Positions 1 to 64,000 of a DNA stretch of 64,000 nt are shown here, piece by piece (within the stretch, counting starts at the first letter, position 1; each line of letters opens with the position of its first letter). The notes beneath the pieces were generated by a model, which made no database searches, was not told where the DNA came from, and saw only the letters and a program-made list of their open reading frames with translations. The stretch covers positions 62,001-126,000 of the forward strand of contig JAHLLR010000002.1 of NCBI GenBank assembly GCA_020444075.1, given 5' to 3'. Made by a program: the position numbers and the translations under genes. This DNA comes from Deltaproteobacteria bacterium. GTDB lineage: Bacteria; Desulfobacterota; Desulfobacteria; Desulfobacterales; Desulfosarcinaceae.

Positions 1-1632
1 CCCGCGGTGAGAGACTATGCCGCTACCCTGCCCCATGTGGTCCATGTGGAGGACAACCTGTTCACCTGCAGCCAGGATACCCAGGACAAGATGAAAGAGG
101 TGATCAAGGAACATGGCATCAACCGCGTGGTGGTGGCCTCCTGTTCCCCGCGAACCCACGAACCGCTGTTCCAGGAGACTATCCGGGATGCCGGTTTGAA
201 CAAATACCTGTTTGAAATGGCCAACATCCGCGACCAGAACACCTGGGTTCACATGAACAACCCGGAACGGGCCACGGCAAAGGCCAAGGACCTGGTTCGC
301 ATGGCTGTCGCCAAGGCCGCCTACATCGAACCGTTGCACCAGGTTCGGCTGGAGGTGACCCAGAAGGTGCTGGTGGTGGGCGGTGGTGTGGCCGGCATGG
401 AGGCGGCGCTGGGCGTTGGCGACCAGGGACTCCCGGTCTATCTGGTGGAGCGGAGCGATGTGCTGGGCGGCGTCGCCCACAGACTGCGGTCCACCTGGCA
501 GGGGGAACCGGTGAAACCCTATCTGGAAGCGCTGATCGACCGGGTGCGCAACCATGAACACATCCGGGTTTTCATGAAAACGGAACCAGTGGAAACCACC
601 GGTATTATGGGCAACTTCACCACCACCCTCATGACTTCCGGTGAATCCCTGACCGAGACGGTGGTGGAACACGGTGCCACCATCATCGCCACCGGCGGCA
701 AGGAATACATCCCCAGCGAGTACCTGTATGGTCAGAACTCCAATGTCATGACCCATTTCGACCTGGATGCCGCCATGGATGCAGACGATCCACGGCTTTC
801 TGATGCCCGGAGCGTGGCATTTATCCAGTGCGTCGGGTCTCGGACTACGGAAAGGCCATACTGCAGCCGGCTGTGCTGTACCCACACGGTCAAGAGCGCC
901 CTGAGTCTCAAGGAACGCAACCCGGAGATGGACATCTATGTGCTCTACCGGGATGTCCGCACTTACGGATTCCGCGAAGAGCTGTATAAAAAGGCCAGGG
1001 AAAAGGGCATCATCTTCATGCGCTACAACCTGGAAGACAACCTGCCCGATGTGAAGGAAGCCGACGGTCAGCTGAGTGTAACGGTAAGGGACCATGTGCT
1101 TCAGATGCCCGTGGAATTGAATCCGGATTTGCTCGTGCTGGCAACAGCCGTGCTGCCCAATGAAAACAAGGACCTGTTTGAGCTCTTCAAAGTGCCGATC
1201 AATGCCGACGGTTTCCTGGTGGAGGCTCATGCCAAGTTGCGTCCCGTTGATTTCGGCTCCGAGGGTATCTTCATGGCCGGATTGGCCCACTACCCCAAGG
1301 CGTTGGACGAAAGCATCGCCCAGGCGCGGGCTTCGGTGTCAAGGGTCATGACCATCCTGTCCCGCGATTCGATCATGGTGGGCGGTGTGGTGGCCGAAGT
1401 GGATCCGGACAAGTGCGCCGTCTGTGTTACCTGCGTGCGAACCTGCCCGTACCACATCCCCTATATCGGTGAGGAGGGTCATGCGGTGATCGAACCGGCC
1501 GAGTGCCATGGCTGCGGTTGTTGTGTGGCCGAATGCCCCGGCAAGGCTATCCAGCTCAAGCATTTTACCGACGAGCAGATCGTGGCCAAGACGGCGGCCC
1601 TTTTTGAAAAGAAAAAAGGGGCAGCGGCTTAA
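1..1632 (+). CDS. hdrA: HdrA-like FAD/iron-sulfur oxidoreductase subunit, 5' end outside window
   Basis: This is the C-terminal 543 codons of a heterodisulfide reductase subunit A-type flavoprotein; the frame is open from base 1, so the start lies upstream. The sequence shows the HdrA N-domain motif VVVASCSPRTHEP, a Rossmann FAD motif (VVGGGVAGMEAA), the inner Cys cluster around YCSRLCC, and two C-terminal [4Fe-4S] motifs (CAVCVTCVRTCP and CHGCGCCVAECP). HdrA proteins carry FAD and several Fe-S clusters and are the hub of flavin-based electron bifurcation in the cytoplasm. It is followed by mvhD, metV and metF on the same strand, which suggests that it feeds or takes electrons from methylenetetrahydrofolate reductase, as reported for the MetFV-HdrABC-MvhD complex of Moorella. 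HdrB/C may lie upstream but cannot be seen. Confidence 0.93.
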   Translation, partial: PAVRDYAATLPHVVHVEDNLFTCSQDTQDKMKEVIKEHGINRVVVASCSPRTHEPLFQETIRDAGLNKYLFEMANIRDQNTWVHMNNPERATAKAKDLVRMAVAKAAYIEPLHQVRLEVTQKVLVVGGGVAGMEAALGVGDQGLPVYLVERSDVLGGVAHRLRSTWQGEPVKPYLEALIDRVRNHEHIRVFMKTEPVETTGIMGNFTTTLMTSGESLTETVVEHGATIIATGGKEYIPSEYLYGQNSNVMTHFDLDAAMDADDPRLSDARSVAFIQCVGSRTTERPYCSRLCCTHTVKSALSLKERNPEMDIYVLYRDVRTYGFREELYKKAREKGIIFMRYNLEDNLPDVKEADGQLSVTVRDHVLQMPVELNPDLLVLATAVLPNENKDLFELFKVPINADGFLVEAHAKLRPVDFGSEGIFMAGLAHYPKALDESIAQARASVSRVMTILSRDSIMVGGVVAEVDPDKCAVCVTCVRTCPYHIPYIGEEGHAVIEPAECHGCGCCVAECPGKAIQLKHFTDEQIVAKTAALFEKKKGAAA

Positions 1633-1726
1633 TCAAACAGGGAATCTGGGCGCCAGAACAACCGGCAGCCTGAGAACTCCGGGCGCCCGACTCATTTTAT
1701 TACCTTAACATCATCGGAGAAAGACC

Positions 1727-2140
1727 ATGAATGAAACCTTTGAACCCCAGATCCTGGCTTACTGCTGCAAGTACTGTGCGTATGCAGCCGCCGATCTTGC
1801 CGGATCCATGCGCTTGAATTATCCAAGCAATGTGAAGGTGATTCAGGTGCCGTGCAGCGGCAGGGTGGACATCCTGCACCTGCTGACCGCCTTCGAAGGC
1901 GGAGCCGACGGCGTATACGTGGCCGGCTGACTGGAAGGTGAATGTCATTTCCTGGAAGGAAATCTCAAAACCAGACGGAAAGTCGAGTACGTTCAGCGAA
2001 CCCTTAAGGAACTGGGCATGGAACCGGAGCGGGTGCAGATGTTCAATCTTTCTTCAGCCCAGGGCCCCCGCTTTGCCGAAATCGCCAACGAAATGACCGA
2101 GACGATCAAGGCGCTGGGACCCAGCCCGGTGACTTCTTAA
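1727..2140 (+). CDS. mvhD: MvhD-type [2Fe-2S] hydrogenase/Hdr delta subunit with in-frame UGA (selenocysteine 68)
   Basis: The frame starts at ATG 1727 after a GGAGAAAG-like ribosome site and runs to an in-frame TGA at 1928-1930. Reading TGA as selenocysteine continues the same frame to TAA at 2138-2140, giving 137 residues, the usual MvhD length. The continuation is family-like: VAG-U-LEGECHFLEGN matches the usual VAGCxxGDCHYxxGN, so Sec68 replaces the first Cys of that pair, and the rest (RTLKELGMEPERVQMF) is also typical. MvhD passes electrons between HdrA and a partner dehydrogenase. The methanogen homologue VhuD is known to use selenocysteine. A hairpin directly after the TGA could be the SECIS. 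A pipeline would split or truncate this gene. Confidence 0.9.
1933..1952 (+). promoter_or_regulatory. candidate bacterial SECIS hairpin in mvhD
   Basis: Starting two bases after the TGA, GGAAG pairs with UUUCC (one G-U), a G bulges out, and UGA pairs with UCA around an AUG loop. Bacterial SECIS elements are short hairpins just 3' of the UGA with a G in the apical loop that SelB binds. The fold was drawn by eye. Confidence 0.5.
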
Positions 2141-2190
2141 ACACAGATTGGAGGCGGATTTTCCGCCTTTGGACCCCAAGAGGTGAACTC

Positions 2191-2859
2191 ATGATAATTG
2201 CAGATCGAAAATCTCTGGAAGAGATACAGGACATGATCAAGGAGTATAAGAAAATTCTTCTTGTGGGCTGCAAAGGGTGCGTTACCGTATGCAACGTGGG
2301 CGGCGCTAAGGAGGTGGGGGTGCTGGCCGCCACCTTGAAAATTGCTCGCAAGAAAGACGGTAATCCCATCGAGATCGACGAGAAGACATTGGAGCGCCAG
2401 TGCGATCCCGAATACGTGGAGCAGATCCGGGACATCTTCGACCAATATGATGCCGTCGTATCAATGGCCTGCGGCGTCGGACCTCAGTTTCTTTCCGAAG
2501 CCTATCCCAGCCAGAAGTTTTTTCCGGCGGTAAATACCAAGTTCTTCGGCGGTGCGGTTCAGCACGGCATCTGGGAGGAGCGATGCGCCGGATGCGGCAC
2601 CTGTGTCATCCACTATTACGACGGGCTGTGCCCCATCGCCCGGTGCTCGAAAAGTCTTCAGCATGGACCCTGCGGCGGCAGCGCGGGCGGTAAGTGCGAA
2701 ATCGCCAAGGATGTGGAGTGCATCTGGGACACCATCGTCAAGAAAAAAATGGAGCAGGGACGGCTCGAGGATCTTCGAACCCTTCGGGCCCCGAAAGACT
2801 GGCAGACGGCAAGGGACGGCGGTCCCCGTAAAAGCATAAGGGAGGAGTTGGTGCAATGA
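2191..2859 (+). CDS. metV: MetV-like zinc-finger/Fe-S partner of methylenetetrahydrofolate reductase
   Basis: This 222-residue protein belongs to the MetV (methylenetetrahydrofolate reductase C-terminal domain) family, the partner subunit of MetF in acetogens and many sulfate reducers. An N-terminal segment has VGCKGCVTVC, and the C-terminal half carries a dense Cys cluster (CAGCGTC, GLCPIARC, GPCGG, GGKC) around residues 130-180 that would hold zinc or Fe-S. The ATGA overlap with metF (2856-2859) indicates translational coupling. With HdrA and MvhD just upstream, it is likely the docking subunit joining MetF to the Hdr electron-transfer module in the reductive acetyl-CoA pathway. A broken paralogue lies at 31.9 kb. 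Confidence 0.88.
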   Translation: MIIADRKSLEEIQDMIKEYKKILLVGCKGCVTVCNVGGAKEVGVLAATLKIARKKDGNPIEIDEKTLERQCDPEYVEQIRDIFDQYDAVVSMACGVGPQFLSEAYPSQKFFPAVNTKFFGGAVQHGIWEERCAGCGTCVIHYYDGLCPIARCSKSLQHGPCGGSAGGKCEIAKDVECIWDTIVKKKMEQGRLEDLRTLRAPKDWQTARDGGPRKSIREELVQ

Positions 2860-3797
2860 GCAATAACGGACTGAAATCAGGGAGTAATCTGGAGAAGGTG
2901 CTCAAGGCAGGCCACTTTGCGTTTACCGGTGAATGCGGACCGCCCAAGGGTGCCAACGTGGAACACCTGAAGGAGAAATTCGAACACCTGCGGGGCAAGG
3001 TGGATGCGGTGAATGTCACCGACAACCAGACCGCCGTGGTGCGCATGTCCAGTGCGGCTGCTTCGGCAATCATGGTGGCCAACGGCATCGAACCCAACTT
3101 TCAGATGGTGTGCCGGGATCGCAACCGCCTGGCCATGATGGCCGACGTCCTCGGGGTGTACTCCCTAGGTATAAGGAACATGCTCTGCCTGTCCGGCGAT
3201 CACCAGAAGTTCGGCAACCATCCCCAGTCAAAGAACGTCTATGACATCGACTCCATGCAGTTGATCGCCATGGTGAAGAAGATGAGGGACGAAGGCAAAT
3301 TCATCAACGATGAGGATATTGACGTGCCGCCGAAGATGTTCATCGGGGCTGCCGCCAACCCCTTTGCCGATCCCTACGAATTCCGGATTTACCGACTGGC
3401 CAACAAGATCGACGCCGGCGCGGACTTCATCCAGACCCAATGCATCTACAACATGCCCCGGTTCAGAGATTTCATGAAAAAAGCCGTGGACATGGGCCTG
3501 ACGGAAAAGGCCTACATCCTCGCCGGCGTCACGCCGATGAAAAGCGCGCGCATGGCGCAGTATATGGCAAAAATGGTTCCAGGCATGGATGTTCCTGAAG
3601 AACTGATCGAACGGTTAAAGGGCGCCGGTAAAGGCAACCAGGCCGAAGAGGGCATCAAGTTTGCCATCGAGCAGATCGAAGAATTCAAAGAGATGGAAGG
3701 GGTTGCCGGGGTCCACCTCATGGCCATCGAATGGGAACACAGGGTTCCGGAAATCGCTGAACGAGCCAACGTGCTGCCCAGGCCCCAGGTCGATTAA
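2856..3797 (+). CDS. metF: 5,10-methylenetetrahydrofolate reductase
   Basis: The 313-residue product is a standard-length MetF TIM barrel that binds FAD and reduces methylene-THF to methyl-THF (or the reverse in an oxidative Wood-Ljungdahl pathway). Recognisable segments are FAFTGECGPPKG at the N-terminus, VNVTDNQTAVVRMSS, CLSGDH, YDIDSMQLIAMV, GAAANPFADP, FIQTQCIYNM and the C-terminal GVHLMAIEWEHRVPEI. It overlaps metV by four bases. The HdrA-MvhD-MetV-MetF order suggests that it works with a bifurcating or ferredoxin-linked Hdr complex rather than plain NADH. Confidence 0.95.
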   Translation: MSNNGLKSGSNLEKVLKAGHFAFTGECGPPKGANVEHLKEKFEHLRGKVDAVNVTDNQTAVVRMSSAAASAIMVANGIEPNFQMVCRDRNRLAMMADVLGVYSLGIRNMLCLSGDHQKFGNHPQSKNVYDIDSMQLIAMVKKMRDEGKFINDEDIDVPPKMFIGAAANPFADPYEFRIYRLANKIDAGADFIQTQCIYNMPRFRDFMKKAVDMGLTEKAYILAGVTPMKSARMAQYMAKMVPGMDVPEELIERLKGAGKGNQAEEGIKFAIEQIEEFKEMEGVAGVHLMAIEWEHRVPEIAERANVLPRPQVD

Positions 3798-3886
3798 CAC
3801 GAATTTGCCGGAATTGCGGGGGTGGGGGAAATATAACCGCCACCGACACCCTCAGCCCCGCCCGGCCATATTTTTAAGCTCAGGCT

Positions 3887-3907
3887 GCTGATTTTTTAAC
3901 AATCAGC
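3887..3907 (+). terminator. hairpin after metF
   Basis: GCTGATT and AATCAGC form a 7-bp stem around a 7-base loop (TTTTAAC) 90 bases after metF and 22 bases before the response regulator. There is no clear T-run, so it may be an attenuator or a processing site instead of a terminator. Confidence 0.35.
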
Positions 3908-3928
3908 TTGTTATAAAGGAGAACTCAA

Positions 3929-4318
3929 ATGAGTGACAAAAAACGGATCCTAGTGGTGGACGACGAACCCGATTTCTGTTCGATCGTTCAGGGGAACTTG
4001 GAAAAGGAAGGTTTTGAGGTGGAGGTGGCCTATGATGGCGTACAAGGTTTGGAAAAAGTCCATGCCAATCCACCGGATGCCATCGTTCTGGATGTCATGA
4101 TGCCCGAAAAAGACGGTTATGCGGTGTGCAAGGAGTTGAAAAGCGACCAAAAATACGCTGATATTCCCATTGTGATGCTCACTGCCGTGGCATCCCACGT
4201 CTCTTCGACCCGCTACTCCCACTATGACGGCATGAGCATGGAAGCCGATGACTATCTTCCCAAACCGGCCTCCGCGGAAGAGATCACTGAAAGCTTGAAA
4301 GGGCTGTTGAACCTGTAG
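3929..4318 (+). CDS. single-domain CheY-like response regulator
   Basis: This 129-residue receiver domain stands alone. It has the acidic pair DDE after ILVV, the phospho-acceptor Asp in AIVLDVMMPEKDGY, the switch Thr in MLTA and the Lys in YLPKPAS. There is a 15-residue insertion between beta-4 and alpha-4 (around SHVSSTRYSHYDG) that is longer than in CheY. No output domain or histidine kinase lies next to it, so its partner is unknown. The start at 3929 follows a good AAAGGAG site. It may be co-transcribed with metF or have its own promoter. Confidence 0.9.
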   Translation: MSDKKRILVVDDEPDFCSIVQGNLEKEGFEVEVAYDGVQGLEKVHANPPDAIVLDVMMPEKDGYAVCKELKSDQKYADIPIVMLTAVASHVSSTRYSHYDGMSMEADDYLPKPASAEEITESLKGLLNL

Positions 4319-4337
4319 CCTGGTTTTTTAACAAAAC

Positions 4338-4573
4338 GGGCTGCCGGCGATGGCTGGCCGCATCGATCGAACCACCGGTAGATCAGCTTACCAGCGCCGG
4401 AAGCCCCGTAACCCGTGAACGGGCAACACGGATCCTAAAGGGGTAGGATCGAGTCGTGCGCGGGTTGCTTCCGAATCCACGTACCTGAAGCACAGGAAAT
4501 CGATTTCGTTGTGTTTTCCGCAACAGACACAGCGGCAGAGCATTCGGGGTAGGGGTGCGTTGGATTCGGAAGC
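4338..4573 (+). ncRNA. candidate structured RNA (433-base gene-free stretch 4319-4751)
   Basis: No credible reading frame occupies 4319-4751, but it folds well by eye. GGGCT (4338-4342) plus CCGGCG (4344-4349) pair with CGCCGG (4395-4400) plus AGCCC (4402-4406). GATCCTA (4431-4437) pairs with TAGGATC (4444-4450) around AAGGGG. GCTTCCGAATCC (4467-4478) pairs perfectly with GGATTCGGAAGC (4562-4573), with further imperfect pairing inside. The long bulged rod and the terminator at 4626 fit a free-standing small RNA or the leader of the aroE-like gene. I do not recognise a known riboswitch or 6S core. Confidence 0.4.
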
Positions 4574-4625
4574 ATTCTTTATGTGAACCACGAACGCATG
4601 TAATCGTTATTTTGCCCGGTGAAAC

Positions 4626-4660
4626 AAGCCTGCTCAGGGACGTGCGAGCAGGCTTTTTAT
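4626..4660 (+). terminator. rho-independent terminator
   Basis: AAGCCTGCTC pairs perfectly with GAGCAGGCTT (10 bp) around a 10-base loop, followed by a T-run. It ends the structured stretch and lies 92 bases before the aroE-like start, so it either terminates a small RNA or acts as an attenuator for that gene. Confidence 0.8.
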
Positions 4661-4751
4661 CCTGAAAATCAGTTAGCACACAAACCCAGATCAAAGCAGC
4701 GACTATTTTTAACGATGGGGCTATAATCATCAGCAACCGAGACCCAGCCAG

Positions 4752-5609
4752 ATGAATCAACCTTCAGGAATTCCGGACGCGACCTATGCGTTCCAGAAAA
4801 AGGTTTTCTGTATCATCAGTGATCAGCGGGTTTTTCGATCCAGGTCGCCGGCGATATTTACCACAGTGTTCGGCCGGACGGGCATCAACGGGGCCTATGT
4901 GCCCTTTATGGTCGAAACGGGCAATATCGGCAAGGCGCTGGAGAGTCTCCGGGTGCTTAACATTGCCGGCGCCAACATAACCGCGCCATTCAAGGAAAAG
5001 GTGCTGCCATACCTGGATGTGCTTTCCGAAGGGGCTAACATCATCGGCGCCGTGAATACCATTGTCTGCAAGGGCGGCCAGCTCAAGGGGTACAACACCA
5101 ACGCCATCGGCATCATGGATGCCCTCAACGAGGTGAAGTTTGACATTGCCGGAAAAAAGGCGCTGGTGATCGGCACAGGCGGGTCAGCACGGGCCGTGGT
5201 GTTTATCCTCAACTGGCTGCGGGCCGAGTCGGTTGTCGTAGCCGGCCGGGACAATGAAAAAACCTGCCGTCTGGCCGGCCATTTCAGTTGTACCCCGCGG
5301 ATGCTGAAGGACCTGTCCGACGTTCCCCTGAACGTGGATCTCATCGTCAATGCTTCCTCCATTTCCAGTCGAGATGAATCCAGCGAGTTGACCGAAATTG
5401 TCGGCGGCCTGAAGAGCAATGGCTGCCAGTTGGTGTTCGATCTCAATTACGGTCACCGGGAGAATATCTGGAAATCCTTGGCGGAAAAGAGCGGCATCCG
5501 GTTTATGGACGGGCTTTCCACCCTGGCCTACCAGGCCCGCCGCACTTTTCTGCTGTGGACCGGCCAGGAGGTGCCGCAGGAAGAATTCTTAAAGGCGCTG
5601 GAGGAATAG
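4752..5609 (+). CDS. aroE: shikimate dehydrogenase-like protein (AroE family), catalytic Asp replaced
   Basis: This 285-residue protein has the AroE architecture: an N-terminal substrate domain (RSRSPAIF, NITAPFKEK with the catalytic Lys81, GAVNTI) and a Rossmann NADP domain (VIGTGGSARAVV). AroE reduces 3-dehydroshikimate in aromatic amino acid synthesis. The usual GxNTDxxG motif reads GYNTNAIG, so the Asp that pairs with the catalytic Lys is Asn117. The enzyme may be slow, have another substrate, or be a shikimate dehydrogenase-like paralogue. No other aro gene is nearby. The start lacks a clear Shine-Dalgarno site. Confidence 0.82.
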   Translation: MNQPSGIPDATYAFQKKVFCIISDQRVFRSRSPAIFTTVFGRTGINGAYVPFMVETGNIGKALESLRVLNIAGANITAPFKEKVLPYLDVLSEGANIIGAVNTIVCKGGQLKGYNTNAIGIMDALNEVKFDIAGKKALVIGTGGSARAVVFILNWLRAESVVVAGRDNEKTCRLAGHFSCTPRMLKDLSDVPLNVDLIVNASSISSRDESSELTEIVGGLKSNGCQLVFDLNYGHRENIWKSLAEKSGIRFMDGLSTLAYQARRTFLLWTGQEVPQEEFLKALEE

Positions 5610-5651
5610 CGCGCTATCCCCCCTATCAAGATACGGATGACATCCATTTGA

Positions 5652-6119
5652 TTATCGTTTGATCTCGCGTTTCAGGTTGATCCCATATTTTCTCATACGA
5701 TTCCAAACGGTTACCCGATTGATTCCTACCATCGGTGCCGCCTGGCTCTGGTTTCCCCCGGCCGCGTGAAGGGCATCGATGAGCTGCTGCCGTTCATTGC
5801 TGCCGGTTGAAAAAACTACCGACTCGACGACCGGCGGGGTGTGCAACGGATGGACCAGCAGTTGGGGCGGCAAGTGATCAATGTCGATGGTATCCCTGTC
5901 CGCAACGGTAAAGGCATATTCCAATGCGCTTTTCATCTCGCGGACATTTCCCGGCCACCGGTAATTCATGAAGCGGTTCAGCGCGTCCCGGGTCAATTCC
6001 CGGATCGGCTTGCCTGTAAGTATTTCCAGGCGGTTGATGAAGGTGTTCACCAGCAGGGGGATGTCATCCTTTCGCTTTCGAAGCGATGGAAGATGAATGG
6101 GAATCAAGTTGTTTGACAT
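5652..6119 (-). pseudogene. truncated sigma-54 activator (C-terminal end of AAA+ domain plus Fis HTH)
   Basis: The 155 codons start inside the AAA+ module of an NtrC-type activator (LIPIHLPSLRKRKDDIPLL) and continue through the WPGNVREM helix to a Fis-type HTH (GNQSQAAPMVGINRVTVWNRM). Walker A, GAFTGA and any sensor domain are missing, so it cannot drive sigma-54 open-complex formation. No matching upstream part is visible between 6120 and 6376. It is best read as the 3' remnant of a deleted regulator; a DNA-binding fragment could still be made. It closely resembles the C-termini of the intact activators at 19.5 and 23.4 kb. Confidence 0.75.
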
Positions 6120-6253
6120 CCGTGTTCAATATGACTTAAAATAAAGGACATATTCTCATAATCTTCGTATCCGGTCCTTACCCAATATTTTCTGCAACCG
6201 GATAGAGGGTTTCGGAGCATCGCTTCGCTAAACGATCGCAATAGCTTTTTCAT
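6104..6253 (-). CDS. possible 49-residue small ORF
   Basis: An ATG at 6253 follows a good AGGGGG site by about nine bases and opens a 49-codon frame beginning MKKLLRSFSEAML. It overlaps the start of the truncated sigma-54 activator. I recognise no family. It may be chance or a leftover of the same deletion. Confidence 0.25.
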   Translation of the reverse strand: MKKLLRSFSEAMLRNPLSGCRKYWVRTGYEDYENMSFILSHIEHGCQTT

Positions 6254-6376
6254 AGAAAATCCCCCTTCATGTTGCTGAACCCTTGTGCTGTTTAAAAGTC
6301 AGGCAAGCCCGCCCCCATGTTTTTTCAGATCGGAAAAGGGTGGGTAGCAAATAACCATCAACGAAAGGAGAGACGC

Positions 6377-7096
6377 ATGGCAGAAGAACTGCCGGTCGGG
6401 TGTGCCCGACCCACTGGAGGACCCGTAGGAGAACCGGTCGAAGAGATCGCGAAGGAGGCAACAAAACTGAAAAAGGAGGAAGGACAAATGATTCATGTCG
6501 GTGAAAAAGCACCAGACTTCGTGGCACCCGGATACCAGAAGGGCAAATTCATTTCCGTAAAGCTGTCCGACTATCTGGGAAAATGGGTTCTGCTCTGTTT
6601 TTATCCGGGCGATTTTACCTTTGTATGAGCGACCGAGATTTCGGCGGTCGCCGAAAAATATCCTGAATTCCAGAAATTGGGTGTGGAACTCCTATCCATG
6701 AGCATCGACAGCATGTTTGTGCACAAGATGTGGGATGATCATGAGCTGGCCAAAATGGTCGACGGCGGCGTGCCTTTTCCCATGCTGTCTGATGCGGGCG
6801 GAAAGGTCGGGAAATTGTTCGGGGTGTTTAACGAGGGTGCTGGTGTTGAAAACAGGGGACGATTCATTATCGATCCGGATGGTGTAATCCAGGGCTACGA
6901 GGTGCTGACACCGCCGGTGGGCCGCAACGTGCAGGAGACCCTCCGACAGGTGCAGGCCTTCCAGCTGGTCAGAAAAACCAAGGGTGCGGAAGCAACCCCG
7001 TCCGGCTGGCGCCCAGGAAAGCTGACGCTCAAGCCGGGACCGGATCTGGTCGGCAACGTCTGGAAAGAGTGGAAAACCAGTATGGCCTTCGACTAA
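6377..7096 (+). CDS. selenocysteine peroxiredoxin (in-frame UGA, Sec84)
   Basis: The frame from ATG 6377 (after AAAGGAGAGACGC) meets TGA at 6626-6628 and continues in the same frame to TAA at 7094-7096, 239 residues in all. The context GDFTFV-U-ATE is the AhpC/Prx motif FTFVCPTE, so Sec84 takes the place of the peroxidatic Cys. Downstream segments ([32 protein letters not shown], the Arg in VGRN, and a [12 protein letters not shown] tail) are standard peroxiredoxin. No Cys follows Sec84; only Cys9 in the unusual N-terminal extension and Cys74 remain, so it is not a classical 2-Cys enzyme. Selenoperoxiredoxins are known in anaerobes such as Eubacterium acidaminophilum. A second good start is ATG 6488 (GGAGGAAGGACAA). 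Likely role: peroxide defence. Confidence 0.92.
6629..6651 (+). promoter_or_regulatory. SECIS hairpin of the selenoperoxiredoxin gene
   Basis: GCGACCG pairs perfectly with CGGTCGC (7 bp) around a 9-base loop that includes GG, starting one base after the TGA. Position, size and G in the loop fit a bacterial SECIS element. Confidence 0.65.
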
Positions 7097-7170
7097 TCAA
7101 TTTCGTGTGAGATTTATTGGGGATCAGACCGCACTGATTAACTGGAAGCGGGCTGATCTCCAACGGCTGG

Positions 7171-7476
7171 TTAAGCCGGCCCAGCCCTATCAGCGGTTAC
7201 CATGAACAAAAGGAGTATTGCATGGATTTCAATCAACTTGCCGTTTCTGGATTGGGTTGTCTTTCCTATATCATCGGTTGCCCGCGTGCCAAAGTAGTTT
7301 AACTGTCGTTTCTGCTCATCATAAATCCTTGCATTTTCAATGGCGATCCAGCACTGCTCTGCCAGTGCCGCGACGAACTCAATCTCCAATGGCGTGAATT
7401 CCCGCGGGGCCCGGGAGGGGAGCCTAAGACTTTCCTGGGGTACAAAGAGGCTGTTATTGCTTTGGAGATATCCAGA
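7171..7476 (-). pseudogene. GAF-domain remnant
   Basis: The minus strand reads SLFVPQESLRLPSRAPREFTPLEIEF and on through ALAEQCWIAIENARIY, the C-terminal half of a GAF domain as found in signalling proteins of this group (compare EPWEFGHNDVNFVQAVAQ in the intact GAF gene at 48.6 kb). No start codon or first half of the domain is present, and no kinase or output domain follows before the stop at 7171. The rest of the 560-base stretch 7097-7657 holds no other gene. Confidence 0.55.
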
Positions 7477-7588
7477 AAAAGCCGGAGGCAGTCGCTCTGC
7501 AGTGCCATTTTCATTTGAACGCTAATCGAAAACTTACCTGGCGCTAATGAAAGTCGAAGAATCAAAAATTATTTGTTTATAGGCTTCG

Positions 7589-7610
7589 ATATTGTTATTC
7601 GATTCAATAT
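7589..7610 (+). promoter_or_regulatory. possible operator of the DeoR-type regulator
   Basis: ATATTG and CAATAT form an inverted repeat 48 bases before the regulator's ATG in an AT-rich stretch. DeoR-family regulators usually repress their own operon from such sites. Weak evidence. Confidence 0.3.
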
Positions 7611-7657
7611 ATGTTCAAATGAAAATTGACGTTTAAACCTTTTGTGAAAATCAATAG

Positions 7658-8434
7658 ATGTCTCTTTCCGAGCGCCAGGCACAGATTGCTGAAATGGTCC
7701 GCCAACAGGATTGCATCCGTGTGGAGTTCCTTGCCCGTCATTTTAACGTTACCGCCCAGACGATTCGCCGAGATTTGAACCTGCTGTGTGAGCGCGGGAT
7801 TGCCAGGCGGCTGCATGGGGGCGTTCAACGGATGGACATCCCCGGAAATGTCGCCTATGCATGGCGGCAGACACTTAACAGTGAGGCGAAACAGACCATT
7901 GCCGAAGAAGTAGCTCGCCACGTGCCCAACGGGGTGTCCTTGGCTTTCAGCATCGGCACCACCCCTGAAATCGTTTCCAAAGCCCTGTTAAAGCACCAAT
8001 TTCTGAGGATTTTTACCAATAACCTCAACATTGCCATGCTGGCCTGTGTCAACCCCACCTTCGAGGTGACCGTGGCCGGCGGGCGCCTGCGCAACGAGGA
8101 CCGGGACGTCATGGGTGCCGGAATGGAAGCCCTGTTTAGTGCCTATAAAGTCGATATCGGCATCTACGGCGTGGCCGGGGTTGACGAAGACGGCACCCTT
8201 CTGGATTTTTACGAAGAAGAGGTGCGAGCTCGGCAGATGATACGGGAGAACAGCCGCAGCGCCTTTCTTGTGCTGGATCATACCAAATTCGGCCGTGCCG
8301 CCCATGTGAGGGGCGGAAAAATCGACGAAGCCACCAAAATATTTTGTGACCGCACGCCGCCGGCCGCTATTCTATCAATGGTGGAGCAGTCCGGTGCACA
8401 GCTGATTGTCTGTAAAGGAGATATGACCCCATGA
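7658..8434 (+). CDS. DeoR/GlpR-family transcriptional repressor
   Basis: The 258-residue protein has the DeoR N-terminal winged HTH (VEFLARHFNVTAQTIRRDLNLL) and a C-terminal sugar-phosphate-sensing domain of the phosphoglucose isomerase-like fold (AFSIGTTPEIVSKAL, TNNLNIAML, VAGGRLRNEDRDVMG, VLDHTKFGR). GlpR-type members respond to phosphorylated sugars or glycerol-3-phosphate. Its stop overlaps the ABC ATPase start by ATGA, so it heads and probably controls the importer operon 8431-12633. The start has no clear ribosome site. Confidence 0.9.
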   Translation: MSLSERQAQIAEMVRQQDCIRVEFLARHFNVTAQTIRRDLNLLCERGIARRLHGGVQRMDIPGNVAYAWRQTLNSEAKQTIAEEVARHVPNGVSLAFSIGTTPEIVSKALLKHQFLRIFTNNLNIAMLACVNPTFEVTVAGGRLRNEDRDVMGAGMEALFSAYKVDIGIYGVAGVDEDGTLLDFYEEEVRARQMIRENSRSAFLVLDHTKFGRAAHVRGGKIDEATKIFCDRTPPAAILSMVEQSGAQLIVCKGDMTP

Positions 8435-9492
8435 GCGGCATCGATATCTGTGAGCTGGGCAAGCAATGGGGTGCAGTCGTTGCCGTTGACCGGGTTTCCT
8501 TTAGGGTTGCCGAAGGCAGCCTGACGGTGCTCTTAGGTCCTTCCGGCTGTGGCAAGTCCACCATCCTCCGCCTCATTGCCGGCCTGGAAAATGTTTCCTC
8601 GGGATCCATCTCCATCGGCGGAAACGAAGTGACTCACCTGGACGCAGCCAGGCGCGGTGTCTCCATGGTTTTTCAGTCCTATGCGCTCTTTCCCCATCTC
8701 AATGTCCGGGAGAACATTCTTTTCGGACTGAAAGTGCGGAAAATCTCGCAGTCAGAACGGCGCTCCCGGCTCGAAGAAGCCGCCCATATGGTCGGCCTCG
8801 AAGATCTGTTAAACCGCAAGCCGGCACAGCTTTCAGGCGGACAGCGGCAGCGGGTGGCGCTGGCGCGATCGATCGTGTCCCGCCGGCGGGTCTGTCTCAT
8901 GGATGAACCGTTGTCCAACCTGGATGCCAAGCTCCGGGCTGAAATGAGAGACGAGATTCGCTCCCTGCAGAAAAAGCTCGGTCTGACCATGTTATATGTC
9001 ACCCATGACCAGGTGGAGGCCATGACCATGGCCGACCAGGTGGTTCTGCTCCGAAAGGGGCGCGTGGAGCAGACCGGGCGTCCCCATGAACTGTACGAGC
9101 GTCCTCAAACGACCTTTGCCGCTCAGTTCATGGGATCGCCCCCCATGAACCTGTTGAAACTTGATCTGATTGAAGATCGCTCGGCACTGGCCGCTGCCTG
9201 CGGCGGCAGCCTGCCGGCAGCAAGGTTCGCCGACGGGTATGTCGGGGTTCGGCCCGAACATGTTCGGGTGGGGCAAAGCGGCCTGCCGGTTCGGGTTTCC
9301 GCGACCGATTACTTAGGCGCAGAAACCGTGCTGCGCATGGTCCATGGCGGACAGACCGTGTTCGGCAAGATCGATGGCCACCGCCGTTATAACCCCGGCG
9401 AACAGTTGCATGTGAGTTGGCCCGAAGAGGCGGTTCACCGATTTGGCGCCGATGGTATCCGAATCGAAGACCCACAACGCGTATCTTCATGA
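8431..9492 (+). CDS. UgpC/MalK-type ABC transporter ATPase
   Basis: This 353-residue ATPase has Walker A GPSGCGKST, the Q-loop in MVFQSYALFPHL, the signature LSGGQRQRVALARS, Walker B CLMDEPLSNLD and the switch His in YVTHDQ, followed by a C-terminal TOBE-type regulatory domain (YVGVRPEHVRVG). It would energise import by the permeases at 10.9-12.6 kb from the inner face of the membrane. The four-base overlap with the regulator shows coupling. The closest recognised relatives are UgpC and MsmK, ATPases of sugar or glycerol-3-phosphate importers. Confidence 0.93.
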   Translation: MSGIDICELGKQWGAVVAVDRVSFRVAEGSLTVLLGPSGCGKSTILRLIAGLENVSSGSISIGGNEVTHLDAARRGVSMVFQSYALFPHLNVRENILFGLKVRKISQSERRSRLEEAAHMVGLEDLLNRKPAQLSGGQRQRVALARSIVSRRRVCLMDEPLSNLDAKLRAEMRDEIRSLQKKLGLTMLYVTHDQVEAMTMADQVVLLRKGRVEQTGRPHELYERPQTTFAAQFMGSPPMNLLKLDLIEDRSALAAACGGSLPAARFADGYVGVRPEHVRVGQSGLPVRVSATDYLGAETVLRMVHGGQTVFGKIDGHRRYNPGEQLHVSWPEEAVHRFGADGIRIEDPQRVSS

Positions 9493-9573
9493 ATGCGTGT
9501 CCCTAAAAAAGCAACCCTGTCCGCCTTCCGGTGGGCAACCAATCGAACCCGATCCAAGAAGAGGAGGAGAATT

Positions 9574-10851
9574 ATGTTCAAAGGAATCAAATGGCTTTGC
9601 ATTGGGGTGATGGCGACGGCGTTGTTGATTTCGGCCGTCACGGCTGGTTCAGCCACGGAGCTGACCATGTATTACCCCGTGGCCGTTGGCGGTCCCCTGA
9701 CGTCGGTCATTGACGGTATCGTAGGCGATTTCATGAAGGAAAACCCGGATATCTCGGTTAAGGCTATCTATGCGGGAAATTACAATGATGCCCGCATCAA
9801 AGCGCTGGCCGCCTTGAAGAGCGGTCAGCCGGCGCAGCTGTCGGTGATGTTCTCCATCGACATCTACGAACTGATCGAACAGGACGCCATCGTTGCTTTC
9901 GACGATGTGGTTGAGACAGCCGAGGAAAAGGCCTGGTTAAACTCGTTTTACCCCACCCTCATGGAAAACGGCCGCACTGCGGGAAAGACCTGGGGCATCC
10001 CTTTTCAGCGCTCCACCATCGTTATGTATTATAACAAAGACGCTTTTCGTGCCGCGGGACTGGATCCGGAACGGCCGCCGGCAACCTGGGATGAACTGGT
10101 AGCCATGGGGAAAAAACTGACCAAACCCGACGGTTCCCAATGGGGCGCCATGATTCCATCCACGGGATATCCTTACTGGATGTTCGGCGCCCTGGCCATG
10201 CAGAACGGCCAGGTGCTGATGAATAGTAATGGCGATACCACCTATTTCGATGACCCGGCAGTGGTCGGAGCGCTGCAGTTTTGGAAGGACCTGGGCGAGA
10301 AACACCGTATTATGCCCAAGGGAACCATCGAGTGGGGAACCCTGAGACAGAATTTCCTCGAAGGAAAAACCGCCATTATGTGGCACTCCACCGGCAACCT
10401 GACGGCAGTTAAGGACAATGCCAGGTTCGACTTCGGCGTGGCCATGCTGCCGGCCAGCAAACGCCGGGGCACCCCCACCGGCGGAGGCAATTTTTACATT
10501 TTCAAAAAGACTAACCCGGCGGAACGCAAGGCGGCCATGAGGCTGATCAAATTTATGACCAACCCGGAAAACGCTGCCGAATGGTCCATGAAGACCGGCT
10601 ACATGGGCGTCAGTCCGGCCGCCTACGAAACACAGAAGCTGAAGGATTATGTCAAGGCTTTCCCCTATGCAGCCGTGGCCCGAGACCAGCTGCAGTATGC
10701 CACCGCCGAGCTGTCGACATACCAGACCGGCCGTGTGCGCAAGGGGCTCGATGATGCCATCCAGGCCGTGCTGACCGGATCGAAGACTCCGGAGGCGGCG
10801 CTCAAGGAAGCGCAGTCCCAGGCAGACCGGTTATTGAAGCAGTACCGTTAA
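9574..10851 (+). CDS. ABC transporter periplasmic substrate-binding protein (UgpB-like)
   Basis: A 425-residue family-1 solute-binding protein. The frame is open from 9493, but ATG 9574 follows GAGGAGGAG at the right distance and begins a proper signal peptide (MFKGIKWLCIGVMATALLISAVTAG). Mature motifs include WGIPFQRSTIVMYYNKDAF, PATWDELVAMGKKL and MLPASKRRGTPTGGGNFYIF, the general UgpB/MalE-like pattern. The substrate is unknown; glycerol-3-phosphate, glycerophosphodiesters or a sugar fit the family and the GlpR-like regulator. It differs clearly from the canonical UgpB at 37.4 kb, so the two systems probably have different ligands. Confidence 0.9.
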   Translation: MFKGIKWLCIGVMATALLISAVTAGSATELTMYYPVAVGGPLTSVIDGIVGDFMKENPDISVKAIYAGNYNDARIKALAALKSGQPAQLSVMFSIDIYELIEQDAIVAFDDVVETAEEKAWLNSFYPTLMENGRTAGKTWGIPFQRSTIVMYYNKDAFRAAGLDPERPPATWDELVAMGKKLTKPDGSQWGAMIPSTGYPYWMFGALAMQNGQVLMNSNGDTTYFDDPAVVGALQFWKDLGEKHRIMPKGTIEWGTLRQNFLEGKTAIMWHSTGNLTAVKDNARFDFGVAMLPASKRRGTPTGGGNFYIFKKTNPAERKAAMRLIKFMTNPENAAEWSMKTGYMGVSPAAYETQKLKDYVKAFPYAAVARDQLQYATAELSTYQTGRVRKGLDDAIQAVLTGSKTPEAALKEAQSQADRLLKQYR

Positions 10852-10868
10852 TAAAAACCAGACCGCAC

Positions 10869-10900
10869 CGAGCGGCGGGCCGCCCGCTGCCCGCCGCTCG
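10869..10900 (+). terminator. intercistronic GC-rich hairpin
   Basis: CGAGCGGCGGG pairs with CCCGCCGCTCG (11 bp) around a 10-base loop, 17 bases after the binding-protein gene and 28 bases before the first permease, with no T-run. Such hairpins usually protect the binding-protein mRNA or partly stop transcription so that binding protein outnumbers permease. Confidence 0.6.
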
Positions 10901-10927
10901 TTAAGTTGATCAACCGACCAGAAACAT

Positions 10928-11806
10928 ATGCGAACTGTCGCTTCAAAACACGTCCAGGGTTGGCTCCTGTTGATGCCGGCCGCAATTCTGCTGATCGCCT
11001 TCACCCATTATCCGACCGTGGCGACGGTGATCGACAGTCTTTTTTCCAAGGCTACAGCGATTCGACCATCCCGCTTTGTGGGTGTGCTGAATTACCAGCG
11101 TATGCTGGACGACCCTATTTTCTGGAAAGTGCTGGCCAACAACGCCTGGTTTGCCCTGGGAACCATCCCCACCTCGATCGCCCTGGCCATCCTCATGGCG
11201 CTATTTGTGAACCGCTCCATTCCGGGTCGGTCGCTGGTGCGTATGGCCTACTTTACCCCGACCGTTCTGCCGATGATCGCCGTGGCCAATATCTGGTTGT
11301 TCTTTTATACACCGGATATCGGGCTGATCGATCAGATTGCATCATGGTTCGGTTTTTCCGGGCACAACTGGCTGGGGGATCCGACCACGGTGCTGCCGGC
11401 CATCATGGTGATGACAATCTGGAAAGAAGCCGGTTTTTTCATGATCTTTTATCTGGCGGCCATGCAGAACATCCCGCCGGAGCTCGAGGAGGCATCCCAG
11501 TTGGAAGGGGCCACGCGATGGTATTATTTCCGCCGGGTGATGTTCCCGCTGCTCATGCCCACCACCCTGTTCGTACTGGTCAATGCGGTGCTCAATTCGT
11601 TCAAGCTGGTGGATCATTTGTTCGTGCTCACCAAGGGCGGTCCGGACAATGCCAGCAACCTGCTGCTTTACTATATTTTTGAAACCGCCTTTTCCTATTT
11701 TGAAACCCATTTTGCCGCCGCATTGACAGTGGTGCTGCTTATTCTGCTATCCGTCATGGCGCTGCTGCAGTTTTTTGTATTGGACAAACGGGTACATTAC
11801 CGATGA
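10928..11806 (+). CDS. ABC transporter permease, UgpA/MalF type
   Basis: The 292-residue protein has six predicted membrane segments (for example LLLMPAAILLIAFTHYPTVA at the N-terminus and VVLLILLSVMALLQFFVL at the end) and the EAA loop that contacts the ATPase (EEASQLEGATRWYYFRRVMFPLL). It would form the inner-membrane channel with the next gene, which it overlaps by four bases. Confidence 0.92.
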   Translation: MRTVASKHVQGWLLLMPAAILLIAFTHYPTVATVIDSLFSKATAIRPSRFVGVLNYQRMLDDPIFWKVLANNAWFALGTIPTSIALAILMALFVNRSIPGRSLVRMAYFTPTVLPMIAVANIWLFFYTPDIGLIDQIASWFGFSGHNWLGDPTTVLPAIMVMTIWKEAGFFMIFYLAAMQNIPPELEEASQLEGATRWYYFRRVMFPLLMPTTLFVLVNAVLNSFKLVDHLFVLTKGGPDNASNLLLYYIFETAFSYFETHFAAALTVVLLILLSVMALLQFFVLDKRVHYR

Positions 11807-12633
11807 AACGGTCAAGATCCATTTCCGAAGAGTTTCAGTCATCCCTGGAAACCGGCGCCGCGTGGCTGCTGGCGGTGCTATGGATTTCGCCCTTGGTATA
11901 TGCCTTCTGGGCGGCCTTTCATCCCGGTGAATATGCAGTCAATTTTAATCTGCTGGCGCCACTGACGCTGGACAATTTCCGTGAAGCGCTTTCCCGGGCG
12001 CCGTTTCCCCGCTACGCCTTGAACACATTCATCCTGGTGAGCACGATTCTGGTCGCCCAACTGGTGCTTTGCACCCTGGCCGCCTATGCCTTTGCACGGT
12101 ATCAGTTCCGTGGCCATAAAATCGCCTTTGCCCTGGTGCTGGTCCAGCTGATGATCACCCCGGAAATTCTGATTGTCGAAAACTACAGCACCCTGGCCCG
12201 GTTCAGCCTGGTGGACACGATTCTTGGCATCGGACTGCCATACATGGCCAGTGCCTTCGGTATTTTTCTCCTGCGGCAGGCCTTCAAATCAACCCCCAAG
12301 GAACTGGAAGAGGCCGCCCGCCTGGAAGGGTGCGGAACCATGGGGGTCCTGTGGCGGGTATATGTACCCCTGGCCCGTCCCACCTATCTGGCATATGCGC
12401 TGGTTTCCATCAGCCACCACTGGAACAATTTTCTCTGGCCTCTGATCGTGACCAATTCGGTGGAAACTCGTCCGCTGACCGTTGGCCTGGGAATCTTCGG
12501 TGCACCCGAATCCGGGGTGAACTGGTCCGTCATCTCCGCAGCCACCCTGCTCTCGGTGGCTCCGCTGCTCATCGCATTTCTCCTTTTTCAACGTCAATTC
12601 GTGCAGTCGTTCATGTATGCCGGCATCAAATAG
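11803..12633 (+). CDS. ABC transporter permease, UgpE/MalG type
   Basis: A 276-residue inner-membrane permease with six hydrophobic segments and the EAA loop ELEEAARLEGCGTMGVLWRVY. It overlaps the UgpA-type gene by ATGA and is the last gene of the importer operon. Its stop faces the end of the RACE activator gene 43 bases away, so the two operons converge. Confidence 0.92.
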   Translation: MKRSRSISEEFQSSLETGAAWLLAVLWISPLVYAFWAAFHPGEYAVNFNLLAPLTLDNFREALSRAPFPRYALNTFILVSTILVAQLVLCTLAAYAFARYQFRGHKIAFALVLVQLMITPEILIVENYSTLARFSLVDTILGIGLPYMASAFGIFLLRQAFKSTPKELEEAARLEGCGTMGVLWRVYVPLARPTYLAYALVSISHHWNNFLWPLIVTNSVETRPLTVGLGIFGAPESGVNWSVISAATLLSVAPLLIAFLLFQRQFVQSFMYAGIK

Positions 12634-12676
12634 GGTCTATTCATCATGCAGACTTTTGACATATGCCTTGGCAGGT

Positions 12677-14761
12677 TTAGGCTGCCATGGTCACGTTTGG
12701 AAATGATTTCAAATCCGTGTGGGGCAGAAACAGGGCCGAGGTGAATTCGTCCATGTAGCGGGGGTTGCTGGAAAAGTCGACATAGGTCATGTTGCTGCAA
12801 ATCATCCGGGCTTCCTGTCGATAGTTGCTGGACAACAGGGCCATGTAGGCTCCCACGATGGAGCTGTTGCCCATGTAGGCGAATTTGCTGCGGTCGATGT
12901 CGGGCAGCAGGCCGATGGTCACGGCTTTTTCGATGTTGAGATACTGGCCAAACCCACCGGAGATAATCATGCGGTCCACCATAGAAAAATCCATGCCCGC
13001 GTGTCCCAGCAAGGTGCTGAAGCCGGCATAGACGGCACCCTTGCTGTAGATAAGGTTTTTCAGGTCTGATGCGGTGAAGACGATATCTTCCTCCAGGGAG
13101 GTCTCTTCGGCGAAGGTCAGGACGTAGGCCCATTCATCCCCCTGCCTGCGGACCCGGTCGTTGTCCAGCCCCCCGGCAAACTGGCCGCTGCGATCAACGA
13201 TGCCGGTTTTCAGAAGCTCGGCAATCAGGTCGATCATTCCGGACCCGCAGATTCCCCGGGGAGGGGCATCTTCAATTGTTGACAGGACCGGCACCAGGGT
13301 TTGCGGATCGATGGTCACCCTTTCGATGGCTCCCTCCTCGGCCCGCATGCCCCAGCGGATTCCCCCGCCTTCGAAGGCCGGTCCGGCGCTGCAGGCGGCG
13401 GTCATCAACCATTCCTTGTTGCCCAGGACGATCTCGCCGTTGGTACCGATATCGATGAACAGGGTGACCGGATCTTCCCGGTGGAAACCGGTATACAGGA
13501 CACCGGAAACAATATCGCCGCCCACATAGCTGGCCGGTCCGGGCATGATGAACACGGCCGCCATGGGATTGGCTTTCAGGCCGATCTCTCCGGCTTTGAG
13601 GATGGGGAATTCCGACACCGTGGGAATGTAGGGGTCTCTGCGGAGATAGCGGGGTTCGATTTGCAGCAACAGGTGAGCCATGGTGGTATTGCCGGAGATG
13701 ACGACGTTGCGGATGGCGTCCGTTTTGGTGCCGGCACTGTCCAGAGCTTCGCCGATGAGGTCGTTGATGGTGGCCAGGGCCATGCGGCTGAGCTTTTTGA
13801 CCCCATCTCTTTCCGCACAGATGATACGGTTGATCACATCGTCGCCGCAATCCGCCTGGCGGTTATGGCCGGCGGTTGCCGCCAGCACCGACCCGTCGGC
13901 CATGTCTACCAGGTAGACCACGATGGTGGTCGTGCCCACATCGATGGCCAAGCCTATCGATGGGTGTTGCCCGTTGCCGGGGCGCACTTCCAGAATTTCA
14001 TTGGCGCATTTGCGGCGGATCACCGATACGGTGATGTGCCAGTTGTCCCGACGGACCGCCTCGGCCAATTGACGCATGATCTTGATGCCCACGTTGAGCC
14101 GGGCCACATCGACGCCCTGTTTTTTCAATCCGCGGTTGAGCCTGTCCATGTCGCTGACCGAGTCGTCCAGAGTTGGGGGTGCTAAGGTCAGGGGGATCTC
14201 CTGGAGCATGGGGTCGATCTCCGTGACCAGGCCTTTGACCCGGTTGGTGACCGTCTGACCCATTCCCGCGATTTTGAGTTTACGCGCCAGGACTTCTTCG
14301 GGAATCTGCACGGAAACATCGCCGGTGATCCTGCTCTGGCAGGCCAGGACGTAGCCCTTGGCCTTTTCGCCGTCGGTCAGCAGTGGGGTGGGTGCTGTCC
14401 CGACTTCACCCGCGACGACCACCAGTTTGCATTTGCCGCATGCGCCTTTCCCGCTGCATGAGGCGTTGACATGGATCCCGGCGGTCTGGGCTGCTTCCAG
14501 CAGCGTGCTGCCGCCGGGTATGGAAACGGTTTCTCCGTCGGGCAGAAAAGTGACCGTATGGGTGGTCGCGGCCCCCTCCTGCCTGTCTTCGGCCTCCCAG
14601 CCTTCCTTGCGCTTGCCCATGAACCAGATGGGACAGGCGGATCGGTGTTTACAATAGATTTTCGGATCCCGGCATTCCAGACATTCCTCACATAAGTAGA
14701 TTTGATGTTTCATGCAGATGTACGGGGTTTCACGATCCGGATGGTTGATACAGCTTCCCAT
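12677..14761 (-). CDS. ASKHA/RACE-type corrinoid activator with N-terminal zinc-finger and [2Fe-2S] domains
   Basis: The 694-residue protein joins three parts. Residues 1-45 are rich in Cys/His (CINHP, CMKH, CEECLEC, CKHRSAC), a B-box-like zinc-binding head. Residues 65-150 are a plant-type [2Fe-2S] ferredoxin (C102, C108-GK-C111 and a later C). The rest is an ASKHA ATPase (GLAIDVGTTTIVVYLVD, VVISGNTTMAHLLL, LFIDIGTNGEIVLG, ICGSGMIDLIAELL, ISGGFGQYLNIEKA). RACE proteins use ATP to reduce inactive Co(II) corrinoid proteins in methyl transfer, for example the Wood-Ljungdahl CoFeSP or methyltransferase systems. It ends an apparent minus-strand operon with thioredoxin five bases upstream. Its corrinoid target is not in the window. 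Confidence 0.9.
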   Translation of the reverse strand: MGSCINHPDRETPYICMKHQIYLCEECLECRDPKIYCKHRSACPIWFMGKRKEGWEAEDRQEGAATTHTVTFLPDGETVSIPGGSTLLEAAQTAGIHVNASCSGKGACGKCKLVVVAGEVGTAPTPLLTDGEKAKGYVLACQSRITGDVSVQIPEEVLARKLKIAGMGQTVTNRVKGLVTEIDPMLQEIPLTLAPPTLDDSVSDMDRLNRGLKKQGVDVARLNVGIKIMRQLAEAVRRDNWHITVSVIRRKCANEILEVRPGNGQHPSIGLAIDVGTTTIVVYLVDMADGSVLAATAGHNRQADCGDDVINRIICAERDGVKKLSRMALATINDLIGEALDSAGTKTDAIRNVVISGNTTMAHLLLQIEPRYLRRDPYIPTVSEFPILKAGEIGLKANPMAAVFIMPGPASYVGGDIVSGVLYTGFHREDPVTLFIDIGTNGEIVLGNKEWLMTAACSAGPAFEGGGIRWGMRAEEGAIERVTIDPQTLVPVLSTIEDAPPRGICGSGMIDLIAELLKTGIVDRSGQFAGGLDNDRVRRQGDEWAYVLTFAEETSLEEDIVFTASDLKNLIYSKGAVYAGFSTLLGHAGMDFSMVDRMIISGGFGQYLNIEKAVTIGLLPDIDRSKFAYMGNSSIVGAYMALLSSNYRQEARMICSNMTYVDFSSNPRYMDEFTSALFLPHTDLKSFPNVTMAA

Positions 14762-14766
14762 TCCTG

Positions 14767-15111
14767 TTATCTCCTTGGCGGCAATAAAGTCGGTTGATCG
14801 ATCACGTCTTGCAGGGCGTGGTTAAGCGTTTCCGTTGTTTGAATGCCGACAAACCGGTTCATTTCCCGGCCATCTTTGTAAATAATGATCGTCGGAATGC
14901 TCTGAATCCCAAGTTTCAGGGCGATGTCGCGGTTTTCATCGATATTCAGCGTCGTCACCCAGGCTGTTCCATGATAGTCCTTTTCGAGCGTCTTGATAAT
15001 CGGTTCCTGAGCACGGCAGGGCTTGCACCAGGGCGCATTAAAATCCACCAGGGAGACACCTGTTGAAATTGAATGTTTAAATTGTTTTTCGAAGGATTGA
15101 TTGGCAACCAT
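14767..15111 (-). CDS. thioredoxin-like protein (WCKPC)
   Basis: A 114-residue single-domain thioredoxin with the active site APWCKPCRAQ and the cis-Pro region SIPTIIIYKDG. ATG 15111 (VANQSFEKQF) is preferred because GGAG lies just upstream; the longer frame to 15180 adds a non-thioredoxin head. The dipeptide KP between the cysteines differs from the GP of the second thioredoxin at 22.8 kb, so redox potential and partners may differ. It may keep the neighbouring activator or an unknown partner reduced. Confidence 0.88.
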   Translation of the reverse strand: MVANQSFEKQFKHSISTGVSLVDFNAPWCKPCRAQEPIIKTLEKDYHGTAWVTTLNIDENRDIALKLGIQSIPTIIIYKDGREMNRFVGIQTTETLNHALQDVIDQPTLLPPRR

Positions 15112-15212
15112 TGCATATCTCCCGGTCACGATAAAGAAAAGATAAACGGGCGGCGAACACGATGGCTGCCGCCCCGCCATAGGTTTCCGTTGACGGTTTT
15201 TTGTTTTTCACC

Positions 15213-15530
15213 TTATCCGCCAAAATTGCCGCCGCCCAACCCCCGCATGGCTTCTTCAGTGCTGACCCGTAGAGAGGTCAGTGAGGCATTAAAGGCCGCC
15301 CGTTTAGCCTGAATGTCATCCATGCCGGTCTCCGGCGTACAGTTTTCCCGGATCTGATCGATACGGTCGTCCATTTCGGCGATGAGGATATGCAGGTCTT
15401 CGATGTTCGGCAGAATCTTCTCCTTTTCCCCACCGGGCAGGGTGTCCATTTTCCGAGCGATGTCATAAACGATGGCCTTCCATCCGGTGAGTTCCCTTTC
15501 CATTGTCTTGCAGCAGTTTTTTGCCTTCAT
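15213..15530 (-). CDS. small helical protein of unknown function
   Basis: A 105-residue, mostly helical and soluble protein, with CC near the N-terminus (KNCCKTMERELTGWK) and a Gly-rich tail (MRGLGGGNFGG). Its start overlaps the stop of the ACR3-like/USP gene by four bases, so it is translated in that operon. I recognise no family. Confidence 0.7.
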   Translation of the reverse strand: MKAKNCCKTMERELTGWKAIVYDIARKMDTLPGGEKEKILPNIEDLHILIAEMDDRIDQIRENCTPETGMDDIQAKRAAFNASLTSLRVSTEEAMRGLGGGNFGG

Positions 15531-16858
15531 GACGGTTTCCTTTCGTTATGTGGAATGTTTTCGGTGTATCCGGCCGAGTCGAACCTTGTTGCAGGGTGAT
15601 GACTGCGCACCCTTTTTGCAGCTGGTTTTGATTCTTTTTCTTTTGGCAGGCGAACCACCATTACCGGCACGTCGCTCAGCCGGATGACATCACCGGCCGT
15701 GCTGCCGATGATGTGCGCTTCCATTTTTCCGTGACCGTGAGTACCCATGATGATGAGGTCAAATGGGCCGTCTTTTGCCGTGGCTACAATCTGTCTAACC
15801 GGATTGCCCACTTTGACCATCACGTTCTCTTCGGTTAGCGGGCAGTGGAAAATTTCCTTGGTGAGACGGCGGGAGGTCTCCTTGATTTGCTGATAAATGG
15901 TGTCTTTGGCTTTTTCGATGCCGTTTATATGAAAGTCCGCCCAGGCTTCCTTGCCCATGTGGTCGGCCAGGTCGATGCCGGCTTTTCTGGAGAGGGCCTC
16001 GAGAAGGTCAGGGATGACATGAAGTAACGTTACCGAGGCACCAAAACTGTTTCCGAGGATGCAGGCGTAGCGGATTGCATGCCGGGCGGTATCGGACAGA
16101 TCGGTTGCATAGAGGACTTTTTGAATCGACGGAAGCATGGGTTCGCCCGGTGCGGTCAATCGGGTAGGAAGCGCGGTAACGGTGGCCATCCCGACAGAGG
16201 GCTTGATTTTCGTAAGCGGCAGGGGTGCTTTTGGGGCATCCTCGCGATTGAAGAACAGCCGCCCGGCAACCGTGAGCAATCCATAGGTAACCAGATAAAA
16301 CACTGCCAGGGGAACCATGATGGTGAGAATGTCTGTCGGGTTAGCGATGATGCTTTTAGCCTTCAGCGACATGGCCACGAAGGCGATCAGGATGACGCCC
16401 AGTGCTGAGAAGGGGGGAAACTTGGGTTTGACGCGATCGTTCCAGGTTTGTTGGCCGACCTTTTTAATGGCGGCTTCCTTGTTGCCCCTGGCGAATCCGG
16501 TCCAGGAAATGGTCATGCCCGACGTGGGCAGTACGCCGATGAGAAACAGCCCGACGGCCCACAGGCCATATTTTTCCGGGCCACCGGCGAAAAACAGTCG
16601 ACCGGTATAAAAGGCCAGCAACGGCACGAGGACGAAGTTGATGATCTGCGTGGCGATCTGAAGCTTATAGTCCTGGCCTTTAAAAATGGTTTTTACGTTC
16701 AGGGTTACCATCATGGGGTAAACCATAATAAAGGTTATCGGGATGATGAGCTTTTTAAGCGGTCCGGCATCAAACCCATACCCGACCAACAACCCGATGG
16801 TCATGGATATCGGGATGGACCAGACCAGATTTTTTGAAGCATTGAAAGCACACGCCAC
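15527..16858 (-). CDS. ACR3/bile acid:sodium symporter-like protein fused to a universal stress domain, probably damaged
   Basis: Residues 1-215 resemble an ACR3-type arsenite/organic anion transporter (KNLVWSIPISMTIGLLVGYG, GVLPTSGMTISWTGFARGN). Residues 245-415 are a USP domain with the ATP-binding GTHGHGKMEAHIIGSTAGDV. The membrane part looks short: GFARGNKEAAIK jumps straight to KKVGQQTWNDRV, and FNREDA jumps to a linker, so about two transmembrane blocks seem deleted. The ATG best placed after the AAGGAG site (16860) reads MWRVLSMLQK, then falls out of frame at a run of six A; one more A would give LQKNLVWSIP. Translation in the listed frame would need the GTG at 16858. It may be a decayed transporter whose USP domain is still made. 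Confidence 0.7.
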   Translation of the reverse strand: MACAFNASKNLVWSIPISMTIGLLVGYGFDAGPLKKLIIPITFIMVYPMMVTLNVKTIFKGQDYKLQIATQIINFVLVPLLAFYTGRLFFAGGPEKYGLWAVGLFLIGVLPTSGMTISWTGFARGNKEAAIKKVGQQTWNDRVKPKFPPFSALGVILIAFVAMSLKAKSIIANPTDILTIMVPLAVFYLVTYGLLTVAGRLFFNREDAPKAPLPLTKIKPSVGMATVTALPTRLTAPGEPMLPSIQKVLYATDLSDTARHAIRYACILGNSFGASVTLLHVIPDLLEALSRKAGIDLADHMGKEAWADFHINGIEKAKDTIYQQIKETSRRLTKEIFHCPLTEENVMVKVGNPVRQIVATAKDGPFDLIIMGTHGHGKMEAHIIGSTAGDVIRLSDVPVMVVRLPKEKESKPAAKRVRSHHPATRFDSAGYTENIPHNERKPS

Positions 16859-16925
16859 ATGTTGATCTCCTTGGTTAATACGTCAAACCGGATTGTCGTT
16901 GCTGTCTGAACTCAAAGAGGTTTAA

Positions 16926-16941
16926 ATCAACAATCGTGCCA
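16926..16941 (-). promoter_or_regulatory. candidate sigma-54 promoter for the ACR3-USP/thioredoxin/RACE operon
   Basis: On the minus strand, TGGCACGATTGTTGAT matches the -24/-12 consensus TGGCACG-N4-TTGC with exact spacing and one miss (A for C at -12). It lies about 70 bases before the first gene. Confidence 0.5.
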
Positions 16942-17046
16942 CCCCGACGCGTCAATTCGAAAATCGAAAAAATTTATTTATAATCAAGTATTTATAAAAT
17001 TGTTAGTTTGAAAGAAAAGCGTGGTGAGGGGAATGATCGGGGAAAA

Positions 17047-17086
17047 AGCGTTACCTTTGTTGCGGTCGTCAAAAAAAGGTAACGCT
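17047..17086 (-). terminator. 12-bp inverted repeat after the CoA-disulfide reductase gene (terminator, possibly also activator site)
   Basis: AGCGTTACCTTT and AAAGGTAACGCT form a perfect 12-bp stem with a 16-base loop. Read on the minus strand it is followed by a short T-run 18-60 bases after the stop at 17104, so it is a likely terminator. The arms carry GTTACC/GGTAAC, also seen beside the activator gene at 19.48 kb, and lie about 105-145 bases upstream of the candidate sigma-54 promoter at 16926-16941, where an enhancer would sit. Confidence 0.6.
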
Positions 17087-17103
17087 ATAGTACGGATCGG
17101 GGT

Positions 17104-18450
17104 TCAACTCATTTTTTTCAACAGTTGATTGGCGGCGGTGAGCAGCGGATCCCATACCGGTCCAAAAGGCGGCGCATAGGCCAGATCGGTTTGTGAAAAG
17201 GAGGCCACCGACATTTTTGCGTGCAGGGCTACCGCGGCGGCATTGATTCGGTGGGCGACCCCTTCGCGGCCGACCATTTGAGCGCCGAGCAGCCTTCCTG
17301 TCCGGCGGTCTCCAATCAGGTGGACCCAGATCGTTTCCGCCCCAGGATGTGCATGGGCACGGGATCGTGTTTTTATCGTGACGGATACCGGCTCGAATCC
17401 GTAATGGTTTGATTCTTTCAGAGATAGCCCGGTACGTGCCACTTCAAGATTGAAGACTTGGAAAACTGCGGTTCCGGCCACGCTATCCAGTTCCACCGAT
17501 TTGCCGCAGACATTGTCCGCCACGGCCCATCCGGCCCGGTTGGCGCGCAGCGCCAGAGGAATCCACGTTTTTTGGCCCGTGACCACGTGATAGGCGTCTG
17601 CGCAATCACCCGCCGCATATACCGCTTCGTCCGATGTCTGCAGTTTCCGGTCTACGGCGATGGCGTTACCGACGCCGGTTTTGATTCCGGCCCCGGAAGC
17701 CAGTTCGCTGTTCGGATCGATGCCGACGGCGACCAGCACCATACCCGCCTTAAGGGTCCGGTCCTGGCAGACAACATGGAGATCCTCGCCGGTTTTTTCG
17801 ATTCTTGTGATTTTGCGGCCGAGGTGCAAATCAACCTGGTTGTCGCCCAGTTCCTGTTTGACCACCGCCGCCATTTCACGCGGCATCCAGGGCAACAGGT
17901 CGGGGCCGGGTTTGACCATTTCGACCGCGATGCCTCTTTTTCGAAGCGCTTCCGCCATTTCCAGCCCGACATACCCCATGCCGAGAATCACTGCCTTCCC
18001 GACGTTGCTCGTTTTGATATGGTTTTTAATGCGTCTCCCATCCTGAAGGCTTTTCAAAGCCATCACACCGGGCAGATTGAATCCGGGCAGATCCGGAATT
18101 TTAGGCCGTCCCCCGGTGGCGATCAACAACCGATCATAAAAGAATCGGAAAGGCTCACCGCTGGGCCGGATCGTTCCGGATACAATTCTATTTTTCGTAT
18201 CAATGGAATCGACAGGGTAGCCCGTAAACAGATCGATCCCCTGCTTGCCGCGAAATACATCGGCTTTCCTGACGACGAGGTCGTCGATATCTCGGTCCGC
18301 ATCAGCGATATTGTATGGCATGCCGCAGGCGCTATAGGAGACATCATCGCTTTTTTCCAAAACGATGACATCCATCTCCGGCATGTGTCGTTTGGCCCGG
18401 CTCGCGGCACTCATGCCGGCAGCATCTCCTCCGATGATCACGAATTTCAT
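17104..18450 (-). CDS. CoA-disulfide reductase-like FAD-dependent oxidoreductase
   Basis: The 448-residue flavoprotein belongs to the CoADR/NADH oxidase/NADH-dependent persulfide reductase group. It has the FAD motif VIIGGDAAGMSAASRA, the redox-active single Cys in SYSACGMPYNIAD (about residue 43), a second Rossmann motif VILGMGYVGLEMAEAL, the FAD motif VYAAGDCADA and a C-terminal dimer domain with FGPVWDPLLTAAN. Members reduce CoA disulfides or CoA persulfides with NAD(P)H. There is no C-terminal rhodanese domain as in Npsr. It overlaps osmC by ATGA; OsmC and this enzyme together suggest peroxide or sulfane-sulfur handling. Confidence 0.87.
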   Translation of the reverse strand: MKFVIIGGDAAGMSAASRAKRHMPEMDVIVLEKSDDVSYSACGMPYNIADADRDIDDLVVRKADVFRGKQGIDLFTGYPVDSIDTKNRIVSGTIRPSGEPFRFFYDRLLIATGGRPKIPDLPGFNLPGVMALKSLQDGRRIKNHIKTSNVGKAVILGMGYVGLEMAEALRKRGIAVEMVKPGPDLLPWMPREMAAVVKQELGDNQVDLHLGRKITRIEKTGEDLHVVCQDRTLKAGMVLVAVGIDPNSELASGAGIKTGVGNAIAVDRKLQTSDEAVYAAGDCADAYHVVTGQKTWIPLALRANRAGWAVADNVCGKSVELDSVAGTAVFQVFNLEVARTGLSLKESNHYGFEPVSVTIKTRSRAHAHPGAETIWVHLIGDRRTGRLLGAQMVGREGVAHRINAAAVALHAKMSVASFSQTDLAYAPPFGPVWDPLLTAANQLLKKMS

Positions 18451-18851
18451 AATTCACCACCGGTCGTCACAAGAATTTCAGGCGGATGCGTCATGGTTCG
18501 TTTCACCGTGCACATCTCCGCGGCACGAATCACGGCTTTGCGGTATTTTTTGGGGAACTCAGGCGGCAAGTGGATCGATATCGCTATCTTTTCCATCAGG
18601 TGAGATTTTTCGTTTCTCTCAAAACTCAGGGTCATCGAGATATCCTCTGTGGGGATGCCACGGCTCTCACAGAAATAGACGATATAGACCCCGGCACAGG
18701 TTCCCAAGGATGATAAAAAAAGATCATAGGGTTCGGGTGCTGAGCCATTGCCGCCCTCGCTTTGGGGTTGATCCGTCTCAACGGTAAATCCTTTGTAGGT
18801 TGAGGTTACGCGTTTGCCGCCAGGAAAATTAATCTGCATCTCCATTGTCAT
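18447..18851 (-). CDS. OsmC/Ohr-family protein
   Basis: A 134-residue OsmC-like protein with the family's two cysteines (SSLGTCAGVYIVYF and AAEMCTVKRTM) that form a thiol peroxidase site acting on organic hydroperoxides or related species. The start may be ATG 18851 or the better spaced ATG 18845, both just after GGGGAG. Its stop overlaps the start of the CoA-disulfide reductase gene, so the two are translated together. Confidence 0.88.
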   Translation of the reverse strand: MTMEMQINFPGGKRVTSTYKGFTVETDQPQSEGGNGSAPEPYDLFLSSLGTCAGVYIVYFCESRGIPTEDISMTLSFERNEKSHLMEKIAISIHLPPEFPKKYRKAVIRAAEMCTVKRTMTHPPEILVTTGGEL

Positions 18852-19054
18852 CTCCCCGTTATCGTGGTGTTCGCATTGAATTGTCGAATTGAACAGGCAT
18901 GGCTATCGCCATGCCCGCAAGCATCGTGGCACACATTGACCGGATCGTTAAATGTATACGTTAGCTGGTCCCTCCAGGTCAAGGCAGCGGTTGAGAGAGG
19001 AGCCGACGGTGTTACCGAAAAGCAGGGAGAAAGTCGATGCGCATTCACCTTTCG

Positions 19055-19318
19055 TCAATCGCAGTCCGGGTGATGCTCCCCATAGGGAATTTTTTCTCCC
19101 GGACGCCAGGTTGAAAAGGCTTGCGATGTGACGCCAGCTCCAGGGTTAATTTTTTCCTTGAGCCAGACAATACGGGCGTCGCATTCCCACACTTTTTTAC
19201 CTAATCGCCTCATTCTTTTATCCAAGGCGCGTTCGGCGGTTTCCCGGCTTTTATGCACGGAAAGTACCTTTTTGAACGGCTTGCCCAATTCATGCGTGTC
19301 ATAAATTAATGCAAACAT
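19055..19318 (-). CDS. small conserved-looking protein of unknown function
   Basis: An 87-residue, basic, soluble protein starting at ATG 19318 after a strong AGGAGGTGG site. It begins MFALIYDTHELGKPFKKVLSV, has WECDARIVWLKEKI in the middle and ends HHPDCD. I recognise no family. It is the first gene after the candidate sigma-54 promoter at 19361-19376; osmC follows 203 bases on, after a hairpin at 18896-18915. Confidence 0.72.
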   Translation of the reverse strand: MFALIYDTHELGKPFKKVLSVHKSRETAERALDKRMRRLGKKVWECDARIVWLKEKINPGAGVTSQAFSTWRPGEKIPYGEHHPDCD

Positions 19319-19360
19319 ATGCCACCTCCTAGGGTTAGGGGTTGTTCATCTATTTCTTAA

Positions 19361-19376
19361 CGCATGTTCTGTGCCA
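19361..19376 (-). promoter_or_regulatory. candidate sigma-54 promoter, divergent from the activator gene
   Basis: The minus strand reads TGGCACAGAACATGCG, matching TGGCAC-N5-TTGC at correct spacing with one change (ATGC). The predicted transcription start near 19350 lies about 30 bases before the small gene at 19318. The adjacent divergent gene encodes a sigma-54 activator. Confidence 0.55.
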
Positions 19377-19484
19377 AGCATCTGAATAACCAGCTGTTTC
19401 GACAGATTCACGTTTTCCAGTCATGCCTTTTTGTCTTGACCCATGCCGGGGTTTGTTATTTTATGAAACCATAACGGTAGGTAA

Positions 19485-19497
19485 CGTTATCGTAACG
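19485..19497. promoter_or_regulatory. possible activator-binding site beside the sigma-54 regulator
   Basis: CGTTA-TCG-TAACG is a perfect inverted repeat, preceded by a further GGTAACG. It lies about 110 bases upstream of the -24 box at 19376 and 25 bases before the activator's start, the right place for an enhancer and for self-control. Confidence 0.4.
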
Positions 19498-19521
19498 CCA
19501 TGGTTGGTTCTGGAGATGAAA

Positions 19522-20928
19522 ATGAACGACAAAATTCATGAGATCTGGAATGTGCGGTTCGTGAACCGGATCATCGACTCGATGGCTGACGGGGTGTTCA
19601 CCATGGATGCCCGTGGGCGTATTTCTTCCTGGAACCCCTCCATGGAGCGCATCAGCGGGTATACGGCCCAGGAGGCCCTGGGAAAAACCTGCCAGTTGCT
19701 CGAGTGTAGCCGCTGTTTTGGCAAGAATTGCCCGGCCAGCATTGAAAAATGCCGGATTGTGGAAAAGGGGCAGTCGGAAGCCAAGGAGTGTCATCTACGG
19801 CATAAGGATGGCCATGATGTGTCGGTGATCAAAAATGCCAGCGTCGTCAAAAACGATGACGGTAATGTCATCGGCATCGTCGAGACGGTCACCGACATGA
19901 CCGAATTGATGAGGGTACGCAAAAAGGCTGAAGAGGCCGTTTTCAGACTGGGCGAGATCCACCGCATGGACAATATCATCGGTAAAAGCAGGGCCATGCA
20001 GCAGGTGTTCGAGGCAATCCGCGCGGCCGCCGCCAGCGAGGCGACCATCCTGATTCAAGGGGATAGCGGAACCGGCAAGGAATTGGTCGCCGGCGCCATC
20101 CATTTCAACAGCGACCGCCGCGAAGGTCCGCTGGTGGCGGTAAATTGCAGCGCCTTGTCCGAGAATCTGCTGGAAAGCGAACTGTTCGGCCACGTCAAGG
20201 GTTCTTTTACCGGCGCCAATCGGGATCGCATGGGACGGTTTGAAGAAGCCTCGGGGGGTACGATTTTTTTGGACGAAATCGGCGAGTTGAGCCCGTATAT
20301 TCAGGTTAAGCTTTTGCGGGTGCTGCAGGAGAGAGAGGTCGAGCGCGTTGGGGATTCGCGGAGACATAAGATCGACATCCGGATTATTACGGCCACACAC
20401 AAGGATTTATATGCCCGGGTGCGGGAAGGGCTCTTCAGGGAGGATCTGTATTACCGGTTGAAAGTGTTCCCCATCCACCTGCCCCCATTGCGCGAGCGTA
20501 GGGAGGATATCCCGATTCTCGCCGACCATTTCATAAAAAGCATGAACAAAAAAACGGGCAAGCGGATAACAGGCTTTTCAACGGCGGCGATGCGTGTATT
20601 CATGGATCATCCATGGCCGGGAAACGTCCGTGAACTGGAAAATGCCATTGAACATGCCTTTGTGTTATGCAATCGCAAAGCGATCGATATTTCCGACCTC
20701 CCCATTGAAATTCGCCAGCCGGAGCAGTTCATCCAGTGCAGCACCAGTTTTGAAAGCAACTTTTCGCCCCGCAAAAATCGCAAGAAACTATCGAAGGAGA
20801 CCTTACGCGAACTGCTTGATGAATGCGATTGGAACAAGGCCGAGGTGGGCCGGCGAGCCGGGTTAAGCCGGACGGCCATATGGAAGTATATGAAAAAGTA
20901 CGACATTCCTCTTCAACAGGAAGAATAG
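19522..20928 (+). CDS. sigma-54-dependent activator with Cys-rich PAS sensor domain
   Basis: The order is PAS (residues 10-130), AAA+ (150-390) and Fis-type HTH ([14 protein letters not shown] at the end). Walker A is GDSGTGKE, the sigma-54 contact loop GSFTGA, Walker [11 protein letters not shown], and there is an arginine-rich [16 protein letters not shown] region. The PAS domain holds six cysteines (57, 62, 65, 70, 77, 90) spaced C-x4-C-x2-C-x4-C-x6-C-x12-C, which suggests a metal, Fe-S or thiol sensor. ATG 19522 is chosen because GGAG is seven bases upstream; 19516 is the alternative. It diverges from the small gene/OsmC/CoADR operon, its likely target. Confidence 0.9.
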
Positions 20929-21032
20929 TCCCGGGTTTGCGCTTGTGATGGGGACGCGAACCCCAGTGGGGGTACCGGGTAGGAGGTGCACGTGAGAAGT
21001 GACTCCGTCAGGCCGGCACCCCGGGTTTGTTG

Positions 21033-21377
21033 CTATTCGGTGCTCTCTTTTTCCAGTTCAACGATTCTCCGCTGGATGGCTTCCAGTGATTGTCGCATGG
21101 CGTCGGCATCGGCCCGGAGCATCTCCATTTCATCGGTTTTGCTCATCGGGTAACCGGTGCCAAAGGCCTGCGGATAGGGATATCCACCGGTGGCTGGCCC
21201 GAAGCCGTAACCACGACCCCTGCCGTATCCGCGTCTGAATCCCATGCCTCTGCCATAGCCATAACCGCTGCCGTAAGCCGGCAGGTTGGCTGCGGCACCA
21301 GCACGCCCGCAGATTCCCCTGCGACCGCCGGTCATGGGACCGGCCCCCATGGGACCACTTCTATCTAATCCTGGCAT
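21033..21377 (-). CDS. Gly/Tyr/Arg-rich small protein with C-terminal coiled coil (DUF5320-like)
   Basis: A 114-residue protein starting MPGLDRSGPMGAGPMTGG after AGGAAGG. The middle is a low-complexity GYGRG-type repeat and the end a short coiled coil (MLRADADAMRQSLEAIQRRI). This composition is typical of small proteins found with DUF134 and nitrogenase-cofactor-like genes in Desulfobacterota. Function unknown. The longer frame to 21548 overlaps the next gene and is not used. Confidence 0.8.
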   Translation of the reverse strand: MPGLDRSGPMGAGPMTGGRRGICGRAGAAANLPAYGSGYGYGRGMGFRRGYGRGRGYGFGPATGGYPYPQAFGTGYPMSKTDEMEMLRADADAMRQSLEAIQRRIVELEKESTE

Positions 21378-21406
21378 GATACCTTCCTCCTTGTTGGGGT
21401 TTTTGT

Positions 21407-21613
21407 TCAACGATTTTGGCCGCGACCGCGTCCCGAGCCACCGCCCTGTCCGCGCCCGCCACCCCGGCATTTTCCCTGGCCGGCACCGCGCCCGCCGCCT
21501 TTGCCGCCCTGACCTTGCGGTTGGACCGGCTGGCTGCTCCGGCCACAAGGTCCCTGTCCTTGGCCTGATTGTCGGCCCTTTCCATCCGGGCCTTTCCCAT
21601 CTCCTTGGGGCAT
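21407..21613 (-). CDS. Gly/Gln/Arg-rich small protein
   Basis: A 68-residue protein beginning MPQGDGKGPDGKG at ATG 21613 after GGAGGTGAGGAG. It is almost entirely low-complexity Gly, Gln and Arg with two Cys. The opening resembles that of the neighbouring DUF5320-like protein, so it may be a diverged duplicate. It sits between that gene and DUF134 on the same strand. Confidence 0.6.
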   Translation of the reverse strand: MPQGDGKGPDGKGRQSGQGQGPCGRSSQPVQPQGQGGKGGGRGAGQGKCRGGGRGQGGGSGRGRGQNR

Positions 21614-21676
21614 TCTCCTCACCTCCCTTCTTGTCTGTCGTTATCCGTTATGCGGATTTCCAAACTCTTATTGCCT

Positions 21677-22003
21677 CTACTCCCGACCCCGTCGGCACCG
21701 GCGCCGCCGTCCGCCGCCGCGCATGGCATAGTTGCCCCCGTTGATTTTCAGTGCTTTACCGGTGACCAGTGCTTCTCCGATGATACCGCGGGCAGTGTAA
21801 AGAATCCTGCCGTAGGTTTGTCTCGACACCTGCATGAGGTTGGCTGCCGATTCCTGATCCAGGCGTTCGAAATCGCTCAATCTAATTGCTTCCAGTTCTT
21901 CAACAGTCAGCATCACTTCCCCGGTGATCGGCATACCCTGCGGGACAAAGGAAGCGATGGTTGGATATCCGGATACGAATCTCGGTTTTTTGGGTCTCGG
22001 CAC
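21677..22003 (-). CDS. DUF134 family DNA-binding protein
   Basis: A 108-residue protein with the DUF134 pattern: MPRPKKPR at the start, LTVEELEAIRLSDFERLDQESAA and the HTH VSRQTYGRILYTARG, then an Arg-rich tail. DUF134 proteins look like small sigma-factor-type HTH regulators and often head gene sets with DUF5320-like proteins. It is the first gene of the minus-strand set 21033-22003; its target is probably that set. Confidence 0.88.
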   Translation of the reverse strand: MPRPKKPRFVSGYPTIASFVPQGMPITGEVMLTVEELEAIRLSDFERLDQESAANLMQVSRQTYGRILYTARGIIGEALVTGKALKINGGNYAMRGGGRRRRCRRGRE

Positions 22004-22024
22004 GTTGAACCCTCCATATAATGG

Positions 22025-22087
22025 TCATTTGACTGAAACATAGTTGCTTTAAAATATGATGTCAAGGTGATTTAAGATCATTTGACT
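22025..22087. repeat. two copies of TCATTTGACT upstream of DUF134
   Basis: TCATTTGACT occurs at 22025-22034 and 22078-22087, 53 bases apart (about five helical turns), flanking the likely promoter of the DUF134 gene. They may be operator sites for DUF134 itself. Confidence 0.4.
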
Positions 22088-22094
22088 AAAAAGA

Positions 22095-22121
22095 AATATC
22101 CCATGACCGTCCCGGGATATT
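22095..22121. terminator. short inverted repeat in the 22004-22413 gap
   Basis: AATATCCC pairs with GGGATATT (8 bp, 11-base loop). No T-run on either strand is strong. Between here and the pseudogene at 22414 I see no gene. Confidence 0.3.
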
Positions 22122-22413
22122 CATATCGATTGGTTATGAAGAATTTTTTTTAAAGCGGTTTAGGGTTAAGCAGCGACAATCTTTGATTGGAAGGGGTTCT
22201 GCTTTACCGGAAAAGGTATGATTGTATGCAATCATGGAAGAGAACCTGGTCGATCACCACCTCCAATGATCCAGTCACGCGAAGGCTTGGTTGGCTATCT
22301 TTGCACGCCGTTGCCGTGAAGCTTGCCGCCTTAGATGATTCAGTTCCAGATTCAGGGTGCAGCAGGAAATGATCGCAATGTCTGCAAAGGATAGATCTGT
22401 CTTGAAAGTCCGC

Positions 22414-22752
22414 CTAGTATTTTAATGCCTGCGCATAGCCGGCATGAACAGCCGTGAAAATATCCTGGACCTTTTCGGCGTCACCGATCACCTCAACGGC
22501 TGGAACCGCCTGTTCGATGGACGTCATGGCGTATTGGCTGTCGACACCCTGGATCTCCGGAACTTTCTGATGTGCCCCGTGGCCCATCACAACAGATCCG
22601 GTTTGACATCGGCGACCAGGTCCCTGTCCACAGCCTTATACGGTTGTGGCCGTAACGGTCCGTCCGGGAGTTGGTTTTCCGGTTGAGAAGCTGGGACACC
22701 AGGTAGCCGTGGCCCCCCTGCCCTTCAATCGCATCGAACCCGGTGATCAATT
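22414..22752 (-). pseudogene. Old Yellow Enzyme-family oxidoreductase remnant
   Basis: Three frames of the minus strand give pieces of one NADH:flavin oxidoreductase/2,4-dienoyl-CoA reductase-type protein. First comes ITGFDAIEGQGGHGYLVSQL with TNSRTDRYG, the Old Yellow Enzyme barrel motif. Then KAVDRDLVADVKPDL. Then, after a one-base loss, VVMGHGAHQKVPEIQGVD through AVEVIGDAEKVQDIFTAVHAG to the stop at 22414, the usual C-terminal FAD segment. Hundreds of codons are missing between the pieces, so the gene is dead. Confidence 0.7.
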
Positions 22753-22765
22753 GAGGTAGACGATG

Positions 22766-23128
22766 CTAGTTGACAATGAACGGCGCCGGCATGGCTTCAC
22801 CGGAAAGGGCTTTTTTGATCGCCTCTTCGAGAACGCCCTGGGAGACCATGCCGGTGATGGAATTGATGCTTGCTCCCCCCTGGAAAATCATCAGGGTGGG
22901 GATGGATTTGATGCCATAACGCGCGGCCACGGCGGTGTTGTTGTCGACATCGCATTTAGCGAAAATCATTTGATCTCCGTAAGTTTCCGCCAGAGATGCA
23001 AAGGCTGGCGCCATGGCTTTGCAGGGGCCGCACCAGGGCGCCCAAAAGTCGACGATGACGGGTTTGGACTGCTGAAGGACCTGTTGATCGAACTGGTTGT
23101 CTTGGATTTCAATGACAAATTCGGACAT
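22766..23128 (-). CDS. trxA: thioredoxin
   Basis: A 120-residue classical thioredoxin with WAPWCGPCKAMAP and the cis-Pro loop SIPTLMIFQGG. It is a cytoplasmic dithiol reductant. The start at 23128 follows AAGGAGG. A possible sigma-54 promoter lies 70 bases upstream, and the Cys-rich PAS activator gene follows at 23370, suggesting redox-linked control. Confidence 0.93.
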   Translation of the reverse strand: MSEFVIEIQDNQFDQQVLQQSKPVIVDFWAPWCGPCKAMAPAFASLAETYGDQMIFAKCDVDNNTAVAARYGIKSIPTLMIFQGGASINSITGMVSQGVLEEAIKKALSGEAMPAPFIVN

Positions 23129-23195
23129 GGATCGATTCCTCCTTAATGGTGCTGGTTTGAACCGCTGCAGGATAATTTCATCTTTCGCTTACCAC

Positions 23196-23211
23196 CTCAA
23201 AATTTGTGCCA
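23196..23211 (-). promoter_or_regulatory. possible sigma-54 promoter upstream of trxA
   Basis: The minus strand reads TGGCACAAATTTTGAG: a perfect -24 half and TTGA instead of TTGC at -12, correct spacing, about 70 bases before trxA. Confidence 0.4.
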
Positions 23212-23369
23212 AATAGGGAAAGCCGCGAAACGATGGGCATGCATTTTATCGTGTCGGGGCTTCAGGAGGTGAGAGTAAGGTTGAGTGAATCAAAATGGAG
23301 GTATTGATTGCTTACTCCGCTTTAAACTCCAGCAAAGGATGTGCCATGATCTTCCTTTTTTTGATGGAT

Positions 23370-24737
23370 TTACAAGTGTACATTGTATTTTTTTATCTGG
23401 TTCCAAACACTGGTTCGAGAAAGACCCAGCAGCCGGGCGGCTTCAGACTGGTTGCCGCTCGCTTGATTCAGCGCTTCAACCAGCCGTTGCCGCTTTAAAT
23501 CATCAAGACTCTCGGTTTGGGTAGTCCGTGCCTGGCGGCACGATGGCAGGGCGGCGGCAATCTGGGGTGGCAGATGGTCGGCTTCGATCATGCCGCCGGG
23601 ACAGCTGACAAAGGCAAATTCAAAGGCGCTTTTCAATTCCCGTGCGTTTCCCGGCCAGGGGTAGGCCATCAGGAGGTCCATGGCATTTTTAGAGATGCCG
23701 TCCAGCTTTTTTTCACTTTTCAGAAGGGTTCGATTGAAAAACGATCGCGCCAGCAGCGGGATATCCCCTATTCGCTCCCGCAACGGAGGAATGTGAATGG
23801 GGATGACGTTGATCCGGTAATAAAAATCCTCACGGAAGGCCCCCTTGGCGATCAGGTCCGGCAGGTGACGGTTCGTCGCCGAGATGATTCGTACGTCGAC
23901 CGCGATTGACCGGTTGTCGCCCACCCGTTCCACGACCTTTTCTTCCAGCACACGCAAGAGTTTGACCTGGGTGGATAGCGGCAGGTCCCCGATTTCATCC
24001 AGGAAGATGTCACCGCCGTCGGCCGCTTCGAAGCGGCCTTCGCGGCTTTTATGGGCACCGGTGTAGGCGCCTTTCACATGGCCGAACAACTCGCTTTCCA
24101 GAAGGGATTCGTTCAGGGCCGCACAATTCACTTTCATGTATGACCGGCTGCCGCGGGTGCCGGCATCATGGATGGCTCTGGCCACCATCTCCTTGCCCGT
24201 ACCGCTTTCACCATAAATGATGACCGGGGCATCGGATCGGGCGGCGTTGGTGATCAGTTCGAACACATGCTGCATGGGTTCGCTGACGCCGATCATCCCG
24301 TAAAAACGATCCTCGGCATCCAACTCACGGCGGTAGCTTGCGATTTGCGTCTCTTTGGCCACCAGATCGGTAATATCGGTCATGGTTTCGACGGCGCCTG
24401 TCACCACGCCGCTTTTATCCTTGAGCACCGAGGCATTCTTGAGGATATGAACGATTCGGCCGTCCTTTCGGGTGATGCTGCATTTCTGCCGCCTCAGGTG
24501 GCCCTTTTTAAACATCACACACCAGTGGCAGCCCTCTTCCTGGCGCGCGATTTCGCAGGAGGTGCAGTTGAGCGTGGTGCATAGTTTCCCCACAATTTCG
24601 TGCCGGCCATAGCCGGTGATCTCCTCGAACGCCCGGTTGACGGAGATGACGATGCCTTCCGGGTTTACGATCATGACGCCATCCTGGATCGTATCCACCA
24701 CGGATTTCCAGTAATAGTTCAGGTCAAAAGTATTCAT
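23370..24737 (-). CDS. sigma-54-dependent activator with Cys-rich PAS sensor domain
   Basis: A 455-residue activator with PAS (residues 8-125), AAA+ and Fis HTH ([20 protein letters not shown]). Walker A is GESGTGKE, the sigma-54 loop GAYTGA and Walker [11 protein letters not shown]. The PAS has six cysteines (53, 58, 61, 70, 73, 86) spaced C-x4-C-x2-C-x8-C-x2-C-x12-C; the first three, the last, and the total span of 33 match the activator at 19.5 kb, so both probably sense a similar ligand or redox cue. It diverges from the tusA/Qmo-like operon, whose -24/-12 promoter and likely enhancer lie in the shared 244-base gap. Confidence 0.9.
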
Positions 24738-24750
24738 ACTCTCAACATTC

Positions 24751-24797
24751 GTTCAAATTGTTAACAGTTCAAATGTCCAAAAAGTTAACACATGAAC
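24751..24797. promoter_or_regulatory. likely enhancer site of the sigma-54 activator
   Basis: GTTCAAATTGTTAAC at 24751-24765 is mirrored by GTTAACACATGAAC at 24784-24797, with GTTCAAAT repeated between them. The pair sits 115-160 bases upstream of the -24 box at 24910 and just before the activator's own start. Confidence 0.55.
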
Positions 24798-24909
24798 AGT
24801 CTTTTGCCAATACCTAAAACACCGACAATCCAATTTTATATACCCAACAAAACATTTAATATCTCGTTATCATTTGTATTTTAATATTTCCTGCCCGGTT
24901 TTCACGTGA

Positions 24910-24925
24910 TGGCATTCCCATTGCT
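24910..24925 (+). promoter_or_regulatory. sigma-54 promoter of the TusA/Qmo-like operon
   Basis: TGGCATTCCCATTGCT keeps GG, the spacing and TTGCT of the consensus TGGCACG-N4-TTGCW. It lies 57 bases upstream of the first gene and faces away from the divergent sigma-54 activator. Confidence 0.7.
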
Positions 24926-24981
24926 CTAAAGATAGCCGTTATCGAACCGGTTATATCATTTTCGGAGATACAAGCGCCTCC

Positions 24982-25275
24982 ATGTTAACCTTTGACCTTC
25001 GCGAAACCCTGATTCCCTTTTCCCTGCTGCAGATTGCCAATGCCTTCAGGCAGATGAAGCCGGGCGAAGAGATGGAGATATACGCCGGTGTCACCCGCAT
25101 TGATGCCGCCATCTTGAAGGATGTCATGCTGATTCTGCCGCAAACGGATTATGACCTGTTATCCAGAGAAAACCGGGTGGGAGATGATCCGGTCATGCGG
25201 CTGATACTGAGAAAAAAGCATTCACTCAAAACACACAAGCAAAAAGGAGATCCATCATGTCAGCAATCGATCTGA
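24982..25275 (+). CDS. TusA-fold protein lacking the catalytic Cys
   Basis: The 97-residue protein aligns with the start of TusA: DLRETLIPFSLLQIANAFRQM against the TusA pattern DxRGxxCPxPLL. The sulfur-carrying Cys is Ile and the second Pro is Ser. The following KPGEEMEIY also matches TusA. It therefore cannot carry a persulfide and may be a structural partner or decoy of the active TusA, whose gene it overlaps by 19 bases. The assignment rests on this short motif. Confidence 0.65.
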   Translation: MLTFDLRETLIPFSLLQIANAFRQMKPGEEMEIYAGVTRIDAAILKDVMLILPQTDYDLLSRENRVGDDPVMRLILRKKHSLKTHKQKGDPSCQQSI

Positions 25276-25511
25276 GTTCCGTGGAAGCGGCGAGTACGGT
25301 AGATGCCAGAGGAAGCGCATGTCCCGGTCCGCTGCTGGAGGCCAAAAAGGGCATCGGCAAAGTCAAAATCGGCGAAGTGCTTGAAATCTATTCCAACGAT
25401 TCCGGCACCCGCACGGATATTCCGGCATGGTCGAAAAAGGTTGGCCATGAGTACATGGGCATGATCGAGGCCGACGGCTACGACAAGCATTTTGTCTGCA
25501 GAAAGAAATAG
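25257..25511 (+). CDS. tusA: TusA-family sulfur carrier
   Basis: An 84-residue TusA/SirA protein with the full site VDARGSACPGPLLEAKKGI; the Cys carries a persulfide handed between sulfurtransferases. The middle (DIPAWSKKVGHEYMGM) is typical. AAAAAGGAG precedes ATG 25257. Placed before MvhD and Qmo-like subunits, it probably delivers sulfane sulfur to, or accepts it from, this complex, as TusA does for sHdr and Dsr systems in sulfur oxidisers. Confidence 0.9.
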   Translation: MSAIDLSSVEAASTVDARGSACPGPLLEAKKGIGKVKIGEVLEIYSNDSGTRTDIPAWSKKVGHEYMGMIEADGYDKHFVCRKK

Positions 25512-25523
25512 AAGGGGGCTGCG

Positions 25524-25943
25524 ATGGCAACATCCCCAAACATAGGCAAGATCCTGATCCTGGCCACCGAGAGCTGCGCTTACCCGGGCGCTAACTCGGT
25601 GGGCCAGGCCCATTCCACCTATCCGGCCAACACCTATATCATGCGGGTCCGGGCGCCGGTGTTGTTCCCCGAACATTTCTATATGGATTGCTTCAAAAAG
25701 GGCATCAGCGGCATCATCATCATGTCATGCGGCGAAGAGTGCCCCTACGACGGGGCTTACCATGCCCTGGCCAAGAGGATTGACCGTGTATACCAGCTGA
25801 TGAAGGCTCAGAATGTGGACCTCCGGCGACTGCGGCTCACCGCCATCTGTACGGTATGCAACCGGGCCTTTTTAAAAGAAGTCAATGATATGAATACCCT
25901 GGTGCAGGAATTGGGCCCACCGGAATTCAAGTCGGCCGCGTAG
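25524..25943 (+). CDS. MvhD-like iron-sulfur subunit
   Basis: A 139-residue MvhD-family protein with its cysteines in ATESCAYPGAN, IIMSCGEECPYDGAY and AICTVCNRAF, all true Cys (no selenocysteine, unlike the copy at 1.7 kb). In Desulfovibrio this domain forms the C-terminus of QmoB; here it is a separate gene two genes before the QmoB-like protein, which ends without it. It would shuttle electrons between the flavoprotein subunits. Confidence 0.87.
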   Translation: MATSPNIGKILILATESCAYPGANSVGQAHSTYPANTYIMRVRAPVLFPEHFYMDCFKKGISGIIIMSCGEECPYDGAYHALAKRIDRVYQLMKAQNVDLRRLRLTAICTVCNRAFLKEVNDMNTLVQELGPPEFKSAA

Positions 25944-25958
25944 AAAGGAACGAGAAAC

Positions 25959-27266
25959 ATGACCGAATCCGCACGCAAGGATCAATTCGATGCGCTGGTG
26001 GTCGGCGGCGGCATCGCCGGCCTTCAATCGGCGCTGGATCTGGCCGACCAGGGGTTCAGCGTGGGTGTTCTGGAAAAAGATGCATCCATCGGCGGGAAGA
26101 TGATCCGCCTGTCCAAGGTATTTCCCACTTTGGACTGCGCCAGCTGCATTACCACACCCAAGATGGCCGCAGCCGCCCACCATGAGAACATCACGATTTT
26201 TACCGATTGCGATCTCAAATCCCTGGACCGCACCGACAATGAGCTGATCGCCCAGGTGGTGCAGCGGCCGCGCTATGTGGATTCGGCCAAATGCATCGGC
26301 TGTCGGCAGTGTGAGTATGGTTGTCCGGTTTATGTTCCCGATGAAGAGGAGGGCGGCTTTACCTTGAGAAAGGCCGTCTATATTCCCTTTTCCAATGCGA
26401 TCCCCCAGGTTGCCACCCTGGATGTGGAACATTGCTCGTTGTGCGGCAAGTGCGCCAAGGTCTGTCCCACCGATGCCGTGGATTACTTCCAGCAACCCCG
26501 GGCGCTGACCCTCACGGCAACAACTGCGGTCATGGCCACGGGCTTCAGGCTTACCCCGATCCACCAGAAAAAAGAATATGGTCAGGGTGGGGTGCCCAAT
26601 GTCATCACCTCGCTGCAGATGGAGCGCCTACTGGCACCGCACGGACCCTACCAGCGGGTGCTTAGGCCTTCGGATGGCAAGGAACCGGAATCCATCGCCT
26701 ATGTCCAGTGCGCCGGTTCCAGGGATAAAAGCCTGGGCATCTCTTACTGCTCGAGGGTGTGCTGCATGTACGCCATCAAGCAGGCCATGCTGCTGTCCGG
26801 CTCCCTGCCCCTGGCGGACATCACTATCTATTACATGGACATCCGGGCTTTCGGCAAAGGCTACGAGCAGTTTTTTCAAAATGCCAAGGCCATGGGCATC
26901 GAGTTCGTCAAGGGGAAAATTGCATCGATTGCCCCGGCAACCGAACAGAAAGTGGCCTTGAAATATGAAGCGCAGGAGGAAGATGGCCGGCTGGCCACCC
27001 GCGAGCACGACCTGGTGGTGTTGAGTCTGGGCATCGTGCCAGACTGGAATCCTGCCGGAACATGCAGTCTGGCTACCGGAGATGATGCCTTTATCCGGTG
27101 TTCCATGCCTCAGATCGCACCCACGTTGACCAATATGGCGGGTGTGTTCGTGGCCGGAGTGGCCGCCGGTCCCAAGGATATCGTCGATACCATTACCGAA
27201 GCCGGAGCGGCTGCCATGGAAGCTGCCAACTACCTGAAAAGCCGCTCCGCCACCAAAGCGGCATAA
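25959..27266 (+). CDS. QmoA/HdrA-like FAD and iron-sulfur subunit
   Basis: The 435-residue flavoprotein starts with VVGGGIAGLQSALDLADQG and has the QmoA hallmark TLDCASCITTPKMAAAAHH. It carries two [4Fe-4S] motifs in the middle (CIGCRQCEYGCP and CSLCGKCAKVCP), the HdrA inner Cys motif YCSRVCCMYA, and a closing FAD segment GVFVAGVAAGPKDIVDTITEAG. Length and order fit QmoA better than HdrA. QmoA works with QmoB and QmoC to link the quinone pool to APS reductase; no aprBA lies near this copy, so the partner may be a sulfur-relay protein. Confidence 0.88.
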   Translation: MTESARKDQFDALVVGGGIAGLQSALDLADQGFSVGVLEKDASIGGKMIRLSKVFPTLDCASCITTPKMAAAAHHENITIFTDCDLKSLDRTDNELIAQVVQRPRYVDSAKCIGCRQCEYGCPVYVPDEEEGGFTLRKAVYIPFSNAIPQVATLDVEHCSLCGKCAKVCPTDAVDYFQQPRALTLTATTAVMATGFRLTPIHQKKEYGQGGVPNVITSLQMERLLAPHGPYQRVLRPSDGKEPESIAYVQCAGSRDKSLGISYCSRVCCMYAIKQAMLLSGSLPLADITIYYMDIRAFGKGYEQFFQNAKAMGIEFVKGKIASIAPATEQKVALKYEAQEEDGRLATREHDLVVLSLGIVPDWNPAGTCSLATGDDAFIRCSMPQIAPTLTNMAGVFVAGVAAGPKDIVDTITEAGAAAMEAANYLKSRSATKAA

Positions 27267-27318
27267 TGAAGCGGTCGTTTAAGATCTTACCATAGCCAGA
27301 CAACTCGGGAGACGGTTG

Positions 27319-29169
27319 ATGACTGCGGAACCATCGGAAAGCACAACGGAAGAGAAAAAAGTCGGGGTTTATATCTGCCATTGCGGCGGAAACATTTCCG
27401 ACCATGTGGATGTGGATCAGCTGGCCAAAAATGTAGCCGGCATCGAGGGTGTCACGGTGACCCATACCAATATGTTCATGTGTTCGGATCCCGGGCAGGA
27501 GTTGATCCAGGCTGACATCAAAAGCGGCAAAATCAACCGTGCCGTGGTGGCTTCCTGCGCACCCAGCCTGCATGAATTGACTTTTCGCAGCGCCATCAAA
27601 CGGGCCAACATGAACCCCTATCTTTACGAACATGCCAACATCCGGGAGCAGGTGAGTTGGGTCCACCACGGCGACACCGCCACGGCCAAAGCCACGCACC
27701 TGGTGGCGGCAGCCATCGCCAAGGCGAAAAATCTGTTGCCCCTGGAACCGATTCGGGTGGACGCCGTCGGTCATGTTACGGTCATCGGCGGCGGCGTTGC
27801 CGGAATGCGGGCGGCACTGGACCTGTCCCGCCGGGGAATCCGGGTGGCCCTGGTGGAAAAAACCGCTTTTCTGGGTGGCAATACCGCCCGGCTGGACCGT
27901 CTGGTGCCCACCAACGATACGGGAGAGAATGTGGTTCGCACCCTAGGCGATGCGGTCATTGCCGATCCCGGCATCACCGTATACGGCTGCGCTCAAATCG
28001 TGGGGTATGAAGGCTACGTGGGCAATTTCAAGTTGACATTGGCGCAATCAACCCTGAAATGCTCCACGATCTCCCATGAAGCTGGAGATTGGGTGTCCAA
28101 TACCGGTTTGTATGTCGGCGAGGCCGGTAAAGACGGCCAATGGGTTGTCGAGTCGGGCGCCATCGTTTTTGCGACCGGGTTTACCCCCTACCGACCCCGG
28201 GAGGGCGAATACGGGTATTTGAATGTTCCCGAGGTCGTCACCCTGCCTGATTTCATTCAGGAGATGGCTCAACTGCCTGCCGGTGGCCGACCGTTGACCA
28301 TCGGCGGCCGGACGATTCGTCGGGTGGCTTTCATCCACTGTGTGGGCAGCCGTCAGATCCCCGGGATCCACGAACCGGGTGGCGACGGCAAGCTGAACGA
28401 GTACTGCTCACGGACCTGCTGCAGCGCCATTTTGCAGGCGGCTGTCCAGATCCGCACCCGCTATCCGGAAACCCGCGTCTTCGAATACTACCGGGATATC
28501 CGTACCTATGGCCGCGGACAGGAGGATTATTATGATCGGGCGTCGGACCAGAATGTCCTGTTTTTCCGCTACGAGCCTGAATCGCCGCCATTGGTGGAGC
28601 GCATCGAGCGGCGGCCATACCCGTTGCGCGTCCGGGTGAAAGACACCTTGACCTTTGGCGAAGAACTGACCGCCGAAGTCGATCTGGTGGTTCTGGGCGT
28701 AGGTATGCAAGCCCATCCCATCGGCGATCTGGTGGATATGATGAAGCTGCCCACCGGCATGGATGGTTTTTTACAGGAAGTTCATCCCAAGCTCAGGCCG
28801 GTTGAAATTGCCAATAACGGCATCCTGCTGGCCGGTGCCTGCCAGGCGCCCATGGACATCAGCGAGGCCTGCAATGCCGCCCAGGCCGCCGCCGCCAAGG
28901 CGGCCACACTGCTGATCAAGGGCCACGTGGAACTGGACCCCTATGTCGCCCAGGTCGATGGGTCGCGCTGCACCGGACATGGCCGCTGTGTCGAAGTGTG
29001 CCCGGTGGAGGGTGCCGTGAGAATGGCAGCCGGCAAGGCGTCCGTCAACCCGGCCCTGTGCACCGGCTGCGGCATCTGCGTGGGTGAATGCCCCGAACAG
29101 GCTATCGATGTGAACGGTTGGACGTTGAAACAATACGAAGAAATGGTGGATGCGATTCTGGCCGCCTGA
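27319..29169 (+). CDS. QmoB/HdrA-like FAD and iron-sulfur subunit
   Basis: The 616-residue protein is a full HdrA-type flavoprotein: GVYICHCGGNISDHVDVD at the start, VVASCAPSLHELTFR, FAD motif VIGGGVAGMRAALDLSRRG, YCSRTCCSAIL, and C-terminal clusters CTGHGRCVEVCP and CTGCGICVGECP. ATG 27319 follows GGGAGACGG. It lacks the C-terminal MvhD domain of Desulfovibrio QmoB, which is supplied by the separate gene at 25.5 kb. The order with QmoA- and QmoC-like genes makes it the QmoB equivalent. Confidence 0.88.
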   Translation: MTAEPSESTTEEKKVGVYICHCGGNISDHVDVDQLAKNVAGIEGVTVTHTNMFMCSDPGQELIQADIKSGKINRAVVASCAPSLHELTFRSAIKRANMNPYLYEHANIREQVSWVHHGDTATAKATHLVAAAIAKAKNLLPLEPIRVDAVGHVTVIGGGVAGMRAALDLSRRGIRVALVEKTAFLGGNTARLDRLVPTNDTGENVVRTLGDAVIADPGITVYGCAQIVGYEGYVGNFKLTLAQSTLKCSTISHEAGDWVSNTGLYVGEAGKDGQWVVESGAIVFATGFTPYRPREGEYGYLNVPEVVTLPDFIQEMAQLPAGGRPLTIGGRTIRRVAFIHCVGSRQIPGIHEPGGDGKLNEYCSRTCCSAILQAAVQIRTRYPETRVFEYYRDIRTYGRGQEDYYDRASDQNVLFFRYEPESPPLVERIERRPYPLRVRVKDTLTFGEELTAEVDLVVLGVGMQAHPIGDLVDMMKLPTGMDGFLQEVHPKLRPVEIANNGILLAGACQAPMDISEACNAAQAAAAKAATLLIKGHVELDPYVAQVDGSRCTGHGRCVEVCPVEGAVRMAAGKASVNPALCTGCGICVGECPEQAIDVNGWTLKQYEEMVDAILAA

Positions 29170-29200
29170 TGGCGCCCATGACACGAAACAGGTGACAAAC

Positions 29201-29488
29201 ATGACAGACAATAATCCGAACGAAGCGATTAAAGCGCTGAGGCAACAACGCAAGACCACCATCGATCGTGCCCGAAAGATGATCAAGGACCAGAATAAAA
29301 AGATTGCCGCCATTAAATCCCAGCTCAGGGAAGAACCGCGAACCGTCCCGGAAATCGCCGCAGCGCTGCGGATGAACGCCTCCGATGTCCTGATTTTTGT
29401 TGCGGCCCTTCGCAAGTACGGCGAGGTGGTCGAGGGTGCCAAGGACGGCGATTATTTCAGATATCAGCTGGCGGCAAGCGCCGGTTAA
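29201..29488 (+). CDS. small winged-helix-like protein in the Qmo-like operon
   Basis: A 95-residue protein with a basic N-terminal helix (IKALRQQRKTTIDRARKMIKD) and a winged-helix-like segment (RTVPEIAAALRMNASDVLIF ... KYGEVVEGAKDGDYFRY). ATG 29201 follows AGGTGACAA. It may regulate the operon or act as an assembly factor. It lies between the QmoB- and QmoC-like genes in the same direction. Confidence 0.72.
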   Translation: MTDNNPNEAIKALRQQRKTTIDRARKMIKDQNKKIAAIKSQLREEPRTVPEIAAALRMNASDVLIFVAALRKYGEVVEGAKDGDYFRYQLAASAG

Positions 29489-29524
29489 CGGTCATCCCAA
29501 AACCTTCAACCATGGAGACGTGAC

Positions 29525-30691
29525 ATGAGTGCCGAAGTTAATCCGGATCTGATCGTGGATCTAAAGAAATTCGGGGTGAAAAGCGCATCGGCATGCTTCA
29601 ACTGCGGAAACTGCACGGCTATTTGTTCCCTGTCGTCGGAAAGCACGCCGTTTCCCAGAAAAGTGATCCGCTATCTGCAGTTGGGGCTGAAGGACAAACT
29701 GATGGAAAGCCCGGAACCCTGGCTGTGCTACTACTGCGGCGACTGCAGCGAGACCTGCCCGCGCCAGGCGGATCCCGGCGAGGTGATGATGGGGCTGCGG
29801 CGATATCTGACATCGATGTATGACTGGACCGGCATCTCCCGGTTGTTTTATACATCCACGGTTTTCGAGGTGTTCTCAATCCTACTAGTCGCGGCGTTGG
29901 TGGGGTTGGGATTCTATACCTTTCACGGCCCGATGTTGACAGATCGGGTGGCCCTGAACGTGTTCGCTCCCAACACCACCATTGAAATTCTGGATCTGAT
30001 CATGCTGGGCGTGCTCTCCTTTCTTCTCCTTACCAATGCCTATCGCATGTTCCGAGCCGTAATGGGCGATCCGGCCCAGTATCCTGAGTTGACCCCTTTC
30101 GAAAAACAGCAGTTTCAGAACCGGATCATCCGCGGCATCCCCGCGCCCCTGTTCATCTCGGAGGCCAAGGAGTTCGTTGTCCACTTTCTCACTCAGAAAA
30201 AATTCATTGCCTGCGGAACCGCTTCGCAACGGATGCAATGGTTCAACCATCTGCTGATAATGACCGGCTATTCCACGGTGTTCCTGCTGGTGGTCGTGGG
30301 CCTCCGCTGGTTCCAGCGAGATGAGATCTATGCCCTGTGGCATCCGGTTCGGCTGCTGGGCTATTATGCCACTTTTGCCATTTTATACGGCACTACCATT
30401 GCCATTGTTGGACGGATAAAAAGAAGCAAAACGGTTTATGCCCATTCCCACTCATCCGACTGGGCCTTTTTGGTTCTGTTGTGGCTGACCACCTTTTCGG
30501 GCATTCTCATTCATGGCACGCGCATGCTGGAAATGCCCCTGACCACCTACTATCTGTATGTGATTCACCTGATGATCGCCGTGCCCATGCTGGTGATCGA
30601 GGTGCCCTTTGCCAAGTGGACCCACCAACTGTACCGCCCGCTGATTGTCTACCTGATGAATGTGAAAAAGCGAGCCATGGCGAGGGCTTAA
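29525..30691 (+). CDS. QmoC-like membrane subunit (HdrC plus heme b/quinone domain)
   Basis: The first 95 residues form an HdrC-type ferredoxin (C24-x2-C27-x2-C30-x3-C34 and CYYCGDCSETCP). The rest is a membrane domain of about six helices with conserved His (NHLLIMTGY, HPVRLLGYY, HGTRMLEM), as in QmoC/HdrE, where they bind heme b and quinone. It should anchor the QmoA/B-like flavoproteins to the inner face of the membrane and exchange electrons with menaquinone. Confidence 0.9.
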   Translation: MSAEVNPDLIVDLKKFGVKSASACFNCGNCTAICSLSSESTPFPRKVIRYLQLGLKDKLMESPEPWLCYYCGDCSETCPRQADPGEVMMGLRRYLTSMYDWTGISRLFYTSTVFEVFSILLVAALVGLGFYTFHGPMLTDRVALNVFAPNTTIEILDLIMLGVLSFLLLTNAYRMFRAVMGDPAQYPELTPFEKQQFQNRIIRGIPAPLFISEAKEFVVHFLTQKKFIACGTASQRMQWFNHLLIMTGYSTVFLLVVVGLRWFQRDEIYALWHPVRLLGYYATFAILYGTTIAIVGRIKRSKTVYAHSHSSDWAFLVLLWLTTFSGILIHGTRMLEMPLTTYYLYVIHLMIAVPMLVIEVPFAKWTHQLYRPLIVYLMNVKKRAMARA

Positions 30692-30742
30692 GTCAAGCAC
30701 CGCCAAATCAACCCATACGTGCATTGAAGAAAGGAACACACC

Positions 30743-31123
30743 ATGAATGAAGCAAAGAGTGAAAAAATCTTATACATCGGCACCTGCGCCGGTGAAAACC
30801 CGGAAAAAGCGGCCATGCCTTTTGTGATGGCCGGTGCGGCACTGGCCATGGACATGGAGGCCGTGATCGCCCTTCAGGGCAACGGTGTCTACCTGGCCCA
30901 GAAAGGTTATGTCGAAAAAATGACCAAACCGGGTGGTTTTCCCCCGATGGTCAAGCTGCTCAAGGATTTTTTGGAGCTGGGCGGCAGGCTGCTGGTCTGT
31001 GTGCCGTGCATCAAAGAGAGAAATATTGACGAGAAGGCGGATCTGGTGGCGGGTGCAGCAACGACGGCTGCCGGTGCCTTGAACATAGAGGCCACCGAAT
31101 CCAAGGCGGTATTTGTATACTAA
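30743..31123 (+). CDS. DsrE-family sulfurtransferase-like protein
   Basis: A 126-residue DsrE-fold protein with the likely sulfur-binding Cys in LLVCVPCIKERNI. DsrE proteins pass persulfide sulfur to or from TusA. It follows the QmoC-like gene after 51 bases with a GAAAGGA site, closing a TusA-to-DsrE set around the Qmo-like subunits. Confidence 0.88.
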   Translation: MNEAKSEKILYIGTCAGENPEKAAMPFVMAGAALAMDMEAVIALQGNGVYLAQKGYVEKMTKPGGFPPMVKLLKDFLELGGRLLVCVPCIKERNIDEKADLVAGAATTAAGALNIEATESKAVFVY

Positions 31124-31179
31124 TCAGGGGCAATCAACGCCGGTTGGTAAATCGACGGAAGGAAGACAGAGGGCATCCT

Positions 31180-31884
31180 ATGGAGGCAACATCCCCAGCA
31201 ATGTCACCCATGCGGATCACGGACATCGCCAACGCAAAAACGGCCGGGGCCGATGTCGTTGTTGAGACACGCTTTGAAATTCTGCCGGTTGATTTTCATC
31301 ACGGCAGCAGTCCTTTTCAGGCCTATATTTTTCTGGCCCACTATCATGGGACCATCGACGCGGCACCCTTCGCGTTCAGAAAATGTTACGCCCGCGGATG
31401 CCCGAACAATTTGTGCACGCACGTTTCCCAGGCCGTGACCATTGCCAACCGATACCTGCAGCGGGATTACCAGAGGCTCAACGCCGCCGGAATCGAGATC
31501 GAGAAAGAGCTGTTCTCGCTGGACGACATGGTCGTCAAATTCGATCGACTGCAGGAAGCCGATCAACCGTCGATGACCATCCCTGAGCTGGTTGGCCTGG
31601 CGCAGGCTGGAAAGAAGATGTCAGTGGATCTCGTCCTCGAATACCTCCCCGCCGTGGAGCATTTCGCCAATCAGAAGAACGCACAGACCTTTTTAAGCGG
31701 TGAACTGACGGCTCGGGTCGGCCAGAAAACCTATCGGTGCCACCGCTGTTTTTCCTGTTTTGCCACTGACCGGTCGGTTGAAGAAAAGCCCCGGGCCATT
31801 AACGTGGCCAATGCCCGCCTGGAGTTGATATTCAAGGAATTCGAACGGGTCGGCATCCGGCACCAGCAGCAATTTTTCCAATAG
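31180..31884 (+). CDS. Cys-rich protein of unknown function
   Basis: The 234-residue product starts best at ATG 31180; the open frame extends to a TTG at 31144. It has two Cys clusters: CYARGCPNNLC around residue 70 and CHRCFSC near residue 200, as in zinc or Fe-S sites. The centre is helical (AVTIANRYLQRDYQRLNAAG). It is soluble, with no signal peptide. I recognise no family. Position after DsrE suggests a role with the Qmo-like/TusA system. Confidence 0.75.
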   Translation: MEATSPAMSPMRITDIANAKTAGADVVVETRFEILPVDFHHGSSPFQAYIFLAHYHGTIDAAPFAFRKCYARGCPNNLCTHVSQAVTIANRYLQRDYQRLNAAGIEIEKELFSLDDMVVKFDRLQEADQPSMTIPELVGLAQAGKKMSVDLVLEYLPAVEHFANQKNAQTFLSGELTARVGQKTYRCHRCFSCFATDRSVEEKPRAINVANARLELIFKEFERVGIRHQQQFFQ

Positions 31885-31942
31885 AGTGCGGTATTCAGGT
31901 CGGCTGAAACGATCATAAAACGAAAACTTAGGGAGGCCAGCA

Positions 31943-32433
31943 GTGCACGCCACCATTCAAAAACCGATTGAAGAAATTGTCAGTTATATCCGACCCGATG
32001 AAAAGGTGTTTGTGGTCGGCTGCAACAACTGCGCCTGGAAATGCCACTCCAACTCGGCGACCACAAGGAAGCCAAGCCGGTTTTCGATCTGGACTCCGTG
32101 CAGCTCATCGACATGGCCATGGGACTGCGCAACGGCCATGACATCAACAAGACGTCGAAATTGAATGTCCCCATTCAGGTGGGGCCGGTGGTGCTCAAAT
32201 CCCCGCAGATGGGTAAATTTATGAATGCCAATGTCTCCGGGATCGAAGTTCCCCAGTCCTGGATCGATGAAATCGGCAGCGTGGAAAAGGAAGACCGCAA
32301 GATGAAGGCGGCTGAGATGATGGGACGATTCCTGGCTGAAATTAAACACATGGTCCAGGGCGTACACCTTATGCCTCTTGGATGGGCGGACATTGTTCCC
32401 AAAATTTTGCAAACGGCGCGGATTGCTGTTTAA
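31943..32433 (+). pseudogene. collapsed metV-metF remnant
   Basis: From GTG 31943 the frame reads a MetV-type start (IRPDEKVFVVGCNNCAWKCH), then near 32041-32055 a different frame takes over inside MetF (GDHKEAKPVFDLDSVQLI, compare SGDHQKF...YDIDSMQLI in metF). After a second in-frame gap it continues KSPQMGKFMNANVSGIEVP to GVHLMPLGWADIVPKIL, the MetF C-terminus. Most of MetV and the first and middle parts of MetF are gone. It is a deletion relic of a second metVF pair, different in sequence from the one at 2.2 kb. Confidence 0.8.
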
Positions 32434-32483
32434 TCGGCTTGCTTAGGCTCGTCGGTGTTCGGGACAGGAAGAATCGATAACAA

Positions 32484-33761
32484 TCAAAGCCTTTTTCCGC
32501 TTTTGCCCCGGGAACTGAAATAGTAGATCAGCCCGGCCACCAGCATGGAGGGAATCGACCCGCCGACAGCGTATTTCATCAGCGCGATAATCTCGAAGGT
32601 CACAAATCCGGCCGCCCATGCCACTGCTGCGGTGATATTGACGCCTTTGAAATACCAGTAAGGCCCGCCGACGGTGTCGATGGCCTCAATCTGCAAGCTG
32701 CCTTTACGCAGCAGGAAATAGTCGGTAAGCACCACACCGAACAGCGGCATAAACATGGCACCGATGAAGAGCAGAAAGTTTTCATACTGATCCATGGGAA
32801 ACACCAGGGCCACCACGATGGACAGCATCCCTGCCATCCACATGACGGTGTTGGCCTTGATCTTCTTGGAAATATTCATCATGGAGCAGGTGGCGGAATA
32901 GATATCCGGAAAATCGGAGGTAATGGTGGAGAACACCACCATGATGAGTGCCGGTACCGCAAACCCGATTTTTCCCATGGTCTGAAGAATCAACGCGCCC
33001 GGGTCAGTCTCGCCGGTCACCAGGGTGGCCATCAGTCCAAGCAGATACATCCAGGAAGAAACAACAAAATAGCCCCACCAGGTGCTCCAAAATGCCGGCG
33101 CGCTTTTTTTGGCAAAACGGGAGTAGTCTGCCACCAGCGGCATCCAGGATATGGGCATGGCGATCACCAGATCAAGGCCGATCATGAAAGGCATTGGGTC
33201 GGCCTTGGTTGTGTTGACCCCGCTGCCAAGCTCACCGATGGAGACCCAACTCATCAGGACAATCACCAGCAACAGGGCGATTACTGCGGTCGTTTGCAGT
33301 ATTTTCCAGATCGATTTTCCGGTTCCCAGGGCCCACAGCAGCGTTCCCATGCCGATAAGTACTATCCAGAACTGGCTGGAAGCAAGAATTCCTCCGAAGG
33401 GGGCTCCCAGCATGGCACCGGCCCGGCCGCCGATGATCAGCATGATCGAGGCCCAGCCGACAAGTTGGATGATGTTCAGGATTGCCGGCAGGTTGGAACC
33501 GAGGATACCAAAAGCGGGCCGAACCGAAACCATGGAGGTGATGCCGTGTTGGGAGCCGATGACACCCCCCAAGGCCATAAAGGTGTTTCCAATAATGTGG
33601 CCCAGGAGGATGGCTGAAAAGCCGGCCCAAAAGCCCATGGGGGCCAGAAATCCGCCGGCCCAGATTTCGGCCAGGGAAATCGCCACTCCGGCCCACAGGA
33701 GAAAATAATCGATGCCGTTAAGATTTCTTTCCGAGGCGGCAACCGGCCTGATATTCATCAT
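32484..33761 (-). CDS. NCS1-family nucleobase permease (cytosine/purine type)
   Basis: A 425-residue, twelve-helix permease with the NCS1 features: GAWAGVAIS-like first helix (FLLWAGVAISLAEIWAGGFL), SMVSVRPAFGILGSNLPA, and the loop VADYSRFAKK. These transporters import cytosine, purines or related bases with H+ or Na+. It overlaps the end of galU by four bases on the same strand, so it is co-translated, though no functional link is obvious. The exact substrate cannot be told. Confidence 0.85.
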   Translation of the reverse strand: MMNIRPVAASERNLNGIDYFLLWAGVAISLAEIWAGGFLAPMGFWAGFSAILLGHIIGNTFMALGGVIGSQHGITSMVSVRPAFGILGSNLPAILNIIQLVGWASIMLIIGGRAGAMLGAPFGGILASSQFWIVLIGMGTLLWALGTGKSIWKILQTTAVIALLLVIVLMSWVSIGELGSGVNTTKADPMPFMIGLDLVIAMPISWMPLVADYSRFAKKSAPAFWSTWWGYFVVSSWMYLLGLMATLVTGETDPGALILQTMGKIGFAVPALIMVVFSTITSDFPDIYSATCSMMNISKKIKANTVMWMAGMLSIVVALVFPMDQYENFLLFIGAMFMPLFGVVLTDYFLLRKGSLQIEAIDTVGGPYWYFKGVNITAAVAWAAGFVTFEIIALMKYAVGGSIPSMLVAGLIYYFSSRGKSGKRL

Positions 33762-34633
33762 TGATACTTTTTAATCAGATCGCGGATAAAGGGCAGAAGT
33801 TGCTCCCGCATGTCCGGCCGGTCTAAAGAAAAAGCTAGGTTGGCCATCTGAAAGCCGGCCTTGTTGCCGCAATCAAAGCGAGTGCCCTGGTAGCGGTAGC
33901 CATAGATGTCCTGCGTCTGGAGCAGCCGGGCCATTGCATCGGTGATCTGGATTTCACCGCCCGCGCCCATCTCTTTGCCCTCCAGGATGGAGAAGATTTC
34001 CGGGGTCAGTATATACCGTCCGATGATGGCCAGGTTGGACGGTGCCTCTTCCGTTGCCGGTTTTTCCACTAAACCCCGAATTTTTGTGATGCTGTTAACC
34101 AGAGGGTCGGCATCCAGGATGCCGTACTTGCTGGTATCTTTCGGATCCACTTCAACGACCGAGACGATTGAGGATTGCAGCTCGTCGAACTTTTCCATCA
34201 TCTGTTTCAACACCGGTTTTTCGGCCTTGATTAGATCGTCCGCCAGCAGAACCGCAAAGGGTTCCTTGCCCACGATGTTTCGGGCGCACCAGATGGCATG
34301 GCCCAGTCCCAGCGGCTGGTTCTGGCGGGTGTAGATAATGGAGCCGGAATCGGGGATCAGGGAGTGAAGCTCTTTCAACTGCGCGTCCTTGCCCCGGGCC
34401 ATGAGCATGTGTTCCAGTTCGCAGGTGTGGTCGAAATGGTTCTCGATGGCCGCTTTTCCGGCGCCGGTGACGAAGATGATCTCCTTGATGCCGGAGGCGT
34501 AGGCCTCTTCCACGGCGTACTGGATCAGGGGCTTGTCCACGATGGGAAGCATCTCTTTGGCCATGGCCTTGGTCGCCGGCAGAAACCGGGTGCCCAGACC
34601 GGCGACGGGAAAAACAGCTTTTCTGACTTTCAT
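33758..34633 (-). CDS. galU: UTP-glucose-1-phosphate uridylyltransferase
   Basis: A 291-residue GalU with VFPVAGLGTRFLPATKAMAKEML, the nucleotide-binding signature with Lys, followed by FAVLLADDLI and GRYILTPEIF. It makes UDP-glucose for cell-envelope sugars in the cytoplasm. The start at 34633 follows GGGAGGATTC. It is the first gene of a pair with the NCS1 permease. Confidence 0.95.
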   Translation of the reverse strand: MKVRKAVFPVAGLGTRFLPATKAMAKEMLPIVDKPLIQYAVEEAYASGIKEIIFVTGAGKAAIENHFDHTCELEHMLMARGKDAQLKELHSLIPDSGSIIYTRQNQPLGLGHAIWCARNIVGKEPFAVLLADDLIKAEKPVLKQMMEKFDELQSSIVSVVEVDPKDTSKYGILDADPLVNSITKIRGLVEKPATEEAPSNLAIIGRYILTPEIFSILEGKEMGAGGEIQITDAMARLLQTQDIYGYRYQGTRFDCGNKAGFQMANLAFSLDRPDMREQLLPFIRDLIKKYQ

Positions 34634-34705
34634 GAATCCTCCCTGGTTGAGAAAATGTGAATCCGTGCGTCAGCTTTTACTCTGAAAACCTTGCCGCCGT
34701 AAAAA

Positions 34706-35767
34706 TCAGACCGCCTCTACCCAGCCCCGGGGGCCTTCCATGGTGCCGTACTGGATGTCCTGAATGGCCTGGAAAAACTTGTGGGCAATCGGGCCGACCT
34801 TGCCGTCGCCGACGGTGATGACCGTGTCCTCGTATTTCAGCTTACCTACCGGAGAGATGACCGCCGCGGTGCCTGATCCGAAGATCTCTTTCAAACGGCC
34901 TGAGGCGTGGGCATCCATCACCTCATCGATGCTGATTTTTCTCTCGGATACTTTCATGCCCCAGGACTTGCCCAATGCGAGCACCGAATCCCGGGTGATG
35001 CCAGGCAGGATGCTGCCTGAAAGCATGGGCGTAATCAGTTCGTCGCCGATGACGAAAAAGATGTTCATGGCGCCGACCTCTTCCACATACTTCTGCTCCA
35101 CCCCGTCCAGCCACAGCACCTGGGTGTAACCGGCCTTGTGGGCCTTGTCGCCGGCAAGCAGGCTGGCCGCATAGTTGCCCAGCGTCTTGGTGTCACCGAC
35201 ACCGCCGCGAACGGCCCGTACATGTTCTTTGGTGACCATGATCTTTACCGGGTTGAACCCTTCGGCGTAGTAGGCTCCCACCGGACTGAGAATGATGAAG
35301 AACCGGTAGGTAAAAGACGCCCGGACGCCCAGGAAGGGGTCGGTGGCGATAATGGTGGGGCGGATGTAAAGCGAGGTCCCCGGAGCGCTGGGTATCCAGT
35401 CCTTTTCGACGGTGAGCAGCTGCTTGAGAGCATTCAGGGCAAAGGCTTCGTCGATTTCGGGGATACAGAGCTTTCGGTTGGACGCATTGAGGCGCTTGAA
35501 GTTTTCCTGGGGGCGAAACAGTTGAACGTCCCCTTGCCGGTTGCGGTAGGCCTTCATGCCTTCGAAGACCCCTTGACCATAGTGGAGGACCATGGTGGAA
35601 GGCTCCATCACCAAGGGTGCGTAGGGCTCGATGCGGGGGTTGTGCCATCCCTTGTCCACGCTGTAATCCATGTTGAACATATGATCGGTGAAAATAGTGC
35701 CGAACCCCAGCTTGTTTTCATCCGGTTTGGCTTTCAGCTGCCCGGCTTTTGTGATTGTCACTTGCAT
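34706..35767 (-). CDS. ilvE: branched-chain amino acid aminotransferase
   Basis: A 353-residue fold-type IV PLP enzyme of the longer BCAT class. It has LHYGQGVFEGMKAYR, the PLP Lys in GDTKTLGNYAASL, and the C-terminal GTAAVISPVG. ATG 35767 after GAGGAGGG is chosen over the upstream frame to 35818. It interconverts Leu, Ile and Val with their oxo acids. Confidence 0.94.
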   Translation of the reverse strand: MQVTITKAGQLKAKPDENKLGFGTIFTDHMFNMDYSVDKGWHNPRIEPYAPLVMEPSTMVLHYGQGVFEGMKAYRNRQGDVQLFRPQENFKRLNASNRKLCIPEIDEAFALNALKQLLTVEKDWIPSAPGTSLYIRPTIIATDPFLGVRASFTYRFFIILSPVGAYYAEGFNPVKIMVTKEHVRAVRGGVGDTKTLGNYAASLLAGDKAHKAGYTQVLWLDGVEQKYVEEVGAMNIFFVIGDELITPMLSGSILPGITRDSVLALGKSWGMKVSERKISIDEVMDAHASGRLKEIFGSGTAAVISPVGKLKYEDTVITVGDGKVGPIAHKFFQAIQDIQYGTMEGPRGWVEAV

Positions 35768-35935
35768 GATGGACCCTCCTCGGTGAATGAAACAGTCTCG
35801 GTCCGGCGTGCGGATCAAGGAAACGAAAATAAATTAAACCAGTTCAGGAAAATTAAAGGTGGTTAAACAGACCCGTTATAGGTACACTTATTTTACCCCT
35901 GAGTCAACGACCACCCGCATAGCCAGAGGCCCGAT

Positions 35936-35971
35936 TGACCGGCCATTGGCCGTCAGGACAAGGGCCGGTCA
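35936..35971 (-). terminator. 9-bp inverted repeat downstream of ugpC
   Basis: TGACCGGCC pairs with GGCCGGTCA around an 18-base loop that itself contains GGCC. It lies 70 bases after the ugpC stop and before ilvE. No T-run, so it may be a stabiliser more than a terminator. Confidence 0.4.
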
Positions 35972-36040
35972 CCGCGTTTTGACGGTTGTGGTTGCCAACG
36001 GGTAATAAACACCGGGTTGGATAACGACCAACATGGACAA

Positions 36041-37138
36041 TCAATAAATCGAGTGAGTGGTACCGGCATCGAACAGGTGCAGGTGATTCAGGTTCATGCC
36101 CATACGCAATTGCTGGCCGGCGTGAAAGATTCTGCGGCCCTCGCTTTTGACGATAAAGGTGATGCCTTTAAAATTCATGTGCATGTGGGTTTCCCCGCCG
36201 AGGGGCTCGACCACCTCCACCGTGCCCTCCAGTTTCCATTCGTCGGGATAATTGCCGTTGCCGTTGTCCACGGTAAAATCCTCGGTGCGCAGGCCCATGA
36301 TCACTTCCGTCTCTTCCCGGAGGTTCATGCCTGCCTTATCGGGAATGGGCACGCTAAGTTCGTCATTCAGGCGGATCGTCAGGGCCTCCTTAATCTTGAC
36401 GATGCGGGCGGGAACCAGGTTCATGGGCGGGCTGCCGATAAAGCCGGCGACGAAGGTGTTGGCCGGGTTCTGAAACAGTTCTATCGGCTGTCCCACCTGC
36501 TCGATGTTTCCATTTCTCATCACCACGATGCGGTCAGCCAGGGTCATGGCTTCCACCTGATCGTGGGTGACGTAGATGGCCGTAGACTGGACTTTCTGGT
36601 GCAGCCGTTTGATTTCAACACGCATCTGGGTCCGCAGTTTGGCGTCCAGGTTCGACAGGGGTTCGTCGAAGAGAAATACCGACGGTTTACGCACGATGGC
36701 ACGGCCCATGGCCACCCGTTGCCGCTGCCCGCCGGAGAGCTCGTGGGGCTTGCGATGCAACAACTCTTCCAGTCCGAGAACGGCCGCCGCCTGGTTGACC
36801 CGTTCGAGAATCTCCGCCTTGGGGGTTTTACTCAGCTTCAACCCGAAGCTCATGTTGCCGAAGACGTTCATGTGGGGATAGAGGGCGTAGTTCTGGAAGA
36901 CCATGGCCACGTCCCGGTCTTTGGGGGCGATGTCGTTGACGATACGGTCACCGATGCTGACCGTGCCCGACGTGATTTTCTCCAGTCCGGCCACCATGCG
37001 TAATACCGTGGATTTACCGCAGCCGGAGGGACCCACCAGAACCACGAATTCCTTGTCTGTGATGTCCAGGCTGATGCCGTGGACCACTTCTGTTTTACCG
37101 AATTTTTTAACGATGTCCTTGATAATGACCTGTGCCAT
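36041..37138 (-). CDS. ugpC: glycerol-3-phosphate-type ABC transporter ATPase
   Basis: A 365-residue ATPase with GPSGCGKST, LSGGQRQRVAMGRA, FLFDEPLSNLD, YVTHDQVEAMT and a TOBE domain that ends LRMGMNLNHLHLFDAGTTHSIY. It is divergent from ugpB-A-E 254 bases away, the set it would power. The similar ATPase at 8.4 kb belongs to the other importer. Confidence 0.92.
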   Translation of the reverse strand: MAQVIIKDIVKKFGKTEVVHGISLDITDKEFVVLVGPSGCGKSTVLRMVAGLEKITSGTVSIGDRIVNDIAPKDRDVAMVFQNYALYPHMNVFGNMSFGLKLSKTPKAEILERVNQAAAVLGLEELLHRKPHELSGGQRQRVAMGRAIVRKPSVFLFDEPLSNLDAKLRTQMRVEIKRLHQKVQSTAIYVTHDQVEAMTLADRIVVMRNGNIEQVGQPIELFQNPANTFVAGFIGSPPMNLVPARIVKIKEALTIRLNDELSVPIPDKAGMNLREETEVIMGLRTEDFTVDNGNGNYPDEWKLEGTVEVVEPLGGETHMHMNFKGITFIVKSEGRRIFHAGQQLRMGMNLNHLHLFDAGTTHSIY

Positions 37139-37286
37139 GAAGAGCCCATCCTGAGTTGTGTGTTGTTGTCGTGAAAAATGACCATGCTTTTCCGGTTCAA
37201 GTCAAGCACTCTTTGAACGGCAAAGATTATTTTCTCAAACCCATCAGGTATTATCCATCAATTGGCGTGGACATTTTAATAAATGC

Positions 37287-37315
37287 TTGACTCGTGAGAG
37301 GGAACCCATTACTCT
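37287..37315 (+). promoter_or_regulatory. likely sigma-70 promoter of ugpBAE
   Basis: TTGACT (37287-37292), a 17-base spacer and TACTCT (37310-37315) lie 78 bases before ugpB. CGGGAGGAG occurs twice downstream, the second copy being the ribosome site. Confidence 0.45.
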
Positions 37316-37392
37316 TATTTCATCTCGGGAGGAGATATCTTCTTTTCTTTCTATTTCAAACCGTTACGTAAAATCGGGAGGAGCGTGAAGCC

Positions 37393-38715
37393 ATGATGAA
37401 AAAACTCATGATGTTGATGGTATTGGTGGTTCTGGCGGTATTCGCCGCCGATCAGGTTTTTGCAAAACCTATCGAGATCCACTGGTGGCACGCCATGCGG
37501 GGAGCCCGGGGCGAGACCCTGAAAAAGATCGTGGATGCCTTCAACGCATCCCAAAAAGACTATGTGGTGGTGGAAACCAATAAGGGTGATTACGACGAAA
37601 CGGTCAACGCCGGTGTGGCCGCCTACCGGGCCAAAAAGCAGCCCCACATCCTGCAGTCCTTCGAAGTGGGCACCCTCACCATGATGCTCTCCGGGGCTAT
37701 CTACCCGGTCTATAAGCTCATGGCCGACCAAGGCTACAAGGTGGATTGGTCAGGGTACCTGCAGCCGGTGCTCTCCTATTACGTGGACGACAAAAACAAC
37801 CTGCTCTCCATGCCGTTCAATTCGTCCACCCCGGTCATGTACTACAACGTCGACCTGTTTAAGAAGGCGGGCATCGACATGCCGTCCAAGACCGAGCCGC
37901 TGACCTGGGACCAGTTGGGTGACATCACCGCCAAACTGGTGGCCGCCGGGGCCAAGAAAGGGATGGTCACCACCTGGCAGTCATGGATCCAGGTGGAGAA
38001 CTACAGCGCCATCCATGATCTGCCCTTTGCCTCCAAGGCCAACGGTTACGAGGGTCTGGACTGTGAACTGAAGATCAACAACCCCCAGGTGGTCAACCAT
38101 CTCACCCGCCTCAAATCCTGGATGGCCGACGGCCGCTTTTCCTATGAAGGGCAAAAGTACCAGGGCGCCCAGGCGGCCTTTGTCGGCGGGGATGCGGCTA
38201 TCATGATGGAGTCTATCAGCGGCATCGGCAACGTGTCGAAAAATGCCCAGTTCGCATGGGATCTGGCCCCTCTGCCCGTGGAAGCCAGCATGAAAAACCC
38301 CCAGAACAGCATCATCGGCGGAGCTTCCCTGTGGGTGATGAAGGGCCATCCCAAGAAAGATTATAAAGGCGTGGCGGCATTCATGAACTTTCTGGCCCAG
38401 ACCGACATGCAGGAACTGTGGCACATGGAAACCGGCTACCTGCCCATCACCATCAAGGCCTATGAAGCGCTGAAGGAAAAGGGGTACTTCAAGGAAAATC
38501 CCTACCAGGAAGTGGGTATCAACCAGATGACCCGCCGGAATCCCACCAAGAACTCCCGGGGACTTCGATTGGGTTATTTTGTGCAGATCCGCAATATCAT
38601 CAACGAAGAGATGGAGCTGATCTGGAACGGCTCCAAGACCCCGCAACAGGCCATGGATGACGCCGTGTCCCGCAGCAACGAAAAGCTGCGTGAATTTGAG
38701 AAAACATATAAGTAG
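37393..38715 (+). CDS. ugpB: glycerol-3-phosphate-binding periplasmic protein
   Basis: A 440-residue binding protein with a signal peptide (MMKKLMMLMVLVVLAVFAAD) and close similarity to UgpB along its length: IEIHWWHAMRGARGETLKK, QSFEVGTLTMML, MPFNSSTPVMYYN, WQSWIQVENYSA, NSIIGGASLWVM, METGYLPIT and RGLRLGYFVQIR. It binds sn-glycerol-3-phosphate or glycerophosphodiesters. With ugpA, ugpE and the divergent ugpC it forms a full importer, and a phosphodiesterase gene (43.3 kb) is close by. Confidence 0.95.
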   Translation: MMKKLMMLMVLVVLAVFAADQVFAKPIEIHWWHAMRGARGETLKKIVDAFNASQKDYVVVETNKGDYDETVNAGVAAYRAKKQPHILQSFEVGTLTMMLSGAIYPVYKLMADQGYKVDWSGYLQPVLSYYVDDKNNLLSMPFNSSTPVMYYNVDLFKKAGIDMPSKTEPLTWDQLGDITAKLVAAGAKKGMVTTWQSWIQVENYSAIHDLPFASKANGYEGLDCELKINNPQVVNHLTRLKSWMADGRFSYEGQKYQGAQAAFVGGDAAIMMESISGIGNVSKNAQFAWDLAPLPVEASMKNPQNSIIGGASLWVMKGHPKKDYKGVAAFMNFLAQTDMQELWHMETGYLPITIKAYEALKEKGYFKENPYQEVGINQMTRRNPTKNSRGLRLGYFVQIRNIINEEMELIWNGSKTPQQAMDDAVSRSNEKLREFEKTYK

Positions 38716-38757
38716 TGCCTATCCACAAACGGCCGCTGTCGGCCCGGGTTTTCGTTC

Positions 38758-38814
38758 CAGCGATATTGAAATCCGCGACGCAGCACTGTTGCGCCTGCGG
38801 TTTCAATATCGCTG
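38758..38814 (+). other. large hairpin 1 between ugpB and ugpA
   Basis: CAGCGATATTGAAA-T-CCGC pairs with GCGG-TTTCAATATCGCTG: 18 bp with one bulged T and a 20-base loop. An outer perfect stem TCCACAAA (38722-38729)/TTTGTGGA (38843-38850) encloses it. Likely an mRNA stabiliser protecting the ugpB message or lowering permease expression. Confidence 0.75.
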
Positions 38815-38870
38815 CGGTCTTGGCCTGAACCAACATCTACCATTTGTGGACGACCACCATCGATGATTTT

Positions 38871-38916
38871 CGGCGGTGCAGCGGATTCGGGTCCCACCGT
38901 ATCCGCTGCACCGCCG
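38871..38916 (+). other. large hairpin 2 between ugpB and ugpA
   Basis: CGGCGGTGCAGCGGAT pairs perfectly with ATCCGCTGCACCGCCG (16 bp, 14-base loop), 23 bases before ugpA. With hairpin 1 it fills the 223-base spacer. No T-run follows, so full termination is unlikely. Confidence 0.75.
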
Positions 38917-38938
38917 GTGATTCTTAAACTGAATTTTC

Positions 38939-39829
38939 ATGATTAAACGATCCCATTTCACTTCGCAAACACTGGCCTATCTGCTGATCCTGCCGCAGAT
39001 TCTGGTGACCCTGACCTTCTTTTACTGGCCGGCCGTGCAGGGCCTGCTTCAGTCGGTCATGCTCAGCGACCCCTTCGGCCAGCGCAGCAGCTTCGTCTGG
39101 TTTTACAATTTCATCAACATCTTCACCGACCCGCTGTATCTTAAATCCATCGGAATTACCCTCGGCTTCAGCCTGGCCACCGCCGTCACCAGCATCACCT
39201 TCGGTCTCTTTCTCGCCTCGTTGGCCAACCGGGCCCTGCGGGGCAAGGCCCTGATCCGCACCATGCTCATCTGGCCCTATGCCGTGGCACCCGCCATTTC
39301 GGGCATCCTCTGGCTTTTCCTGCTGCATCCGTCTTTTGGCGTGCTGGCCTTTTTTCTCAAGGACCGGCTGGGCATCGACTGGAATCCGTTGCTCAGCGGT
39401 ACCGACGCTCTCATCATGGTGGTGATGGCCAGCGCCTGGAAAGAGGTGAGCTACAATTTCGTTTTTTTCATGGCCGGGCTGCAAGCCGTGCCCCATTCAC
39501 TCATCGAAGCGGCCGCGATGGATGGGGCCGGGCCTTTTCGACGGTTTTGGACGATCACCTTTCCGCTGCTTTCTCCCACGCTGTTTTTCCTGATGGTCAT
39601 GAACATCATTTACGCATTTTTCGAAACTTTCGGGGTGATCCACACGGTCACCCAGGGCGGGCCCGGCGGCGCAACCAACACCCTGGTATACAAAGTCTAC
39701 CAGGACGGATTTATCGGCTTGAACCTGGGATCTTCCGCGGCCCAGTCCGTGGTGCTCATGATCCTGATTGTAACTATCACCGTACTCCAGTTCCGCTTCG
39801 TGGAGCGCAAAGTCCATTATTCCTTGTGA
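38939..39829 (+). CDS. ugpA: glycerol-3-phosphate ABC permease UgpA
   Basis: A 296-residue permease with six membrane helices and the EAA loop SLIEAAAMDGAGPFRRFWTITFPLL. The N-terminal LLILPQILVTLTFFYWPAVQ and TQGGPGGATNTLVYKVYQDGF are typical UgpA. Its ribosome site is weak, which fits lower expression than ugpB. ugpE follows after seven bases. Confidence 0.94.
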   Translation: MIKRSHFTSQTLAYLLILPQILVTLTFFYWPAVQGLLQSVMLSDPFGQRSSFVWFYNFINIFTDPLYLKSIGITLGFSLATAVTSITFGLFLASLANRALRGKALIRTMLIWPYAVAPAISGILWLFLLHPSFGVLAFFLKDRLGIDWNPLLSGTDALIMVVMASAWKEVSYNFVFFMAGLQAVPHSLIEAAAMDGAGPFRRFWTITFPLLSPTLFFLMVMNIIYAFFETFGVIHTVTQGGPGGATNTLVYKVYQDGFIGLNLGSSAAQSVVLMILIVTITVLQFRFVERKVHYSL

Positions 39830-39836
39830 TCTGACC

Positions 39837-40757
39837 ATGGTCGAACGAACCCCAATACTAGACGCCCTCACCTACGGTTTTCTGATGCTCGGCATCTGCA
39901 TCGTGGGCTTTCCCATTTTCTACACACTGGTGGCGGCAACGCTGCCCCTAGAAGAGGTCTCCAAGGTACCCATGCCGCTTGCCTTCGGCGACCAGTTCTC
40001 GGTGAACCTCAGCACGGCCTGGGAGAAAGGCCATCTGGGACAGCAGCTGATGAACTCCTTCATCATGGCCTCGGGCATAACCATTGGTAAGATCATCGTT
40101 TCGATGCTGGGCGCATTTTCCATCGTTTATTTCGACTACCGGTTTCGCAAGGTGGCTTTTGCCGCCGTCTTCTGCACCCTGATGTTGCCGGTGGAGGTGC
40201 GAATCCTGCCTACTTACGAGATTGCGGCCAACATTTTCGGCCCTCTGCAGTGGTTCATCGACACCATGCACCTTAACAGCCTGATTCAGTGGTGGGTGGG
40301 CAGTGATTTTGAAATTACCCTGGAGTTGAGCCTGCTGGACAGTTATGCGGGCCTGATTCTTCCCCTGGTGGCCTCGGCAACCTGTACCTTTCTGTTCCGG
40401 CAGTTTTTTCTGACCGTTCCTGAAGAGTTGTGCGAAGCCGCCAAGCTGGACGGCGCTTCGGCCATGATGTTTTTCCGTAAAATCCTGCTGCCCCTTTCCG
40501 TAACGAACATCGCCGCCCTGGTGGTCATCGAGTTCGTCTACGGCTGGAACCAGTACCTGTGGCCGCTGCTCATCACCACCAATCCGGACATGACCACCGC
40601 GGTCATCGGCCTAAAACACCTGATCCCCCAGGCGGACGACGTGCCCTATTGGAACGTTGCCATGGCCGGCACCCTACTGGTCATGATGCCGCCGATTCTG
40701 GTGGTGCTGATGATGCAGCGCTGGTTTGTGAAGGGGCTGGTGGAGCGGGAAAAGTAA
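39837..40757 (+). CDS. ugpE: glycerol-3-phosphate ABC permease UgpE
   Basis: A 306-residue permease with six helices, the EAA loop ELCEAAKLDGASAMMFFRKIL and the UgpE-type insert around MHLNSLIQWWVGSDFEITLE. It is longer than the UgpE-like gene at 11.8 kb. The final EREK at the C-terminus ends 92 bases before the converging nitroreductase gene. Confidence 0.93.
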   Translation: MVERTPILDALTYGFLMLGICIVGFPIFYTLVAATLPLEEVSKVPMPLAFGDQFSVNLSTAWEKGHLGQQLMNSFIMASGITIGKIIVSMLGAFSIVYFDYRFRKVAFAAVFCTLMLPVEVRILPTYEIAANIFGPLQWFIDTMHLNSLIQWWVGSDFEITLELSLLDSYAGLILPLVASATCTFLFRQFFLTVPEELCEAAKLDGASAMMFFRKILLPLSVTNIAALVVIEFVYGWNQYLWPLLITTNPDMTTAVIGLKHLIPQADDVPYWNVAMAGTLLVMMPPILVVLMMQRWFVKGLVEREK

Positions 40758-40849
40758 AAGGACGGCAGCAATTTAGGAATTGAAGGCATTCTATCCTTTA
40801 CATCAGTTTTACATCCCTGAATTCCCCCATCCGAAATCCATCAATCATC

Positions 40850-41971
40850 TTATGTGGTCACAAACCAATCCACCGGTCTGCGCAGGCTGACCGGCTCCGG
40901 ATACTTTTCGAGATAACCCACGCGCAAGACAAATTGAGGAAAAAAGCCGCTGCCATGAAAACCCGCGATCTGTGCGAGGCCGCTTTTTTCCTCAAGCATC
41001 TGGGTCATGGGATGGATGCCGATCCTGTGCTCACGGGCCAGCAGCGCCATGCGTTCAAAACGTCGGCCGGTGTCGATCAGATTTGCCACCGTCTGCCCCG
41101 GACTGGTGATCACCAGCCAACCTCCTCCCTCCTGCGCCAGTTGGGCAATTAGATCGATCCCTTGCTGACGGTAAGTTTCCTTCATAAAATCTTCGGGTTG
41201 GATAAATTGACGTACCATCCAGCCCTTGAAACCCAATATCTCCATACCGTGGGTGGTCAACCCATCACGATGCTGCTTTGCATCCCGGGTATTAAAGCGC
41301 AACCAGCGCACCAGCTCTTGCTGGGCGTCATCCCGCCTGGCTTGAACTCGGTAATTTTCCACGGCCGCCTCCCGCATGCATGCGGCGTGATTGGACCCCC
41401 GTGGGAAGTAAAACAAATGATTTCCGATCCGTTCGGACAGACCTTTAATATCCGCAGCGGAAATTTCTTTGGGTAAATGTCCATGCTTGACGGTCCGGCG
41501 CTTTTTGATTCGCTGCAACGGATAGTCGCTCGGCCTGTCCTTATGGAGGACAACACGGATCACATTCCGGTCGTGGGGATCACGAGCAATCACCTGAATA
41601 TCCGTGCCCACCCCGTTTGCTCCGGCGGCCAGCGACAGATTTTCGACAAAGGCCCCCAGCGATAGCATCAGCTCACGGTTCTGCGAGTCCACACATGGTA
41701 GTCGACGTTTGGCATCGGCTTCAATCATCCAACTATCAGAACTTTCGATTCGAACATGCCAGGGTTGGCTGTTGTGCCCGCTGGGAGCCAGGCCGGCGTG
41801 ATAGAGGATGGTCCTTGCGGTTTTATCCAGAGTTGCTTTTTGACTGTTTATCTCTTGAAAAGCAGGGAAATCTTTCCGCGTCAATCCCGAGCAGCCATTT
41901 AAGGTGGCTGCGCTTCCCAAAACAAAGCCGGCCGACAGGGCTCCTTTGATAAATGCACGGCGATTAAGCAT
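40850..41971 (-). CDS. Acg-family nitroreductase-like flavoprotein with Tat-type leader
   Basis: A 373-residue FMN-type nitroreductase of the duplicated-fold Acg family (APSGHNSQPWHVRIE, GAFVENLSLAAGANGVG, RRTVKHGHLPKEI, HPMTQMLEEKSG). ATG 41971 follows AAGGAGGG and opens a leader NRRAFIKGALSAGFVLGS ending in a lipobox-like LNGC, so the protein is probably Tat-exported and perhaps a lipoprotein. The substrate is unknown. Confidence 0.83.
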   Translation of the reverse strand: MLNRRAFIKGALSAGFVLGSAATLNGCSGLTRKDFPAFQEINSQKATLDKTARTILYHAGLAPSGHNSQPWHVRIESSDSWMIEADAKRRLPCVDSQNRELMLSLGAFVENLSLAAGANGVGTDIQVIARDPHDRNVIRVVLHKDRPSDYPLQRIKKRRTVKHGHLPKEISAADIKGLSERIGNHLFYFPRGSNHAACMREAAVENYRVQARRDDAQQELVRWLRFNTRDAKQHRDGLTTHGMEILGFKGWMVRQFIQPEDFMKETYRQQGIDLIAQLAQEGGGWLVITSPGQTVANLIDTGRRFERMALLAREHRIGIHPMTQMLEEKSGLAQIAGFHGSGFFPQFVLRVGYLEKYPEPVSLRRPVDWFVTT

Positions 41972-41983
41972 GAGCAACCCTCC

Positions 41984-42775
41984 TTATCGATCCAGAATCA
42001 CGTTCACCATTTCGGCAAAGCCGAACCCGCCTTCGGCGCGGGTCACCCAGGTCGGCGATGCCACCAGCTGGGCCTCGAAGGCCCGGACATTGGCCACCCC
42101 TACCGAATGGGGAAAAAAGCCGAACATGGGCGAATCGTTGGGCGAATCGCCGCAGAAGATGACCTGGTCCCGCATCGCATCCATTTGCTCCTTAAACACT
42201 TCCCTGAACATCAATCGGGACATGGACAGCTTATCGTAGTCGCCGAACCACCCGTTCACGTGGATGGAGCTGATCTTGGCGGTGGCGCCGGCCGCCTCGA
42301 AAATCGCCTGGATGGCCTGTGCCGATGACAGGGGCAGGGCCGGCACGTCTTCGCAGAAATCGATGGCCAGATCCGCCTCCCGATAGGCCTGATCGGCGGC
42401 TACGGCGCAACCGGGAACGCCGGCAAGCACCTTCTCCCGGATGCGATCAAGTCTGGTGTGATCAATGATTCGTTCTTCTTTTGACTTCCAATAGCGCCGG
42501 CACATCTTTTTTTGACGGTCATCGTATCGAAAATAGAAGGCGCCGTTTTCCCCCACCAGCCCGTCGACCGGCCACATCCGGGCGATGTGGTCGCACCAGC
42601 CGGCCGGGCGGCCCGTGATGGGGATCACCCGGATGCCCGACCGTTGAAGGTCTTCCATGGCGGCGAATACCACGGCCGGCAGCCGGCCATTTACGGTGAG
42701 GGTGTCGTCAATGTCGGTGAGCACATAGCGGATACCGGTCTTATCGACCTGTTGAAACGTGTCGATCAGTTTCAT
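41984..42775 (-). CDS. HAD-superfamily phosphatase (Cof type)
   Basis: A 263-residue HAD hydrolase: the nucleophile motif YVLTDIDDTLT, ITGRPAGWCDHIARMWPVDG as the cap entry with LVGENGAFYF, and the acidic motif CGDSPNDSPMFGFF. The C2-type cap points to sugar-phosphate substrates (Cof, SPP or mannosylglycerate phosphatase relatives). ATG 42775 follows AAGGAC. It lies between the nitroreductase and the phosphodiesterase leader. Confidence 0.88.
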   Translation of the reverse strand: MKLIDTFQQVDKTGIRYVLTDIDDTLTVNGRLPAVVFAAMEDLQRSGIRVIPITGRPAGWCDHIARMWPVDGLVGENGAFYFRYDDRQKKMCRRYWKSKEERIIDHTRLDRIREKVLAGVPGCAVAADQAYREADLAIDFCEDVPALPLSSAQAIQAIFEAAGATAKISSIHVNGWFGDYDKLSMSRLMFREVFKEQMDAMRDQVIFCGDSPNDSPMFGFFPHSVGVANVRAFEAQLVASPTWVTRAEGGFGFAEMVNVILDR

Positions 42776-42930
42776 TGAAGTCCTTCTTTTCAAGATTATC
42801 TATGCTTGTATCCTGCTTTTTGGAACGTTCCTGGTGATATAGACGGGAAGGATCACCCTGTCAAACAAAGGGATCGCTTCGATAGGAAAAAAGAAGGCAC
42901 AAATCCAAACACAAATGTGATGGCGTGCAC

Positions 42931-42959
42931 TTGACTGTCGGGGTATTTCGACCACTATA
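42931..42959 (+). promoter_or_regulatory. possible sigma-70 promoter of the phosphodiesterase gene
   Basis: TTGACT (42931-42936), 17 bases and ACTATA (42954-42959). It would give a leader of about 305 bases before the gene at 43273. The 479-base stretch 42794-43272 has no credible gene. Confidence 0.4.
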
Positions 42960-42992
42960 TAAAAAACTAAAGATAATTTATTTAGAGAACAC

Positions 42993-43046
42993 CGTCTCCG
43001 GAAGAGGACGATAAACGCTTTCCTCGTATATCGTCCTCTTCAGACG
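42993..43046 (+). other. long hairpin in the phosphodiesterase leader
   Basis: GAAGAGGACGATA (43001-43013) pairs perfectly with TATCGTCCTCTTC (43029-43041) around a 15-base loop. Beyond a CCG bulge, CGTCT pairs with AGACG. It lies just after the candidate promoter, 227 bases before the gene. No T-run. Confidence 0.6.
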
Positions 43047-43272
43047 ACACAGAATGATTTCCAACCAGGGTGTTTTCCGATCGAATGATCTTTAATTTGG
43101 GGGAAATCACGATAAGCCATAGAAGAAACGAATGAGGGTTTCCGCTGTTTGGTGATTCCTGCGAACTGCTTATTAATCTTGCGGTTTTCTTGGAATTTGA
43201 TTAGGAAGTGACCGACCTTTTGGGAAAAATGGGAACAAAATTTAAGCTCGAGATAGTTGTTCGTTTACCTAT

Positions 43273-44013
43273 ATGATGAAAAAAAAACTGCAAAAACGAT
43301 TGTTTATCGCCCACCGTGGGTTCAGCGCCCGCTATCCGGAGAATACCCTTGCCGCGTTCAAAGGTGCCATCGATGCCGGCGCCCATATGATCGAGCTGGA
43401 CGTTGCTCTGTCCAAGGATCGCCACCTGGTGGTGATCCACGACGAAACCGTGGACCGGACCACCAATGGAACCGGCCCGGTCAAGGCGCTGACCTTAGCG
43501 CAGCTCGGTCAATTGGACGCCGGCAGCTGGTTCGACCCGCGGTTCAACGCGGAACGGCTGCCCACCTTGGCCCAGGTGCTGGATGCGGTAAAAGGACACC
43601 TGCTGGTGAACATTGAAATCAAGCCCGAGGCCTTCGAAGCGGAAGGGCCGGCAGATGCGGTGGAACGGCAGGTGCTGCACCTGGTGCATGAGAAAAACAT
43701 GCTGGATGACGTTCTGGTGTCCAGCTTTGAATGGCAGGTGCTGGAAAATCTGAGAAAAATCGATCCGGACATCGCTTTGGGCCTGCTTTCCGAGGTTCCC
43801 GCGGATGAGAATTTGCTCCACTGGTATCAACGGGTCACGGGTTTCTCGTGGCACCCGGACTTCAGGGTGTTGACCCAACAGCAGGTAAACACCCTGCACG
43901 ATATGGGCGCACGCGTGTTTCCCTATGCGGTGGATGGTGAGATCGACACCCGCGGGATGCTGGCCATGGGTGTGGACGGATTGATCGTCGACGACCCCCG
44001 GCAGATGCTTTAG
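43273..44013 (+). CDS. ugpQ: glycerophosphodiester phosphodiesterase
   Basis: A 246-residue cytoplasmic GDPD TIM barrel: FIAHRGFSARYPENTLAAF, GAHMIELDVALSKD, LVVIHDETVDRTTNGTG and VNIEIKPE carry the metal and catalytic residues. It cleaves glycerophosphodiesters to glycerol-3-phosphate and an alcohol. The absence of a signal peptide fits UgpQ, which works on substrate brought in by the Ugp importer 2.5 kb away. The start is weakly marked (43273 or 43276). Confidence 0.92.
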   Translation: MMKKKLQKRLFIAHRGFSARYPENTLAAFKGAIDAGAHMIELDVALSKDRHLVVIHDETVDRTTNGTGPVKALTLAQLGQLDAGSWFDPRFNAERLPTLAQVLDAVKGHLLVNIEIKPEAFEAEGPADAVERQVLHLVHEKNMLDDVLVSSFEWQVLENLRKIDPDIALGLLSEVPADENLLHWYQRVTGFSWHPDFRVLTQQQVNTLHDMGARVFPYAVDGEIDTRGMLAMGVDGLIVDDPRQML

Positions 44014-44226
44014 CCATCCTCTCGACTGTCCTGCCGGGGATATTCCCCACGTCGGAATCGAGTCGCAGGGATCGCCTGCAAGGGCAAGGCGCAGGATGGG
44101 TGCGCGCCGTCCTGACCGGACCTGCCGTGGGTCCTTGACGCCGGTTGCCGCTTTTGTCATACTCCCCGCTGTCACACCTGCCTGATCCGATTGAGCACCC
44201 CTAACAATCCTGCAAGGAGAAGAACG

Positions 44227-44964
44227 ATGGCCCCACCCGTGCTTGTTGACGTGGAGAATCAGATCGCGGTGATCACACTCAACCGCCCCGAGCGGAGAAA
44301 CGCCATCAACCAGCAGCTCCTCATCCACCTTTACAATGCACTGGAGGCGGTGACCACCCGCAGGGATGTCAGAGTGGCCATCATCACCGGCAACGGGCCC
44401 TCTTTCTGTGCCGGCCTGGACCTGGGTGCCATCGGCAAGGAGAATCTTTTCGATCCCCGGGGAGACGGCAGCGACCTGCCGGATCTGATGCGTGCGTGCA
44501 ATAAACCCATCATCGGAGCGGTGAACGGCCACGCCATCACCGGTGGTTTCGAGCTGGCCCTGAATTGCGATTTTATCATCGCCGCAGAAAATGCGCAGTT
44601 CTCCGATACCCATGCCCGCGTGGGAATCCATCCGGGCTGGGGAATGACCCAGTTGCTCCAGCAGACCGTGGGTCAGCGCCGGGCCAAGCAGATCTCTTTT
44701 ACCTGCCAGCCCATATTCGCCCATACGGCGCTTGCCTGGGGGCTGGTCAACGAAGTCCTGCCCAGAGAACATCTGCTGGATCGCGCGAAAACCATTGCCG
44801 CCCAGATCGTTCAGGCCGATCCCCAGCTTCTGGGGATTATTAAAACCCTCATCGAAAACCGCAACCGCAGTCCCCTGGAGCAGGCCTTCGATAAAGAGAG
44901 AAGCGGATTCAGACAATTTCTCCAGGATAAGATCAGTCAATTCAAACTCTCTCGAAAGGAATAG
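44227..44964 (+). CDS. enoyl-CoA hydratase/isomerase family protein
   Basis: A 245-residue crotonase. ATG 44227 follows GCAAGGAGAAG. It has IAVITLNRPERRNAINQQL, the oxyanion motifs GPSFCAGLDLG and GAVNGHAITGGFELALNCDF, and HARVGIHPGWGM with the region of the catalytic Glu altered (GIHPGWGMT). It may hydrate or isomerise a CoA ester; the substrate is unknown. It is followed after four bases by the DUF1786 gene. Confidence 0.88.
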   Translation: MAPPVLVDVENQIAVITLNRPERRNAINQQLLIHLYNALEAVTTRRDVRVAIITGNGPSFCAGLDLGAIGKENLFDPRGDGSDLPDLMRACNKPIIGAVNGHAITGGFELALNCDFIIAAENAQFSDTHARVGIHPGWGMTQLLQQTVGQRRAKQISFTCQPIFAHTALAWGLVNEVLPREHLLDRAKTIAAQIVQADPQLLGIIKTLIENRNRSPLEQAFDKERSGFRQFLQDKISQFKLSRKE

Positions 44965-44968
44965 CGCC

Positions 44969-46045
44969 ATGGGACGCTACCTGCTGCTGGACATCGGTGC
45001 CGGTACCCTGGACATGCTCTGCTATGACACCGACCACGATCTTCATTACAAAGCGGTAGTCCGATCGCCGGTGCGGGTGCTGGCCGATGAAATCCGGCAG
45101 ACCGGCGGCAATCTGATGGTCACCGGATGTGAGATGGGCGGCGGTCCGGTCTCCCAGGCGCTGATCGACCGCGCCAAGACGGCTGACGTGCTGATGTCAA
45201 AATCATCCGCCGCCACCATCCATCACGACATGCAACGGGTGGCTGCCCATGGCATCCGCTTGATAGACGAGGCAGAAGCGGAGGGCTTGAAGGATGATTC
45301 CCGATTTCATCACCTCCGTACCGGAGACCTTCAGCTCGACCGCCTGCAGCGCCTCGTCCGGGGCATCGGCGTCCCCTTTGAATTCGATGCCGTGGCCATC
45401 TGCGCCCAGGATCATGGGGCGCCGCCGCCCGGAGTCTCTCACCTGGATTTCAGGCATCAACGGTTTGCGGCGGCACTGGCGCAACACCCGGTCCCCCAGA
45501 CCCTGCTTTACCGTTCCGATCAGGTCCCGGCAGAGATGAACCGGCTGTCGGCTATCGCCAAAGCGGCAAAGGCCCTTCCCACCCATCGGGTCTATGTGAT
45601 GGATTCGGGAATGGCAGCCATTCTCGGCGCATCCATGGACGTGCTGGCAGTGAATCAAAAAAGAATCCTCGTGCTGGATATCGCCACATCCCACACGGTG
45701 GGTGCGGCCATGGAAGATGGCATGCTGTGCGGCTTTTTTGAGTATCACACCACAGACATCACCGCTGCGCGGCTGGACCAGCTGCTCAAGGACCTGGCAG
45801 ACGGAAAGCTATCTCACCGGCAGATTTTAGATCAAGGCGGCCACGGGGCCTATATCCGCAAATCATTGGGCTACGACGGCGTCGAACTGATCCTGGCCAC
45901 CGGCCCCCGGCGTCGACTGGCCCTGGAATCAAAACTTCCCATCACCTTCGGCGCCCCCTGGGGAGATAACATGATGACCGGAACGGTGGGTCTCATGGAA
46001 GCCGTGAGGCGACGCGAAGAGATGCCGCCGATCAGATACCTGTAA
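44969..46045 (+). CDS. DUF1786 family protein (ASKHA-like)
   Basis: A 358-residue protein of the DUF1786 family, often labelled as pyruvate formate-lyase activating enzyme-like. It has YLLLDIGAGTLDMLCYD at the start and VLDIATSHTVGAAMEDG later, like the two phosphate motifs of ASKHA ATPases, plus FGAPWGDNMMTGTVGL at the end. ATG 44969 follows GAAAGGA. Function unknown; the tight spacing links it to the enoyl-CoA hydratase. Confidence 0.85.
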   Translation: MGRYLLLDIGAGTLDMLCYDTDHDLHYKAVVRSPVRVLADEIRQTGGNLMVTGCEMGGGPVSQALIDRAKTADVLMSKSSAATIHHDMQRVAAHGIRLIDEAEAEGLKDDSRFHHLRTGDLQLDRLQRLVRGIGVPFEFDAVAICAQDHGAPPPGVSHLDFRHQRFAAALAQHPVPQTLLYRSDQVPAEMNRLSAIAKAAKALPTHRVYVMDSGMAAILGASMDVLAVNQKRILVLDIATSHTVGAAMEDGMLCGFFEYHTTDITAARLDQLLKDLADGKLSHRQILDQGGHGAYIRKSLGYDGVELILATGPRRRLALESKLPITFGAPWGDNMMTGTVGLMEAVRRREEMPPIRYL

Positions 46046-46215
46046 GGATTTTCCCAGCAGGTGGTTTAGCTTGACGACGGCGCGGAGTTGTCCGGGAGCC
46101 GCGTTGGTTCGGTTTACCGGAACCGGCTGCTGAGCGGCAGCGTTTTCGAACCCTTTTTTCCGGATTGCCGGATGCAGTAGACGGTGATTTCCGATACGCC
46201 CGAGGAGGGCGATCC

Positions 46216-46647
46216 ATGCCAGATAAAACACGCCAGGAAGCCATCGATGCCCACATCCAGAACGATGCCTTTGCCCGGTTCCTGGGTGCCGAGGTAACGA
46301 TCGTGGCACCGGGGCACAGCCGGGTCTCGTTGACCGTCACCGCGCAGATGACCAATTTTCACGGGATCACCCATGGCGGCCTGGTGTTTGCCCTGGGTGA
46401 CCTGGCTTTCGCCGCCGCCAGCAATTCCCGGGGGCAGGTGGCCGTTGCCTTGAATGTAAATATCTGCTTCCTCAACCCGTCCAGGGTGGGTGACCGCCTC
46501 GTGGCCGAAGCCAAGGAGTGCCATCTGGGAGGAAGAACCGGGTTATACGAAATCACGGTGGTGGATGAAAAAACCGGCACCCCCATCGCTCGCAGCCAGG
46601 ATCTGGTGTATCGCAAGAAGGCGTGGTTCGTGGCACCGGAAGATTAA
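46216..46647 (+). CDS. PaaI-type hotdog thioesterase
   Basis: A 143-residue hotdog-fold protein with FHGITHGGLVFALGDLAFAAASN, the PaaI catalytic helix, and VALNVNICFLNPS. ATG 46216 follows GAGGAGGG. PaaI-type enzymes hydrolyse acyl- or phenylacetyl-CoA esters. With the hydratase just upstream it may act in a CoA-ester path. Confidence 0.9.
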   Translation: MPDKTRQEAIDAHIQNDAFARFLGAEVTIVAPGHSRVSLTVTAQMTNFHGITHGGLVFALGDLAFAAASNSRGQVAVALNVNICFLNPSRVGDRLVAEAKECHLGGRTGLYEITVVDEKTGTPIARSQDLVYRKKAWFVAPED

Positions 46648-46669
46648 ACGCCTTCCGCTGGTGGACCGG

Positions 46670-47434
46670 TTATAGTATTTGTGAAATGTAGACGAACGCG
46701 ACATCCCTGCTTTCGGGTGTCTCCAGAAAACGCATGATGCCTTCGACGGTATCCGGTCGCGGATGACCGATACCGATGGCGCTGCCGTGCTTCAGGGCAC
46801 GGGCCCGAAGCCGTTTCATCTGCCGGATGACCGACGGCACCTCCCGCTGATTGTCCAGGAACAGATCCCGCCTTATCGTTGACATGCCCATTTGCCGGGC
46901 GCAGGCGTAAGCTGTTGAATGTCCGGTGGTCAGACTGTCTACAAAAAACAGGCCGCGGTTTCGGACCACGTCCAGGGCCTGCCCCATTTTTTTAGGCTGC
47001 TGGGTGTATTTGGATCCCATGTGGTTATTGACCCCGACCACGTTGGGCAGGGTGGCGATGTTTTCGGCCACCACATGGTGAATGCACTCCGGTCGGTCCT
47101 CCACGAAAATGGCGCCGGGTCCCGGATCCACTTCGGTGCTGAACGGTTCCATGGGCTGGTGGAGCATAATTTCGTGGCCGGGGGCGTGCAGGGCCAGGGC
47201 CGACTCTACGGACCAGCAGAGTCGAGGCAGAACAGAAAAGGTAATGGGAATATCTGCTTTGAGAAATTGTTCGGCTCGTCTGAGGTTGAACCCGATGTCG
47301 TCGATGATCAGGGCGATACGGGGAGGGCCGGCGGCCGGCGGAAAAAAGGATTCTGCTGAAACCGGGATGCGGGAAACGAAAAGACTTCCCAGGAGAAGTC
47401 CGGCGCTCTTAACCAGAAAGGTACGTCGATCCAT
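46670..47434 (-). CDS. divergent polysaccharide deacetylase (YibQ-like)
   Basis: A 254-residue secreted or periplasmic protein starting MDRRTFLVKSAGLLLGSLF, a twin-arginine-type leader. The NodB-like fold of the divergent polysaccharide deacetylase family is seen in RIALIIDDIGFNLRRAEQF, HEIMLHQPMEP, VVGVNNHMGSKYT and FFVDSLTTGHSTAY, with metal-binding Asp/His kept. It probably trims cell-wall or exopolysaccharide. It converges with the thioesterase gene. Confidence 0.88.
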   Translation of the reverse strand: MDRRTFLVKSAGLLLGSLFVSRIPVSAESFFPPAAGPPRIALIIDDIGFNLRRAEQFLKADIPITFSVLPRLCWSVESALALHAPGHEIMLHQPMEPFSTEVDPGPGAIFVEDRPECIHHVVAENIATLPNVVGVNNHMGSKYTQQPKKMGQALDVVRNRGLFFVDSLTTGHSTAYACARQMGMSTIRRDLFLDNQREVPSVIRQMKRLRARALKHGSAIGIGHPRPDTVEGIMRFLETPESRDVAFVYISQIL

Positions 47435-47726
47435 CAATTGTTGCGCGTTTCTCCGGCCTGCTGCCAGGTGACCCACCTTTCTGGTGGGGGTGCATTTTCT
47501 TCCTCTTTGAGATCGTTGAATCGGTTTTGCCGAGTAGCCCTTGCTTTCTTATACAGGTGGTTGCGTGTTGGATCAACCCCTAACACTATATATAGGCTTG
47601 CTTGAAAATGAATCCTTGCCAGATCGATCGCCTGCAGAATCGTGCGTTGAAAAGATCTTGCTCGGCGTTTCTAAATCGTTCATACTTTCGCCCATGCATT
47701 CCTGGTTTCACAGATCATCGAACCCC

Positions 47727-48491
47727 ATGAACAAACCCTTGCATTCGATCATATTCCTGGCCCTGCTGTTAATCTTTTTACCAACCCTGGTATTGGCCAA
47801 GGAAGAGGCTGTCCGTGTAGCCGTTGATGCGGCCTATCCGCCATACATGTTCGGTACAACCCCGGCAAAAGGCCTCTATCCGGAAATTCTCAGAACGGCC
47901 TTTTCCCTGTCCGGTATTCCTGTCAAAATAACCGGATATCCCTGGAAGCGGGCCCTGAGCCTGGGCCGTGAAGGCAAGGTTGCCATCGGCGGGATCTATC
48001 AGAACCTTACACGCATGGCGCTGTTCGACTATTCAGACCCGATTTACATTGAAACATTGCGGGTGTGCGTGAAAGCCGGCCATAACTTTCCATTCAGCGG
48101 GGTGATTGACCTGGGAGGCAAACGGGTAGGCATCAACCGGGGGTGGAGTTATGGCGAGGTCTTCGACAGCGCCCGCCGGGCCGGTCTGTTTGAAGCCGAA
48201 GAAGCCACGGACAACCAGGCCAACCTGAAAAAGCTTATTCTCGGCCGACTGGATTGCATTATTGCCGATGAACGCTCCCTCTCGCAGATTATTTACCAGA
48301 GGGGGTGGGGGGATGATGTGGAAATGCTCGATCCTCCCGCTGCGGTCAACAGCGTCCATCTGGTTTTCGCCAAGCGTACAAAACAGACCCTTGTCCTGGA
48401 TCGGTTCAATCAGGGTTTGGTCAAAATGAAAGAAAACGGGATCTACAGCCGAATCATCGACGAGTTTATCCATGGGGTTGAAGCAGATTGA
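47727..48491 (+). CDS. periplasmic substrate-binding protein, family 3
   Basis: A 254-residue protein with a signal peptide (MNKPLHSIIFLALLLIFLPTLVLA) and a family-3 solute-binding domain (VRVAVDAAYPPYMFG, GIYQNLTRMALFDYSDPIY, GGKRVGINRGWSYGEVF, DCIIADERSLSQIIY). The frame runs back to 47541, but the leader peptide fixes the start near 47727. No permease or ATPase lies beside it, so it may be an orphan binding protein or feed a sensor. Confidence 0.85.
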   Translation: MNKPLHSIIFLALLLIFLPTLVLAKEEAVRVAVDAAYPPYMFGTTPAKGLYPEILRTAFSLSGIPVKITGYPWKRALSLGREGKVAIGGIYQNLTRMALFDYSDPIYIETLRVCVKAGHNFPFSGVIDLGGKRVGINRGWSYGEVFDSARRAGLFEAEEATDNQANLKKLILGRLDCIIADERSLSQIIYQRGWGDDVEMLDPPAAVNSVHLVFAKRTKQTLVLDRFNQGLVKMKENGIYSRIIDEFIHGVEAD

Positions 48492-48609
48492 TTCCACTGC
48501 GCGTTCAACCCCTGCCGTCGTCGCGTCCTCCTTGCCGTCAGGCACAGCCGCAATCAGACCCTGGCATGTTTTCAACCCGACAGAACTTTGAAAAGATAAG
48601 GATCAGCCA

Positions 48610-49239
48610 TCAGGCGCTGGCGTGGGCCACCTCCTCTTTAGAAAAGCTTTTGGGTACGCCTTCGTACGGGGTCCGTTTTTTGGATTTCATCGTCCGGGGA
48701 TCGCGCATGGATTTCAGAATGTCGATGCTTTCCTTATACCCTTTGTTGATCCGGCACAATTCCAGTGCCATGCCGACCACCTGGGCGACAGCCTGAACGA
48801 AATTCACGTCATTGTGTCCGAATTCCCACGGCTCGGCCGTGTAGACCCGCAGGCATCCGATGATGCGTTCACCGATAATCATCGGCACCGAGAGAATCGA
48901 TGCGATCCCCTCTTTTCGGGCAGCTTCGGGGTATTGAAGCCGCGGGTCGTCACTGACATCGTAAATGGCCACCGGCTGACCGTCTTCAAGTGCCGATGAG
49001 ATCGATCGAAGGGCGCTGACCGGTCCCTTGTCCAGGTACTCCCGGCTGAGCCCATAACTGCCGGCAAGCGAAAGCACATTGCTTTTCTTGTCGAACAAAA
49101 ACAGGGTGCAGCCTTTGACGTTCAACGCATTGGTGACGCCCTCCACCGAAATCAGGACAATTTCCTCCGGATCCCGGATCATAGAGATGGATCGAGTGAT
49201 CCGGATAAGGCTCTCATAGGTGATGACAGGTTTTTCCAT
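48610..49239 (-). CDS. GAF-domain protein
   Basis: A 209-residue single GAF domain (SIMIRDPEEIVLISVEGVT ... ERIIGCLRVYTAEPWEFGH) with a short helical tail. The start at 49239 follows CAAGGAGG. It has no output domain, so it likely binds a small ligand and signals by contact. The remnant at 7.2 kb carries the same kind of domain. Confidence 0.87.
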   Translation of the reverse strand: MEKPVITYESLIRITRSISMIRDPEEIVLISVEGVTNALNVKGCTLFLFDKKSNVLSLAGSYGLSREYLDKGPVSALRSISSALEDGQPVAIYDVSDDPRLQYPEAARKEGIASILSVPMIIGERIIGCLRVYTAEPWEFGHNDVNFVQAVAQVVGMALELCRINKGYKESIDILKSMRDPRTMKSKKRTPYEGVPKSFSKEEVAHASA

Positions 49240-49655
49240 GGCGACCTCCTTGGGTTAAAATAGTTTATCCGTGCCGGCCATCGATTTCAGACTTGACGGC
49301 AAAACTGGCGCCGGGAGGTGTTGGGCGTTAACGGAAAGTCGTGTTGCGTTATCGGTCCAGAAATATCAGAAGAAGAAAAATGACGATGAAAAGAGTTGCT
49401 GGGTGCAATTACACGTGTCGGTATCGATCAGGCGCTGAGGTCGAATGGTTCGATGGCTGGTTATGAACAATGTCCCACAGAATTGGTTCGGTTGCAAGGA
49501 ATATAATCTGTCTACCGCGGCAACGTTGAGTGTAGTCATACTAGCGGTTCCGGCTTGGGACGGCTGGAAGCCGCTCACGTCAAGCCGAATTTCAAATTGT
49601 CTTGTCTGTTCTCATGATTCATTTAACTAAATAATATTAAAGAGGAATTAAGACT
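49240..49655. other. 416-base stretch without a credible gene
   Basis: Short frames on both strands have no family features. No strong hairpin or tRNA-like fold was seen. It is AT-richer near 49600-49650, next to the 3' end of the MocR gene. Confidence 0.5.
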
Positions 49656-51092
49656 TCACCTGATCTGTGACATCCTGTCGATGACCCGCCCTAACCGCCG
49701 GATGGCCGGTATGGCTTCATCGGACCAGTTGGCGGCGTTCAGGCGAATGAAATTGCGGTAGCGGTTGCCGGTTGAAAAAAGATGGCCGGGGGTGATGGCG
49801 ATGCCTTCCTTGAGCGCGGTTTGATAAAGCACGAGGGTGTCGATCTCCTCAGGCAACTCAATCCACAGCAGGTAGCCGCCGGCAGGATCGGTCACGCGGA
49901 TATTCGATGGAAAAAAGCGGATCACTGCCCGTCTCAGCTCCGCCACCCTGTTCTGGTATACCCGGCGAATCCGGCGCAGGTGCTGGCGGTAGCCCCCTTC
50001 GGCCATGAATTCGGCCACCGCCACCTGAGGCAGCGTGGCCGCGGCCAGACTGGTGCTGTATTTCAACCACGCCACCGTGGATCGGTATCGACCGGGTGCG
50101 GCCCAGCCGACCCTGAGTCCCGGTGAAAGCGTCTTGGAAAACGAGGCGCACCACAGGACCAGGCCTCTGGTATCGAATGCCTTGGCGGACAGGGGCCGTT
50201 TTGCGGAAAAATGAATGTCCCCGAAGATATCGTTTTCAATCAAGGGGATGTCGTGTGATGCCAGCAGTTTGACCAGCGCTTTTTTGCGCTCATCCGGAAT
50301 GCAGCTGCCCAGAGGATTGTTGAAGTTGGATATGACCAGGCAGGCCTGCACCGAATTGTTTTCCAGGGCAAAACCCAAGGCCTCCAGGCTGATACCGTCC
50401 CTGGGGTGCGTGGGGATTTCCAGGGCTTTGAGGCGGAGATTCTCCATGTACTGAAACACGTCGAAACAGATCGGCGATTCCACGGCAACGGTATCGCCGG
50501 GCCGGCAGACGGCCTGCAGGCAGCTGGAAACGGCTTCACCGCAGCCCGACGTGATGATGATTTCGTCAGCATCCAGGGTGCAGCCGGCGACCACCGCATG
50601 CCGGACGATCTGCTGGCGAAGGGGCTTGTTGCCGGGCGGCGCCATATACAAACCGGCGCGATCGCCCATGCGGCGGGCCGCAGACGCCATAATCCGGTTG
50701 AGCTGCCGGGTGGCGGTGAGTTCCTGGGCCGGGTGGGCGGCGCCCAGTTGGGTCAGTTTCGGGTTGAGGGTATCGCGCAAGACGATCATGGTGATCAGTT
50801 CGCGCATACCGACGGCGCTCGGATCAGGCTCAGGATCGGAAAGCGCCGGCTCCGGGGGCGCGCTGGGAAGCTGGCTGCTGACATAAAACCCCGATCTCGG
50901 CCGGGGAACCAACAGGCCCCGCGCCTCCAACTGATAGTAGGCTTTCAGTATCGTGGTGATGCTGACCTTCCACTGCTGGCTCAACTTGCGCACCGACGGC
51001 GCCGCCGCTCCCGGTCCGAAGGCACCTTCTTCGATCAGACGCGTCAACTGGTCGGCGACCTGTTGATATTTTGGTGTTTTACCCATGGGCAA
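49656..51092 (-). CDS. MocR/PdxR-type regulator (GntR HTH plus aminotransferase domain)
   Basis: A 478-residue protein with a GntR winged HTH (LIEEGAFGPGAAAPSVRKLSQQ, KVSITTILKAYYQLEARGLL) and a fold-type I aminotransferase domain from about residue 115, with the PLP Lys in CASFSKTLSPGLRVGW. MocR proteins sense PLP-linked amino compounds. It diverges from the DUF2917 and EamA genes; three evenly spaced CAGTACA-type sites in the gap mark its likely operator. Confidence 0.92.
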   Translation of the reverse strand: MPMGKTPKYQQVADQLTRLIEEGAFGPGAAAPSVRKLSQQWKVSITTILKAYYQLEARGLLVPRPRSGFYVSSQLPSAPPEPALSDPEPDPSAVGMRELITMIVLRDTLNPKLTQLGAAHPAQELTATRQLNRIMASAARRMGDRAGLYMAPPGNKPLRQQIVRHAVVAGCTLDADEIIITSGCGEAVSSCLQAVCRPGDTVAVESPICFDVFQYMENLRLKALEIPTHPRDGISLEALGFALENNSVQACLVISNFNNPLGSCIPDERKKALVKLLASHDIPLIENDIFGDIHFSAKRPLSAKAFDTRGLVLWCASFSKTLSPGLRVGWAAPGRYRSTVAWLKYSTSLAAATLPQVAVAEFMAEGGYRQHLRRIRRVYQNRVAELRRAVIRFFPSNIRVTDPAGGYLLWIELPEEIDTLVLYQTALKEGIAITPGHLFSTGNRYRNFIRLNAANWSDEAIPAIRRLGRVIDRMSQIR

Positions 51093-51124
51093 CCTCCAAA
51101 ACTTAAAGGTTTCAAGGCTTCAAT

Positions 51125-51181
51125 CAGTACAATTGGGTTACTTCGCAACCAGTACAGATGAAAAATTATCATAACTGTACT
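51125..51181. promoter_or_regulatory. MocR operator: three CAGTACA-type sites at 25-base spacing
   Basis: CAGTACA occurs at 51125-51131 and 51150-51156, and CTGTACT (its inverse) at 51175-51181. The starts are exactly 25 bases apart. MocR regulators bind such spaced repeats between the divergent genes they control. Confidence 0.65.
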
Positions 51182-51278
51182 CATAACAAAATATTAATAT
51201 TGTGGCTGTTATTGTTTTTCTGGAAATTGTATTCATCATGCCAGGGTAACGCAGGTTGCCTTCAGCGTAGATGCCTTG

Positions 51279-51297
51279 GACCCGTGTGGTACGGGTC
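51279..51297. promoter_or_regulatory. inverted repeat before the DUF2917 gene
   Basis: GACCCGT-GTGGT-ACGGGTC, 7-bp arms, about 80 bases upstream of the DUF2917 start. Possibly a second operator or leader hairpin. Confidence 0.35.
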
Positions 51298-51379
51298 GAC
51301 GGAATGAATTAATTCTACGGCTGATTTTTTTTCGCTCTATCGATCCTGCCACGGTGAAGGGCGGGGTGAGGAGGCAGCA

Positions 51380-51724
51380 ATGAATCATCAATTTCTGGAT
51401 TCCGGAAGCATCATGAGTGCCCAAAAGCGATTTTTTCTTTCAAACCTGGGCACGCCGGATACGCTGGTCGATCTGGCCGCCGGTCAGGGTTGGGGCCTAA
51501 AGGGAAAACGCCGGCAGCAAACCCTGTTTTGTCTCCAGGGAAGCGTGTGGGTCACTCAGGAATGCGATATCCACGACTATGTGCTCGAAGAGGGCGATGC
51601 CTTTCTCGTGACGCAGCCGGGGCTGGTGCTGGTGCGAGCCCTGACGCCGGCACGAATCGGCTACGCCGAAAGCCTGATGCCAATGCCCTTTAAAGGGCGT
51701 TTCAGCCAGACCGTCTTCAACTAG
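51380..51724 (+). CDS. DUF2917 family protein
   Basis: A 114-residue protein with the cupin-like DUF2917 core LFCLQGSVWVTQE ... DYVLEEGDAFLV. The start follows GAGGAGGCAGCA. Function unknown; it lies between the MocR operator and the EamA exporter and is likely co-regulated with it. Confidence 0.85.
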   Translation: MNHQFLDSGSIMSAQKRFFLSNLGTPDTLVDLAAGQGWGLKGKRRQQTLFCLQGSVWVTQECDIHDYVLEEGDAFLVTQPGLVLVRALTPARIGYAESLMPMPFKGRFSQTVFN

Positions 51725-51765
51725 TGCCCATTAAGATTTTTGGCGAACAGTAAAGTTGGGTTACC

Positions 51766-52647
51766 ATGAATGAAAAACGACTGGCCGTGCTGATGCTCTT
51801 TACGGCCGCCATCTTCTGGAGTACCAGCGGGGTGCTTATCAAGCTGGTCGCGCTTCATCCCATGGCCATTGCCGGCTGGCGCAGCCTAATTGCCGGCGGC
51901 GTCATCCTGCTCCTTTGCAGAAAAGAGGTACGGATTTCCTGGAGTATCAACCCGGTGATGGCAGCCGCCTGCATGGGGCTGTTCTGTATCTGCTTCGTGG
52001 TCGCCACCAAGCTCACCACGGCTGCCAACGCCATTGTTCTGCAGTATGCGGCATCGGCCTATGTGGCCATACTGGCACCTAAAATGCTCGGCGAACCCAC
52101 CCGGCGACAGGACTGGTATCTGTTGTCGGTGGTCGTCGGCGGCATCGGTCTCTTTTTTGTCGATACGCTTTCCGTGCGAGGCACTATGGGCATTCTGGTG
52201 GGCATGGTTGGATCGGCCTTCTGGGCCGGGGCCATGATTTTTCTGCGAAAATCCCGCAGCGGTTCCACCGCCTGGCCCCTGGCCCTGGGAAATTTCATGG
52301 CCGCGGGCCTGTGTCTGCCGTTCATGTTCAGACAGACACCCACGTCAATGGACTGGCTGGGGATCGTGGGCCTGGGCGTCATTTCACTGGGGGCCGGCTA
52401 CGCGGTCTTTGCCTATGCCATCAAGCGGGTCCGGGCGCTCGAGGCGGTCCTGATACCGTCCATCGAGCCGCTGATCAATCCCATGTGGGTTTTTATGGCC
52501 ACCGGTGAAGCGCCCGGCATGTGGGCGTTTTTAGGTGGAACCCTGGTGCTGGCCGCGGTGACGGTGCGCGGTATGGTTACGGTGTACAGTGGAAAGATCA
52601 CCTTCCCTGCGGTCAAGCCGGCAACACTTGCCTGTTCGACAGAATGA
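51766..52647 (+). CDS. EamA/DMT-family transporter
   Basis: A 293-residue protein with ten hydrophobic segments in two EamA repeats (LMLFTAAIFWSTSGVLIKL; ... SLGAGYAVFAYAIKRVRALE). Such carriers export amino acids or other metabolites. MocR regulators often control divergent EamA genes, and the operator layout here fits that. Confidence 0.9.
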   Translation: MNEKRLAVLMLFTAAIFWSTSGVLIKLVALHPMAIAGWRSLIAGGVILLLCRKEVRISWSINPVMAAACMGLFCICFVVATKLTTAANAIVLQYAASAYVAILAPKMLGEPTRRQDWYLLSVVVGGIGLFFVDTLSVRGTMGILVGMVGSAFWAGAMIFLRKSRSGSTAWPLALGNFMAAGLCLPFMFRQTPTSMDWLGIVGLGVISLGAGYAVFAYAIKRVRALEAVLIPSIEPLINPMWVFMATGEAPGMWAFLGGTLVLAAVTVRGMVTVYSGKITFPAVKPATLACSTE

Positions 52648-52989
52648 GCAGGCGGGCAGCGGCCGGTTCATTTTACCGACAATAGGGTTCGATACCTGTT
52701 GATACCGTTTTGATGCAAATTTTATCGTCTGGCCGGATGGTTCAGATGTTGTGGTGCACGCCCCGCCCAATTGCCTTGATTGGCTTTCCTCAAAACATTT
52801 CTGGATTCTACTCTATTTATAATCCCTCCATGCAATATCGATTCACCCTCCGGTTATGATGTGTGTTCTAATTGTTTCCGAAGTTGAAAAAGAGGCTTTC
52901 CAAGTAAGAAAAAGGAGTTATATTTAAGAGTAATACGATTCGCTGGAAACCTGTTTACTTATAAGCTACCGTCAGCCCTGCTCTGCTAT

Positions 52990-53018
52990 AAAAAAGCTGC
53001 CGGTACAACAGCTTTTTT
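52990..53018. terminator. bidirectional terminator before hcp
   Basis: AAAAAAGCTG pairs with CAGCTTTTTT (10 bp, 9-base loop), with T-runs on both strands. The 548-base stretch 52648-53195 around it has no credible gene; it also holds the inverted repeat at 53049. Confidence 0.75.
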
Positions 53019-53048
53019 CTTTCAATACCGACCCACATTTCTCATGCA

Positions 53049-53081
53049 CGCTGCATTCCGAGGCATGATCGGAATGCAGCG
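53049..53081 (+). promoter_or_regulatory. 13-bp inverted repeat upstream of hcp
   Basis: CGCTGCATTCCGA and TCGGAATGCAGCG pair perfectly around a 7-base loop, 115 bases before the hcp start. No T-run follows, so an operator or leader hairpin is more likely than a terminator. Confidence 0.55.
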
Positions 53082-53195
53082 GCGATGATTCGAAGAGACC
53101 TACCCTTTTAACGTGAGGAAAAGCTTGAGGCCGACCCGCCCTTCGAAAACATAGGGCCGGGCTATTGTTTTCCAAAACCATCAAGGAGGGAAGCC

Positions 53196-54824
53196 ATGTT
53201 TTGTTACCAGTGTGAACAGACAGCCAAAGGAACCGGTTGCACCATCCAGGGGGTTTGCGGCAAGCAGCCAGAGGTGGCCGCGCTGCAGGACCTGCTCCTT
53301 TACTCGCTCATGGGCTTGTCCCAGGTGGCGGTGGAGGGGCGTAAAGTGGGTGTATCCGATGGGGATGTAAATGTTTTCACCGTCAAGGCCGCCTTTTCGA
53401 CCCTGACCAATGTGGACTTTGATCCGGATCGTTTCGTGGACCTGATCAACCAATCGGTCAACCGGCGGGAAGCATTGAAAGCCAAGGTTCGCGCGGCCGG
53501 GGGCAATGGCGCCTGGCCGGCCGGGGCCGCCGCCTTCCAGCCCCAAGCCACCCAGGAAGGCCTGGTGGTCCAGGCTGAGCAGGTGGGACTCAAATCCTAT
53601 CCAGGCGACAACCCCGATATTCTGTCGCTGAAGCACACCGTGCTGTTCGGCATCAAGGGGGTCAGTGCCTATGCGGACCATGCATTGATCCTGGGGCAGG
53701 AGGACGAAAGCGTCTATGCATTTGTCCACGAAGGATTGGCCGCCATTCAACGCGACGACATGAGCGTGGACGACTGGGTGGCCATGGCCCTGCGATGCGG
53801 CGAAGCGGCCTACAAGGCCATGGAACGGCTGGACGCCGGCAATACGAAAACCTACGGCCACCCCGTGCCCACCCGGGTTCCACTGGGGTACAGGAAAGGC
53901 AAGGCCATCCTGGTCTCCGGGCACGACCTGAAGGATCTGGAAGAACTGCTCAAGCAGACTGAAGGAACGGGAATCAACATATACACCCACGGGGAGATGC
54001 TCGCCACCCACGGCTATCCCAAACTCAAAGCGTACCCGCATTTTTACGGCCAGTTCGGCACGGCCTGGCAAAAGCAGACCAAGGAGTTCGCCGAATTTCC
54101 CGGGGCTATCCTGATGACCACCAACTGCATCCAGCGGCCCAAGAATGACTACAAGGCCAACCTCTTCACCAGCGGCATGGTGGGCTGGCCGGACATTCCC
54201 CATATCTTAGACCTGAACTTCAAGCCCGTCATCGACCGGGCCCTGGCGCTTCCAGGTTTTACCGAGGACCGGGTGGATAAAGAGGTGACGGTGGGCTTTG
54301 CCCGCAATGCGGTGCTCGGCGTGGCCGACGAGGTCATCGAAGCGGTCAAGGCGGGCCAAATCCGGCACTTCTTTCTGGTAGCCGGCTGCGACGGTGCCAA
54401 ACCGGGGCGCAACTACTACACCGAATTCGTGGAAAAGGTTCCCAAGGATTGCATCGTTCTGACCCTGGCCTGCGGCAAATACCGCTTTTTCGATATGGAC
54501 CTGGGCGACATCGGAGGCATCCCCCGGCTGTTGGACGCGGGTCAATGCAACGATGCCTATTCGGCCGTGCAGATCGCCACGGCATTATCCAAGGCGTTCA
54601 ATGTGGGGGTCAACGAACTGCCTCTGTCGCTGATCATCTCCTGGTATGAGCAAAAAGCAGTGTGCGTGCTGCTGGCCTTGCTCTTCCTGGGCATCAAAGG
54701 CATTCGCCTCGGTCCGACCCTGCCGGCGTTCATTACGCCCAATGTGCTGGACACCCTGGTGAAGAATTTCGACATCAAGCCCATCGGCACGGCCGACGAG
54801 GACCTGAAGGCGATCCTGGGATAA
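53196..54824 (+). CDS. hcp: hybrid cluster protein (hydroxylamine reductase-like)
   Basis: A 542-residue Hcp of class I/II type: the N-terminal MFCYQCEQTAKGTGCTIQGVCG binds a [4Fe-4S] or [4Fe-3S] cluster, and the hybrid 4Fe-2S-2O cluster ligands lie in later motifs (GHDLKDLEELLKQT, LMTTNCIQRPK, VAGCDGAKPGRNYYTEF, LTLACGKYRFF, DAGQCNDAYSAV). Hcp removes NO or hydroxylamine under nitrosative stress. No hcr reductase gene is adjacent. AAGGAGG precedes the start. Confidence 0.96.
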   Translation: MFCYQCEQTAKGTGCTIQGVCGKQPEVAALQDLLLYSLMGLSQVAVEGRKVGVSDGDVNVFTVKAAFSTLTNVDFDPDRFVDLINQSVNRREALKAKVRAAGGNGAWPAGAAAFQPQATQEGLVVQAEQVGLKSYPGDNPDILSLKHTVLFGIKGVSAYADHALILGQEDESVYAFVHEGLAAIQRDDMSVDDWVAMALRCGEAAYKAMERLDAGNTKTYGHPVPTRVPLGYRKGKAILVSGHDLKDLEELLKQTEGTGINIYTHGEMLATHGYPKLKAYPHFYGQFGTAWQKQTKEFAEFPGAILMTTNCIQRPKNDYKANLFTSGMVGWPDIPHILDLNFKPVIDRALALPGFTEDRVDKEVTVGFARNAVLGVADEVIEAVKAGQIRHFFLVAGCDGAKPGRNYYTEFVEKVPKDCIVLTLACGKYRFFDMDLGDIGGIPRLLDAGQCNDAYSAVQIATALSKAFNVGVNELPLSLIISWYEQKAVCVLLALLFLGIKGIRLGPTLPAFITPNVLDTLVKNFDIKPIGTADEDLKAILG

Positions 54825-54849
54825 CCGATTCGGTTGGGGTTGGCCAAAA

Positions 54850-54885
54850 AAAGGGGCTGCCTGCGACGCCTGCGGCTGCCCCTTT
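54850..54885. terminator. bidirectional terminator between hcp and ssb
   Basis: AAAGGGGC pairs with GCCCCTTT, with partial pairing inside; A-run before and T-run after. It serves converging hcp and ssb. Confidence 0.75.
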
Positions 54886-54914
54886 AACTTTTATGCCAGC
54901 GGTCAACAGTAAGC

Positions 54915-55382
54915 TTAGAACGGGATATCATCCTCCTTGTCATTCTGGTAGGACTGCTGGGGGTACCCCTGATCCTGCGGATAGCCGCCACCGCCACCGC
55001 CGCCTGCTGCCGGCCGGGGACCACCACCTCCGCCCTCGCGGGTGCCGAGCATCTGCATGATGCCCCGCTGGTCGACCACGATTTCCGTGGTATAGCGGTC
55101 CTGCCCGTCCTGCCCCTGCCATTTGCGGGTCTGTAGTTTCCCTTCGATGTAGACCTGCCGACCCTTGGACAGATATTCCCCGCAGATTTCGGCCAGCTTG
55201 CCGAACACGACCACGCGGTGCCATTCAGTTTTTTCGCGTTTCTCTCCGCTGTTTTTATCTTTCCAGGATTCTGACGTTGCAATGGAAAAATTGGCTATCG
55301 GTTTCCCGTCAGCGGTGTACCTGATTTCAGGATCCTGCCCCAGATTTCCCACCAAAATGACTTTATTAATACCACCCGCCAT
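54915..55382 (-). CDS. ssb: single-stranded DNA-binding protein
   Basis: A 155-residue SSB: OB fold from [21 protein letters not shown] through [16 protein letters not shown], then a Gly-rich linker ([11 protein letters not shown]) and the acidic tip DDIPF that binds partner proteins. It works in replication and repair. The start follows GAAAGGAAGG. Confidence 0.97.
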
Positions 55383-55453
55383 AAGTTACCTTCCTTTCAT
55401 TCATGGGCGTCCGATCGCAGCCCGTTGGTTCTGACCAGATTTTATGGGTTTTA

Positions 55454-56563
55454 TTATCGATTTTTTGTCAGCCACGCAACCACCCTTCCGGCTATCGGCT
55501 TTTTGGCCCGGATGGCCGCGTGGGGGCACACCTCCAGGCAGCAGTAGCAGCGGATGCACGTGTCGGTGTTAAAGCTAATTCCCCGGTCCGTGTAGGAGAT
55601 GGCCTTGGCCGGGCAATACTTCCAGCACTCGCCGCACAGCTTGCAGGCCTTGTTGTCCGCGACCGGCTGCTGAATAACGAACCTGCGCATGAACCGGCCC
55701 ATGTAGTCCGGCCCCATGGTCAGCGAGCCCAGTTCCGGAAATTGAAAGTCATCCAGGATCTTCAGGTCGCCGTTGATATGAACCCTGCCGTCATACACCC
55801 CCATTTCCCTGGCATTGCGGTGGGTTTCAAGGGTATCGGGATCCAGTCCCACCTGAAGGCAGGCCACATGATCCACGGCGTGGGCATTTTTACCTCCCAT
55901 CAGCAGTCCCAATTCCCTGGGGGTCCCGCTTCTTCCCGGCCCCTGACCTTCCATGGCCAGGATGCCGTCCAGGATGGTATAGGCCGGGCCGACAGCCTGG
56001 AAAATGCTGACGATCAGGCGTCCGAACATCTGCCGATCGACGCCCGTGCGCATGTGCCATTCGGGTTTTTTCAGGCCCACGATGCTGCCGAAGAGATTTT
56101 TAACCCCCAGGGTCAGCATCATCTGGGTATGGGTCTTGAGCTTGGCCAGGTTGATCACCACATCGGCTTCCATGGCATCTTTGGCTATGTCGATGCTGCC
56201 GAAAGGTTCACCCACGTCCACCGCAATGGTTTCTTCAAAGGGTTTGACCGTCACGTCGAGGCCTTTGAGAATTTCTTCGTACCCACCTTTTTTCCACAGC
56301 TTCGAAAAGCTACCCATGGCCGGGCTGTCCGATATCTGGACCCGGGCCCCGTTGGCCAAGGCGAACTCGGCGGCCGCCTTGAGAAGCAGCGGGTGGGTGG
56401 TCAGCGCCTTTTCGGGTGCTGCCGGGGCGAGAAAATTGGGTTTGATCAGCACCCGGTCTCCCGTGTCGATGGTCGGCCCCTCGTTGGATTCCAGCATCTC
56501 GAAAACGATGGGCCGAAGCACCTCTTCGTTGTAGGCTGCTTTTCGAATCATGACAGTGGACAT
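55454..56563 (-). CDS. DUF362 domain/4Fe-4S ferredoxin protein
   Basis: A 369-residue protein: DUF362 domain (residues 1-285; VLIKPNFLAP, DSPAMGSFSKLWKKGG, DVVINLAKLKTHTQ, GVKNLFGSIVGLKK) followed by two [4Fe-4S] motifs (CKLCGECWKYCP and CIRCYCCLEVCP). It may take part in cofactor or Fe-S chemistry; the function of DUF362 is unsettled. The open frame reaches 56857 across the divergent methylase start, so ATG 56563 is preferred, although neither it nor ATG 56551 has a clear ribosome site. Confidence 0.83.
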   Translation of the reverse strand: MSTVMIRKAAYNEEVLRPIVFEMLESNEGPTIDTGDRVLIKPNFLAPAAPEKALTTHPLLLKAAAEFALANGARVQISDSPAMGSFSKLWKKGGYEEILKGLDVTVKPFEETIAVDVGEPFGSIDIAKDAMEADVVINLAKLKTHTQMMLTLGVKNLFGSIVGLKKPEWHMRTGVDRQMFGRLIVSIFQAVGPAYTILDGILAMEGQGPGRSGTPRELGLLMGGKNAHAVDHVACLQVGLDPDTLETHRNAREMGVYDGRVHINGDLKILDDFQFPELGSLTMGPDYMGRFMRRFVIQQPVADNKACKLCGECWKYCPAKAISYTDRGISFNTDTCIRCYCCLEVCPHAAIRAKKPIAGRVVAWLTKNR

Positions 56564-56748
56564 GGCAGCGGGTGCTTTCTGAAGCTTACCCTTGAAAAGG
56601 CCGGCAGCTTTCAGTGCCGCGGCGTCAAGGGTGAACAACGGTGATTGAACATCTGTAATCGAACTGATAGGATGACGCTCGTCAGGCAACTTAATATTGA
56701 TGCAGCGGTTAATCAAGTCCTTTCCCCGTCCAGTGACTGTCCAAAGCG

Positions 56749-57960
56749 ATGACTGATTCGATCTCCGCAAATGCGAAAAACGATCATGCCGGTGACAGCG
56801 CCTTTGACAAGCGTGTCCGCCGTCACGTTGCCGGTCGTGTTCGCGCTTACCATGCAATCACCTCCCCGGGTTTCGAGAATCTCTGTCATCAGGAATTGAT
56901 GGCCCTGGGCATTGATACTCCAGCGATGTCCGGGCACGCCGGAGGCGTGACGTTTACCGGTCGGCTGGTGGACTGCCTGCGGGCCAACCTCCATCTTCGC
57001 ACGGCCACGCGCATTCTCCTGCGTATCGATTCATTTGCCGCTACGAACGCGCGCCAGCTGGAAAAAAAATCATCCGAAATTCCCTGGGAACTGTTTCTTC
57101 CATCCGGGCGCATGCCGGATTTCCGGGTGAGCAGCCGGCGATCAAGGCTCTATCACACCAAAGCCATCGCAGAAGGCTTGCAAGGCGGCATCGCCGCACG
57201 GTCGAGCGGCTCTTCCGATTCCGCATCCTCGTCGATTCCCCAGACCCTGTTCGTGCGTGCGGTGGAAGATCGGTTTACCCTTTCCCTGGACAGCAGTGGG
57301 GATCCGCTTTACAAGCGGGGGCTGAAGGCGGGTCCGGCCCGGGCGCCCATTCGTGAAACCCTGGCGGCGGCCCTGCTCATGACCGCCGGGTACGATCCCC
57401 GACGGCCCCTGGTGGACCCCTTGTGCGGATCCGGCACCTTTTCCCTGGAAGCGGCCATGATGGCCAAACAGATGGCACCGGGCGTGAAGCGGACATTTGC
57501 CTTCATGGGCTGGCCGGCCTTTCGTGAAAGCCAGTGGAGGTTTGTAAAGCGGGAGGCCGAATCAAAAGTGCAGGATTTGGCGCAGCCCCTGATCTTCGCG
57601 TCGGACATCGACGCAGGTGCCTGCGAAAGGCTGACCGGCATGATTGCCGGCAACGGGTTGTCAGATGCCGTCGTGGTAGGGCAAAAGGATTTTTTTCAAT
57701 GTGAGGCCGCTCAGTATGGCGGCGGGCCGGGGCTGGTGGCGATCAATCCGCCCTATGGTGTCCGCATCGGTTCTGCCAGACAGGCGGACGATCTGTTCAA
57801 GAATATCTGCCGGCACCTGACAACGTGTTTCAAAGGATGGACGGTCGCCCTGATCGCTCACCGGCCGGCGCTTACCCAAGGGCTGCCTTTTCCGGCCAGA
57901 CGCGTGGCGCTGCTGCATGGAGGACTGAAGCTGACGCTGATCCTTGGAACCATCAAGTAG
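56749..57960 (+). CDS. THUMP-domain RNA methyltransferase, RlmL-like
   Basis: A 403-residue N2-guanine methylase type protein: ferredoxin-like and THUMP head (ITSPGFENLCHQELMALGI), then a Rossmann methylase with DPLCGSGTFSLEAAMMAKQM and the catalytic AINPPYGVRIG. It most resembles the N-terminal half of RlmL, which modifies 23S rRNA G2445. It overlaps no other gene if the DUF362 start at 56563 is right. Confidence 0.9.
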   Translation: MTDSISANAKNDHAGDSAFDKRVRRHVAGRVRAYHAITSPGFENLCHQELMALGIDTPAMSGHAGGVTFTGRLVDCLRANLHLRTATRILLRIDSFAATNARQLEKKSSEIPWELFLPSGRMPDFRVSSRRSRLYHTKAIAEGLQGGIAARSSGSSDSASSSIPQTLFVRAVEDRFTLSLDSSGDPLYKRGLKAGPARAPIRETLAAALLMTAGYDPRRPLVDPLCGSGTFSLEAAMMAKQMAPGVKRTFAFMGWPAFRESQWRFVKREAESKVQDLAQPLIFASDIDAGACERLTGMIAGNGLSDAVVVGQKDFFQCEAAQYGGGPGLVAINPPYGVRIGSARQADDLFKNICRHLTTCFKGWTVALIAHRPALTQGLPFPARRVALLHGGLKLTLILGTIK

Positions 57961-57989
57961 GAGTCGGTTCTCTCTTATGGGTTGAACCG

Positions 57990-58478
57990 CTATTCAGAAA
58001 TATCGGCCACTTCGGCATGGGTCACCTCGAGCAGTTCCGAGGATGACAGCCGCATCATGGCATCGACGCTCCCCCCGCCTCCGTATACGGTTTCGATTCC
58101 AGCGGTGGCGGCGTCCACCAGGGTGCGCAGATTATTCCGGTGGCCGAACGGCGGCATACTGCCGACCACATATCCGGAAACCTCCAGGGCCTGCTCGGCA
58201 CGGGCAAATTTTACCTGTTTGCGATTCATGCCCAGATATGCGGCCAGTTTCTTGCGGTCCACCCGGGCCAGGCCGTTGTTGATCACCAGGATCGGCTGGT
58301 CCCCGGCCATGAACACCAGGGATTTAATGACCCTGTCGGTGTCCACACCCAGGGCCGTGGCTGCATCTTCCACCGTGGCGGTGTGGGCATCCATGGGCAG
58401 GATGACGGCTGCCAGGCGGTGGGTGTCGATGAAGGACTGCAGGTTTTGGCTGTTCAGCGGTGTCGTCATTGGTATCAA
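57990..58478 (-). CDS. YbaK/EbsC-type aminoacyl-tRNA deacylase
   Basis: A 162-residue YbaK domain (TVEDAATALGVDTDRVIKSL, VINNGLARVDRKKLA, GSMPPFGHRNNLRTLVD, GGGGSVDAMM). Members hydrolyse mischarged Cys-tRNA-Pro or related species. It overlaps the DUF2284 stop by ATGA. Confidence 0.9.
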   Translation of the reverse strand: MIPMTTPLNSQNLQSFIDTHRLAAVILPMDAHTATVEDAATALGVDTDRVIKSLVFMAGDQPILVINNGLARVDRKKLAAYLGMNRKQVKFARAEQALEVSGYVVGSMPPFGHRNNLRTLVDAATAGIETVYGGGGSVDAMMRLSSSELLEVTHAEVADISE

Positions 58479-59026
58479 TGCACCATGAGAAAGGCATAGC
58501 GATCCATCTTCTGGTCGTAGGCGGTACGCACGGCGATGGGAAAGTCGAACTGGCGCACGGTGCTATATACGTCCACGGCCATGGCCTCCGGGGCCGGCCG
58601 GGCCATGCGCGGCGTGTTGCAGGTGCGCCGGTCGCCGCTGCATTCCTTGCAGAAGCAGCACGAGTCCATGAACAGAAGAAAGGCCCGTTCGCAGCCGGCC
58701 AGAAAGATTTCGCGCTCCAATTTGATCAGGCGGGCGTTTATTTTGGCGGACCAGGCGTGACGGTCCTCGGGTTTGTCCATCCTGCCTTCGAAGTGGAGGA
58801 TCACGGCCTGGGTGTACTCATTGAAAAACCGTTCGCATTCGGCCACGGACGGGGTGTTGGGCGGGCAGGCGCCGCCGCGGCCGTATTCCCCGCAGCCGAA
58901 CATGCACTTCATGCGCACCCACTGGGCCACCACGATCTGCTTCGGATCGACCCATTTGTAATCGGTGTACCCCTGGGTGTGGAAGATGTTGTCGAGCGTT
59001 GCCTTTTTCTCCGCGTCAAAACTCAT
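58475..59026 (-). CDS. DUF2284 Cys-rich metal-binding protein
   Basis: A 183-residue DUF2284 protein with CMFGCGEYGRGGACPPNTP near residue 40 and FMDSCCFCKECSGDRRTC around 120, which likely bind Fe-S or another metal. Function unknown. It is co-translated with the YbaK gene. Confidence 0.88.
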   Translation of the reverse strand: MSFDAEKKATLDNIFHTQGYTDYKWVDPKQIVVAQWVRMKCMFGCGEYGRGGACPPNTPSVAECERFFNEYTQAVILHFEGRMDKPEDRHAWSAKINARLIKLEREIFLAGCERAFLLFMDSCCFCKECSGDRRTCNTPRMARPAPEAMAVDVYSTVRQFDFPIAVRTAYDQKMDRYAFLMVH

Positions 59027-59078
59027 GATGGAAGATCCTCAGCGTCGGGGATGTGGCCCCTTTATTATTTATGGCTGG

Positions 59079-59279
59079 TCAGTCCGGCGGCCATGTGCGA
59101 TTCAGGTGCTTGAGCATGTTGCGTACGGTATACCCGTGCATGGCCAGAAAGATCGTCAACTCCTCGAGATCGTATTCATCGATCTCGATTTCGCTGGTTT
59201 CGATCAGGTCAGCCAGGTCCGCGGCGGCATCGAGTACACGGTCCCATGCGTCGGCTTCTTTTTTGGATATGGCGGCCAT
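59079..59279 (-). CDS. short YebG-like protein
   Basis: A 66-residue protein with the YebG core (SKKEADAWDRVLDAAADLAD ... LTIFLAMHGYTVRNMLKHL). It lacks the first beta segment and basic tail of its neighbour, of which it looks like a shortened duplicate. The neighbour's stop lies eight bases upstream. Confidence 0.72.
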   Translation of the reverse strand: MAAISKKEADAWDRVLDAAADLADLIETSEIEIDEYDLEELTIFLAMHGYTVRNMLKHLNRTWPPD

Positions 59280-59287
59280 GGGAAGGT

Positions 59288-59635
59288 TTATTTACCTTTG
59301 GGTGCCGCCTTGGCCGCGGGGGTTTTCTTTTTTGCCGTCCCTGCCGGGGCTTCGTCCTTCTTCTCTTCACCCGTTGCAGGTGCCGGCGACACATGGGGTT
59401 TCAGGCCTTTGAGGATCCGGGTGACTTCGGGTCCGTTTTTGGCAAGAAAGACCGAAATGTCATCGATGGCCTTGCCGTCCAGTCCGATCTCCAGTCCGGC
59501 CTCTTTGATGTAAGCGGCCAGGGTTTCGGCTGCATCGAGCATCTTGTCGTAGGCCTCGGCCTCTTTCCTGACCAGGAACTCCCTGTCCAGTTCCACACCA
59601 TTTCGAACCACCACAAACTTGGTAATAACGGCCAT
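59288..59635 (-). CDS. yebG: YebG-family protein
   Basis: A 115-residue protein matching YebG: ITKFVVVRNGVELDREFLVRK, EAEAYDKMLDAAETLAAYI, DDISVFLAKNGPEVTRILKG and a Lys/Ala-rich tail. YebG is part of the SOS response in Escherichia coli; no LexA box (CTGT-N8-ACAG) was seen upstream here. Confidence 0.85.
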   Translation of the reverse strand: MAVITKFVVVRNGVELDREFLVRKEAEAYDKMLDAAETLAAYIKEAGLEIGLDGKAIDDISVFLAKNGPEVTRILKGLKPHVSPAPATGEEKKDEAPAGTAKKKTPAAKAAPKGK

Positions 59636-59671
59636 AATGAACGCTCCTTTGGTTTGCCGATTGCTCCGGAG

Positions 59672-60025
59672 TTATGGTTTTGAATAGTACCCTTCGGGCC
59701 AACTGCGGCCGAAGCCCCAGCGCCAGGGCGTAGGCAGCCACCCGTGACCGCCGATGCGAACACCCCAGTAAACCACATGAGAAAGCACAGGTCGGCCTTT
59801 TGCCGCGATGCATTGTTGCAGGGCAGCGTCGGCGGCCCTGCGCTGATCGGGGGTGCCCCCCCACCAGTAAACCCGGTCGTGTTCCACGCAGCAGTCGCCA
59901 TAGTCCAGGTCGGGAAAACAGGAGCACCCGTCACTGTGAAATGGCTTTTCGGGGAGGTGCTGCGGGCCGGGTGGATGACTGCATCCGCCGATAAGGATCG
60001 CAAATAGAATCAGAAGCCATTTCAT
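59672..60025 (-). CDS. phospholipase A2-like lipoprotein
   Basis: A 117-residue protein with a lipobox leader (MKWLLILFAILIGGC), so likely tethered to the membrane. The mature part has SCFPDLDYGDCCVEHDRVYW, which matches the CC-x2-HD core of phospholipase A2, and several further Cys. ATG 60025 follows CTGGAG. It may cleave lipids in the envelope or be an inactive relative. Confidence 0.78.
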   Translation of the reverse strand: MKWLLILFAILIGGCSHPPGPQHLPEKPFHSDGCSCFPDLDYGDCCVEHDRVYWWGGTPDQRRAADAALQQCIAAKGRPVLSHVVYWGVRIGGHGWLPTPWRWGFGRSWPEGYYSKP

Positions 60026-60104
60026 GTGCACTCCAGGAATTGACGGGCGATGCGGGTCTACCCCTATCAGCGAATGACTGCTTGCCACATCGGACGGGGA
60101 GTAG

Positions 60105-60827
60105 TTACTTCCGGCGCTGGAGATACCAGCGCTGAAGGTCATAGATAACCTGGGTGAGCTTATTCTGCTCTTCCTTTTCTATGTCCTCGAATTCGAAGGC
60201 GTAGCGGTAAAATCCGCGGTCCTGATCGTGTTCGATCCGCTTGACTTCGGCCTTTTTTACGTAAATGGTATTGCCCGGCCGATCATAATCGCCTGGAAAT
60301 ACCAGGCTGACATCATAGACCTGCTGGTCCATTTTCAATACCGGTCCGCGCATGAACTTGAAATTGTGTTTGGTCAGGACTCCGTAAACGCCGCCGAGGC
60401 TGACATTGATCAGGTCGATGACCCCCTGGATTTTTTTCAATTTGAAATGCATCTGGGTCCCGGTCAAGGTATTTACCCGGAAATTCCGTCGACGCTGCAG
60501 CCGCTCCACGTGCTCGGGAAAGGGTATTTTCAGACCCTGCTCGCAAAATCTGCCGCCCCGCGTGCTGAAGATGTACTCCAGACGATCCGGTCCGTTGAAG
60601 TTGAACCGCAGATGCCATAAATCCTTGACGGCGGCGGCCTCCTCGAAATCCTCCGGGGGGTCGACCAGCAAGTGGCTGCCGTCTGCATCCTTCATGATGC
60701 CGGTGATGCAGGTGAGCCGATCGAAACCGGCTCCGACCACATTCATGGAAATGATTATTTTATTTGCAACCAGTGTGTTGAACAATTCGTTGAGTTTTTC
60801 ACCCTGGACTTTTCCCGCATCTCCCAT
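60105..60827 (-). CDS. PilZ-domain protein (YcgR-like)
   Basis: A 240-residue protein with a YcgR-type N-domain and a PilZ domain whose c-di-GMP motifs are ERLQRRRNFRVN and INVSLGGVYG. YcgR-type proteins brake flagella or alter surface behaviour when bound to c-di-GMP. The start is set at ATG 60827 rather than the TTG at 60833. Confidence 0.9.
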   Translation of the reverse strand: MGDAGKVQGEKLNELFNTLVANKIIISMNVVGAGFDRLTCITGIMKDADGSHLLVDPPEDFEEAAAVKDLWHLRFNFNGPDRLEYIFSTRGGRFCEQGLKIPFPEHVERLQRRRNFRVNTLTGTQMHFKLKKIQGVIDLINVSLGGVYGVLTKHNFKFMRGPVLKMDQQVYDVSLVFPGDYDRPGNTIYVKKAEVKRIEHDQDRGFYRYAFEFEDIEKEEQNKLTQVIYDLQRWYLQRRK

Positions 60828-60982
60828 AAGCAAAGACCCTTAGTGTGCCTGCCGGTCGCTTTCGGCTTAATCCGTGAACCTTTTTTCTTTTTTCGGCCAT
60901 CGTCGCCGAATCTTTAACACAGACACGGGTGCATGGAGCAATGGTTTTTTTCGGTCGGTGTCAACAGGCCATTGAACCCTGT

Positions 60983-61225
60983 TCATTTATCATCGGCCGC
61001 TTCGTCCAGCTGTTGATATTTTTCCGTCTGCTGCGTCTGTATCTCACCGAGATCCTCTTTCATTTTTTTGTACCGGTCCACGTTCTTTTTCCCGGCCATT
61101 TCTTCCACCGTATCATCCACCTTGTCCCGGGTGTCCGTTCCTTCGCACCCGCCGGCACCCAATGAAACGCAGAGAAGGAACCCAAGCATCACGGTTTTTA
61201 ATGTCCGGCCAAATGCTTCATTCAT
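60983..61225 (-). CDS. small lipoprotein
   Basis: An 80-residue protein with leader MNEAFGRTLKTVMLGFLLCV and lipobox LGAGGC, then a charged helical region (YKKMKEDLGEIQTQQTEKYQ). AAGGAGACACC precedes the start. Function unknown. Confidence 0.75.
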   Translation of the reverse strand: MNEAFGRTLKTVMLGFLLCVSLGAGGCEGTDTRDKVDDTVEEMAGKKNVDRYKKMKEDLGEIQTQQTEKYQQLDEAADDK

Positions 61226-61234
61226 GGTGTCTCC

Positions 61235-61876
61235 TTATTCAAACTGGTTGCGAAATGATTTAAAAGCAGCTCTGAGATCCGCCAATTCATCTTTCAGAGA
61301 CTGTATTTCTGCTTCCAGTCGCGCCAGCCGATCGGTTTCATCGGGCAGAATGACCGGGTCGGCTGTTCCAGCGTTTTCGGTGCCGTCATCGGGTTCACCG
61401 GAAAGCAGATGCATGTACCGGCACTCCTTGTGGCCGGGCAGTCGCGCCAAACGGCGAACCAGGCTCCATTCGCACAACCGGTCCAGCGTTTCCTGCACTG
61501 CTTCCAGGCTGTCGAAGGCATGCAGGCGGTCGGTGCGGCTGCGGATGGCGCCCGGCGTCTGGGGACCGCGAAGCAACAGTACGCAGAGCACAGCGGCTTC
61601 GGACGCCACCATATTGTGCTGCCGGGTGAAGATCTCCTCGTATTTGGGTACCCGGCCGACCGTACTCCGGTTAACCAGGCCGTTTTTTTCCAGGCCGTCC
61701 ACCGCATCCGCTACGGTCTGTTCGTCCCAGTCCACCACCGGATCCCGGTTGGACTTCTGGTTGCAGGCATTGATCAGGGCGTTGAGGGACAACGGGCAAT
61801 ATTCAGGCGTTGCCATGGCTTTTTCCATGAGGCAGCCCAGCACTCTGGCCTCTTGGCCATTTATCATTATATCCAT
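61235..61876 (-). CDS. YceH/DUF480 family protein
   Basis: A 213-residue double winged-helix protein of the YceH type (ARVLGCLMEKAMATPEYCPLS, NALINACNQKSNRDPV, VASEAAVLCVLLLRGPQT) ending in a coiled coil (LEAEIQSLKDELADLRAAF). ATG 61876 follows GGAGGG. Likely a DNA-binding regulator of unknown target. Confidence 0.88.
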   Translation of the reverse strand: MDIMINGQEARVLGCLMEKAMATPEYCPLSLNALINACNQKSNRDPVVDWDEQTVADAVDGLEKNGLVNRSTVGRVPKYEEIFTRQHNMVASEAAVLCVLLLRGPQTPGAIRSRTDRLHAFDSLEAVQETLDRLCEWSLVRRLARLPGHKECRYMHLLSGEPDDGTENAGTADPVILPDETDRLARLEAEIQSLKDELADLRAAFKSFRNQFE

Positions 61877-61946
61877 CGTGGTTCCCTCCATGTCTGGCAT
61901 GGGTTTGCGGCCTTTCGCAACACGTTTTTGCCGGAAGGGTTTTGCT

Positions 61947-62108
61947 CTATTTTGTCTGTTCCATCATGTCGTTTGTCTTTTGGAGCATCTCTGTCTTGCC
62001 GGACAGGTAATCGGGAATTTCCAGGAACGGGATATCCACAATCTGGAAAAATTCCAGAATGAGGGCCGCGATGATGATGACCAGGGCATAAATGATAAAT
62101 TTTCCCAT
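61947..62108 (-). CDS. small single-pass membrane protein
   Basis: A 53-residue protein with one hydrophobic helix (GKFIIYALVIIIAALILEFF) and a short polar tail. ATG 62108 follows AAAGGAGACC. Function unknown. Upstream of it, 62109-62398 holds no gene apart from the repeat before the DeoR-type gene. Confidence 0.65.
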   Translation of the reverse strand: MGKFIIYALVIIIAALILEFFQIVDIPFLEIPDYLSGKTEMLQKTNDMMEQTK

Positions 62109-62377
62109 GCGGGTCTCCTTTCGGGTCCGGATCGAAAACGGTTGATGATCACTCACAGGGACGGCATTGTGCCGCAATTGCGCGAGAAAGGATAATATCG
62201 TTTCTCTGATCAAAAGGCCAGCACGACGCGGTTTCTTTTTTATCCCCGGATTTTTATGCCTCTGCGGCACAGGCTCGCGCCGGTAACCGGCGGATAAACA
62301 GCTGCGGGGGATACCTATGTGAACTCCCGGTTGATCAATTTATAATTTTTCCGAGGATCTGCGCGTTAATATTTTTT

Positions 62378-62397
62378 ATTGACTTTTATTGACTTTT
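62378..62397 (+). repeat. tandem ATTGACTTTT before the DeoR-type gene
   Basis: Two adjacent copies of ATTGACTTTT (62378-62387 and 62388-62397) end one base before the ATG at 62399. It may be an operator or promoter element; if so, the real start is more likely 62444. Confidence 0.4.
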
Positions 62398-62398
62398 T

Positions 62399-63253
62399 AT
62401 GATTGTTTTCAGCAACCAGCTGCTGTTCAATCGGACTCCATCCATGACCGTTGCGCAACCAAAAGCAGACATCATTCCCGCCCAACGTCGCAATGTCATT
62501 CTTGAGCTGTTACGACAAAAGGGCGTCGTTTCAGTTCACGAACTGTCCGATACCATCGGCGTTTCATTACCGACAATCCGTCGTGATCTGGACTGGCTGG
62601 CCAAAACAGGCGCTGTTCAGCGGAGTCACGGCGGCGCCACGCTGAAGACAACTCCGGGTACGACTTTCGAACCGGACTATCATATTGCATCCAAAATCGC
62701 ACGAGAGGAAAAAGCGACCATCGGCAAACTGGCGGCCGACAGGCTTCAGGACAACCAGAGTGTCATTTTTGATTCCAGCTCAACCGTTTACGAAGCCGCC
62801 TACCAGGTTGTCGAAAAAGGACTGAAACTCACTGCGGTAACCAACGATATCCGCATTGGTGAACTGCTTGCCGGAAGCCCGTCGATTCACCTGCTGGTCA
62901 GCGGAGGGTCTCTCCGCCCGGGCTCCTACACCCTGATTGGCGAGCCGGGAACGAGCTTTCTGAAAGGCCTGCACGTGGATGTGGCCTTGATGGGGATTCA
63001 TGCCATCAACCAGTCGTCGTGCTGCGATACGTCGTTGGAGGTGGCCTATACCAAGCGCTACATGGCGGCGGCCGCCAAACAGGTCATCGTACTGGCCCAT
63101 GCCTCGAAATTCGGACACGTCGCATTTTTTGATGCCTTTGACGTCGATGATAAATTTGAAATCATCACGGACCGGCCGCTGGCCCCGGCGATTCGCCGAA
63201 CATTGGAAGAGAAGGGCGCCACGGTCACCATTGCCGGTAATCGGAAAGAATGA
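62399..63253 (+). CDS. DeoR/GlpR-family transcriptional repressor
   Basis: A 284-residue regulator with HTH VSVHELSDTIGVSLPTIRRDLDWL and the sugar-phosphate-sensing domain (IFDSSSTVYEAAYQV, AVTNDIRIGELLAG, VSGGSLRPGSYTLIG, VLAHASKFGH). ATG 62399 and ATG 62444 are both possible. It resembles the regulator at 7.7 kb. panB follows on the same strand, but a link is not evident; its true target may be one of the Ugp-like importers. Confidence 0.88.
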   Translation: MIVFSNQLLFNRTPSMTVAQPKADIIPAQRRNVILELLRQKGVVSVHELSDTIGVSLPTIRRDLDWLAKTGAVQRSHGGATLKTTPGTTFEPDYHIASKIAREEKATIGKLAADRLQDNQSVIFDSSSTVYEAAYQVVEKGLKLTAVTNDIRIGELLAGSPSIHLLVSGGSLRPGSYTLIGEPGTSFLKGLHVDVALMGIHAINQSSCCDTSLEVAYTKRYMAAAAKQVIVLAHASKFGHVAFFDAFDVDDKFEIITDRPLAPAIRRTLEEKGATVTIAGNRKE

Positions 63254-63408
63254 TTGAGCCGGTTGATGGTCACTGACCCAAGGCAGGTTCAGAATACGCA
63301 TAACCGGTTTGCCGGAGGATCCGTTGCGGGTGGCGGGTGTATCCTATCACCCGACGCCAAGGTCCGCCGATAAATCAGAATGTCAATTACCAACGGAGGA
63401 ATTTTACA

Positions 63409-64000
63409 TTGAAAAAGAAACTGACCCGCTTCGATCTCCAGAATATGAAAACGGAAGGCCGAAAGGTTGTCTGGGTAACCGCCTACGACTACATCACCGC
63501 CCAGTTGGCGGAAGAAGCCGGCATGGACATGCTCCTTGTGGGAGACAGCCTTGGAATGGCTGTTTACGGGTATTCGGGAACCGTTCCCGTCACCATGGAC
63601 CAGTGCATCTACCACACCGAAGCGGTTCGCCGCGCCGCACCCAACACGTTCGTCATCGGGGACATGCCTTTCGGCGCTTACCAGGTCGGTGTCGAAGACG
63701 CCTGCCGCAATGCGGTCCGGTTTCACAAGGAAGCCGGCGTCGACTGCGTCAAGCTGGAAGGCGGCACGCGGGTAGCGCCGGTCATCCGGGCCATCAGTGA
63801 CGGCGGCATGCTGGTGATGGGGCACGTGGGACTCACCCCCCAAAGCTCTGGTGCCATGGGTGGATTCCGGGCACAGGGGCGTACCGCTGACAGTGCCAAG
63901 GCGATTATCGAAGATGCCAAGGCGGTTTATGCGTCCGGTGCATTTGCCGTGCTCGTGGAAGGGGTCCCGCCCGAGGTCACCCGGGTCATCTGCAATGAGC
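63409..64000 (+). CDS. panB: 3-methyl-2-oxobutanoate hydroxymethyltransferase, 3' end outside window
   Basis: The frame starts at TTG 63409, eight bases after GGAGGA, and runs off the window after 197 codons. The sequence is clear PanB: TAYDYITAQLAEEAGMDMLL, VGDSLGMAVYGY, TEAVRRAAPNTFVIGDMPFG, AGVDCVKLEGG and MGHVGLTPQSSGAMGGF. PanB adds a hydroxymethyl group from methylene-THF to oxoisovalerate in pantothenate synthesis. Confidence 0.93.
   Translation, partial: MKKKLTRFDLQNMKTEGRKVVWVTAYDYITAQLAEEAGMDMLLVGDSLGMAVYGYSGTVPVTMDQCIYHTEAVRRAAPNTFVIGDMPFGAYQVGVEDACRNAVRFHKEAGVDCVKLEGGTRVAPVIRAISDGGMLVMGHVGLTPQSSGAMGGFRAQGRTADSAKAIIEDAKAVYASGAFAVLVEGVPPEVTRVICNE

What the first reader, a model, noticed from the sequence alone, without database searches (positions are those of the whole stretch)
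24982..31123. Qmo-like quinone complex packaged with TusA and DsrE sulfur-relay genes
Seen: two TusA-type genes, a free MvhD, QmoA-like, QmoB/HdrA-like, a winged-helix-like gene, QmoC-like and DsrE on one strand, with no aprBA or sat beside them in the window. Known: QmoABC normally serves APS reductase; TusA and DsrE carry persulfide sulfur. Inference: a membrane complex that moves electrons between the quinone pool and a protein-bound sulfane-sulfur substrate, perhaps a distinct Qmo branch in Desulfobacterota.
Basis: partly seen in the sequence, partly recalled or inferred. Interest (0 to 1): 0.78.

Follow-up and report, generated by a model that had tools for sequence, protein, structure and literature searches.

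The report
Sulfur-carrier redox cassette, swappable electron partner
Many sulfate-breathing bacteria carry a tightly linked gene set that appears to pass electrons between sulfur held on small carrier proteins and an exchangeable partner, which in this genome is the membrane quinone pool; this would be a sulfur route separate from their known sulfate-reduction machinery.

Summary
In detail: tusX-tusA-mvhD-qmoA-qmoB-winged helix-qmoC-dsrE on one strand, gaps -20 to 51 bp, no aprBA or sat found in the window. The first 'TusA' lacks the catalytic cysteine. The cassette recurs in Desulfobacterota: among loci with enough flank tusA and mvhD are in 67 of 67, dsrE in 55 of 56. QmoA orthologues occur in 30 of 395 phylum genomes, 28 with dsrA. 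'QmoA' and 'QmoB' are not canonical Qmo but HdrA-type clades of their own. Only QmoC is Qmo-like, and it is exchangeable: of 56 loci 17 have QmoC, 36 HdrC+HdrB, 2 an HdrBC fusion, 1 neither; trees force repeated swaps. A PAS-sigma54 activator (divergent upstream in 40 of 54) and a -24/-12 motif (42 of 69) frame the operon. Best reading: an inducible HdrA-type hub exchanging electrons between TusA/DsrE-bound sulfane sulfur and a variable partner, here menaquinone. Substrate, complex and direction are inferred. A methylene-THF reductase link is a weaker rival; the adjacent metVF in the window is a relic.

The parts
23370..24737 (-). Divergent PAS-sigma54 activator with a conserved cysteine cluster in the PAS domain (C53, C58, C61, C73, C86)
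   Evidence: Pfam Sigma54_activat and PAS; of 54 loci with more than 4.5 kb upstream, 40 have it divergent upstream, 5 upstream on the same strand, 1 downstream only, 8 none; Cys conserved in 63-68 of 70 (that set includes regulator paralogues, 5 short rows dropped)
24910..24925 (+). Sigma54-type -24/-12 motif TGGCATTCCCATTGCT
   Evidence: same motif within 900 bp upstream of tusA in 42 of 69 loci against 2.0 sites expected
24982..25275 (+). tusX: TusA-fold protein without the CPxP cysteine, 97 aa
   Evidence: a tusX homologue lies upstream in 15 of 67 loci
25257..25511 (+). tusA: sulfur carrier with CPGP
   Evidence: Pfam 2e-18; CPGP in all TusAs above 100 bits, 87 of 87 loci
25524..25943 (+). 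mvhD (FlpD): free-standing Fe-S electron-transfer protein
   Evidence: Pfam 1e-18; 67 of 67 loci
25959..27266 (+). HdrA-type flavo-FeS protein called QmoA (435 aa)
   Evidence: separate clade 100*
27316..29169 (+). HdrA-type flavo-FeS protein called QmoB (617 aa), without the C-terminal MvhD domain
   Evidence: separate clade 95*
29150..29488 (+). Winged-helix protein, 112 aa, overlapping qmoB by 20 bp
   Evidence: recurrent family in 71 of 86 loci clustered, some of them cut short by contig ends
29525..30691 (+). QmoC-like: HdrC-type 2x[4Fe-4S] domain fused to a membrane cytochrome-b-like domain (exchangeable slot)
   Evidence: NCBIfam qmoC 187.8 of 300 bits; Cys 24-78, H242, H348, H367 conserved
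30743..31123 (+). DsrE-family protein with CxPC (C86, C89)
   Evidence: Pfam 7e-16; both Cys in 70 of 70, 3 short rows dropped
31144..31884 (+). orf246: unknown Cys-rich associate of the cassette
   Evidence: in 40 of 86 loci; five Cys in 38 of 38, 2 short rows dropped; no PDB fold match at E <= 0.001
31943..32432 (+). metV-metF relic with two internal deletions relative to L127

Best explanation
A sigma54-controlled operon encodes an HdrA-type redox hub (two HdrA-like flavo-FeS proteins, MvhD and a winged-helix subunit). It exchanges electrons between sulfane sulfur carried as persulfide on TusA and DsrE and a replaceable partner module. In this genome the partner is QmoC, so the electrons meet the menaquinone pool; in 36 of 56 loci it is HdrC plus a one-CCG HdrB, and in a few an HdrD-like HdrBC protein, so they meet a cytosolic thiol/disulfide. 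Shown: gene content, order, conserved cysteines, promoter motif, regulator, separate ancestry from canonical QmoAB, and repeated replacement of the partner. Inferred: that the motif and regulator act, that the proteins form one complex, that TusA/DsrE deliver or accept the substrate, and the direction. I favour net oxidation of carrier-bound sulfur towards menaquinone (about 55:45 over reduction), because the quinone is the more oxidising partner (recalled potentials). The confidence covers either direction.
For: Linkage: tusA 67/67, mvhD 67/67, dsrE 55/56 (53 downstream, 2 upstream). Carrier cysteines invariant: TusA CPGP 87/87 loci, DsrE C86 and C89 70/70; C86 aligns with the Cys of DsrE-family structure 3mc3. 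28 of 30 cassette genomes have dsrA against 162 of 365 others, Fisher p 9e-8, not corrected for relatedness; with G001 (partial contig, dsrA) and G179 (divergent, no dsrA) added, 29 of 32. Of the two dsrA-negative genomes, both keep the HdrA pair and wH without dsrE there, and G252 has no tusA; G208's contig begins inside qmoA, so its tusA cannot be judged. Partner exchange in the same slot. QmoC keeps the dicluster Cys and three His shared with apr-linked QmoC. Seven of nine QmoC-cassette genomes also hold a canonical QmoC over the cut-off, so this is a second system there. Promoter motif and regulator.
Against: No biochemistry or expression data. No catalytic subunit with proven persulfide chemistry; the window version has no CCG (HdrB) site, so where sulfur chemistry would happen is unclear. 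TusA and DsrE may serve another role. The dsrA association is confounded by phylogeny. metF lies downstream in 13 of 46 loci, the window's relic included, which fits another substrate. G179 carries a divergent cassette with TusA and DsrE but no aprA, dsrA or DsrC. 27 of 69 loci lack the promoter motif.
Confidence: 0.5

Rival explanations
1. The cassette is the electron partner of a MetVF methylene-THF reductase, as HdrABC-MvhD is for MetVF in some acetogens (recalled; only a search listing was seen), passing electrons from methyl-THF oxidation to quinone or disulfide; TusA/DsrE are accessory.
For: Of 46 loci with more than 7.8 kb downstream, metF lies downstream in 13 (the window's relic included) and upstream in 1 (L120). 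By partner: 11 of 29 HdrB-type; of 15 QmoC-type only L095 has it downstream besides the window's relic.
Against: 32 of 46 loci have no metF in the fetched DNA while TusA/DsrE are near constant. In the window the adjacent metVF is a relic with two deletions, the cassette is intact, and intact metVF pairs sit beside other HdrA genes at window 2191-3797 and on contig C52.
Confidence: 0.12
2. An HdrA-type, perhaps electron-bifurcating, oxidoreductase with an unknown carbon or thiol substrate, in which TusA and DsrE supply sulfur for cofactor maturation or persulfide regulation and are not substrates.
For: HdrA-type proteins are versatile; TusA is known to serve several sulfur-delivery roles (recalled). 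G252, without dsrA, keeps the HdrA pair plus wH without tusA or dsrE, so the core can exist without them.
Against: Near-invariant tusA and dsrE linkage in this clade and invariant cysteines.
Confidence: 0.2
3. The reductive branch of the main reading (counted inside its 0.5): a cytoplasmic carrier-bound sulfane-sulfur reductase that makes sulfide using quinol, or electrons combined from ferredoxin or NADH.
For: Same anatomy; 8 of 9 QmoC-cassette genomes have aprA and dsrA, as sulfidogens do. A thioredoxin gene with a sigma54-like site (23331-23346, -) lies next to the regulator in the window.
Against: Quinol is a weak reductant for persulfide (recalled potentials); it would need energy input or confurcation, which sequence cannot show.
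Confidence: 0.22
4. It is simply a second copy of canonical QmoABC serving APS reductase.
For: QmoC relatives at about 60% identity sit beside sat or apr in other families.
Against: QmoA/QmoB outside the canonical clade; none of the 86 cassette loci holds apr or sat in the fetched DNA at E <= 1e-20 (many contigs are short); the genome has canonical aprBA-qmoABC elsewhere.
Confidence: 0.03

Closest known systems
Type II Qmo (Neukirchen et al. 2023, PMC10504309, section 9 and passages read)
   Same: QmoA/B closer to HdrA than to canonical QmoAB; found with or without Apr/Dsr; function stated as unclear
   Different: That section names no TusA/DsrE linkage, winged-helix gene, sigma54 control or QmoC/HdrCB exchange inside one cassette; its supplements were not read, so overlap of members is possible
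Canonical QmoABC (type I)
   Same: Gene order A-B-C and a QmoC with dicluster and cytochrome-b-like part
   Different: MvhD is a separate gene, QmoA/B are in other clades, no apr/sat beside it
sHdr sulfane-sulfur oxidation system (passages of PMC10451225)
   Same: Hdr-type proteins with TusA and a DsrE protein
   Different: Two HdrA-like proteins plus MvhD and wH; no lipoate-binding (GcvH-type) gene beside the cassette in 9 of 9 genomes; the QmoC variant is membrane-linked
YTD cluster / DsrEFH type II (passages of PMC12998232, PMC13293266, PMC13047784)
   Same: TusA next to a DsrE-type protein in Desulfobacterota
   Different: No YedE-type transporter beside the cassette in the window's genome; has an Hdr/Qmo redox core
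MetVF-HdrABC-MvhD (acetogens; recalled, listing only)
   Same: HdrA, HdrB, HdrC and MvhD content; metVF adjacent in some loci
   Different: TusA, DsrE and wH are the constant parts and metVF is not; two separate HdrA-like subunits

Membership tests
Canonical QmoABC | QmoA and QmoB fall in the apr-linked QmoAB clade | tested here: not met
   canonical A+B 32 rows 100*, cassette A and B outside
Canonical QmoABC | QmoB carries a C-terminal MvhD domain | tested here: not met
   617 aa, no FlpD match; MvhD is a separate gene
Canonical QmoABC | Linked to aprBA or sat | tested here: not met
   none found in the window or in the fetched DNA of 86 cassette loci
Canonical QmoABC | QmoC passes NCBIfam NF038018 cut-off | tested here: not met
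   187.8 of 300 bits
Canonical QmoABC | QmoC has 2x[4Fe-4S] Cys and conserved His in a membrane domain | tested here: met
   8 Cys, H242, H348, H367 shared with 10 of 10 typical QmoC; haem binding itself not tested
Type II Qmo | QmoA/B closer to HdrA than to type I QmoAB | tested here: met
   as far as the few HdrA rows included allow
Type II Qmo | Groups with the published type II members (Ammonifex, Vulcanisaeta) | not tested
   those sequences were not fetched; published trees are in supplements not read
sHdr system | TusA and DsrE linked to Hdr genes | tested here: met
sHdr system | Lipoate-binding protein LbpA (GcvH-like) in the cluster | tested here: not met
   PF01597 hits in 9 of 9 QmoC-cassette genomes, none next to the cassette; the nearest on the same contig are about 190 kb (G179) and 500 kb (G129) away
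YTD cluster | YedE-family gene beside tusA/dsrE | tested here: not met
   the window genome's PF04143 hits are on contigs C79 and C31, not on C93; 3 of 9 cassette genomes have none
MetVF-Hdr complex | Intact metVF beside the Hdr genes | tested here: not met
   relic in the window; metF downstream in 12 other loci of 46
Electron-bifurcating HdrA | Bifurcation activity | not testable with these tools
   needs biochemistry

The most novel reading that the evidence does not exclude
Sulfate reducers of many Desulfobacterota families carry an inducible respiratory module, separate from Apr-Qmo and Dsr, that couples protein-bound sulfane sulfur (TusA/DsrE persulfide) to a plug-in electron partner. 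The membrane quinone module (QmoC) and the cytosolic disulfide module (HdrCB) have replaced each other repeatedly in the same gene slot, so one sulfur-carrier core can run as either a quinone-linked or a thiol-linked enzyme.
Probability: 0.35. Interest if true: 0.8.

Novelty: new variant of a known kind. Interest (0 to 1): 0.62.

Why it matters
How sulfate reducers handle sulfane sulfur in the cytoplasm (oxidation, disproportionation, reduction) is open. A conserved, apparently regulated TusA/DsrE-Hdr cassette in cultured species such as Desulfosarcina widdelii, Desulfospira joergensenii and strain NaphS2 (HdrCB form in all three) gives a concrete, testable candidate. The exchange of QmoC for HdrCB suggests that HdrA-type cores can be re-plugged between quinone and disulfide partners, which bears on how Qmo itself arose.

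Tried and rejected
Canonical second Qmo copy: rejected for QmoA/QmoB. 'QmoC is unique to the cassette': rejected; close relatives sit beside canonical QmoAB, 7 of 20 with apr or sat in the fetched DNA. DsrD-like winged helix: considered; the 50 PDB matches shown were mostly ArsR- and MarR-type regulators and no DsrD appeared among them. The wH has no conserved Cys, so a SqrR-like persulfide sensor is unlikely. sHdr and YTD membership: the LbpA and YedE features are not met. orf246 function: no Pfam or NCBIfam match, no PDB fold match at E <= 0.001.

Literature: the searches listed no title or abstract start that describes this cassette, and the passages read do not. Read in passages: PMC13293266, PMC10504309 (also section 9 whole), PMC12998232, PMC12142623, PMC4911364, PMC5109826, PMC10451225, PMC13047784, PMC8780430; other listed papers were seen only as listings. 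Only open-licence papers are held and supplements could not be opened.

In the phylum searches at most four first-look candidates per genome were scored, so misses are possible. Of the 30 cassette genomes the loci of 27 were read; G196, G213 and G321 were not fetched. Trees are the 'quick' kind with SH-aLRT support; proteins over 950 aa (L071 QmoA and six or so tandem HdrA proteins) were left out of the tree; L196 was dropped as a copy of L089. Long rows are placed with less certainty, and warns of long branches meeting. On recheck the odds of the reductive rival were set to 0.22 because it is part of the main 0.5; no other odds were changed.
Full report
What is there. On the + strand at 24982-31123 eight genes follow with gaps of -20 to 51 bp: tusX, tusA, mvhD, 'qmoA', 'qmoB', a winged-helix gene, qmoC and dsrE. 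A ninth, orf246, follows after 20 bp. Domain searches support the names, except that the first gene is a cysteine-less TusA-like protein below Pfam's cut-off. Upstream and divergent is a PAS-sigma54 activator (23370-24737). A -24/-12 motif, TGGCATTCCCATTGCT (24910-24925), ends 56 bp before tusX.

How widespread. A QmoC search of 395 phylum genomes and annotation of the hits showed the cassette in nine genomes, the window's included (G001 only partly on its contig; G179 divergent). A scan of named genomes with the QmoA alignment gave 80 loci, including strain NaphS2, Desulfosarcina widdelii, D. cetonica, Desulfospira joergensenii and Desulfamplus. In 85 loci surveyed, tusA and mvhD are present in 67 of 67 with more than 1.5 kb upstream, and dsrE in 55 of 56 with more than 5.2 kb downstream (53 downstream, 2 upstream of the core, L165 without). 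Of 54 loci with more than 4.5 kb upstream, 40 have the activator divergent upstream, 5 upstream on the same strand, 1 downstream only and 8 none. The sigma54 motif lies within 900 bp upstream of tusA in 42 of 69 loci against 2.0 sites expected from the background of the same DNA.

Who carries it. At E <= 1e-160 the cassette QmoA is in 30 of 395 genomes. dsrA (E <= 1e-60) is in 28 of these and in 190 of 395 overall; Fisher p 9e-8, not corrected for kinship. Adding G001 and G179, which that cut-off missed, makes 29 of 32. The two without dsrA (G208, G252) have the HdrA pair and wH but no dsrE there; G252 has no tusA, and G208's contig begins inside qmoA. Of nine genomes with a QmoC cassette, eight have aprA and dsrA and seven also have a second QmoC over the NCBIfam cut-off. 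G179 is the exception: no aprA, dsrA or DsrC, and its QmoA has a glutamate-synthase-like NAD(P)-binding insert.

Ancestry. In a tree of the HdrA core (79 rows) canonical QmoA and QmoB form one clade (100*). Cassette QmoA (19 rows, 100*) and cassette QmoB (20 rows, 95*) are separate clades outside it. In the QmoC tree (66 rows) typical apr-linked QmoC (10 rows, 100*) is far away. The window's QmoC is in an 18-row cassette clade (98*). Near it is a 24-row clade holding 20 QmoCs beside canonical QmoAB (7 of them with apr or sat in the fetched DNA: L050, L051, L053, L054, L057, L059, L081), 2 beside an ETF:quinone oxidoreductase, and two cassette QmoCs (L149, L169). One clade for all cassette QmoCs is rejected (p-AU 1e-101 for 23 rows; 0.003 for the 20 rows left without L064, L071 and L082).

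The exchangeable slot. After wH most loci have no QmoC. Of 56 loci, 17 have QmoC, 36 have HdrC (about 100 aa) plus an HdrB-like protein (about 310 aa), 2 have an HdrBC fusion and 1 (L171) neither. Order varies a little: dsrE precedes tusA in L114, L117, L132, L137 and L168, and precedes the partner gene in L169 and L170. The HdrB keeps one CCG motif (C213, C248, C249, C283, C286 in 47-49 of 49); the fusion has two CCG stretches. On a tree of concatenated QmoA+QmoB (73 rows: 46 HdrCB, 22 QmoC, 5 HdrD-like) partner type changes at least 5 times, with at least 4 changes forced for QmoC by starred branches; one clade for QmoC-type cassettes is rejected (p-AU 2.7e-7). So quinone-linked and thiol-linked partners have replaced each other. 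A 773-aa protein outside the cassette (L073) even joins a QmoC part to an HdrC/CCG part.

Catalytic clues. TusA's CPGP is in 87 of 87 loci (TusAs above 100 bits). DsrE's C86 and C89 are in 70 of 70, C86 aligning with the Cys of a DsrE-family structure, 3mc3. MvhD's C56, C69, C73, C109 and C112 are in 84-89 of 89; QmoA keeps eight ferredoxin-type cysteines and the CX12CX3CC pattern in 96 of 96. QmoC keeps eight Cys and H242, H348 and H367, shared with typical QmoC. Reading these as cluster and haem ligands is family knowledge, not tested here.

Mechanism. The constant parts are two sulfur-carrier proteins with invariant cysteines and an HdrA-type electron core; the variable part is the electron partner. 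The simplest reading is that sulfane sulfur on TusA/DsrE is the substrate and the partner decides where electrons go or come from. In the window this is the menaquinone pool. Direction is not shown; I lean to oxidation on recalled potentials. Neither complex formation nor persulfide turnover is shown.

Rivals. Of 46 loci with more than 7.8 kb downstream, metF lies downstream in 13, the window's relic included, and upstream in 1, so a methylene-THF reductase link is a real alternative, mainly for the HdrB form (11 of 29); of 15 QmoC-type loci only L095 has it downstream besides the window's relic. In the window the adjacent metVF is three blocks separated by deletions, while intact metVF pairs sit beside HdrA genes at 2191-3797 and on contig C52. 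The cassette thus seems to persist without it. A maturation or regulatory role for TusA/DsrE remains open.

Known and new. Neukirchen et al. 2023 (PMC10504309, section 9 read) define a type II Qmo closer to HdrA with unclear function; this cassette may belong there. It lacks the LbpA of sHdr and the YedE of YTD. The sulfur-relay linkage, regulator, promoter motif and partner exchange did not appear in the papers found (nine papers read in passages, the rest seen only as listings). I therefore rate it a new variant of a known kind.

Noticed in passing
window 31943-32432: metV-metF relic: the first 36 or so codons of metV, then two separate pieces of metF, relative to L127; could be gene decay or an assembly error.
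   Followed up: partly
window 1-3797: An HdrA-type protein running in from the contig upstream (part of a 1502-aa frame), followed by an intact metV-metF pair.
   Followed up: partly
window 22766-23128 and 23331-23346 (-): Thioredoxin gene beside the cassette regulator with a sigma54-like site upstream; a close thioredoxin relative (E < 1e-20) lies near the cassette in 5 of 86 loci counting the window.
   Followed up: partly
window 31144-31884: orf246, an unnamed Cys-rich family linked to the cassette in 40 of 86 loci, predicted as two beta-beta-beta-alpha repeats with no clear PDB match.
   Followed up: partly
L071 12992-16318: Cassette QmoA with a large glutamate-synthase-like NAD(P)-binding insert in a genome without aprA, dsrA or DsrC.
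   Followed up: partly
L062 9468-12388: A cassette-type QmoC sits directly after an ETF:quinone oxidoreductase gene, without QmoA or QmoB in the fetched DNA; L063 has the same QmoC alone.
   Followed up: partly
L165, L170: Cassettes in two MAGs labelled Rhodospirillales, with an HdrBC fusion; transfer or misbinning.
   Followed up: no
L073 11826-14147; similar in L083, L084, L085: About 775-aa protein; in L073 it joins a QmoC part to an HdrC/CCG (HdrD-like) part, next to large HdrA-type proteins; the other three were not scanned.
   Followed up: partly
G000:C14 about 24168-30789: dsrC lies a few kb from a large HdrA-type gene in the window's own genome.
   Followed up: no
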